NCBI GenBank assembly: GCA_015063765.1
Contig: SVTN01000004.1
Coordinates: forward strand, 1 to 33,509
Source: Oscillospiraceae bacterium
Lineage (GTDB): Bacteria > Bacillota > Clostridia > Oscillospirales > CAG-272
Reading direction: 5' to 3'
DNA: 33,509 nt
Below are positions 1-33,509 of the stretch, piece after piece; within the stretch, counting starts at the first letter, position 1, and the number at the start of each line of letters is the position of its first letter. A program made the position numbers and the translations under genes. Under the pieces are notes generated by a model, which was given only the letters and a program-made list of their open reading frames with translations, made no database searches and was not told the DNA's origin.

Positions 1-815
1 CAAGACCCATCGAGGAGATCGTCGAGGAGGCAAAGGACCTCGAACGCCTTGGCGTCAAGGAGCTCAACCTGATCGCGCAGGACACCACACGCTACGGGCT
101 TGACCTCTACGGCGAATACCGCCTTGCCGCACTCGTGCGCGCCATCACCGAGCAAACGAGCATTCCTTGGATCCGTCTGCTTTATTGCTACCCCGACAAG
201 ATCACAGACGATCTGATCGCCGAGCTGCGCGACAATCCCCGTCTTGTCAAGTACATGGATATTCCCGTACAGCATATCTCCGATGGCGTCTTAAAGCGTA
301 TGAACCGTCACGGCAACGGCGACACCATCCGCGAAGCCATCGCGCGCCTGCGCGCCTCCGTCCCCGGCATTACCCTGCGCACCACCGTTATGGTGGGCTT
401 CCCCGGAGAAACGGAACAGGATTTCGAGGAGCTGTGCGCCTTTGTGAAGGAAACCCGCTTTGACCGCTTCGGCGGCTTCACCTTCTCCCCCGAGGAGGAA
501 ACGGAGGCGGCACTCCTTCCCGACCAGATTGAGGAAGAGATCAAGACCGAGCGTTTGGATGCCTTAATGGAAATCCAACTTGACATTTCTGCGGAATTGC
601 AGGCAAATAAGGTGGGAAGCGAAATTCTCGTTCTCGCCGAGGGCTACGACATCCCTGCAGGCATCCACTACGGAAGAAGCGCCGCCGATGCACCCGACGT
701 GGATGGCAAGATCTATTTTTCCGCGCCCAAGCGCATCACTCCCGGCACGTTTTTGCGTGTTAAGATCACCGAGGCGCTGGACTACGACCTCGTCGGCGAG
801 GCAATTCTCGACTAG
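1..815 (+). CDS. rimO: Ribosomal protein uS12 methylthiotransferase RimO, 3' part (5' end outside window)
   Basis: This is a radical-SAM methylthiotransferase that adds a methylthio group to an Asp of ribosomal protein S12. The reading frame is open from base 3, so the ORF-track start at 135 is artificial. The N-terminal Fe-S domain and the CxxxCxxC motif lie upstream of the window. Visible parts are RPIEEIV, the AQDTTRYG segment, the IRLLYCYPD strand, MDIPVQHISDGVLKRM, VGFPGETEQDFEEL and FTFSPEEETEA, followed by a C-terminal TRAM-like domain of about 65 residues. RPIEEIV, AQDTT and SPEE-T favour RimO over its paralogue MiaB. The stop is 14 bases before pgsA, so the two are probably cotranscribed, an arrangement common in Firmicutes. 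Confidence 0.93.
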   Translation, partial: RPIEEIVEEAKDLERLGVKELNLIAQDTTRYGLDLYGEYRLAALVRAITEQTSIPWIRLLYCYPDKITDDLIAELRDNPRLVKYMDIPVQHISDGVLKRMNRHGNGDTIREAIARLRASVPGITLRTTVMVGFPGETEQDFEELCAFVKETRFDRFGGFTFSPEEETEAALLPDQIEEEIKTERLDALMEIQLDISAELQANKVGSEILVLAEGYDIPAGIHYGRSAADAPDVDGKIYFSAPKRITPGTFLRVKITEALDYDLVGEAILD

Positions 816-829
816 AAAGGACTGTTCCC

Positions 830-1447
830 ATGGCAAAGAAAATGAATCTCCCGAACACGCTTTCCCTGTTGCGCGTGATCATCACCCCCATCTTCATGCT
901 CTCGGCACTCCTCATGCAGCACATCCCCGTATGGGGCAGAGTCGTCCCTACGCTTTTGTTCCTTGCCGCTGCCTTTACCGATATGCTGGACGGCAAGATC
1001 GCACGCAAATACAATCTCATTACCGACTTCGGCAAGTTTATTGACCCCCTTGCCGATAAGTTTATGGTGTTCGCCTCCTGCATCACCCTGCTCGTTATCG
1101 ACCCCGCAACCGCCCGCGTTTTCGTGTGGGTGTCTGCCGCAGTCATGCTCCGTGAGCTTGCCGTGACCTCCTTGCGCCTTGTGGTGGCAGGACAAAGCGG
1201 TATCGTGGTCGCCGCATCCTTCTTCGGCAAATGCAAAACGGTGACCCAGGTCGCCGCCATCACCCTGATGCTGATGGAGCCCGTCTTTTTGCACATCTCC
1301 GTCCGCCTTGGCGTCGATGCACTTGCCACCTTCTTCGGCAATCACATCCTCTCCTACATCTCCATGGCGGCAATGGGCATCACCACCATCGCATCGGGCA
1401 TTGACTATTTGAAGTCTTATTTTCCTTATATCGATACCAATAAATAA
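830..1447 (+). CDS. pgsA: CDP-diacylglycerol--glycerol-3-phosphate 3-phosphatidyltransferase
   Basis: This integral membrane enzyme makes phosphatidylglycerol phosphate from CDP-diacylglycerol and glycerol 3-phosphate, the committed step to phosphatidylglycerol. The 205-residue protein has the full CDP-alcohol phosphatidyltransferase signature: D51, D54-G55, A58-R59, G68, D72 and D76 in the order DxxDGxxARx8GxxxDxxxD. It has several hydrophobic segments and the usual N-terminal NLPNTLSLLR. AAAGGA lies about 9 bases before the ATG, and the gene follows rimO by 14 bases. A strong terminator follows the stop. Length and motifs match PgsA better than phosphatidylserine or cardiolipin synthases. 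Confidence 0.95.
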   Translation: MAKKMNLPNTLSLLRVIITPIFMLSALLMQHIPVWGRVVPTLLFLAAAFTDMLDGKIARKYNLITDFGKFIDPLADKFMVFASCITLLVIDPATARVFVWVSAAVMLRELAVTSLRLVVAGQSGIVVAASFFGKCKTVTQVAAITLMLMEPVFLHISVRLGVDALATFFGNHILSYISMAAMGITTIASGIDYLKSYFPYIDTNK

Positions 1448-1462
1448 ACTCCACGATACGAA

Positions 1463-1499
1463 AAACGGAGAAGAGTGCATCTTCTCCGTTTCTTTTTAT
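1463..1499. terminator. Bidirectional intrinsic terminator between pgsA and nnrD
   Basis: A perfect 12-bp stem (AAACGGAGAAGA / TCTTCTCCGTTT) with a 5-base loop is followed by a T-rich tract on the plus strand and preceded by an A-run. It can end pgsA and the convergent nnrD. Confidence 0.9.
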
Positions 1500-2380
1500 T
1501 TTATTTTTTGGATCTCCCTTGCCATCTGGCGCGGAAGCTCGGAGGGCAAGACGCCAAATTCCGAAAGCTCCTCGGCAAGCGTATCTCCTGCCGCGCCGTG
1601 CAGATAAGCACCGATGGCAAGTGCCGCCTTGGGCGCAACCCCCTGCGCAAGAAGCGCACCGACCGCCCCTGCAAGCACGTCACCGCTGCCGCCCTTGGCA
1701 AGCGCGGATGAGCCTGTCGTGTTGATGTAGACCTCTTCCCCCTCGCAGACCAGCGTTCCCATTCCCTTTAGAAGGAGAGAAACACCCCATTTTTCTGCAT
1801 ATTTCCGTGCGAGGTGCATACGATTTTCCTGTACCTCCTTGGCGGAGCACCCGATCAGACGGCCAAATTCAAGAGGATGGGGCGTGAGGGCGATCGGGCG
1901 GTGTGCCGTCCGAAAGAAGACGTCCACGTCGGGCGCATAAGCGGCGATCGCCCCAAGCGCATCCGCATCCAGAAGCAAGGGCGCGCCTTCTCTTTGAGAA
2001 AGAGCGACGAGAAAATCATATAACGGTCGGCAAACGCCCGAGCCGGGTCCCACCAAAACGGCAGATGCCGTATCGCTCTCGGCGCACTTTCTCTCGATGT
2101 CTTCTGCCGTCCAGGTAGAAATGGGGGAAACCGCATCAAAAATCACCTCGGGCAGGCGGCGGGAAACGGTCAAGATCACCGCTTCCTCTGTGCTCAGGGT
2201 CAGAAGCCCGACTCCCATGCGCAAAGCACCCAAGGCGGCGAGATGCGCAGCCCCACGATATTTGTACGAGCCGCCAAAGATCTGCAGGCGTCCAAAGCTT
2301 CCCTTATGGCTGTTTTGCGGTCGTTTCGGCAAATACGCCTTGACAAACGCCGCATCAATGGGAGAAATGCTCGGCTTCAT
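1496..2380 (-). CDS. nnrD: ADP-dependent (S)-NAD(P)H-hydrate dehydratase
   Basis: This metabolite-repair enzyme dehydrates the S-form of damaged NADH or NADPH hydrate at the expense of ADP. The 294-residue protein has the ribokinase-like fold of the YjeF C-terminal domain. Motifs in order are HKGSFGRLQIFGG near the N terminus, LVGPGSG, LLLDADALG, LTPHPLEFGRL, LLKGMGTLV and the catalytic-type SGDVLAGAVGALLAQG. The epimerase domain (NnrE), often fused N-terminally, is absent, so this is a stand-alone dehydratase. I chose the ATG at 2380 because AAGGAAG lies about 8 bases upstream. The longer ORF-track start at 2416 lacks such a site. It converges on pgsA. Confidence 0.92.
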   Translation of the reverse strand: MKPSISPIDAAFVKAYLPKRPQNSHKGSFGRLQIFGGSYKYRGAAHLAALGALRMGVGLLTLSTEEAVILTVSRRLPEVIFDAVSPISTWTAEDIERKCAESDTASAVLVGPGSGVCRPLYDFLVALSQREGAPLLLDADALGAIAAYAPDVDVFFRTAHRPIALTPHPLEFGRLIGCSAKEVQENRMHLARKYAEKWGVSLLLKGMGTLVCEGEEVYINTTGSSALAKGGSGDVLAGAVGALLAQGVAPKAALAIGAYLHGAAGDTLAEELSEFGVLPSELPRQMAREIQKIK

Positions 2381-2443
2381 ATACGTCACTTCCTTTTTCC
2401 TTGAAAAAATTGGCAAGTTTTTTGAGAAATTTACACAAAAACC

Positions 2444-2472
2444 TTTACAAATTTATCTTTTTTTAGTATAAT
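2444..2472 (+). promoter_or_regulatory. Sigma-A promoter for the cytidylate-kinase-like gene
   Basis: TTTACA (2444-2449) and a consensus TATAAT (2467-2472) are separated by 17 bases. AAAGGAG and the ATG follow about 40 bases later. Confidence 0.85.
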
Positions 2473-2512
2473 AGTGATAGAATTAGAACAAGAACCCCTG
2501 AAAGGAGTACCC

Positions 2513-3145
2513 ATGAAAAAAACAATCATTACCATCGCCCGCCAATACGGTAGCGGCGGCAGAGAGATCGGCGAACGCGTAGCGGAGCTTTTGGGAATTC
2601 CCAAGTACGATAAAGAATTTGTCACCATGGCGGCAGAACAGGAAAGCGCCCTCGATCCGCGCGCTTTGGAGAAGGTAGACGAGCGCGCCACCAGCAGCCT
2701 GCTGTATACGCTTGCAATGGGCTCCAATATGTTCCATACCCCGCACATCTCCCCTGCGCTTCCCCTCAACGACCGCCTGTTCGCCATTCAGTGCTCCATC
2801 ATTCGCAACTTGGCGGAGGAGCACTCCTGTGTCATGATCGGAAGATGCGCCGACTACGTGTTGCGCGAGAACCCCGACCGCCTTTCCATCTTCATCTACG
2901 CGGATATTGATGCGCGCAAGAAGCGCGTGGCAGAGCGGCACAACGTCAAGGAAAGCGAAGCGATCGACATCATCAACAAGACCGACCGCCGCCGTGCTTC
3001 CTACTACAACTTCTACACGGGCAACAAATGGGGCAAATACGACAATTACCATATTGCCATCAACAGCACCGTCCTCGGCATTGAGGGAACGGCACGCTTG
3101 ATCGCCGATATGGCAAGACTTCGCGGCACCGCGGAAGAGGAATAA
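2513..3145 (+). CDS. Cytidylate kinase-like family protein
   Basis: This 210-residue P-loop protein resembles the cytidylate-kinase-like family (Pfam Cytidylate_kin2 type), not classical Cmk. It starts with IITIARQYGSGGREIGERVA, the family's diagnostic loop, in place of the GxxGxGKS loop of Cmk. Also visible are YDKEFV, the VMIGRCADYVLRE strand and the segment RRASYYNFYTGNKWG with a DNYHIAINS C-terminal motif. Nucleotide phosphorylation is inferred from family membership; the substrate is not known from sequence. The ATG at 2513 has AAAGGAG 5 bases upstream. The ORF-track start at 2474 overlaps the promoter and is rejected. The gene is monocistronic, with its own promoter and terminator. Confidence 0.85.
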   Translation: MKKTIITIARQYGSGGREIGERVAELLGIPKYDKEFVTMAAEQESALDPRALEKVDERATSSLLYTLAMGSNMFHTPHISPALPLNDRLFAIQCSIIRNLAEEHSCVMIGRCADYVLRENPDRLSIFIYADIDARKKRVAERHNVKESEAIDIINKTDRRRASYYNFYTGNKWGKYDNYHIAINSTVLGIEGTARLIADMARLRGTAEEE

Positions 3146-3214
3146 GGGAACAAACCTGATCCGATTCCACCTTTCGCGCATCTTTTTGGTTTGTGTCCTG
3201 CGCGCATATAAAAG

Positions 3215-3254
3215 AGAACAGATCCTGTCCGTCCGGCAAGATCTGTTCTTTTTT
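3215..3254. terminator. Bidirectional intrinsic terminator
   Basis: A 10-bp stem AGAACAGATC / GATCTGTTCT with a 15-base loop is followed by TTTTTT on the plus strand. The minus strand has TCTTTT after the stem, so it can also serve the convergent secreted-protein gene. Confidence 0.85.
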
Positions 3255-3274
3255 GTTTCTCGGATCAGAAAGCT

Positions 3275-4378
3275 TTACTGAATCTGGATGTAGGAATCGC
3301 GTTTGAACACGAGCTTTCCGTTTTGGATGGAGGTCTTTGACAAAGGGATCACAAGACCGTCGAGATAAACGCCCATCGCGTCCTCTGCCGTCATTCCCTC
3401 CGGGGGCTCAGCAAAGATGGTCCTCACGTCAAAGGAATCGGAGGAAAAGGTGATCTTCCAAGGCGACTCGTAATACTCGGTGGGGAGAACAAAATAATTA
3501 TATTGCATGTCGTGCCCCACGAGGATGACCTTGTCAAGGAAGGAGCGCATCATGGCGATCTCGGTGTTGGTGTAGGGGCTGTGCGTGCTTCCGATCTTTT
3601 CTACGATAAGATTTCCGTAGGACTCATCTCGATCGTTGTATGCGTCAAGCACCGTCGTCAAAATGTTGCGGGAATTGTTGGTCTGATTGTAATCGGCATA
3701 CACCGTACCGACGCTACCGTCGGTATAAGTGATCTTCATATAGCCGCGGCCGGTATACTCCATCGTGTAGTTGCCCTTCAGGATACCCGAAACAGAGCCC
3801 GCAAGGGTGGAGGTGGTTTCGGTCGTTTTGTAAAAGGCACCGGCTTTGACATCGATGTACATTGTGCGCCCCGCCTGTGCCAAAGCCTCCAGGGTGAAAG
3901 CGCCCTGTGCATCAGTCACATAGCGCGAGGGCACGATATAGGTACCAAAGCTGACCTTATCTCTGCCGCCGGCAAGAGCGACGATCTTTTCAAAATCCGC
4001 CGTCACAAGCGTGCTCGTAAAACGCAAGCCTACCTGATTTTCGCGCAGACGCACCGAGCAACCCGTGTCGGTGACAAAGCTTGCTGTCACCGCCTTGAAG
4101 GTCACGTCACCCGTAAGGCCTGTACAGGTAGCACCTGCGGGCAAAAAGACGGTCTTACCGTCGATCTCCGCCTGCCAGCCGCAAAAACCGGAAAGGGTGT
4201 TGGGGGTCTTCAAGAGCGTCACGCTGCCGTCCGTAATGGGGAGCGTTGCGTAGGTCGTGCTGCCGTTCAAGGTAAAGGTGGCGGTGGGAGCACCGTCCTC
4301 TGCCGCGACAGGAATGGCAGTCAAGCACAACACGAGCGCAAGGATCAAGAGGAGGAGAGAATGCTTCTTCGTATTCAT
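3275..4378 (-). CDS. Secreted protein with a Clostridia-type GLRFTS domain
   Basis: This 367-residue exported protein has no assigned function. It has a classic signal peptide (MNTKKHS, a Leu-rich core, cleavage probably after PVAA). Residues about 30-110 form a short beta-rich region with a GFCGW stretch reminiscent of InlB-type B repeats. It continues with SVRLRENQVGLRFTS, the segment FGTYIVPSRYVTD and a DYNQTNNSRNI region. From memory, this layout recurs in secreted proteins of gut Clostridia, sometimes at the C terminus of carbohydrate-active enzymes. No catalytic motif, sortase signal or membrane anchor is visible. AGGAG precedes the ATG by 7 bases. It has its own promoter and a 5' leader hairpin. 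Confidence 0.75.
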   Translation of the reverse strand: MNTKKHSLLLLILALVLCLTAIPVAAEDGAPTATFTLNGSTTYATLPITDGSVTLLKTPNTLSGFCGWQAEIDGKTVFLPAGATCTGLTGDVTFKAVTASFVTDTGCSVRLRENQVGLRFTSTLVTADFEKIVALAGGRDKVSFGTYIVPSRYVTDAQGAFTLEALAQAGRTMYIDVKAGAFYKTTETTSTLAGSVSGILKGNYTMEYTGRGYMKITYTDGSVGTVYADYNQTNNSRNILTTVLDAYNDRDESYGNLIVEKIGSTHSPYTNTEIAMMRSFLDKVILVGHDMQYNYFVLPTEYYESPWKITFSSDSFDVRTIFAEPPEGMTAEDAMGVYLDGLVIPLSKTSIQNGKLVFKRDSYIQIQ

Positions 4379-4404
4379 AACAGCTCCTAACGTAAATTAA
4401 GACC

Positions 4405-4419
4405 GGGCGCAAAACGCCC
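4405..4419 (-). other. Small stem-loop at the 5' end of the leader
   Basis: GGGCG TTTTG CGCCC, read on the minus strand, would form a 5-bp GC stem within a few bases of the predicted transcription start. It lacks a U-tract, so it is more likely an mRNA-stabilising end than a terminator. Confidence 0.45.
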
Positions 4420-4427
4420 TTTTATTT

Positions 4428-4456
4428 ATTATACACGATATATATCAAAAAATCAA
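4428..4456 (-). promoter_or_regulatory. Sigma-A promoter for the secreted protein gene (minus strand)
   Basis: On the minus strand TTGATT (4451-4456) and TATAAT (4428-4433) are 17 bases apart. The block ATATCGTGTATAAT is nearly the same as in the promoter at 7738-7766. Confidence 0.85.
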
Positions 4457-4496
4457 GCCCCATTTTTGCAAAGAGGATCTAACCGCTAAAAACAGG

Positions 4497-5003
4497 TCAG
4501 AGCATGCGGATGGAGCTGTTTCTCCGAATAGCCCAAAGTAGAAGAGAGCCAAGCACACCCGTGGTAAGTGCCTCGCCAATGCCCACCGTCAAAACAAGAT
4601 ACATGTAAGCGTCGGGCACCCCGTAAACCAAAATCAGAAGCACGGGGATGAGAAAGGCGTTGAAAAGAATATTCGGGAGCGTGACGAGGAGCGGACCCGT
4701 CTTGTATCGCAGAACACCCCGCATCATACGGCAAACGATCGCCGCCAAAAGAGTGACAAGACTGCCGAAAAGCACGTCCAGCGGATGCCCGCCGCAAATG
4801 AGGGAGGACAAAAAGCAGCCGACAAACAGTCCGGGAACCGCCGCCCCCGATACCGCAGGCAGGACGGCAAGCGCCTCGGAAAGCCGAAGCTGTATCGCAC
4901 CCTTGTCGAGCCCCAGCGCGTAAGAAACGAGCGTTAGAGCGGTGTAAAGTGCCGCGATCACAGCGGCATAGGTCATGTATTTTGTTTTTTTTGTGAAGTG
5001 CAT
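4497..5003 (-). CDS. queT: QueT-type queuosine precursor transporter
   Basis: This small membrane protein is thought to be the substrate-binding (S) component of an ECF transporter for queuosine precursors. From the ATG at 5003 it is 168 residues with five or six hydrophobic segments. Family motifs include IQLRLSEALAVLP, a proline-glycine segment AAVPGLFVGCFLSSLICGG and LDVLFGSLVTLLAA. A preQ1-like riboswitch and terminator sit directly upstream, which supports the assignment and suggests repression by preQ1. The start is uncertain: no Shine-Dalgarno site lies before 5003, and the TTG at 5036 abuts AAGGAGA and would put the terminator inside the coding region. No ECF energizing module is in the window. 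Confidence 0.88.
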   Translation of the reverse strand: MHFTKKTKYMTYAAVIAALYTALTLVSYALGLDKGAIQLRLSEALAVLPAVSGAAVPGLFVGCFLSSLICGGHPLDVLFGSLVTLLAAIVCRMMRGVLRYKTGPLLVTLPNILFNAFLIPVLLILVYGVPDAYMYLVLTVGIGEALTTGVLGSLLLWAIRRNSSIRML

Positions 5004-5009
5004 AGCAAT

Positions 5010-5034
5010 AAAAAAGGCAGGAGAAGATCCTGCC
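5010..5034 (-). terminator. Regulatory intrinsic terminator in the queT leader
   Basis: On the minus strand GGCAGGA TCTTC TCCTGCC is followed at once by TTTTTT. It lies between the aptamer and the queT ATG, with only 6 bases between the U-tract and the start codon. It therefore fits an expression-platform terminator and not the end of a gene. Confidence 0.85.
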
Positions 5035-5036
5035 AA

Positions 5037-5081
5037 TCTCCTTAGTTTTGTTTTGCGTGAGGATAGGATCTCGAACTCACG
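5037..5081 (-). promoter_or_regulatory. Candidate preQ1-I-like riboswitch aptamer upstream of queT
   Basis: Read on the minus strand, a 6-bp stem CGTGAG / CTCACG encloses a 14-base loop starting TTC. It is followed by an A-rich tail CAAAACAAAACTAAGGAG. The layout of stem, GUUC start of loop, A-rich tail and terminal ACUAAGG matches the preQ1-I class. The loop interior differs from the usual UAGCUACACC, so this is a variant or divergent member. The loop segment AGATCCT can pair with AGGATCT in the terminator, giving a plausible antiterminator. The context (QueT) supports preQ1 as ligand. The class is inferred by eye. Confidence 0.65.
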
Positions 5082-5108
5082 GTATTTTAAACAGTTTTTT
5101 CGGAAAGA

Positions 5109-5134
5109 GAGGCTGTCGCTTACGCGACAGCCTC
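5109..5134 (-). terminator. Hairpin terminator after the lipoprotein gene
   Basis: An 11-bp perfect stem GAGGCTGTCGC / GCGACAGCCTC with a 4-base loop lies 15 bases past the stop. The downstream tract TCTTTCC is a weak U-tract, so some read-through into queT is possible. Confidence 0.75.
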
Positions 5135-5148
5135 AATAAAATTAGGGG

Positions 5149-7701
5149 TTAGATGAGGGGGTTTACAGTGAAATCCGTCTCATAGGTAACTGCTGCGATG
5201 TAGTCTGCAACAGTCTCTGCAGCATCGTTGACGATCTTCTTGTTGTAGTTGAGGATCTCAACGAAGTAGAACTTCTCGTTCTCAGCAGTGATGGTAACCT
5301 GCTCTTCCTTCACCGTAACGGTAGCGGGAACAGTGTAGGTGTAGTTGTTGCTGATGTAGAGAATCATATCATCCTTAAACGCCTTAAGGTCATCACGGAA
5401 GCCCTGAGGAAGCTCACGATCAGCCTTAGCGGTTTCGTCGCGGAGAATCCAAGCAGCGGAGATGGTCTTGTCGCTCTCAACGTTTTTCTCATCTACATAA
5501 GCAACCAGCTCGGTGTACTGCTCCATGTAAACAACCAGCTTAGCCTCGTCGGTGATGACGTCAGTGTAAGCAGCGTTGCCGGCATTCTCAATTGCAGCGT
5601 TAGCCTTTGCGAAATCAAGGTATGCATCGTAAGCAGCCTTCAGAAGTCCGCCGTCCTTGAAGTCCTCAACAACGATGTTAACAACGTTGTCACCGATCAG
5701 CTCCTTATAGGTGTTGATTGCAGCGTTTGCCTTGGTTGCAAGCTCCTTAAGGTTAGCCATGGTAGCTTCAGCAGCCTCAAGTCTGGTCTTGTAAACATCT
5801 TCGCCGCCAACGAGGAAGAGCTCGTTGTAAAGCTCGGTGTAGTTCTCTTCTGCACCGTATGCAGCCTTGAATGCCTCGTAAAGACCTCTTGCGGTCGTGA
5901 TCTCTTCAACGGAGTTCACATCAGCAGTCAAGGAGTAGAATACGTTGCCCTCGTCCAGCTTGTCGTTGTCGATAGCAACCTTAACCTGCTCAGCAAATCT
6001 TACCTGAGAAGCCTTGATCAGCTTGTCGATGTTGGGGATGAAGTACTTAACAACGTAAGCCTTGTCAACGTCATATGCCGTCCAAGTCTGGTCGATGTTG
6101 TTCCACTTCTCAGCATCCTTGTCATAGCCGTCGGGCGTGTAGATAACAGCATCAAAATCAAGGTCGTAGTTAGCAACGATGACCTTGTCGCCGTCACCGG
6201 TCATGCTGAAGACACTGTTCGCATCGTTCCAGGTCTTGATAGCAGTCCAAGCAGCCTGAATTGCGAGGTCCTGAGCGTCGCCTGCAACACCGGTAGAGGT
6301 CTCTGCAGCAGCATCCTCGATCAGAAGGATGATGTTCTGTGCATCCTTACGGATCTGGTTCAGAGCATCGTGCTTGTTGTAAATTCTCTCGCCGAGAAGG
6401 TTGATGTAGTTAGCTTCATCAGGATTGCCGTCGGGCTTGCCGTACTCAGCCATGAGCTTGTAGGTACCTGCAGTGCCGAACACATCCATAGCGTCCTCGA
6501 TCAGACCGCCAACCTCATCCAAGAGAGCTTTAACCTTATCGTTGTCGGTATCAAGGATGGTGTCGTCAAAAGCGGTAAGATCAGCAAAGGTGCTGAAATC
6601 GATCTCCGCCTTATAAGCGGTAGGATAGATGGTAACCTTTTCAGCAGCGAGCATCTTCTCAACAGCTCTGTCGATATCGGTTACGAGCATGCTGCCGACA
6701 GACGCTTCGAGGTCGATCGCGCTGAGGTCGATTGCAAGCGTGATGTACTTGGTCTCGTAGGAGATCTTCTCTCTGACAACCTTGTAACCGTCCATAGCGA
6801 TCTTATAGTTGTCTTCGCCGATCTCTGCTCTTGCACCCTCAACGATCTCTTCGTACATTGCAGTCTTTGCAAGGTAATCTTCAAGCTGGTAAAGGAGGTC
6901 GATCTTGTCATAGATCTGACCCTTGTTGCCGCCCTCTTTGTCCTCGATGAGCTTCTGCTCAGCCAGCTTGTTGTCAACAGCGATCACAAACTGGAGATAG
7001 TAGTTCTCTGCCTCAGCAAGAGTGCTTGCAGCTTCAACGTTAGCCTTTGCGGTAGCCTCTGCAGTGTCGATATCCTTCTTGTACTGTGCGTACAGCTGAG
7101 CGATCTTCTTCACGAGAGCATCATCGCCGAACTTTGCAACGATGGCGTCCTTCTTAGCGATGTAATCGTCAAGATCAGCCTCGAAGTTCGAAACGAGTGC
7201 GTTGATCGCGTCAACACTCGTAGCAGCATTGATCTTGGCAGAGCAATCCTCGAGAAGGAGAGCAACACCACCGTCATTCTTGCGTGCAACAACCTTTTCG
7301 CCTGCAGCAAGCTTAGCGATCGTGTCAGCCTTGAGAGCCGCGTTGGGGTCAACGACAGTCACGGGAATGTGACCGACAACGGTAGCACCGTTCTCGGAAT
7401 AGGTCACAGTAACAGACTCCATGCCAAAGGTAAGGGGAGCGGTACCCACCATCTCGGGGGTAACGGCAACCGTTTCTTCAGCACCGTTTGCGTATGTAAC
7501 CTTTACCTGTGCACCGGTACAATCAAAGGTTTCACCGAGATTGTAAACGAGCTTAGAAGCAGTGTTTTCTACATACTCGATACCGGTAGGGGTAGCTTTA
7601 CCGCACGAAGCGAAGCAGAATACGAGCACTGCGAGGAGTGCGAGCGCAACTGCAGCATACTTAAGCTTGCGGGTTTTGCTGGTTCTTTCTTTCGTAAGCA
7701 T
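5149..7701 (-). CDS. Large helical surface lipoprotein with an Ig-like domain
   Basis: This 850-residue protein is probably exported and lipid-anchored. After MLTKERTSKTRKLK comes a hydrophobic stretch ending FCFASCGK, a plausible lipobox with the Cys as anchor. A bacterial Ig-like domain of group-3 type follows (GIEYVENTASKLVYNLGETF through HIPVTVVD). The remaining roughly 700 residues are Ala/Asp/Glu/Lys-rich and look alpha-helical, like FIVAR or spectrin-like repeats (AINALVSNFEADLDDYI, AEAENYYLQFVIA). No enzymatic motif or sortase signal was seen. The ATG at 7701 has GGAGG 6 bases upstream; the ORF-track start at 7746 does not. It has its own promoter. A scaffold or adhesin role is only a guess. 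Confidence 0.75.
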   Translation of the reverse strand: MLTKERTSKTRKLKYAAVALALLAVLVFCFASCGKATPTGIEYVENTASKLVYNLGETFDCTGAQVKVTYANGAEETVAVTPEMVGTAPLTFGMESVTVTYSENGATVVGHIPVTVVDPNAALKADTIAKLAAGEKVVARKNDGGVALLLEDCSAKINAATSVDAINALVSNFEADLDDYIAKKDAIVAKFGDDALVKKIAQLYAQYKKDIDTAEATAKANVEAASTLAEAENYYLQFVIAVDNKLAEQKLIEDKEGGNKGQIYDKIDLLYQLEDYLAKTAMYEEIVEGARAEIGEDNYKIAMDGYKVVREKISYETKYITLAIDLSAIDLEASVGSMLVTDIDRAVEKMLAAEKVTIYPTAYKAEIDFSTFADLTAFDDTILDTDNDKVKALLDEVGGLIEDAMDVFGTAGTYKLMAEYGKPDGNPDEANYINLLGERIYNKHDALNQIRKDAQNIILLIEDAAAETSTGVAGDAQDLAIQAAWTAIKTWNDANSVFSMTGDGDKVIVANYDLDFDAVIYTPDGYDKDAEKWNNIDQTWTAYDVDKAYVVKYFIPNIDKLIKASQVRFAEQVKVAIDNDKLDEGNVFYSLTADVNSVEEITTARGLYEAFKAAYGAEENYTELYNELFLVGGEDVYKTRLEAAEATMANLKELATKANAAINTYKELIGDNVVNIVVEDFKDGGLLKAAYDAYLDFAKANAAIENAGNAAYTDVITDEAKLVVYMEQYTELVAYVDEKNVESDKTISAAWILRDETAKADRELPQGFRDDLKAFKDDMILYISNNYTYTVPATVTVKEEQVTITAENEKFYFVEILNYNKKIVNDAAETVADYIAAVTYETDFTVNPLI

Positions 7702-7737
7702 AATTGCCTCCATGTAAAATATAGATTTGATACCTGT

Positions 7738-7766
7738 ATTGTACACGATATCATTGAAATATGCAA
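7738..7766 (-). promoter_or_regulatory. Sigma-A promoter for the lipoprotein gene (minus strand)
   Basis: TTGCAT (7761-7766) and TACAAT (7738-7743) have a 17-base spacer. The block GATATCGTGTACAAT resembles the promoter at 4428-4456. Confidence 0.8.
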
Positions 7767-7870
7767 TAGTTTTTTACCAACGGTCGAAATATCGTATGAA
7801 CGGGAAACAAAAAATGGAGCATTTTTCTTTTTTATCCGACAAATTCCGCAATTGGTTTTTATCACCAAAA

Positions 7871-8578
7871 TTAACTCTCGAAATGCGCTTCAAAAACCGC
7901 CCGTGCTTCGGTGTAACGGTTCTTCGCCACCGTCACGCGGTCTCCGTTTTGCATTTCAAAGTAGTAGTGCCCGATCTTCTCCACGTATTGCAGGTTGACA
8001 ATAAAGTTGCGGTGAGCGCGGTAGAAGAGCTTTTGGGGCAAAGCGTCCGACACCGCACTTAAAGAGCCGATTCCCTCCACCGTGCCTCTCCGTCCGTGGA
8101 AGAAAAGGCGGTTACCGATCACCTCGACGTAGTACAGCTCGTCGCGTGGCACGAGTGCTTCCCCGCCGTCCGCCGTCATACAGCGTAAGACAGGACCCAT
8201 CTCGCGCCTGCGGCGCATGAGGCGAAGCATAATGGGATACAGCCGCTTGCGCTCCGCATGCTTCAGAAGATAGCCAAGTGGAAAAACGCCGTATGCCGCG
8301 AGCGCATACTCCTCCTTCGCCGTCACGAAGACGATCTCCACCTCCTCGTGATAAAAGCGAAGCTTTCTCGCAAGCTCAATGCCACCCGTGCTTCCGATCT
8401 CGGTTTCCAAAAAAACGGCGTCAAAGGGATTTTCCTTTGCGGTTTCGAGAAGCAGTCGCGCGTTGCGGTAGCTGTTCACGGTACAGGATATGCCCATGTC
8501 CGCAGCAAGATGCTGCAGCTTGACCACAAGCTCCTGCGCATCCGCGACGCTCGAATCACAAACGGCAAGCCGCATCAT
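7871..8578 (-). CDS. LytTR-family response regulator with a degenerate receiver domain
   Basis: This 235-residue DNA-binding regulator has a receiver-like domain (residues about 1-120) and a LytTR domain (about 130-230). The latter carries the typical LYYVEVIGNRLFFHG, FYRAHRNFIVNLQYVEKI and MQNGDRVTVAKNRY. In the receiver, the phospho-acceptor position in FDAVFLETEI is Glu58, where FLDIEM is usual. The acidic pair is CDS, not CDD, and the Lys106-Pro motif is KH. The Thr in FVTA is kept. Output may therefore be phosphorylation-independent. No histidine kinase is nearby. GGGAGG lies 8 bases before the first ATG. A TATAAT at 8626-8631 could be its -10, but no good -35 was found. Confidence 0.88.
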   Translation of the reverse strand: MMRLAVCDSSVADAQELVVKLQHLAADMGISCTVNSYRNARLLLETAKENPFDAVFLETEIGSTGGIELARKLRFYHEEVEIVFVTAKEEYALAAYGVFPLGYLLKHAERKRLYPIMLRLMRRRREMGPVLRCMTADGGEALVPRDELYYVEVIGNRLFFHGRRGTVEGIGSLSAVSDALPQKLFYRAHRNFIVNLQYVEKIGHYYFEMQNGDRVTVAKNRYTEARAVFEAHFES

Positions 8579-8656
8579 AAGGAAAACCTCCCTTCTCTGA
8601 AAAGCACTTTTTTCTTCCTTAATATATTATAAGGGGCTACGCCCTCAAAAAGGGCA

Positions 8657-9823
8657 TCAATATTTTGCAAAATCCTCTCCGATGAGTGCCGCATATCCAA
8701 TGCGGAAGGCGCGTGCCGCGCGGGCACGGTCCTCCTCCTCGCCCGCGGTCATTTTCGGGTAGAAATAGCGATAAAGCTCGCCGCGTGCCGTCATTTCGCG
8801 CAAAAGAAGCTCGCCGTCATCGGTGGGCACCGTGCGGTCCTCCAGCCAGACGGAATACAGCCCGTAGCTCTCCGCATCCAACCCCTCAAAGTTTGCCTTC
8901 AGCGGAACCGAGCCGAAAAGGATCAGGCGAAGCACCGTTTTTGCACCGTAGCCACGCTCACGAATACGCGCTTCCAAACGTTGGCGCGCGTCGGAAACTG
9001 TTGAAAGATGCGATACGTCCAGCCGCTCCGTCACGTAAGAATAGGTGTCAAGGGGGCGCCGCTCGGCTTCCACTCTCCAGCCGTTATCCTCATGGGTCGC
9101 CACAACGCGGATATATCCGCCGCTTTGCTTGGCAACCTTGTCGCTGTCGCGCCCCTCAAACGAGCCGCTGTATGCATAGATGCCCTCGCCCGCGCGGTGA
9201 AAGCCGTCGTGGATCTCCCCCGACAGCGCAGTATAATGTGCGCCAAAGGCGGCAATGGCGTTTTCGTCCACCGGGGCGGCGCCGCTCTCCCCGTCACCAA
9301 GACGGGTATAGCCGCAAAGGAGCGTGAAACGGTCGGAGGGTGTTTTGTGCACACCGGTCAAGGGGGCATGCGTACAAGCTTCCGCACGGTATCCCCAGCC
9401 GTAAGCCGTTACGGGAATTTCGGGGAAGCTGTAGGTGCCAAGCACCTCCTCCATAAAGACGTGCACGTTACGCGGAAAGCGCTTGGAACGGTAAATGCTG
9501 GTTTCGTCATACGGGTCGCACGGGCCGGGCGCGATCACAAAGTGACACGAGGGGCGCTTTTCAAACGCCCGAAGGAGAAAGGTCAGCGTGTCGTCACCTA
9601 CATATCTGCCGTCAAGCAGATTACCGCTGAAAATGACAACGTCCGCCTCTTCCTTTACAGCAATGTCTAAAAAGGACATAAAAGCATCCCTGAGCTCCTG
9701 TCGACGGTGCTCCTTGGTATCGCGGCGCAAGCGCACGACAGGACCGTCAAGAAAAATGTCGCCCACGTGCAAAATGATCAAGCGATCCTTCTGCAGGGCT
9801 CCTTCCATGTGGTTTGATCCCAC
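8657..9823 (-). CDS. SbcD/YhaO-like metallophosphoesterase with lost metal ligands (probable pseudoenzyme)
   Basis: This 388-residue protein follows the layout of the YhaO/SbcD-like DNA exonuclease family, but nearly every metal-binding motif is altered. The DxH motif is GDIF (D22, F24), GDxxD is GNLLD (N68), GNHDP is GPCDP (P101, C102), the CAHG-type motif is CGYT, and GHxH is GEIH (E203). The remaining framework (ILHV, RRQELRDAF, ADVVIFSG, FVIAPG, YAYSGSFEGRD) is well conserved, so the call is firm and catalysis is doubtful. The start is the GTG at 9823, with AAGGAGG 8-9 bases upstream. It has its own promoter and is followed by the LytTR gene 78 bases on. A binding or regulatory role is inferred. 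Confidence 0.82.
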   Translation of the reverse strand: MGSNHMEGALQKDRLIILHVGDIFLDGPVVRLRRDTKEHRRQELRDAFMSFLDIAVKEEADVVIFSGNLLDGRYVGDDTLTFLLRAFEKRPSCHFVIAPGPCDPYDETSIYRSKRFPRNVHVFMEEVLGTYSFPEIPVTAYGWGYRAEACTHAPLTGVHKTPSDRFTLLCGYTRLGDGESGAAPVDENAIAAFGAHYTALSGEIHDGFHRAGEGIYAYSGSFEGRDSDKVAKQSGGYIRVVATHEDNGWRVEAERRPLDTYSYVTERLDVSHLSTVSDARQRLEARIRERGYGAKTVLRLILFGSVPLKANFEGLDAESYGLYSVWLEDRTVPTDDGELLLREMTARGELYRYFYPKMTAGEEEDRARAARAFRIGYAALIGEDFAKY

Positions 9824-9851
9824 CGCTTTTTCCTCCTTTTTCTTCCTATTT

Positions 9852-9879
9852 ATTATATCTTACCATATTTGCCCATCAA
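9852..9879 (-). promoter_or_regulatory. Sigma-A promoter for the metallophosphoesterase-like gene (minus strand)
   Basis: TTGATG (9874-9879) and a consensus TATAAT (9852-9857) have a 16-base spacer, about 30 bases before the GTG start. Confidence 0.75.
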
Positions 9880-9977
9880 AATCAAGAACTTTACTCAAAA
9901 AAAGAGAAAACCTTTCGGGGGGTGGAGAGAAAAAACCGCCCTCCCTCGACATTTTTTTATTTTTTCCGCGTTTCCAC

Positions 9978-10006
9978 TTGATTATTGCGCGCATATCTGC
10001 TATAAT
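9978..10006 (+). promoter_or_regulatory. Sigma-A promoter for the DNA methyltransferase
   Basis: TTGATT (9978-9983), a 17-base spacer ending TGC, and TATAAT (10001-10006) form an extended -10 promoter. Confidence 0.88.
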
Positions 10007-10022
10007 ATGGGTGATATAGCTT

Positions 10023-10037
10023 GGCAGAATTTCTGCC
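10023..10037 (+). other. Leader stem-loop in the methyltransferase 5' UTR
   Basis: GGCAGA ATT TCTGCC forms a 6-bp stem about 10 bases after the expected transcription start and 30 bases before the ATG. It has no U-tract of note. Confidence 0.4.
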
Positions 10038-10066
10038 CAAAAATTCTTTAAAGTGAGGCTTTTCCT

Positions 10067-11557
10067 ATGTTAAATATGGCGATCCGCAACACAAAAAAGC
10101 TGATCCGTGAGAAATCACGCGAGCAAAACATCCGTATCGGACGGTTTTTCACCAAAAAAGGCGCCGCCGCCCTCATGTCGGTCATGTGTCGCGCATCGAG
10201 CGCCGATACCGTCTCCATTCTTGACCCGGGTGCAGGCACGGGTATCCTTTCCGCCGCCCTTCTTGAGCGGCTTTGCCTCGCCCCCACGCCTCCCCAGACG
10301 GTGGAGCTCGTTTGCTTTGAAAACGATGCCATGATGCTCCCCATGCTGGAATACAATCTCATTCGCCTGCGCCGCCGCGCACGCCACGACTACGGCGTGA
10401 AGCTGGTTTTCAAGATCCGCACCGAAAACTTTATTCTTTCCGCACAGGATGAAGCAGGCGGTAGCTTTGACTACGTGATTGCCAACCCGCCCTCCGAGCT
10501 TCTTCCCAAGGAAGCGCCCGAGATCTCGGCGCTTTCCTCGCTTTGCGCAGGTGCCACCGATATCGCTTTTCTGTTCGCGGCAATGGGCATGAAAATGCTG
10601 AAGCCGCAGGGTGAGATGGTCGCCATGCTCCCCACTTCATATGCACGCGGCGTGTACCTCGACCGCATCCGCCTTTACCTGATGGGCGAGGGACACATTG
10701 CACGACTGCACCTCTTTGCCGCCAAGGGCAAGGGAGATAAGCCCGACACCACCAAGGAAAGTATGATCGTCAAATTCATCAAAGCCCCTGCCGCAGAGGG
10801 ACAGACGATCGCCATCTCCTCCTCCTACAGCGACGGCGACGGCGGCGACATCGTTAAACTGCCGCTCTTCCCTTACACACGCATCGTGAGCCCCAAGAAC
10901 GGTGCTCTCCTTTTGCTCAAATCCAAGGAGGAAGCAGAGATCCTCGAGCGCGTGGAATCGCTCCCCGAAACGATGGGCTCGCTTGGACTTCGCATGCGCA
11001 CAGGTCTCACGCTTGAATCGCGTTATCCCGATGCCCTGCGCGAGAGCGCCACGGACGGCGCAATTCCGCTCATCCACCCGAAGAGCATCCGCGACGGACT
11101 GATCCATCTTCCCACCGAAAAGTACATCATTCCCGTCATCCCCTCGCTTGCACAAAAGAACAAAAACATGCTCTTCATCAAGCGCGTGCCTGCAAAGAGC
11201 GACAAGCGTCATCTGCTCTGCGGTGCGTATCTCGCCTCACAGTTTCCTCACAATGAGATGATCAGCACGCACAACAAGCTCAACTACATCGACTACGCAG
11301 ACGATCGCGAGCTCGACCCTGCTATGCTCTTTGGACTTTACGGGGTATTGACATCCGACCTCTACGAAAGATATTGCACCATTCTTTCCAAAGCACCGCA
11401 GATCAATGCGACCGATTACGGCAATCTGCCGCTTCCCGATGTAAAAACACTGCGCGAGATCGGCAATCAGCTGTTGCTTTCCCGCCTCATGAACCCCAAG
11501 GTATGCTCTGTCGTCGTGCAAAACGCCCTCCGTCCCAAAACAGGACGCATGCTTTAA
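10067..11557 (+). CDS. BsuBI/PstI-type N6-adenine DNA methyltransferase, solitary
   Basis: This 496-residue protein would methylate adenine in a specific DNA site with S-adenosylmethionine. Motif X is IGRFFTKKGAAALM, motif I is D53-PGAGTG and motif IV is N140-P-P-S. The C-terminal half resembles the target-recognition region of M.BsuBI/M.PstI: MLFIKR, a STHNKLNYID counterpart of ENHLNYFH, and QINATDYGNLPLP matching the VNATDLR signature. The residue after NPP is Ser143, where Tyr or Phe normally stacks on the flipped base, so activity may be weak or altered. No restriction endonuclease is adjacent, so it looks like an orphan methylase. GAGG precedes the ATG by about 8 bases, behind its own promoter. 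Confidence 0.85.
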   Translation: MLNMAIRNTKKLIREKSREQNIRIGRFFTKKGAAALMSVMCRASSADTVSILDPGAGTGILSAALLERLCLAPTPPQTVELVCFENDAMMLPMLEYNLIRLRRRARHDYGVKLVFKIRTENFILSAQDEAGGSFDYVIANPPSELLPKEAPEISALSSLCAGATDIAFLFAAMGMKMLKPQGEMVAMLPTSYARGVYLDRIRLYLMGEGHIARLHLFAAKGKGDKPDTTKESMIVKFIKAPAAEGQTIAISSSYSDGDGGDIVKLPLFPYTRIVSPKNGALLLLKSKEEAEILERVESLPETMGSLGLRMRTGLTLESRYPDALRESATDGAIPLIHPKSIRDGLIHLPTEKYIIPVIPSLAQKNKNMLFIKRVPAKSDKRHLLCGAYLASQFPHNEMISTHNKLNYIDYADDRELDPAMLFGLYGVLTSDLYERYCTILSKAPQINATDYGNLPLPDVKTLREIGNQLLLSRLMNPKVCSVVVQNALRPKTGRML

Positions 11558-11584
11558 ATTTTTTGATCTTTTTTTGAAAACCTC

Positions 11585-11613
11585 TTGCTTTTTCAAAAAC
11601 TGTATGCTATAAT
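11585..11613 (+). promoter_or_regulatory. Sigma-A promoter for secG
   Basis: TTGCTT (11585-11590), a 17-base spacer ending TGC, and TATAAT (11608-11613) give an extended -10 promoter. An AT-rich inverted repeat TTTTTGAAAA / TTTTCAAAAA (11571-11599) overlaps the -35 and may also end the methyltransferase transcript weakly. Confidence 0.85.
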
Positions 11614-11687
11614 GTACCTACTGTAATGTGCGATTTTATGTGTTTTAAGCAATCGCAAGAGGAAAAGAGTTATTTTTAGGAGGCATT

Positions 11688-12029
11688 ATGTTAGTTTTGC
11701 AAATCGCCCTTCTGGCCATGGGCGTGATTTTAACGGTTGCTGTGCTTATGCAGCACGGTAAGTCCTACGGTCTGTCCGGCACCATCGCAGGTGGCGCAGA
11801 GACCTTCTTCGGTAAGGACAAGGGCAACCGTATCGACAAAATTCTTGCTCGCGCTACCACCGTGATCGGCATCCTGTTCGTTGTCTTGGCGCTTGTTACC
11901 TTCCTCGTACAGCCCGGTAGCAAATCGGACGGTAGCTACAGAGGTAAGTATTCCAGCATCAGCTTCTCGGAGAACGTTGAAACGCCCGATGCAGGCGCTT
12001 CCACCGACGAGCACACCCACGAGCACTGA
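11688..12029 (+). CDS. secG: Preprotein translocase subunit SecG
   Basis: This is the small membrane subunit of the SecYEG channel that helps SecA-driven export. The 113-residue protein has the two-helix SecG topology: a helix from residue 1, the loop with GLSGTIAGGAETFFGKDKGNRID, and a second helix ending in TFLVQP. The GGAETFFGK segment is the family hallmark. A soluble, His- and Ser-rich tail of about 35 residues (ending THEH) extends past the usual end. AGGAGG lies 7 bases before the ATG. In many Firmicutes secG is followed by rnr and smpB; neither is here. Confidence 0.93.
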   Translation: MLVLQIALLAMGVILTVAVLMQHGKSYGLSGTIAGGAETFFGKDKGNRIDKILARATTVIGILFVVLALVTFLVQPGSKSDGSYRGKYSSISFSENVETPDAGASTDEHTHEH

Positions 12030-12040
12030 TCTACAAAATA

Positions 12041-12065
12041 AAAAGGCGGGAAATTCCCGCCTTTT
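12041..12065 (+). terminator. Intrinsic terminator after secG
   Basis: GGCGGG AAATT CCCGCC is flanked by AAAA and TTTT, 12 bases past the secG stop. It lies just before pncC, which would then depend on read-through or an unseen promoter. Confidence 0.88.
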
Positions 12066-12086
12066 GCTTTCCCCGGAGGAGATATT

Positions 12087-12557
12087 ATGACAAACGAAGA
12101 AAAAACCGTTGCTCTTTTGAAGGCGCGCGGCTGGCACATTTCCTTTGCCGAATCCTGCACCGCAGGGCTCGCCGTCGGCGCTCTTGTGGACGTCCCTTCC
12201 GCATCGAGCGTGCTGGACGTTTCCTTTATCACCTACGCAAACGAAGCAAAAACGCGCTACGCCCACGTAGACGCAGAGATCATCCGCACGCACGGTGCCG
12301 TCAGTGAGGAAACCGCCCTCGCTATGGCAGAGGGCGTTGCAAAGGAATCGGGCGCTGAGGTCGGTGTTGGCATCTCGGGGATTGCCGGTCCCGGCGGCGG
12401 CACAGAGGAAAAGCCGGTCGGTACCGTATGCTTCGGCTTTTATATCAACGGCAAGCGCTCCGCCTGCACCTGTCGGTTTGGGGCGCTCTCGCGTCGCGAG
12501 GTAAGAGAGAGCGCCGTGCGATTTGTTTTTCGCTCGCTTGTTACGCTCTTAAAATAA
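12087..12557 (+). CDS. pncC: Nicotinamide-nucleotide amidohydrolase (CinA C-terminal domain protein)
   Basis: This enzyme deamidates nicotinamide mononucleotide to nicotinate mononucleotide in pyridine-nucleotide recycling. The 156-residue protein matches the stand-alone CinA C-terminal family. It carries FAESCTAGLAVGAL, SFITYANEAKTR, HGAVSEETALAMAEG and SGIAGPGGGTEEKPVGTV, which is the catalytic core. The N-terminal CinA domain is absent. GGAGGAG precedes the ATG. The competence-linked name cinA is common, but amidase activity is what the family is known for. Confidence 0.92.
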   Translation: MTNEEKTVALLKARGWHISFAESCTAGLAVGALVDVPSASSVLDVSFITYANEAKTRYAHVDAEIIRTHGAVSEETALAMAEGVAKESGAEVGVGISGIAGPGGGTEEKPVGTVCFGFYINGKRSACTCRFGALSRREVRESAVRFVFRSLVTLLK

Positions 12558-12582
12558 AAAAGGAGACATCGTCTCCTTTTTT
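12556..12582. terminator. Bidirectional intrinsic terminator between pncC and the GIY-YIG gene
   Basis: AAAAAAGGAGAC ATC GTCTCCTTTTTT is a 12-bp perfect stem with a three-base loop and A/T tracts on both strands. It touches the last codon of the convergent gene. Confidence 0.9.
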
Positions 12583-12835
12583 ATTTGTCCCCGATCAAGG
12601 CTTCCTTTTCCGCTTTTGAGAGCTTCTTAATTTCGCACTCTCTTCGAAGTGCTGTGCTCTTATCTTCATATTCTTCGAAATACGCAAGCGTTACAGGTCT
12701 GCGGGAACGCGTATATTTTGCGCCGCCCTTCCCTTCCCCGTTGTGTACGCGGATGCGCGCGTCAAGATCGGTGGTATAGCCGGTATAGAGTGTGCCGTCA
12801 TTACAGCGCAAAAGATACACAAAAAATTTCTCCAT
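12581..12835 (-). CDS. GIY-YIG nuclease-fold protein (YhbQ/UPF0213-like)
   Basis: This 84-residue single-domain protein has the GIY-YIG catalytic fold. It reads FFVYLLRCNDGTLYTGYTTDLDARIRVHN with the YLL and YTG pair, the Arg in the following helix, and a Glu (RRECEIKKL) as metal ligand. It belongs to the short YhbQ-type group often found in bacterial genomes; its cellular substrate is not established here. AGGAG lies about 10 bases before the ATG, just after the terminator of the upstream secreted-protein gene. It converges on pncC. Confidence 0.88.
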   Translation of the reverse strand: MEKFFVYLLRCNDGTLYTGYTTDLDARIRVHNGEGKGGAKYTRSRRPVTLAYFEEYEDKSTALRRECEIKKLSKAEKEALIGDK

Positions 12836-12849
12836 GCTCCCACTCCTAT

Positions 12850-12879
12850 AAAAGCAGCCTTCCCGTGTGGGAAGGCTGC
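12850..12879 (-). terminator. Intrinsic terminator of the CxxC-repeat secreted-protein gene
   Basis: On the minus strand GCAGCCTTCCC ACAC GGGAAGGCTGC is followed by TTTTAT, an 11-bp perfect stem 15 bases past the stop. It ends 15 bases before the GIY-YIG start codon. Confidence 0.88.
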
Positions 12880-12893
12880 TTCGCTTTTAACAA

Positions 12894-15809
12894 TCAGATC
12901 TCAAACTCACGCTTTTCATAGGATGCAGTGCCGATGAGAGCCGCCGTTTGCTGGGGCTGCTCGGGCAGTACCGCACCGAGAACCTCAAACGCCGCATCCT
13001 CATCGCCTGCAAGGATGAAGGTTCCGAGAGCACTTGCGCCAAAGACGAGGAATCCGTCCTCTACAGAGGCAAGCTCAATTTCGGTCAACTCTTCTCCCTC
13101 TACCTTGTAAAGCTTGAAGGTTTCAGCAGACATTTGCGCAGCCGACTTGTTCAAAGCGATCTTAATGGTAAGACCGCCGGGAAGCGCGATCTCGCTGCCC
13201 GCAATGTCTACAACAGAAGAAATGGTCACGACCTGCAGAGGAATGTAACCTCTCTTGTAGTCGAGCTCCTTATAATCGGCAACCTTGCCGAATTCTGCCT
13301 CTACGCGGCTACCCGCATAGAAGGTAAAGCTACCGCCGCTGATCAAAACGTTACCCGTCTTTTCCATAACGGCAGAGGTGGTATACGCCTCTACTCTACG
13401 ACCGCAATCCAGGCAGGTACCCTCCAAGATACCCGATCTGTCAGCCGTTGCAGAGCGGACGACGCTTGCGTGGGTCAAATCGATAATGTGGTCACCCGAT
13501 GCAGGCGCAACGACAGCGGAGCATCTTGCGCAGGACTGACCCAAGCCGCAGGTTGCGGCAGTTTTCACTACAGAATGTCCGAGCGCATACTTTCCAATGT
13601 AGCCGCATTCAACACAGACGCTGGGGTTAATGCAGTCAGACACAGGAACCTTATCGTTTCCGGGTGCATGACGGTCATAGATATGCTCGCCTGTTGCGGG
13701 AGCACCTTCAATACCGCAGTCCAAGCAAACCTGTGGGCTTCCGCAGGTTGCGGGATCGCCCCAAGTATGTCCCTTTGCTTTTCTGATCACCTTTCTGCAA
13801 TCCAAGCAGTACTGCGTTCTCGTACAGGTTGCGGGAAGGCCGTATCTGTGACGCTTGGTAGGAGCAACCTCACGGTCGCACTTCTCACACTTGATACCCT
13901 CGCGGCAAGCAAAGTCGATTTCGGGAAGCTCGTGTTCCACATCGTGTGCATGCTCGTCGCCGCAGGCTGCGCAGGTATATTCAAGGCAGGGTCTTTCGGG
14001 ATCCGCGACCGAGCCTTCACCCTCAGCGGGACGCGTATGGGCTACGCCTGGCGTCGGAGGAACCGTTTCGCCACAAGTCTGGCACAGCTGCTCACCGCAC
14101 GCCTTTGCAAAGTCGATCTTATGATCCATCGTGTGCAGGACCAGCTCACCGCAGTATTCGCAGTTATAATCCATGCAAGCATAGATCGCTTGGCTGTGCT
14201 TTGCGGGATCCTCGGGGATCTCAGCATTCTCTTCGAGAAGCAGATTACAGATGGAGCAAAGCTTATCGCCGACACCGGTTGCCGAGCAGGTCGGTGCTTT
14301 GTCGGCATACGCCTTATAAGCAGGCTTTACACCGTGGTCGCAGTTGATAACGCCAAGGTCGGTTTCAAACCATTCCACATACTTTTCAGCGCCGTCGGCT
14401 TGGCCGTCGATCCAACCGTTGAGAGCAGTCAAAAGATCGGTCGGGGCGTCCGCTTTGGCAGTAAAGGTGTACGGAAGGGTTGCTTCATACCAACCTCTAC
14501 CTCCACAGTACTCACAGCTTCTGTCATTGTTGGGGTGTCTTGCACCGCCGGTAATAGGGCAGTCAAATCTACCTGTACCGCCGGCAACCGAGCCAAGCAC
14601 ATAGGTGGTCACGTCGCCCTCGGTCTTCGCCTCGAACGCATACACATGCACAGTAGTGCCCGTAGCAACGTGAATATGCGGCTTTCCGAGTGCATCTGCG
14701 CTCGTGCCGTCCAGCTGAGGATCGCGCAGGGCATACGAATCCTTGACCGTGCCCAAATTATTACCGGCAAGCAAGCCGGCAACACCGGTCTTTGTCGCCA
14801 TGGTTGCCGCGGAGGAGCAGTTTTCTACCGTCGCATTCACACCAACGTATCCGGCGATACCGCCGAGGAAGTCGCCGTCATGAAACTCCGTTGCGTTTTT
14901 GCTGATCAGGGATGCGGAGGAATAGCAGTTCTTCACCGTGGCATTGTTGTCAAGCTTTGCAACGATACCGCCAAGGTAAGCCGCCGCCGTATGCGTATAT
15001 GTACCGCCCGCAACACAGTTGCTGATCTCGGTGTTGTCCGTAGCATAGCCGACAATACCTGCCGCGCTGCCTCGGGTCGCATTGATCATAACATTGACCT
15101 TACAGCGGTCGATCACGCTGTTGTGCGCAGAGCCGAGAAGTCCGCCCGCCGCAGTAAAGCCGGTCGAAAAGCCGGACATCTGGTAAGAAGCAGTTTCGCC
15201 AATCACAGCGCAGTTCGTTACCGTCGCGCCGGTCGCCGCGGAAGCAAGCACGCCGAAATAAGGACCTGCAACGCCCTGTACGCTCTTTACGCCAAGGGTC
15301 AGATTCTTAACCGTAGCACCGTTGCCGAGCAAAGCAAAGAAGCCGAGGTTTTGCGTATTCGCACCGGAGGAAACGTAGGTGCCGCCCTCCGTGTAATATC
15401 TATCAGTAAAGATGAGCCCCGAGATCGCCTTTCCGTTACCGTCAAAGGTACCGAGGAAGGGAACGGCGTCCGCCATGCTTCCGTTGTAAACACCACCGAT
15501 CGGGTTGAAGTTCGTGTTGTTCGCATTCTCCAGCACCTCAAGCACGATGCCCGTATCGCTGTCAATGCTGCTATCCAGCTTAAAGGTAATGCCCTGCGTC
15601 ACGCCGCCCTTGCTGACGTAAGCAGAAAACGCCTTCAGCTCGGTAGCATCCGCGATGGTGACGGTATCCCCTGCCACAGGCGTTTTGGTGCCCGCAGCAA
15701 CATCCGTCATCGTTATGGCTTCCTCAGCGCCTACACCAAAGACAAAGACGCAGGTGAGGAGCATCGCGACTGCCAGAAGCAAGCTCAAAAATAAAAGCTT
15801 CTTTTTCAT
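12894..15809 (-). CDS. Large secreted protein with GLUG-like and CxxC repeats
   Basis: This 971-residue protein has an N-terminal signal peptide (MKKKLLFLSLLLAVAMLL, cleavage near VGAEE). Residues about 70-380 carry GLUG-type repeats (GIVGYATDNTEISNCVA, LGGIVAKLDNNATVKNCYS, LGGIAGYVGVNATVENCSS), which predict a beta-helix. Next, about 400 residues hold at least 11 CxxC pairs, most preceded by another Cys (CTRTQYCLDC, CGSPQVCLDC, CINPSVCVEC), alternating with GH motifs. They resemble small zinc ribbons. The C-terminal 150 residues are beta-rich. No anchor is seen. Function is unknown; surface binding is a guess. The ATG at 15809 has AGGAG 7 bases upstream; the ORF-track start at 15884 is not used. 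Own promoter and terminator. Confidence 0.8.
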   Translation of the reverse strand: MKKKLLFLSLLLAVAMLLTCVFVFGVGAEEAITMTDVAAGTKTPVAGDTVTIADATELKAFSAYVSKGGVTQGITFKLDSSIDSDTGIVLEVLENANNTNFNPIGGVYNGSMADAVPFLGTFDGNGKAISGLIFTDRYYTEGGTYVSSGANTQNLGFFALLGNGATVKNLTLGVKSVQGVAGPYFGVLASAATGATVTNCAVIGETASYQMSGFSTGFTAAGGLLGSAHNSVIDRCKVNVMINATRGSAAGIVGYATDNTEISNCVAGGTYTHTAAAYLGGIVAKLDNNATVKNCYSSASLISKNATEFHDGDFLGGIAGYVGVNATVENCSSAATMATKTGVAGLLAGNNLGTVKDSYALRDPQLDGTSADALGKPHIHVATGTTVHVYAFEAKTEGDVTTYVLGSVAGGTGRFDCPITGGARHPNNDRSCEYCGGRGWYEATLPYTFTAKADAPTDLLTALNGWIDGQADGAEKYVEWFETDLGVINCDHGVKPAYKAYADKAPTCSATGVGDKLCSICNLLLEENAEIPEDPAKHSQAIYACMDYNCEYCGELVLHTMDHKIDFAKACGEQLCQTCGETVPPTPGVAHTRPAEGEGSVADPERPCLEYTCAACGDEHAHDVEHELPEIDFACREGIKCEKCDREVAPTKRHRYGLPATCTRTQYCLDCRKVIRKAKGHTWGDPATCGSPQVCLDCGIEGAPATGEHIYDRHAPGNDKVPVSDCINPSVCVECGYIGKYALGHSVVKTAATCGLGQSCARCSAVVAPASGDHIIDLTHASVVRSATADRSGILEGTCLDCGRRVEAYTTSAVMEKTGNVLISGGSFTFYAGSRVEAEFGKVADYKELDYKRGYIPLQVVTISSVVDIAGSEIALPGGLTIKIALNKSAAQMSAETFKLYKVEGEELTEIELASVEDGFLVFGASALGTFILAGDEDAAFEVLGAVLPEQPQQTAALIGTASYEKREFEI

Positions 15810-15841
15810 GATGGTTCTCCTGTTTCTCATTTTGTTAACTT

Positions 15842-15859
15842 CCCCCGATAAAATGGGGG
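15842..15859 (-). other. Leader stem-loop before the CxxC-repeat gene
   Basis: CCCCC ATTTTATC GGGGG forms a 5-bp GC stem with an 8-base loop about 9 bases from the predicted transcript 5' end. It resembles the leader hairpins at 4405 and 10023. Confidence 0.45.
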
Positions 15860-15874
15860 CATCTTCCTGAATAC

Positions 15875-15903
15875 ATTGTACCACAACTCGCCTCGTTTGT
15901 CAA
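15875..15903 (-). promoter_or_regulatory. Sigma-A promoter for the CxxC-repeat gene (minus strand)
   Basis: Perfect TTGACA (15898-15903), a 17-base spacer ending TGG, and TACAAT (15875-15880) form one of the strongest promoters in the window. Confidence 0.92.
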
Positions 15904-16109
15904 TAAAGACCAAAAAAATTTCTCAGATTTTATTATTAATGTAACAATTTGTCACTTTGCCGAAAAACCGCCTTTCTTTTTGTCGGTTTTCACGAAGCAC
16001 GGCATCGCCCCCAAATTCTGCGCGGATACTTTTTTCTTTTTTTCATCCTTTTTTGGTCACGCTTCTCCCAAAAAAGGAAAAAAGTTCACATATTTTTTTC
16101 CAAAACATA

Positions 16110-16138
16110 TTTACAAACAACAAAGAATGTGCTACAAT
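16110..16138 (+). promoter_or_regulatory. Sigma-A promoter for the S24 repressor gene
   Basis: TTTACA (16110-16115), a 17-base spacer ending TGC, and TACAAT (16133-16138) precede an 87-base leader. An imperfect inverted repeat ACAGctCTGT lies at 16163-16172 in the early transcribed region and could be an operator. Confidence 0.82.
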
Positions 16139-16225
16139 AGCATCAAGAAACGGATGCGCGGTACAGCTCTGTTTCCGCCCGAGCCGCGCGTTAAAAAAAT
16201 ATTTACATTTTGAAAAGGAGAAAAA

Positions 16226-16975
16226 ATGGAATCCTTTGCCAAAAAACTGAAGGAACTCAAAAACCGCCGCGGTCTTACCGCAGGTGAGCTCAGTGAAAGA
16301 AGCGGTGTTCCGCTCGGCACTCTCAACAAGCTTTTGACAGGTGTGATCGAGGAGCCCAAGCTCTCCACCGCCAAGGCACTCGCTTCCGCACTTGGCACGA
16401 CGCTCGCCTCTATGATGGGCGAGGCAGCCGACATTCCCGCCGCGGAGGATGAGCGCAAGCTGCTCCACGACTACCGTGCCGCCGACGGTTACGGCAAGGC
16501 GCTCGTCCGCAAGGTCGCGGAAATGGAAAGCGGCCGCACAGCAGACGGCAGCGAAGCGCAGGACGACCGCGCCCTTCGCGCACAGGGCAACGATGAGAGT
16601 GCTGTGATCACTCTTCCCCTCTACTATTCTCCCGTTTCCGCCGGTCCGGGTGCAATTCTCGGCGGCGGCGAGCACGAAAGCATTGAGGTGCGTGCAAGCT
16701 ACGCCACCGAGCAAGCCGATTTTGCTCTGCGCGTCAGCGGCAACAGCATGGAGCCCCGCTTCAAGAGCGGCGACATCGTGCTGGTCCATCAGCAGGACAC
16801 CGTCCTCTTTGGCGAGCTTGGCATCTTCATCGCCGACGGCGAGGGCTATTTCAAGCGCTTCATGGGCGACAGACTCCACTCGCTTAACCCCGAATATCCC
16901 GACATTCCCCTCCGCCGCTTTGACGACTTCTTCTGTTGCGGCAAGGTGGTCGGTCATATGAAGAAGAAATCCTAA
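16226..16975 (+). CDS. XRE-family regulator with S24 (LexA-like) autoprotease domain
   Basis: This 249-residue repressor has an N-terminal helix-turn-helix of Cro/CI type (residues about 4-62: GLTAGELSERSGVPLGTLNKLL) and a C-terminal S24 peptidase domain. The catalytic serine is Ser174 in VSGNSMEP, the general-base lysine is Lys210 in GYFKRF, and a cleavage-type Ala139-Gly140 lies in PVSAGPG. Self-cleavage on RecA filaments is known for this architecture in phage repressors and LexA-like regulators. The HTH type differs from true LexA (winged helix), so it is better called LexA-like or CI-like. No phage genes flank it. AAAGGAG precedes the ATG. Targets are unknown; autoregulation is possible. 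Confidence 0.9.
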   Translation: MESFAKKLKELKNRRGLTAGELSERSGVPLGTLNKLLTGVIEEPKLSTAKALASALGTTLASMMGEAADIPAAEDERKLLHDYRAADGYGKALVRKVAEMESGRTADGSEAQDDRALRAQGNDESAVITLPLYYSPVSAGPGAILGGGEHESIEVRASYATEQADFALRVSGNSMEPRFKSGDIVLVHQQDTVLFGELGIFIADGEGYFKRFMGDRLHSLNPEYPDIPLRRFDDFFCCGKVVGHMKKKS

Positions 16976-16983
16976 CAAAAACC

Positions 16984-17031
16984 AAAAAACGGTTGCAGGC
17001 TCTGCCCTTCGGGCGTCTGCAACCGTTTTTT
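16984..17031. terminator. Bidirectional intrinsic terminator
   Basis: A 14-bp stem AAAAACGGTTGCAG / CTGCAACCGTTTTT carries an inner GCCC-TTC-GGGC hairpin. T-runs flank it on both strands, so it can end the repressor gene and the minus-strand operon. Confidence 0.92.
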
Positions 17032-17041
17032 CATGTTCAGT

Positions 17042-18010
17042 TCAGTCTTCCTTGGTGGGTATCATGCCAAGCAGGGCGACCCCAAGCGTCAACACGCAGG
17101 TGACGGCAATACCGCCCTCAAGTCCAAAGGCACCGCCGCTCAAAAAGGACGAGCCCTCCACGGGCGAAAGAGAAAGAAGCGACACGGGAAGGGCGTTTCC
17201 GCTGACGGGCGAGCCGAAGACCAACCCGATCCCCACGCTCCACACCGCATGCAGCACCGCCGAGCCGAGCAAATTGCCAAAGCGGATCATATAAAGCGAT
17301 GAGAGCAGACCGAAAAGAAAGAAATTCAAGAAGGCGATGGGTGTTGCCCCCACCCCTGCCCGATGGAAGCAGGCGTAAAGCAGCGACCCAAGCAACACCG
17401 CAAAGCCAAGCGAGCGTCCTCTTGCAAGGGACACCGTCAGATATCCGCGGAAAAGAAGCTCCTCGGCAAAGCCCTCGATGAAAAGTCCGAAAAGAAGCAG
17501 AACGAACAGCAAAGGATCCGTTCTTGTCGGGGTGACGGGCGTTACCGCGCCGAAAAGATGGGCAAACGACGCGGCACCCAAGGCAAGCAAAAGTGCAAGC
17601 ACCGCCCCCAAAAGGGAGGAAAAGGCAGCTCTTTTTTTGCGGATGCCCATGGAAAGATAAGAGCGTTTTTCTATAGAGCGGCAGTAAAACAGCGCCGCGA
17701 CGCCGAGGAAGACGGTTGCAAAAAGGGTGGCAACAAGCACAGCATCCGTGCGGAGCAGGCGCTCTACCGTGTCAAGCAAAGCCCCCTCGTCGGGCAGCTC
17801 GGTCATGGTAGAAAAGCTCGCAAGGTACTCCTTGTCGGTAAAAAGCAACACGAGCGTGACCGGTGTCAAGGCAAAGCTTTGCAGCATTCCCGCGATCATA
17901 AAAACGAGAAGGAAGGCAAAAAAGACCTTGAACAAGGCCACGGGACGCTCTTCGGGAAGCCCCTCTCTTGCCGCCCGCAAAAAGGCGGGCGTTTTTAATT
18001 TTTCAAACAT
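17042..18010 (-). CDS. CPBP-family intramembrane metalloprotease
   Basis: This 322-residue membrane protein has about eight hydrophobic segments and the CPBP (Abi/CAAX-protease-like) signature. The EExxxR motif is FAEELLFRGYL, the FxxxH motif is ACFHRAG, and a third His lies in AVLHAVW. These residues would form the metal site inside the membrane. Bacterial substrates are mostly unknown; roles in membrane protein processing and in bacteriocin self-immunity are described for relatives. GAGGGG lies about 5 bases before the ATG. It is the last gene of the minus-strand operon, 35 bases behind the foldase gene and just before a bidirectional terminator. Confidence 0.9.
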   Translation of the reverse strand: MFEKLKTPAFLRAAREGLPEERPVALFKVFFAFLLVFMIAGMLQSFALTPVTLVLLFTDKEYLASFSTMTELPDEGALLDTVERLLRTDAVLVATLFATVFLGVAALFYCRSIEKRSYLSMGIRKKRAAFSSLLGAVLALLLALGAASFAHLFGAVTPVTPTRTDPLLFVLLLFGLFIEGFAEELLFRGYLTVSLARGRSLGFAVLLGSLLYACFHRAGVGATPIAFLNFFLFGLLSSLYMIRFGNLLGSAVLHAVWSVGIGLVFGSPVSGNALPVSLLSLSPVEGSSFLSGGAFGLEGGIAVTCVLTLGVALLGMIPTKED

Positions 18011-18045
18011 ATTTCCCCTCTTAATTGTAAACAGTTCTTTTCAAA

Positions 18046-19188
18046 TCAGCTGTTTCCAAGCAACTGAACGATGTTGTATTCCTTACAGCTTACCGCACGG
18101 GGAAGGGTGTATTTTTCATCAATTCCCTGCGATTCGATTGCCGCAAGCTCCTCGCGCAAAAGGGTGCGATAGAGATAAATTCCCGCATAGTTCGGCAGGT
18201 TGCCGAAGCTGACATCAACCCACTCCTCATCCAAAAGATAGGGGGTCTTGTCAAGCGCATAGCGCATCACGTAATAGCTGCCGTTATCATCGGCGTTCCG
18301 CACCTTGACCACCTTGCCAACCGTATCGGCTTGGCGGAATGCAGAAAGGATCTCGTCGTTAAAGGATCTTGCATAGCTTTCCCCCGCATAGAGGTAAATG
18401 CCGTGGGGATAGTTGCCCGACGTCACCTTGAAGCTTTCATCGGTATATTCCGCTTCGAGCGCGGTGAACTCCTCCTCCGTCACCCCACTGCCGTCAAAGC
18501 CGAGGGAGCTCTCTAAAGCGGCGATCGCATCTGCGCCCGCCTCATCCTTCAAGTAGATGATGTTATAGCGAGAGTAATAGGTGTTATAAAAGCTCTCAAG
18601 CGCCTCACGGTAGGTGGTGCTGTAGACGACCGAGGGGTCCGAGAAGAGCTGCTTGTAAAGCGCTATATACTTTTGCTCGTAAAGTGCCACCTGCTTCACG
18701 GCACGCGGACCGACGCCGTAGGTCCTTTCGATCGCTTCAAAGGGAATTTCTCCAAAGCTCTCGGTCTTAAACTCTTCTACAAGCGAGTCAAGCGTTTCGT
18801 GATCGGTATCGGACAAGGAATAGCCCTCGCTGTCAAAGAGGGTGGCGGCAACAAAGCGCAGACGGATCTCTTCATCGATCATTTCACGGAAAAGCTGCCC
18901 ATAGCTCTTTCCGCTCGTCGCCTCCACGGCAGCCCACCCTGCGTCGCTGTCCTCGATCATAAGATCACGGTAGCGGACCTGATAGACGTATTTTTGACAG
19001 GAAAACCAATACGAATAGGCATCCTCTCTGAGCACGGCACCGCCAAAGCGGTATACGGCAGGTGACGCGTTCAAGACCATGACAAGACCGACGGTGAGCA
19101 CGGCAAGCGCCAAAAGCAGGGCGACAGCACCGAAAATAAACCGTTTTTTACGGTAGAAGGGTCTTTTTTCCGTTGTTACAGCATTCAT
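18046..19188 (-). CDS. Membrane-anchored PrsA/SurA-like foldase (parvulin-type)
   Basis: This 380-residue protein has one N-terminal membrane helix after a basic stretch (RKKR, then about 20 hydrophobic residues) and an extracytoplasmic part. Residues about 60-190 look like a SurA/PrsA N-terminal helical chaperone domain. From about 210 there is a degenerate parvulin-like region (YNIIYLKD, HGIYLYAGESYARSFNDEI, DNGSYYVMRYALDKTP). No lipobox was found, so it is anchored by the helix. The order pth-mfd-prsA is a common Firmicutes arrangement and supports the call. Peptidyl-prolyl isomerase activity is uncertain. AAGGA lies about 10 bases before the ATG, 25 bases after mfd. Confidence 0.72.
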   Translation of the reverse strand: MNAVTTEKRPFYRKKRFIFGAVALLLALAVLTVGLVMVLNASPAVYRFGGAVLREDAYSYWFSCQKYVYQVRYRDLMIEDSDAGWAAVEATSGKSYGQLFREMIDEEIRLRFVAATLFDSEGYSLSDTDHETLDSLVEEFKTESFGEIPFEAIERTYGVGPRAVKQVALYEQKYIALYKQLFSDPSVVYSTTYREALESFYNTYYSRYNIIYLKDEAGADAIAALESSLGFDGSGVTEEEFTALEAEYTDESFKVTSGNYPHGIYLYAGESYARSFNDEILSAFRQADTVGKVVKVRNADDNGSYYVMRYALDKTPYLLDEEWVDVSFGNLPNYAGIYLYRTLLREELAAIESQGIDEKYTLPRAVSCKEYNIVQLLGNS

Positions 19189-19213
19189 CTTTTTTATCCT
19201 TTAAGCATGAAAT

Positions 19214-22200
19214 TCAAGCGTTTTTTGCGGCAAGGTACTCCGAAAGGATCTTGTACGCCGCATAAACGCCCTCCTCCCCCCGTCCAAGGCGGTAGGTCAC
19301 CACAGGACCGGAGGCGGCGGCAAGGAAGCGTAAGCTCTTATATTTTTCAAAAAGAACGCTCCAGACCGAAAGATCGGGAGATTCGCCAAGAAAACGCAAA
19401 GCGCCGTCCTTTTCGTCAATTTTCGCAATGCGGACGGCGGACGCCATCGCGCGGAGCGCCGCCACGTGAAGCAGACGCAAAACAGCGCGCGGCGGCTCGC
19501 CGTAGCGGTCGCACAGCTCGTCGGTCACGTCCGAAACGTCGGCGGCATCGCGGATAAAGGAGATCTTCTTATACATCTCCATGCGCTCGGCAGAGGTGCG
19601 GATATACCCCTCGGGAATGTGTGCATCCACCGCAAGCTCGATGCGCGACTCAAAGGGTGCTTCGATCACGTCGCCCCGCTCCTCCGAGATCGCCTCGTTG
19701 AGCAGGCGCACGTAGAGGTCGTAGCCGACGGCATCGATATGCCCGTGCTGCTCCGCGCCGAGCAGGTTGCCCGCACCGCGGATCTCAAGGTCGCGCAAGG
19801 CGATCTTAAAGCCTGCCCCGAAGGAGGCGTATTCCCGAATGGCGCGCAAGCGCTTCTCCGCGATCTCCGTGAGGCTTTTGCCGCGGCGGTAGGTGAAGTA
19901 GGCATACGCCTGCCGTCCCGAGCGTCCGACGCGACCTCTGAGCTGATGAAGCTGAGAAAGCCCCATGCGGTCGGCGTCCTCAATGATGAGGGTATTGGCG
20001 TTGGGAAGATCCACGCCCGTTTCCACGATGGTGGTGCAGATGAGAATATCGATCTCGCCGCGCACCAAGGATTGCCAGATGTCCTCCAACTCCTCCTTCG
20101 CCATCTTGCCGTGCGCAAACGCGATGTGCGCATCGGGGAAAGCACGGGAAAGCATGGATCCCGGGCGCTCCATGGTTTCAACGCGGTTGTAGAGATAAAG
20201 CACCTGACCGCCGCGGGCAAGCTCGCGCCTGACCGCCTCCTCTACAACGATGTCGCTGTGCTCCATCACGTAGGTCTGTACAGGCTGGCGGTCGGCAGGT
20301 GCTTCGTCCAGCACCGACATATCACGAATGCCGCTCATCGCCATGTTGAGGGTACGGGGGATGGGGGTCGCGGAAAGGGTAAGGACGTCCACGTCCTTCG
20401 CCATCGCCTTTAATTTTTCCTTCTGTCCCACGCCAAAGCGCTGCTCCTCGTCCACGATGAGCAGTCCGAGGTCGCGGAAGGCAACCCCCTTCGAAAGCAG
20501 GCTGTGGGTGCCGATGATAAGGTCGACGTCGCCTCTCGCCAGGCGGCGCAATATTTTTTCCTGCTCCTTGGGCTTTTTGAGCCTTGAGAGCATCTCAACG
20601 TTGACGGGATACCCGCGCATACGGGAGATGGCGGTCTGGTAGTGCTGCATGGCAAGAATGGTGGTCGGCACGAGAATGGCAACCTGCTTGCCCGAAACGA
20701 TCGCCTTAAAGGCGGCTCTGAGGGCAACCTCGGTCTTGCCGAAGCCCACGTCACCGCAAAGAAGACGGTCCATCGGCACAGGGCGCATCATATCGCCCTC
20801 GATCTCCTCGATCGCCTGCAATTGCGGCTCCGTTTCCTCAAACTCAAAATTCTCGGCAAACTCCCGTTCAAGATCGGTCGCGGGGGGATAAGCAAAGCCT
20901 TCCTTCTTCTGCCTTTCGGCGTAGAGAGCGATCAGCTCCTTTGCCATATCCTTCGCCGCCGCCTTGGCACGGCTCTTCTGTCTTTGCCAATCCGAGCCAC
21001 CCAGACGGGAGATCCGCACCGTGCCCTCCTCGGCACCTGCGCCGATATATTTGGCGATCATTTCAAGGCGCTCGGCAGGCAGAAGCAGGCTGTCCGAGCC
21101 TGCGTAACGAATGGTAATATAATCCCGCGTCACGCCGTCCTGTCGGATCTGCTGCATGCCGTCGAAGATACCGATGCCGTGCACGGCGTGCACCACGTAA
21201 TCTCCCACCGAAAGGTCGGCATAGGAAAGGATCTTTTGTCCCGCAGGACGGGGCGCACGGCGGCGTCCCGCACGCGCACGGCGGCGCTTTGCCCCCTCGT
21301 CGGGAGCGGTCGAAAGCAGGGCAATCTTGGGCACGAGAAGCTCAAAGCCCGAGGGATAACTGCCCCAAGTCACGCCCACGGCGCCGTCGGAAAGGATATC
21401 CCAATCCGCTTCGCTGTCCGAAGGGATGCGTCGAACGGTAAGAGAACGGGATTCGAGAAGCCCCGCAACGGCATCCGCCTCTGCCGCACTCTCGGCAACC
21501 ACAAGCACGCGGTAATAGCCGCTTTGCAGGGTGGCAATGTCCTCGCAAAGGAGATTTTCCTTGCCGAAATAAGAAACGGTACGGCGGGTACGGAAGCCAA
21601 ACAACCCCGCGAGCTTGCCGTTATAGCTGTTGCCGAAGCCGGTCACGTAGACGGGGATATGCTCGGTTAAAAAGTGAGAGAGGTCGCCGAGCGAGCCTGC
21701 AAACGCGGAATATCGCTTGTCAAGCAGACCGTCCTCCACAAGGCGCAAAGCCTCCTCGTGTAAAAGGGTAAGCCGCTTTTCGGTCGCATCGGACGTCATG
21801 CTGTCGCCGAGCACGAAAACGGCGGTTCTCTCCCCACCGAAATACGAAAGCAAGGTGGAAAACTCGGGATACAAAAGGGCGGTATAGCGATCGGCAAAGG
21901 GGATATCCCCATCACCGCCCAAGAGAGAAAGCTCGGTCGTCAAGGCGGAAAGGTTTTCCGCCGTCGCATGCGAGAGAAGCGTCTTGTGTGCCGCCGTCAT
22001 TGCCTCTCGTTTTTCCCCGTCCCAAAGGCTCTCGCGCGCAGGCGTGAGAGAAATGGCGGGAACGGCGGAGGTCACACGCTGGGAAATGGGGTCAAAGTAG
22101 GCAAGCCTGTCGATCTCGTCCCCGAAAAATTCAAGGCGCACGGGATAGGGCTCGCCTGCCGCATAAAGGTCAAAAATGCCCCCTCTGTGCGCAAACTGTC

Positions 22201-22732
22201 CTACACCTTCTACGAGCGAAACGGGGGTAAAGCCCATGCGCAAGAGCCGCTCGGCAAGAGCGGTGGGTGAGATCTCATCTCCCACACGCAGAGAAAGAGA
22301 ATTTTCTCCGAGTGTCGCAGGCGGAAGGGTGCGCTGTAAGGCGGCGAAGGGAGTCGTGACGACCGTCACGCATGCCCCCGACAAAAGACGACAAAGCACC
22401 GAGAGCCGTTCGCGCTCGGTGTCATGAGAAGCAGTAATATTCAGAAAAACGAAATCACGCGCAGGGAAATAATACGCCTCCTCTCCCTCCTCGAGCAGAA
22501 GAGAGGTGAGCGCCCTTCCCTCTCCCTCGTCACGAACGAGGATCAAACGGGGACGGGTCGCGTGATGGGATGCCGTTTTTAAGGCCTCGCTCAAAAACGC
22601 CTCCATGGCGCCGTCCGAAAGGCCCCCGGCACTGATCGGCAGAGGAACACGCGCGGTATACTGCTCGCCGAGCGTCAGCATCGCTTGCTTAAATTCTCTG
22701 TCGCAGGTGATCGCACGGGTAATAAACCGCAT
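19214..22732 (-). CDS. mfd: Transcription-repair coupling factor Mfd
   Basis: This 1172-residue ATP-dependent translocase removes RNA polymerase stalled at lesions and recruits UvrA. Its N-terminal region has the UvrB-homology module, with PYPVRLEFFGDEIDRL. The RNA-polymerase interaction domain follows a basic linker and includes SVGDYVVHAVHGIGIF. The helicase domain has Walker A CGDVGFGKTEVALR, a DEEQRFG box, TLSATPIPRTLNMAM and the motor segment TTIVETGVDLPNANTLI, ending with the QLRGRVGRSGR motif and a C-terminal autoinhibitory domain. Length is typical. AAAGGAGGAAAG just before the ATG gives a strong ribosome binding site. It sits in a pth-mfd-prsA operon, 35 bases behind pth. Confidence 0.97.
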   Translation of the reverse strand: MRFITRAITCDREFKQAMLTLGEQYTARVPLPISAGGLSDGAMEAFLSEALKTASHHATRPRLILVRDEGEGRALTSLLLEEGEEAYYFPARDFVFLNITASHDTERERLSVLCRLLSGACVTVVTTPFAALQRTLPPATLGENSLSLRVGDEISPTALAERLLRMGFTPVSLVEGVGQFAHRGGIFDLYAAGEPYPVRLEFFGDEIDRLAYFDPISQRVTSAVPAISLTPARESLWDGEKREAMTAAHKTLLSHATAENLSALTTELSLLGGDGDIPFADRYTALLYPEFSTLLSYFGGERTAVFVLGDSMTSDATEKRLTLLHEEALRLVEDGLLDKRYSAFAGSLGDLSHFLTEHIPVYVTGFGNSYNGKLAGLFGFRTRRTVSYFGKENLLCEDIATLQSGYYRVLVVAESAAEADAVAGLLESRSLTVRRIPSDSEADWDILSDGAVGVTWGSYPSGFELLVPKIALLSTAPDEGAKRRRARAGRRRAPRPAGQKILSYADLSVGDYVVHAVHGIGIFDGMQQIRQDGVTRDYITIRYAGSDSLLLPAERLEMIAKYIGAGAEEGTVRISRLGGSDWQRQKSRAKAAAKDMAKELIALYAERQKKEGFAYPPATDLEREFAENFEFEETEPQLQAIEEIEGDMMRPVPMDRLLCGDVGFGKTEVALRAAFKAIVSGKQVAILVPTTILAMQHYQTAISRMRGYPVNVEMLSRLKKPKEQEKILRRLARGDVDLIIGTHSLLSKGVAFRDLGLLIVDEEQRFGVGQKEKLKAMAKDVDVLTLSATPIPRTLNMAMSGIRDMSVLDEAPADRQPVQTYVMEHSDIVVEEAVRRELARGGQVLYLYNRVETMERPGSMLSRAFPDAHIAFAHGKMAKEELEDIWQSLVRGEIDILICTTIVETGVDLPNANTLIIEDADRMGLSQLHQLRGRVGRSGRQAYAYFTYRRGKSLTEIAEKRLRAIREYASFGAGFKIALRDLEIRGAGNLLGAEQHGHIDAVGYDLYVRLLNEAISEERGDVIEAPFESRIELAVDAHIPEGYIRTSAERMEMYKKISFIRDAADVSDVTDELCDRYGEPPRAVLRLLHVAALRAMASAVRIAKIDEKDGALRFLGESPDLSVWSVLFEKYKSLRFLAAASGPVVTYRLGRGEEGVYAAYKILSEYLAAKNA

Positions 22733-22767
22733 CTTTCCTCCTTTTTGTAAACTTTAATTCACATTAC

Positions 22768-23389
22768 TCACTTAGAAAAGCGGTTAAGCGCCTCGTCCTC
22801 TTTTCCCGAGAGCCAAAGCGTGAGGGCATCGGGCAGGGTGGCGATCAAGGCGTCTATCGCCGCACGGTCCTCGGCGGGAAATTTTCCAAGCACGAAATCG
22901 GCAAGGTCGATGCGTGGGTCCCGGCGCTCGCCAACCCCCAGCTTAAAGCGCACGAAGGCGTCGGAGGACAGGCACTGAATGATGCTCTTTAACCCGTTAT
23001 GACCGCCCGCGCTTCCCTTTCTTCGGATGGACTCTGCCGGGCGCAAAGCTGATATCGTCACAAAAAACGATGATGTTTTCGGGGGGGATCTTGTAGAAGG
23101 ATGCCGCCTCTGCGACAGCCTCTCCCGACGCGTTCATATAGGTTTCGGGCTTCATAAATAGCACGCGCTTGCCCCCGATCACGCCCTCGCCGCACAGCGC
23201 GCGAAAACGCAGGCGCGACACCGTCGCGCCTGCTGCTGCAGCAACCTTATCGATGGCAAGAAAGCCAACGTTATGCCTTGTATCCGCGTACTCCCGTCCG
23301 GGGTTGCCAAGACCGACAACGAGGTGGGTGATGGGTGTGTGCGTCCCCTCCCCCTCGATCTTGCGAAACAAAGAAAAGATATCTGCCAT
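22768..23389 (-). pseudogene. pth: Peptidyl-tRNA hydrolase, reading frame broken by one extra base
   Basis: Pth recycles tRNA from dropped-off peptidyl-tRNA and is usually essential. The first frame (23389-22997) gives residues 1-121 with VVGLGNPGREYADTRHNVGF (catalytic His39), MKPETYMN and CDDISFAPGRV (Asp112). It then runs into a wrong frame and a stop. The other frame (22768-23061) supplies the missing IRRKGSAGGHNGLKSII, containing the conserved Asn, and the C-terminal half. Removing one C from GTCCATC (plus-strand G at 23029 or 23030) restores a continuous 206-residue protein. A sequencing or assembly error is the most likely cause. Alternatives are true decay or frameshifting. It overlaps no neighbour; thyX-like lies 7 bases upstream. 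Confidence 0.9.
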
Positions 23390-23396
23390 GGTGCTC

Positions 23397-24023
23397 TTAT
23401 TCCTCGTCCTTGACAGCGATCAGCTCATGTGCATAGGGCAGAGTCATGATGGCATCGCAAAGGACGTGCCATTCGGGGAGCTTGTGGTGGCGTCTTGCGT
23501 AATAGATATTGATGAGCGTTTCGTAGTTCATGGTTACGGTACGCATCTGGTGATAAGAGGAGGGGAGAAGCTGGATCATATCATCCCAATACGCGCGCTC
23601 GCGCGTTTCGAGGAATTTCTGTCTTTGCTCCTCTAAGACCTCGATCACGGCATCCAAAGCGGCAAGCGCCTTGTCGCTCATACGGTCGCAGGAAAAATCG
23701 TCCCTCGTAAATTCCTTCGCCTGAATTTTGTGCATGGTCGAGGTGGAGTTTGCCACCGTTGCCACCTTGTAGGTATCAAATTCCTTCCACCAATAAAGGG
23801 GTGCTGTGATATCCACCGAAACAAAGATCTGACGCAGATATTTGCGGTGGTCGCTGCCCGCCTTTGCGAGGCGTACGGCAAGCGAGAGGTCGTTTTCGCC
23901 AAGGATATAATTGCCCTTCTCGTCATAATAGCTGTCCGAGCGATCCCAGCTGTTCATGGGATTGCGCGCGCCGCGGATGGCGTTTTCCAAATTCATTGCT
24001 ACGAGTCTTTCTACCTTGATCAT
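23397..24023 (-). CDS. ThyX-like fold protein of unknown function
   Basis: This 208-residue protein resembles a hypothetical family distantly related to flavin-dependent thymidylate synthase ThyX. It carries NPMNSWDRSDSYY, ILGENDLSLAVRLAKAGSDHRKYLRQI, the segment ITAPLYWWKEFDTYK, NSTSTMHKI and LLPSSYHQMRTVTMNYETL, ending in a YARRHHKLPEW motif. The placement of the aromatic and NSxS segments echoes ThyX. The classic RHRxxSxNExSxR motif is not present, so thymidylate synthesis cannot be claimed. I prefer the ATG at 24023 (GAGG 8 bases upstream); the GTG at 24026 is also possible. It is the first gene of the operon with pth and mfd, behind a strong promoter. Confidence 0.65.
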   Translation of the reverse strand: MIKVERLVAMNLENAIRGARNPMNSWDRSDSYYDEKGNYILGENDLSLAVRLAKAGSDHRKYLRQIFVSVDITAPLYWWKEFDTYKVATVANSTSTMHKIQAKEFTRDDFSCDRMSDKALAALDAVIEVLEEQRQKFLETRERAYWDDMIQLLPSSYHQMRTVTMNYETLINIYYARRHHKLPEWHVLCDAIMTLPYAHELIAVKDEE

Positions 24024-24059
24024 CACGGTTTCCTCGCTTTATTTAAGATATTATACTTT

Positions 24060-24088
24060 ATAATACCATGAAAACGGGGGTGTGTCAA
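24060..24088 (-). promoter_or_regulatory. Sigma-A promoter for the thyX-like-pth-mfd operon (minus strand)
   Basis: Perfect TTGACA (24083-24088), a 17-base spacer ending TGG, and TATTAT (24060-24065). A second TATAAT lies slightly downstream. Confidence 0.9.
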
Positions 24089-24114
24089 GGATTTTTTTCG
24101 CGCGCGCCGCTTTT

Positions 24115-26493
24115 TTATTTTTCTTTTGCGGAAAGAATACGCAAAACGAGTGCCGTTTTATCGTCGGGAGAGGTATTTCGCTCGGCGGCACGCTCGACAA
24201 CGGCGCGCGCAAGCGCCTCGCTTCCGTCACGGCGGGCAAGGATCTCCTTCAGCCACCCACCGTCCTCGCTCTCGCCAAGCACGCCGTCCGAAACCAAGAG
24301 AAGCACGTCACCCGCACGCACCTCAAAGCTTGCCTCCTCGCTGTCAACGATCCGCAAAAGCCCGAGAGGAATGGTACGGGAGCGAATGCGAAAGAGTGCC
24401 CCATCTCTGTAAACGAAGGATGCGGCGGCACCGCTTTTAAGAAAGCCCGCACGCCCCTCGTAAAGGTCAAGGGAAAGCAGGTCAAGCGCCACCGAGCATT
24501 CCTCCTCCGAGGCGCAGATCAGATTATTCAAAAGCGCAAGGGCGACCTGTCTTCCCACCTCTGCCGCAAGGAGCGAGGTGAGCACCGATACGGCGAGAGA
24601 GGAAAGAGATGCGGCGCGAGTGCCGCTTCCCATGCCGTCGGAAAGCAGAGCGTACACAAAGCCGCCCTCGTTTTCGAGGGTCGCCGCCGCATCTCCGGCG
24701 CACTCCCCCTCCTTGCCGGCACAGGTGTATACACCACCCTCTACGGCAAACAGTCGGCGGCTCTCGGTACGGGCGCACAAGCGCCCCTCTTCATAGGAGA
24801 AGGAAATGCCCGAAACGCTCCTTCCGCACACGCGGACGCAGGCGTCCTCTACCCATTCGCCCTCTACCGCGCGGCCGTCGACACCCTCAAGCCCCAAAAG
24901 CGAAACTTGCTTTCTGCGCCCGCCAAAGACGCGGATCTCCGACGCCACGATCCCGTAGCCCGAAAGCGCTTCCGCAAGTGCTCGCTCGGTTTCCCCGTCA
25001 CGGGTCGTGCTCTCCGAGTGCGCAAGCGAGATCTCCTTTAACATTTCCGAAAGCAGAGCGTAGTCGGCAGAAAGTGCCCCCTTCATGCCGCCCTGTCTTT
25101 TTTTCTGACCGAGGAGCGCCGACGCTTGGCGGATCTCCTCCATCATTTTCTCATATCCCTCGCAGGGCGCTTCCCGGATCTCGGGCACCCCTTCTCCCAG
25201 GGAAAGGCGGAGAACGGCGGTCTTTAAGCTCTCCTTGACCGCCTCGCTTTCCTTGCAACCGCCCTCGGCAGGGCAGCGGCGACAAATGCTCTCCTTGGCA
25301 GAAGCGCAGATCTCCTCATACTCCTCGGGCGTGGGGGTGCGCTCTCTCGACGACGAAAGGCGGATCTCCTCGGAAACGGCGGCAAGCGCCCCCGAAAGAC
25401 AGGCAAGGGTGTTCTCCTCCGAGGGGGGAGCTTCCTTTTTGGCGGCGGATGCCGCAAGCGGGACCTTCTCCATCGGCAAAAGCTTAAGCGGCACGCATAG
25501 CAAGAGAGAGGTCACCGTCATTTCGGGCATGACCGAAAGGAAGCCCGAAAGCCCCCCGACATAGGCGGCGTACCCACCGCCCGCAAGCACCGACGCCGCC
25601 AAGGAGAGGGGCATTCCGATGCCGCCGTACAAGCCCGAAAGAAGTCCGAGAATGCCGTAAACGGGCAGATAAAGGGCGTCGCCCGCAAGCCCGATGAGAA
25701 GCCCCGCGGCACATCCCTTCGCCGCACCGTATCGCCGCGAAACGAAAAGGGTAAACGCCGTCACGGCGCACCCCGAAAGCGAAATGCCGAAAAGGAAATA
25801 AGGCTTTAAGGCAAACGCACAGGTAAACAGCAGAAAAACACCGCCCAGAGAGAAAAGGAAGGGGGCGTGCATGCCGAAATAGGGGGACGGACTATACGCC
25901 TCTCTGCCCAAAACGGCACGCAAGCTACGCTTTTGCGCCGTGAAAAAGGAAAAAAGAACGGTAGAAAGCGGCAAAAGCAACAAAGCCCCCGCTCCAAACA
26001 AAAGGGTATAATTCTCGACACCGAACAGAATCAGCTCATACAGCGCCATAAAGGCGGCAACCAGCACAGCACCCACCGCACGCAAGGCAGGCTCTTCTCC
26101 AAAAAAAGCGGGGCTTGCGGGAAAGCGCTTCCGCTCCTTCGGATAAGAAACGGCAAAGCGATAAAAAAAGGCGAAAATATGTAGTCCAAGATAAAGCACA
26201 CCGGGCGCGCCGAGAAAAGCGCACCCCACGGCGCCTCCCAAAAGAATGGGAACCAACCGCCCCGATGCGGAAAACAACAGGGCAAGTGAAAAGGGATAGA
26301 CCCCGAACGCCGCGTGGCAGGTGGCAAAAAGATAGGCGACGACCCCGACAGTAATATCAAAAAGGAGCTCCCACCCCTTTTCCTTGCGCACGCGCATCCA
26401 AGTGCGTACCCCCTCTAAAGCGGGGCTCTGCCGCTTCTTTTTCGTCCGCACCTCCGTAGAGATGGCTGTGGTTTTTTGTTCTTCTCCGTTCAT
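24115..26493 (-). CDS. spoIIE: Stage II sporulation protein E (PP2C-type phosphatase)
   Basis: SpoIIE dephosphorylates SpoIIAA in the forespore and so releases sigma-F. The 792-residue protein has a cytosolic N-terminal stretch, roughly ten membrane helices (residues about 45-330), a central linker region with a Cys cluster (CRRCPAEGGC), and a C-terminal PP2C domain. The latter shows SGISFSYEEG, ALLSDGMGSGTRA (metal Asp) and LLLVSDGVLGESEDGG. The ATG at 26493 has AAAGGA 6 bases upstream; the ORF-track start at 26526 is less good. The gene is divergent from alr. It indicates that the lineage is, or was recently, spore-forming. Confidence 0.95.
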   Translation of the reverse strand: MNGEEQKTTAISTEVRTKKKRQSPALEGVRTWMRVRKEKGWELLFDITVGVVAYLFATCHAAFGVYPFSLALLFSASGRLVPILLGGAVGCAFLGAPGVLYLGLHIFAFFYRFAVSYPKERKRFPASPAFFGEEPALRAVGAVLVAAFMALYELILFGVENYTLLFGAGALLLLPLSTVLFSFFTAQKRSLRAVLGREAYSPSPYFGMHAPFLFSLGGVFLLFTCAFALKPYFLFGISLSGCAVTAFTLFVSRRYGAAKGCAAGLLIGLAGDALYLPVYGILGLLSGLYGGIGMPLSLAASVLAGGGYAAYVGGLSGFLSVMPEMTVTSLLLCVPLKLLPMEKVPLAASAAKKEAPPSEENTLACLSGALAAVSEEIRLSSSRERTPTPEEYEEICASAKESICRRCPAEGGCKESEAVKESLKTAVLRLSLGEGVPEIREAPCEGYEKMMEEIRQASALLGQKKRQGGMKGALSADYALLSEMLKEISLAHSESTTRDGETERALAEALSGYGIVASEIRVFGGRRKQVSLLGLEGVDGRAVEGEWVEDACVRVCGRSVSGISFSYEEGRLCARTESRRLFAVEGGVYTCAGKEGECAGDAAATLENEGGFVYALLSDGMGSGTRAASLSSLAVSVLTSLLAAEVGRQVALALLNNLICASEEECSVALDLLSLDLYEGRAGFLKSGAAASFVYRDGALFRIRSRTIPLGLLRIVDSEEASFEVRAGDVLLLVSDGVLGESEDGGWLKEILARRDGSEALARAVVERAAERNTSPDDKTALVLRILSAKEK

Positions 26494-26658
26494 AAAGCAT
26501 CCTTTCTGCGGCCGAAACGGGCGCATCCTTTACCGTTTTTTTCATTCTACCGCAAAAAAAACGCAAAGGCTGTCGTACGGTGTGGGGGGAGGGGTGCCTT
26601 TTTTTGGCGAACGCGGACGGTTTTTCACTACAAAGCACGAACACGGGAAGAAAAAAAG

Positions 26659-26686
26659 AAAATCGGGGTTCTTTCGCCCGATTTTT
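26659..26686 (+). terminator. Terminator-like hairpin upstream of alr
   Basis: AAAATCGGG GTTCTTTCG CCCGATTTTT forms a 9-bp stem ending in a short T-run. No gene ends here, because spoIIE and alr are divergent. It may be an attenuator in the alr leader, the end of a small RNA, or chance. Confidence 0.45.
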
Positions 26687-26761
26687 GCGATATGTTTTTG
26701 CGCCGAAACGGTCTTTTTTTCAATCTGCGGGCATAGGATAAGGGATCACGGAGGAAGAATT

Positions 26762-27859
26762 ATGCCGAAAATATATCTTTGCGCCGATGCGCTCATCTCC
26801 AACTTTCGCCTTTTGAAGTCCAAAACGCAGGGAGCGCTCATTCCTGTTTTAAAGGCGGATGCTTACGGGCACGGCGCCCTCTTTGCCCTTGAAGCTTTGT
26901 GCCGTGAGGGCGTCCGATTTTTCGCCGTCGCCACCGCTTACGAAGCGCAAGAACTGCTTGATTTTTTAGAAAAAAGTAAATACCGCTTTACAAATCAAAT
27001 GGTTTTTGTCATGAGTGCGGTCGAGCCCGAGGCGCTTTTTTCGTTGCTCTCCGCACGCGTCGTGCTCTCCGTCCACTCTCCCGCATACGCCCGCTTTCTT
27101 TCAAGCACCATCGCGCGCTACAAGGAAAAAGCACTCCTTCCCGACCGCTTTCGCCTTGCGGTGCATTTGAAGCTCGAAACGGGAATGCATCGCACGGGGC
27201 TTCGCACCGAGGAGAGCATCCGTTCTGTGCTTTCGCTCCCCCACCTTTCGGTCGAGGGCGTGTATTCCCATCTTGCCTCTGCCGCCGACACCCTCTATAC
27301 GGAGGAGCAGCACCGTCGCTTTCTTGCTTTGAGAGCCGCTCTTCCCGACGGCATCCTCACCCATCTCTCGGCAAGCGAGGGGCTGTTGCGCTACGGCGAC
27401 TTCTCCCTTTCCGCCGCGCGCACGGGGCTTGCGCTTTACGGGATCACCCCCGAAGATATCTCCCTTCCCCTTTTGCCCGTGATGCGCTTCTCTGCCCGTG
27501 TGACGGCGGTGCTTCGGGTAAAGACGGGGGAGCGCGTGGGATACGGCTGTGTCCGCACCGACCGCCCGCGGCGGCTTGCCGTCATAGATGCAGGGTATGC
27601 CGACGGCATCCCTCCCACCGCCCAAAAGGAGGGATGGGTGACGGTCGGGGACCGCCGCTGCCCCTTCTTCGGTGCCGTTTGCATGGACCGCGCCACCCTC
27701 GACATCGGTGACGCACCTCTGCGCGAAGGGGATGAGATCACGCTCTTTGGAAAGCGGACGGGCGACACCGCCGCCTTTGCAAAAGGGGCGGGAGTTTCCC
27801 CCTACGTGCTTCTTTCCCTCCGCAGCCGCCGCACGCAGAGGATCTATCTTTCCGAATAA
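26762..27859 (+). CDS. alr: Alanine racemase
   Basis: This PLP enzyme interconverts L- and D-alanine for peptidoglycan. The 365-residue protein has the PLP lysine Lys31 in PVLKADAYGHG, the Ala-racemase barrel with HLKLETGMHRTG, ARTGLALYG and the catalytic tyrosine Tyr261 in RVGYGC. It continues with MDRATLDIG and a C-terminal beta domain. The start ATG at 26762 has GGAGGAAG 8 bases upstream; the ORF-track start at 26384 lies inside spoIIE and is a shadow. Some spore-formers use Alr in the spore coat, but nothing in this sequence shows that here. A strong bidirectional terminator follows. Confidence 0.95.
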   Translation: MPKIYLCADALISNFRLLKSKTQGALIPVLKADAYGHGALFALEALCREGVRFFAVATAYEAQELLDFLEKSKYRFTNQMVFVMSAVEPEALFSLLSARVVLSVHSPAYARFLSSTIARYKEKALLPDRFRLAVHLKLETGMHRTGLRTEESIRSVLSLPHLSVEGVYSHLASAADTLYTEEQHRRFLALRAALPDGILTHLSASEGLLRYGDFSLSAARTGLALYGITPEDISLPLLPVMRFSARVTAVLRVKTGERVGYGCVRTDRPRRLAVIDAGYADGIPPTAQKEGWVTVGDRRCPFFGAVCMDRATLDIGDAPLREGDEITLFGKRTGDTAAFAKGAGVSPYVLLSLRSRRTQRIYLSE

Positions 27860-27886
27860 AAAAAACGCCCGTTTGGGCGTTTTTTT
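27860..27886. terminator. Bidirectional intrinsic terminator after alr
   Basis: AAAAAACGCCC GTTT GGGCGTTTTTTT, a GC-capped stem with A- and T-runs, serves alr and the convergent membrane-protein gene. Confidence 0.92.
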
Positions 27887-28445
27887 ATTTTTCCTCCGCC
27901 TTGCGCAGATGCTTTTTTGTAAAAACGTGATATTTCAAAATAGAAACGACGTTTGCACTCAGCTCAAACACGTAAGTGAGTGTTGCAAAGATGGCGGCAT
28001 CCGTCAAAAGGTTAAAGAGAATAGAAAGGACGGTGGGCAGCGGCATCAAAAAGCGCACGAGCTTAAGATTTCTCACGCGGAAAATAAAGACGTAGCCAAC
28101 CAGGGCGATCAGGCACAAAACGTCCAGCGGCTCCGAGGTGCCGAGGATGACAAAATTGATAACAAAGTACGAGGCGAGCGTCATTCCCGCGAGAAGAAGC
28201 GGAACCCAGATGGGCGCATCCTTTTCCTTTTTCTCGTAATAGAAGTAGGTAAGGGAGCGCAAAAGACCGACAGCAAGACCCACCATCGCAAAAAACTGCA
28301 CGGTGAAGAAATACGATATGATCAAAAACACGATGCAAAGTGCTTGGAAGAGCAAAAACCCCTCTTTTTTTCTCGTAAAATAGGAGCAGATCACGAGAAG
28401 CATTCCAATAAAGCTTGCGATCAGCGCGAGAGTCTGATTTTCCAC
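27885..28445 (-). CDS. YgjV-like integral membrane protein
   Basis: This protein of about 186 residues has five or six hydrophobic segments (IASFIGMLLVICSYF, FLLFQALCIVFLIISYFF, VPLLLAGMTLASYFVINF and others) and resembles the YgjV family of inner-membrane proteins, whose function is unknown. Start choice is open. GAGGA lies 7 bases before a GTG at 28445, whereas the ATG at 28451 is too close to it and the TTG at 28487 has no site. It is convergent with alr. No clear promoter was found in the 186 bases before truB. Confidence 0.65.
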   Translation of the reverse strand: MENQTLALIASFIGMLLVICSYFTRKKEGFLLFQALCIVFLIISYFFTVQFFAMVGLAVGLLRSLTYFYYEKKEKDAPIWVPLLLAGMTLASYFVINFVILGTSEPLDVLCLIALVGYVFIFRVRNLKLVRFLMPLPTVLSILFNLLTDAAIFATLTYVFELSANVVSILKYHVFTKKHLRKAEEK

Positions 28446-28565
28446 AGTCATTTCCTCTTTTTCGACATGATACGGCAATTTTAGCACATTCCCAAGAAAA
28501 ATGAAAGGGGGTCTTTTCTTTTTTTAAAAGCTGCGCTTCTTTTTGCAAGGATGCCCCAAAGCGTC

Positions 28566-28595
28566 TTGACAAGCGCCCCGTCAAAAGTGTATAAT
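28566..28595 (+). promoter_or_regulatory. Sigma-A promoter for truB-addA
   Basis: Perfect TTGACA (28566-28571) and TATAAT (28590-28595) with an 18-base spacer precede truB by about 36 bases. Confidence 0.9.
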
Positions 28596-28631
28596 AAGAG
28601 TGTTAAAATGACCCGTCCAAAGGAGAAAAGC

Positions 28632-29528
28632 ATGGCTTGCGGACTTTTTTTGTTATATAAGGAGCAGGGGATGACCTCGCAAACGGCGGTCAAGCGCGTC
28701 TCGCGCCTGTTCGGCGGTGAAAAAACGGGGCACACGGGCACGCTCGACCCTCTCGCAGAGGGCGTGCTCCCTGTTTTGGTCGGCAGAGCCGTCAAGGCAA
28801 GTGAGTTTCTCTTAACGGGTGAAAAGGAATACATCGCCCATCTGCGGCTCGGCGTCCGCTCGGACACCGAGGATATTACGGGAACCCTCACGCCATCGGG
28901 TGCCCCTCTCCCCTCGGAACGCGAGGTGCTTGCGGTGCTTGACCGCTTCCGCGGCGAGATCCTGCAAACACCGCCCATGTATTCCGCCCTGAAGGTAGGC
29001 GGCAAAAAGCTCTGTGACCTTGCCCGTGCGGGCAAGGAGATCGAGAGAGAAAAGCGTCCCGTCACCATCTACCGTCTTGACGCTGAGCGGCTTGCAGACG
29101 ACGAATACCGCCTTTCGGTGCATTGCTCCAAGGGCACCTATATCCGCACCCTGTGCGCCGACATTGGCGAAGCACTCGGCACGGGCGGCGTGATGAGTCG
29201 TCTTCTGCGCGCCGAGGCGGCGGGCTATCCTTTAGAAAAATGCATGACGCTCGCAGAGCTTGAAGCGACGCCGCCCGAGGAGAGAGAAAAGCTCCTCATC
29301 CCCCTTCCCGAAATCTTCGAAAAATTCCCCCGCGTAACGCTTCCCCCCTTCTTCGCACGGCTTGCCCTCGCGGGAGCGCCCATCTACCAAAAGAAGATCG
29401 GCACCGCATTCGAAGAAGGGAGCGTCGTCGCGCTGTACGACGAATACGGCTTCTTCGCCCTTGCAAAAGCTGTCATCAACGACGAGGGGGAGCGCGTTTT
29501 GCGCTCGCTTCGCCTCTTCCGCATTTAA
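28632..29528 (+). CDS. truB: tRNA pseudouridine-55 synthase
   Basis: TruB makes pseudouridine at position 55 in the T-loop of tRNAs and acts as an RNA chaperone. The 298-residue protein has the catalytic Asp39 in HTGTLDPLAEGVLPV, the EYIAHLRLGVRSDTED strand, TPPMYSALKVGGKK and SKGTYIRTLCADIGEALG. A C-terminal PUA-type extension follows. The ATG at 28632 has AAGGAG 7 bases upstream; the ORF-track start at 28551 precedes the promoter. It is the first gene of an operon with addA, 32 bases downstream. In many Firmicutes truB follows rbfA and precedes ribF, neither of which is present here. Confidence 0.95.
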   Translation: MACGLFLLYKEQGMTSQTAVKRVSRLFGGEKTGHTGTLDPLAEGVLPVLVGRAVKASEFLLTGEKEYIAHLRLGVRSDTEDITGTLTPSGAPLPSEREVLAVLDRFRGEILQTPPMYSALKVGGKKLCDLARAGKEIEREKRPVTIYRLDAERLADDEYRLSVHCSKGTYIRTLCADIGEALGTGGVMSRLLRAEAAGYPLEKCMTLAELEATPPEEREKLLIPLPEIFEKFPRVTLPPFFARLALAGAPIYQKKIGTAFEEGSVVALYDEYGFFALAKAVINDEGERVLRSLRLFRI

Positions 29529-29560
29529 TCTTTTAAATCATCTCAAAGAAAGGAGCAGCC

Positions 29561-32500
29561 ATGGCTGAAAAATTCCCACCCACCGAAGAGCAGCAAAGGG
29601 TCATTGACCTTTGCGACCGCACCCTGCTCCTTTCCGCCGCCGCGGGCTCGGGTAAGACCAAAACGTTGACCCAACGCCTCATCGGAATGATCACGCGGAA
29701 GGAAGATCCGCTTGACGTGACGCGCATGCTGGTGGCAACCTTTACCCGTGCCGCCGCCGAGGAGCTCCGTACCCGTATTTCCGAGGCGCTCAAGGAAGCG
29801 GTCGCCCTTCATCCCGACGATGACCGCTTAAAAAAGCAATTGCTTCTTTTACCCACCGCGCGCATCCGCACCATCAACGCCTTTTGTAACGACCTTGTCA
29901 AGGGACATACCGAAACGCTTGGCATCTCCCCCTTCTACCGCATCGCGGACGAGGCGGAGATCGACCTCATCGCTGTCACTCTTCTTGATGACCTGATCGA
30001 GGACGCTTATAACGGCGTATACGCGCCCGAGGGGCTTGACATCGGTATGCTCACCGAAATTGCCGAAACGGTCAAGGGAAGCGGCACGCTCGCCGGCGCG
30101 CTGTATCCCCTTTATAAATCGCATCTGCACGAGCGAAGGGACGGGGTATCCCGTCTTCACACCGATGCCGAACTGTTAACGAAGGAAGCAGAGCTTCCCT
30201 TCTTTGATACGCGAGCAGGCAAGGCACTCGCCGCCCACTTTAGAGAAAGTGCGCTCTATCTCCGCACGTTGCTCGACGCATCGGGACAGGAGATCCTCGC
30301 CCTTTACGGCAAGGAAAATCCCATCTTTTCCGCCCTCTCCCCCCGCTTCTTTTATCTGCTCTCGGTCACAGGACAGATCGCTGACGCCTGCCTGGATTCC
30401 TACGAGGCGCTCGGCGCTCTTGCATCCGACTACGCACTCCCGAAGTGCGCCTCCTGTCCCCCGAAATACGAATATTCCCCCGAGGAAGCTCGCTTTAAAA
30501 AGCTGATCGGCAAAACGGACGACGCCATCAAGGAGATCTCTGAAACGCTCGCTTGGACACCGTCCGACCTTTCCTATGCCTTTGTTGCCTCCTCGCGCGT
30601 ATCCGAATCGCTGTACCTGCTGTTCCGCGAGTTTGACGCCCGTTTCACCTCGGAAAAGAAACGCCGCGCCATCTGCGACCACAGCGATATCATGGCGTAT
30701 GCCTACGAGCTTTTGATCGGGGAGGACGGCGCGCCCACTCCCTTCGCCCTTGAGCTTCGCGACAGCTTCGATGCCGTCTGCATCGACGAGTATCAGGACG
30801 TCAACGAGGTACAGCACCGCATCTTCGAGGCGATCTCCACCGAGAGAAACCTCTTCATGGTCGGCGATATCAAGCAAAGCATCTACGCCTTCCGCGGTGC
30901 GGTGCCCGATATCTTCGCCCGTCTGCGTACCTCCTTCCCCGCGCCCGAAGCAAACGACACGCGCGCCGTGCTTTATCTGACGCGCAATTTCCGTTCCGAG
31001 GAGCCCATCATCTCCTTTGCCAACGGTGTATTCGACTTTCTCTTTCCCATCATTGGGGATGCCATCGGCTACGTGGAGGAGGACCGTCTCTACACCGAAA
31101 AGGAAAAGGACGCCGTCAAGCACCCCACCTTCTACTTGATGAAAAAAGAAAGCAAGAAGGGCAAGGATGAGGAGGACGAGGAGGGTGTCGAACAGAAAAC
31201 AGAGGATGATCTGATTGCCGAAAAGGTGCGCTCACTTCTGGATAGCGGACGCCTTTCAAACGGAAAAAGGATCACCCCCAAGGATATCGCCATTCTGTCT
31301 AGAAACTATCCGTATTCCCTGATCGAGGCGCTTGCCGCCCACGGCATTCCCGTCAAAACAAGGGATAAGACCGACTTTTTCTCCCGCCGTGAGATCCTGC
31401 TTGCCCTTTGCCTGACGCACGCCGTCAACAATCCGCACCGAGATATTTACCTCGGCGGACTTTTGCGCTCTCCCCTCTACGGCTTCACGCTGGACGACCT
31501 GACCGCCATGCGCGCGGAAACACCCGACGGCACGCTTTACGACGCACTCCTTGCGTACTCCGAAAAGGAGAAGACCCAACGCGTTCTCTCCGACCTTGCG
31601 CGCTTCCGCAAGATGGCGGAAAATCTCCCATCCCACCGCCTCATCCGCACAATGTTCCGCGATACGGGCATCTATGCCGCCACCGACGCCGAGGGCAGAG
31701 CCAATCTGCGCATCTTCTACGAGCTTGCCCGCAGCTTTGAGGAAAGTGCCTTCCGCGGACTTTACCGTTTCCTCGACCACGTCGCCGAAATGACGGCACA
31801 CGGTAAGGGAATGCCCGAGCGCGATACAGGCGACGAGGAAGCCGTTACCGTTTGCACGATGCACACCTCAAAGGGTCTTGAGTACCCCGTTTGTATCATC
31901 GCAGGCACGGGCAACGAGCTCAAAAAGCGCGAAAGAAGCGCCTTTCCCTTTACCGAGGAGCTGGGCGTCGTTTCAACCCTCTTGAACGCCGACGGCAGTG
32001 CCCTTCTCTCCACTCCCCTGCAGACCGCCCACAGCATCGTCCGAAAAAAGCGGGAGATTGAGGAAGAGGTGCGCATCCTGTACGTCGCCCTCACCCGTCC
32101 CAAGGAGCGCTTATACCTTTTCTGCTCCACGCAAAGGAAGCTGACCGAAACCATGCTGGAAGAGGCAGAGTACCTGCGCCTCGCGCCCTCGGTGCCCGCC
32201 CTTCACGCTTATTCCTCTTACGCCGTATGGATGCTCGCGGCGTTGAAAGACCATCCCGCGCTCTTTGATCTTGTCACGCTCTCTCCGCCGTATATTCTGG
32301 AGGAAGAGCCGAAAGCGCCGACGGCGCACGCACAGCCAAAGGGCAAAGCAAAGCCCCGCAAGGCCTACCGCGCACGCTTCACCTTCTCCCTTTTGCACGA
32401 AAAGAAAAAGGAAGCCTACCGCAAGCTCTACCAAAAGCGGTTTTCCTTCCTCTATCCCCACGCAAAGGAAACACTTTTGCCCGCCAAGCTCTCCGTTTCC

Positions 32501-33193
32501 ACCCTCTATCCCGGTGTATTAGACGAGTTGACGGCACGCTCCCCCTTTGACACCGATACCCCCTTCGGCGCGGTGAAGGAGGAAGCCGAAGCAGAGTTCC
32601 GTCCCACCCCTCCCGTTTTCCTCACGGGTGAAACGGAAAACGAAGCCGCCAAAGCGGGAACTGCCACCCATCTTTTCCTGCAATTTTGCGATTTTAACCG
32701 TATTTTGACAACCAACGGTTGTCAAGAAGAGGTCATTACAGAAGAGCTTGACCGTCTTTGCGAGCGGAAATTTATGACGCTTGACGACGCGCGCCGCGTG
32801 CGCACAGACGAGCTTACCATGTTTCTTTCTTCCGACCTTCGGGATCAAATTGCCGAGGCAAAGGAATGCAAGCGCGAGTTCCGCTTCCACGTCATGCTTC
32901 CCGCCGAAGGCTTTTCCTTGGCGGAGGACGGCTCTTTTGACGGGCTCTCCGTCTTTGCGCAGGGCGTCATCGACCTGCTCCTCATCCGTCCCGACGGAAG
33001 CCTCCTTCTCGTCGACTATAAGACCGACCGCCTGCCGCACGCCGTCACCGACAGGGAGGCGCGCCGCCTTCTCTTCGACCGCCACGGCACACAGCTCTCC
33101 GTTTATGCCCGCGCGATCGAGAAGATCTTTGGGAGAGCGCCCGACGTCGCCATTTACTCCTTGCCGCTCGGAAAGCTCCTTTATATAGCATAA
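29561..33193 (+). CDS. addA: ATP-dependent helicase/nuclease subunit A (AddA)
   Basis: AddA is the UvrD-like helicase and nuclease subunit that, with AddB, resects DNA ends for RecA repair. The 1210-residue protein has Walker A SAAAGSGKTKTL, TFTRAAAEELRTRI, the RIRTINAFCNDLVKGH motif, CIDEYQDVNEVQ, NLFMVGDIKQSIYAFRGA, TMHTSKGLEYP and the motif VI LYVALTRPKERLY. The C-terminal RecB-type nuclease domain has KAGTATHLFLQF, then GVIDLLL and LLVDYKTDRL with the catalytic Asp and Lys. Length matches B. subtilis AddA. AAGGAG precedes the ATG by 5 bases. The gene usually lies next to addB, but truB is upstream here and a terminator downstream, so AddB must be encoded elsewhere or be missing. Confidence 0.95.
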   Translation: MAEKFPPTEEQQRVIDLCDRTLLLSAAAGSGKTKTLTQRLIGMITRKEDPLDVTRMLVATFTRAAAEELRTRISEALKEAVALHPDDDRLKKQLLLLPTARIRTINAFCNDLVKGHTETLGISPFYRIADEAEIDLIAVTLLDDLIEDAYNGVYAPEGLDIGMLTEIAETVKGSGTLAGALYPLYKSHLHERRDGVSRLHTDAELLTKEAELPFFDTRAGKALAAHFRESALYLRTLLDASGQEILALYGKENPIFSALSPRFFYLLSVTGQIADACLDSYEALGALASDYALPKCASCPPKYEYSPEEARFKKLIGKTDDAIKEISETLAWTPSDLSYAFVASSRVSESLYLLFREFDARFTSEKKRRAICDHSDIMAYAYELLIGEDGAPTPFALELRDSFDAVCIDEYQDVNEVQHRIFEAISTERNLFMVGDIKQSIYAFRGAVPDIFARLRTSFPAPEANDTRAVLYLTRNFRSEEPIISFANGVFDFLFPIIGDAIGYVEEDRLYTEKEKDAVKHPTFYLMKKESKKGKDEEDEEGVEQKTEDDLIAEKVRSLLDSGRLSNGKRITPKDIAILSRNYPYSLIEALAAHGIPVKTRDKTDFFSRREILLALCLTHAVNNPHRDIYLGGLLRSPLYGFTLDDLTAMRAETPDGTLYDALLAYSEKEKTQRVLSDLARFRKMAENLPSHRLIRTMFRDTGIYAATDAEGRANLRIFYELARSFEESAFRGLYRFLDHVAEMTAHGKGMPERDTGDEEAVTVCTMHTSKGLEYPVCIIAGTGNELKKRERSAFPFTEELGVVSTLLNADGSALLSTPLQTAHSIVRKKREIEEEVRILYVALTRPKERLYLFCSTQRKLTETMLEEAEYLRLAPSVPALHAYSSYAVWMLAALKDHPALFDLVTLSPPYILEEEPKAPTAHAQPKGKAKPRKAYRARFTFSLLHEKKKEAYRKLYQKRFSFLYPHAKETLLPAKLSVSTLYPGVLDELTARSPFDTDTPFGAVKEEAEAEFRPTPPVFLTGETENEAAKAGTATHLFLQFCDFNRILTTNGCQEEVITEELDRLCERKFMTLDDARRVRTDELTMFLSSDLRDQIAEAKECKREFRFHVMLPAEGFSLAEDGSFDGLSVFAQGVIDLLLIRPDGSLLLVDYKTDRLPHAVTDREARRLLFDRHGTQLSVYARAIEKIFGRAPDVAIYSLPLGKLLYIA

Positions 33194-33225
33194 ACACATA
33201 AAGACACAACATAATCCCATAGACA

Positions 33226-33262
33226 CACCCTCGTTTTACGTGTAAAATGAGGGTGACTTTTT
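33226..33262 (+). terminator. Intrinsic terminator after addA
   Basis: A 14-bp stem (CACCCTCGTTTTAC / GTAAAATGAGGGTG, one G-T wobble) ends 6 bases before the end of a T-run. It lies about 30 bases past the addA stop. Confidence 0.88.
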
Positions 33263-33278
33263 ACACACGGAGGCATTT

Positions 33279-33509
33279 ATGGCAAAAAAACTGTGGAAAA
33301 TCGAGGAGGACACCCTCGTCTGGGAGGTAACGGCACCGCACACCGACAACATTGAGATGAGCGGGTTATACGTCGACAGCATCGTGCACTACGGCGTCGC
33401 AGAAGACGGCTCTCTCTACCTTGGAGGTTATCTTTACTATCCGATGCTCCGCACGATTCCGAACAACACCCACGCGACCTACGCCTTTACCGTAAAGAGA
33501 AGCGACCGC
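33279..33509 (+). CDS. N-terminal fragment of an unidentified gene (possibly carbohydrate-active), cut by the window edge
   Basis: An open frame of 77 codons runs to the last base and is missing from the ORF track because it has no stop. GGAGG lies 5 bases before the ATG, so it is a real start. The visible part reads MAKKLWKIEEDTLVW, then HTDNIEMSG, SIVHYGV and PMLRTIPNNTHATY, with a beta-rich pattern and no signal peptide. From memory the TDNIEMSG and PNNTH strings occur near the N terminus of some bacterial glycoside-hydrolase or debranching-type enzymes. That is weak and I do not claim a function. Confidence 0.55.
   Translation, partial: MAKKLWKIEEDTLVWEVTAPHTDNIEMSGLYVDSIVHYGVAEDGSLYLGGYLYYPMLRTIPNNTHATYAFTVKRSDR

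What the first reader, a model, noticed from the sequence alone, without database searches (positions are those of the whole stretch)
5010..5081. Variant preQ1-like riboswitch with a visible antiterminator pairing before queT
Seen: the minus-strand leader has a 6-bp stem, a 14-base loop beginning UUC, an A-rich tail ending ACUAAGGAG and, 3 bases later, a terminator. Established: preQ1-I aptamers have this tail and loop start, and QueT-type genes are typical targets. New: the loop interior (GAGAUCCUAUC) is not the usual one. Its AGAUCCU (5065-5071) is fully complementary to AGGAUCU in the terminator stem (5025-5031), with an extra G-U pair possible. The same loop UCCU can pair with AGGA in the tail. 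This suggests a switch in which the loop chooses between a pseudoknot and an antiterminator. That mechanism is an inference.
Basis: partly seen in the sequence, partly recalled or inferred. Interest (0 to 1): 0.7.

Follow-up and report, generated by a model that had tools for sequence, protein, structure and literature searches.

The report
preQ1 riboswitch with terminator before queT
A short RNA switch that senses the vitamin-like compound preQ1 sits in front of the gene for a preQ1 importer in an uncultured gut or rumen bacterium; it is a slightly unusual member of a known riboswitch family and most likely stops transcription of the importer when preQ1 is plentiful.

Summary
The element is a class I, type I preQ1 (preQ1-I) riboswitch. 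RF00522 scores 27.8 bits, below Rfam's 39-bit cut-off, but it is the only credible match in the genome (E 1e-3). A model built from 18 relatives, without the window or its sister, finds it at 48.8 bits, E 1e-12. All ligand-pocket residues reported for type I are present, and the next gene is QueT. The loop is 14 nt, against 12 nt in most relatives; only one sister (G019, an Oscillospiraceae MAG) shares it.

The proposed loop:terminator antiterminator (AGAUCCU/AGGAUCU) is weakly supported here. Its chance probability is 0.02-0.09, and the sister has the same loop but not the pairing. A different antiterminator is in both: the aptamer tail AGGAGAUU pairs with GAUCUUCU (window), and GGAGGUU with AGCCUUC (sister), including one compensatory change. 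That is the known B. subtilis logic.

Others use the tail instead.

Verdict: a new member of a known kind, with mildly new expression-platform details. Ligand binding and switching are untested.

The parts
5056..5081 (-). P1 hairpin of the preQ1-I type I aptamer: stem 5081-5076 / 5061-5056, 14-nt loop 5075-5062 with UU after the 5' strand and UC (specificity C5062) before the 3' strand
   Evidence: P1 covaries in relatives (99.3% of cells paired, 27 cells changed on both sides against 9.1 in shuffles)
5038..5055 (-). A-rich loop L3 and 3' tail ACUAAGGAG (P2 strand, and SD-like AAGGAG)
   Evidence: invariant AAACAAAACUA in all 24 aligned aptamers
5035..5042 (-). 5' strand of the tail antiterminator, AGGAGAUU
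   Evidence: co-transcriptional minimum-energy folding, lengths 61-66; inferred function
5022..5029 (-). 3' strand of the tail antiterminator, GAUCUUCU (end of the terminator's 5' arm, its apical loop and the first base of its 3' arm)
   Evidence: sister G019 keeps the hairpin with one both-sides change
5016..5034 (-). intrinsic terminator hairpin GGCAGGAUCUUCUCCUGCC, followed by U6 at 5015-5010
   Evidence: -11.2 kcal/mol alone
   Evidence: complementarity real, minimum-energy only at transcript lengths 58-60, marginal by chance tests, absent in G019
4497..5003 (-). queT, ECF-type preQ1 transporter component, start AUG 5003
   Evidence: PF06177 E 2.9e-34

Best explanation
It is a class I type I preQ1 riboswitch that turns the preQ1 importer gene queT off by transcription attenuation. 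When preQ1 is low, the aptamer's 3' tail (AGGAGAUU) pairs with the pyrimidine-rich stretch around the terminator's apical loop (GAUCUUCU). This antiterminator can form about five nucleotides before the terminator hairpin can be completed, so RNA polymerase reads through. When preQ1 binds, the tail is held in the aptamer pseudoknot, the antiterminator cannot form, the terminator folds and transcription stops before queT. Shown by computation: the aptamer's identity, P1 covariation, pocket residues, terminator, gene target, and the tail hairpin in both species. Inferred: ligand binding, the OFF direction, and kinetic competition.
For: Aptamer. Pocket residues of type I (G5, U6, U7, C8, A12, U16, C17, A30, C31, U32 in the Carnobacterium structure, PMC8752633) are all present when the loop is counted from both ends. 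Terminator. Tail hairpin: minimum-energy at lengths 61-66 in the window (-13.3 to -13.7 kcal/mol including P1) and at 57-65 in G019; one A-U to G-C change on both sides; G019's terminator with the window's tail falls to -2.4 from -7.0 kcal/mol. Tail antiterminators of the same logic occur in other families of the order, with tail base N of ACUANGG matched in the terminator loop (A-U, C-G, G-C, U-A). It is the published B. subtilis logic: the antiterminator needs the tail CUAA free (PMC3444477). Salvage context: TGT in 22 of 22 good genomes of the genus, QueA in the window's genome, only weak QueC matches.
Against: Only two sequences carry this platform, so the tail hairpin rests on one compensatory change; alone it is not significant (0.07-0.09 window, 0.08-0.16 G019). 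The tail hairpin would also cover the SD-like AAGGAG, the only SD-like sequence before queT. Most relatives in the genus look translational.
Confidence: 0.55

Rival explanations
1. Same riboswitch and terminator, but the antiterminator is the first reader's: the aptamer loop AGAUCCU pairs with the terminator's 5' arm AGGAUCU, either opening P1 or as a second H-type pseudoknot with P1 intact.
For: 7 Watson-Crick pairs plus G-U; minimum-energy at transcript lengths 58-60; chance 0.02-0.09; loop-based antiterminators recur in the order, 22 of 52 leaders against 3.0 expected, 11 of 26 genera against 2.8, with matching arms for loop variants (GAGGG/CCCUC in L227; GAGGAAGG/CCUUCCUC in G004).
Against: G019 has the identical loop and no such pairing. 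In the window it uses the loop's middle, not its last five bases as in the recurrent design; the complement of the last five, GAUAG, is absent. If P1 must open, it costs a 6-bp stem.
Confidence: 0.22
2. Control is mainly translational, as in most relatives of the genus: preQ1 hides the tail SD AAGGAG, and the hairpin between SD and AUG is a spacer that brings them together rather than a terminator. Dual control is a milder form.
For: In the translational relatives AGGAG lies 4-10 nt from the AUG. The window, G019 and G004 have no SD within 20 nt of the AUG, and their tail AGGAG is 34, 33 and 56 nt away but 15, 15 and 14 nt if the hairpin is left out. In G004 the hairpin is not directly followed by U's.
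Against: In the window and G019 the stem is followed at once by 6-7 U's, a textbook terminator. Spacing of 14-15 nt is still longer than usual.
Confidence: 0.18
3. A decayed or non-switching relic of the aptamer, with an ordinary attenuator behind it.
For: Score below Rfam's cut-off; the 2-nt loop insertion is found in only two genomes.
Against: All pocket residues, P1 and the tail are intact in two species whose terminator stems have diverged.
Confidence: 0.04

Closest known systems
preQ1 class I type I riboswitch (Carnobacterium antarcticum, Haemophilus influenzae, Neisseria gonorrhoeae; PMC8752633, PMC11625349)
   Same: UU after the 5' P1 strand, UC before the 3' strand, ACUA tail, all alpha- and beta-site residues; controls preQ1 transport genes
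   Different: Loop 2 nt longer; followed by an intrinsic terminator, whereas the Carnobacterium example acts on translation
Bacillus subtilis queC preQ1-I type II riboswitch (PMC3444477, PMC3905878)
   Same: Transcription attenuation in which the 3' tail is either in the pseudoknot or in the antiterminator
   Different: Type II (AC before the 3' P1 strand), one ligand, controls queCDEF and not queT
Fusobacterium nucleatum preQ1-I transcriptional riboswitch (Rieder 2010)
   Same: Terminator/antiterminator competition, kinetic control proposed (as summarised in PMC3280964)
   Different: Which strands form its antiterminator could not be read: the paper is not held

Membership tests
preQ1 class I riboswitch (RF00522) | match to the Rfam covariance model at or above the gathering score (39 bits) | tested here: not met
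   27.8 bits. No relative of 98 passes either, while B. subtilis does: the cut-off excludes this lineage, so it is a database threshold rather than a structural feature
preQ1 class I riboswitch (RF00522) | P1 hairpin plus A-rich L3 and conserved tail, with P1 covariation | tested here: met
preQ1 class I riboswitch (RF00522) | P2 pseudoknot between loop and tail | tested here: inconclusive
   Loop UCCU can pair with AGGA. In CCAUC-loop relatives loop base 10 and tail base 34 pair in 53 of 96, against 39.7 +/- 4.1 in shuffles that ignore relatedness; in the window they are A and A
preQ1-I type I | UU after the 5' P1 strand, UC before the 3' strand, C31 in the tail (ACUA) | tested here: met
   U5075 U5074; U5063 C5062; A5046 C5045 U5044 A5043
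preQ1-I type I | two stacked preQ1 bound cooperatively | not testable with these tools
   needs ITC or a structure
preQ1-I type II / type III | AC before the 3' P1 strand | tested here: not met
   UC in the window and in the aligned relatives
preQ1 class II / class III riboswitches | HLout pseudoknot with their own Rfam models | tested here: not met
   No match to any other preQ1 family on this stretch even at E 10
transcription-attenuating riboswitch | intrinsic terminator plus a mutually exclusive antiterminator | tested here: met
   terminator and two candidate antiterminators, by folding only; switching itself not testable here

The most novel reading that the evidence does not exclude
In this bacterial order, type I preQ1-I aptamers have repeatedly made their own loop the antiterminator strand, so that one short loop chooses between ligand pseudoknot and antiterminator. 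The window is a lineage in which a 2-nt loop insertion and the terminator arm co-evolved (AGAUCCU/AGGAUCU), possibly alongside a tail antiterminator.
Probability: 0.25. Interest if true: 0.5.

Novelty: new member of a known kind. Interest (0 to 1): 0.32.

Why it matters
Rfam's cut-off misses this lineage: none of 98 relatives passes, although a model from relatives finds 57 of 69 genomes of the genus and 191 of 394 of the order (E up to 0.01). The aligned leaders show one tiny aptamer with three exchangeable expression platforms: SD occlusion, tail antiterminator, loop antiterminator. That makes a good natural series for asking how riboswitches change from translational to transcriptional control.

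Tried and rejected
(1) Classes II and III: no match. (2) Chance: rejected for the aptamer, not rejected for either antiterminator taken alone. (3) Hairpin as the upstream gene's terminator: that gene has its own 11-bp hairpin at 5134-5109. (4) Named relatives with the 14-nt loop in GTDB: of 107 pattern matches only one lies in an aptamer, Oscillospiraceae MAG SIG648, whose leader and contig length are those of G019; the rest are chance. (5) UUG 5036 as queT start: only 1 nt after AAGGAG, rejected; AUG 5003 fits the length of relatives' N-termini. (6) McCown 2014, Rieder 2010 and Schroeder 2023 (PMC10018353) are not held, so whether loop antiterminators or L3 hairpins were described there is unknown to me. 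(7) QueC matches in the genus are weak (at most 31 bits) and probably other ATPases of related fold (inference). (8) No PDB relative of this QueT by sequence. (10) A general test for tail pairing gave no signal for the window itself (p 0.5), because the stretch tested is short and pyrimidine-rich, so any shuffle of it pairs with AGGAG.

Full report
What is there. On the minus strand, upstream of a QueT gene (PF06177, E 2.9e-34), the sequence holds a 6-bp hairpin with a 14-nt loop, an A-rich tail ending in ACUAAGGAG, and, three bases on, a 7-bp terminator with U6.

Is it a preQ1 riboswitch? No Rfam family reaches its gathering score in the window, but RF00522 matches 5036-5086 at 27.8 bits. In the whole genome this is the only credible hit (E 9.6e-4; next 15.8 bits). 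In 98 relatives RF00522 gives sub-threshold hits in 32 genomes, often just before queT. Aligned leaders of the genus mostly read GGUGAGUUCGNRACCWUCCUCACC...AAACAAAACUA...GG. A model from 24 aptamers (R1) finds 57 of 69 genomes of the genus and 191 of 394 of the order at E up to 0.01. A model without the window and its sister (R2) gives the window 48.8 bits, E 1.1e-12 (calibration is short, so the E-value is rough). P1 shows strong covariation. The residues that line the two ligand sites of the type I structure (PMC8752633; PMC11625349) are all present. So it belongs to preQ1-I type I; only the Rfam score cut-off is not met, and that fails for all 98 relatives searched.

What is unusual. 167 of 181 related loops are 12 nt. 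The window and G019 (Oscillospiraceae MAG SIG648) have 14 nt: two extra bases between the invariant A at loop position 7 and the UC that carries the specificity cytosine. The pocket residues are untouched. The insertion lets the loop's UCCU face the tail's AGGA; whether that pairing forms together with the type I P2 seen in the crystal structure is unknown.

Which antiterminator? These are minimum-energy structures without pseudoknots or kinetics. G019 has the identical loop, but its terminator arm no longer pairs with it. It keeps the tail hairpin (GGAGGUU/AGCCUUC), with one pair changed on both sides (A-U to G-C). Taken alone, neither pairing is strongly significant: loop 0.02-0.09, tail 0.07-0.16. 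The sister comparison decides for the tail, with modest weight because there are only two sequences. Tail-based antitermination is the published logic of the B. subtilis switch, whose antiterminator needs the CUAA of the tail to be free (PMC3444477), and tail sequestration upon binding is the general description of the class (PMC2258182).

The order as a whole. Among 52 leaders with an intergenic terminator, 22 carry the reverse complement of the loop's last five bases at the terminator's 5' arm (3.0 expected from shuffles; 11 of 26 genera against 2.8; permuted control motifs 3.9% against 42%; 5 of 339 windows in other leaders). Loop variants have matching arms (GAGGG for CCCUC in L227; GAAGG for CCUUC in G004). 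Another set instead has the complement of the tail ACUANGGG in the terminator's apical loop, with N matched in all four letters. The window best fits the tail design but cannot exclude the loop design.

Biology. The genus has TGT (22 of 22 good genomes), the window's genome has QueA, and QueC matches are weak throughout. This fits bacteria that import preQ1 through QueT and finish queuosine from there. Shutting QueT off when preQ1 is plentiful is the expected direction; this is inference.

A loose end. The window, G019 and G004 have no SD within 20 nt of the AUG. The tail AGGAG is 33-56 nt away, or 14-15 nt if the intervening hairpin is left out, although the three hairpins differ in sequence and length; usual spacing in the translational relatives is 4-10. 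After readthrough the hairpin may refold, free the tail SD and bring it near the start codon. This is untested, and it keeps translational or dual control alive as a rival.

Noticed in passing
L049, L052, L054, L057, L085, L258, L263 and others (not the window): 44 of 149 distinct type I aptamers of the order carry a hairpin inserted between P1 and the A-rich L3; sequences and lengths differ while the fold is kept. Whether this accessory stem has been described is unknown to me.
   Followed up: partly
L180, L216, L029, L010, L227, L030 and others: Loop-based antiterminator design: complement of the aptamer loop's last five bases at the base of the terminator 5' arm, 22 of 52 leaders against 3.0 expected.
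   Followed up: yes
L160, L171, L164, L262, L252, L258, L198, L156: Tail-based design: the terminator's apical loop carries the complement of the tail ACUANGGG, with N covarying.
   Followed up: yes
window 5001-5043; L095; L093: The only SD-like sequence lies before the hairpin; distance to the AUG is 14-15 nt when the hairpin is left out, in three genomes with different hairpins.
   Followed up: partly
L010, L015, L154 (Vut_1/YhhQ type) and L014, L017, L161, L164 (radical SAM): In relatives the same aptamer precedes queuosine-precursor transporters of the Vut_1 family and an unnamed radical SAM protein weakly like RaSEA. Profile searches: L010 and L154 for Vut_1, L017 for RaSEA; the others are by eye from the translations.
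   Followed up: partly
window 5109-5134 (-) and about 5084-5090 (-): The upstream gene ends in its own 11-bp hairpin; between it and P1 lies an AT-rich TTTAAAATA, a possible -10 box, so the aptamer would sit at the very 5' end of the queT transcript.
   Followed up: no
window 5149-7746 (-) and 12894-15884 (-): The 865-aa ORF has no Pfam or NCBIfam match. The 996-aa ORF lies over a 948-aa open frame on the opposite strand, 12948-15794, most likely a by-product of codon use.
   Followed up: no
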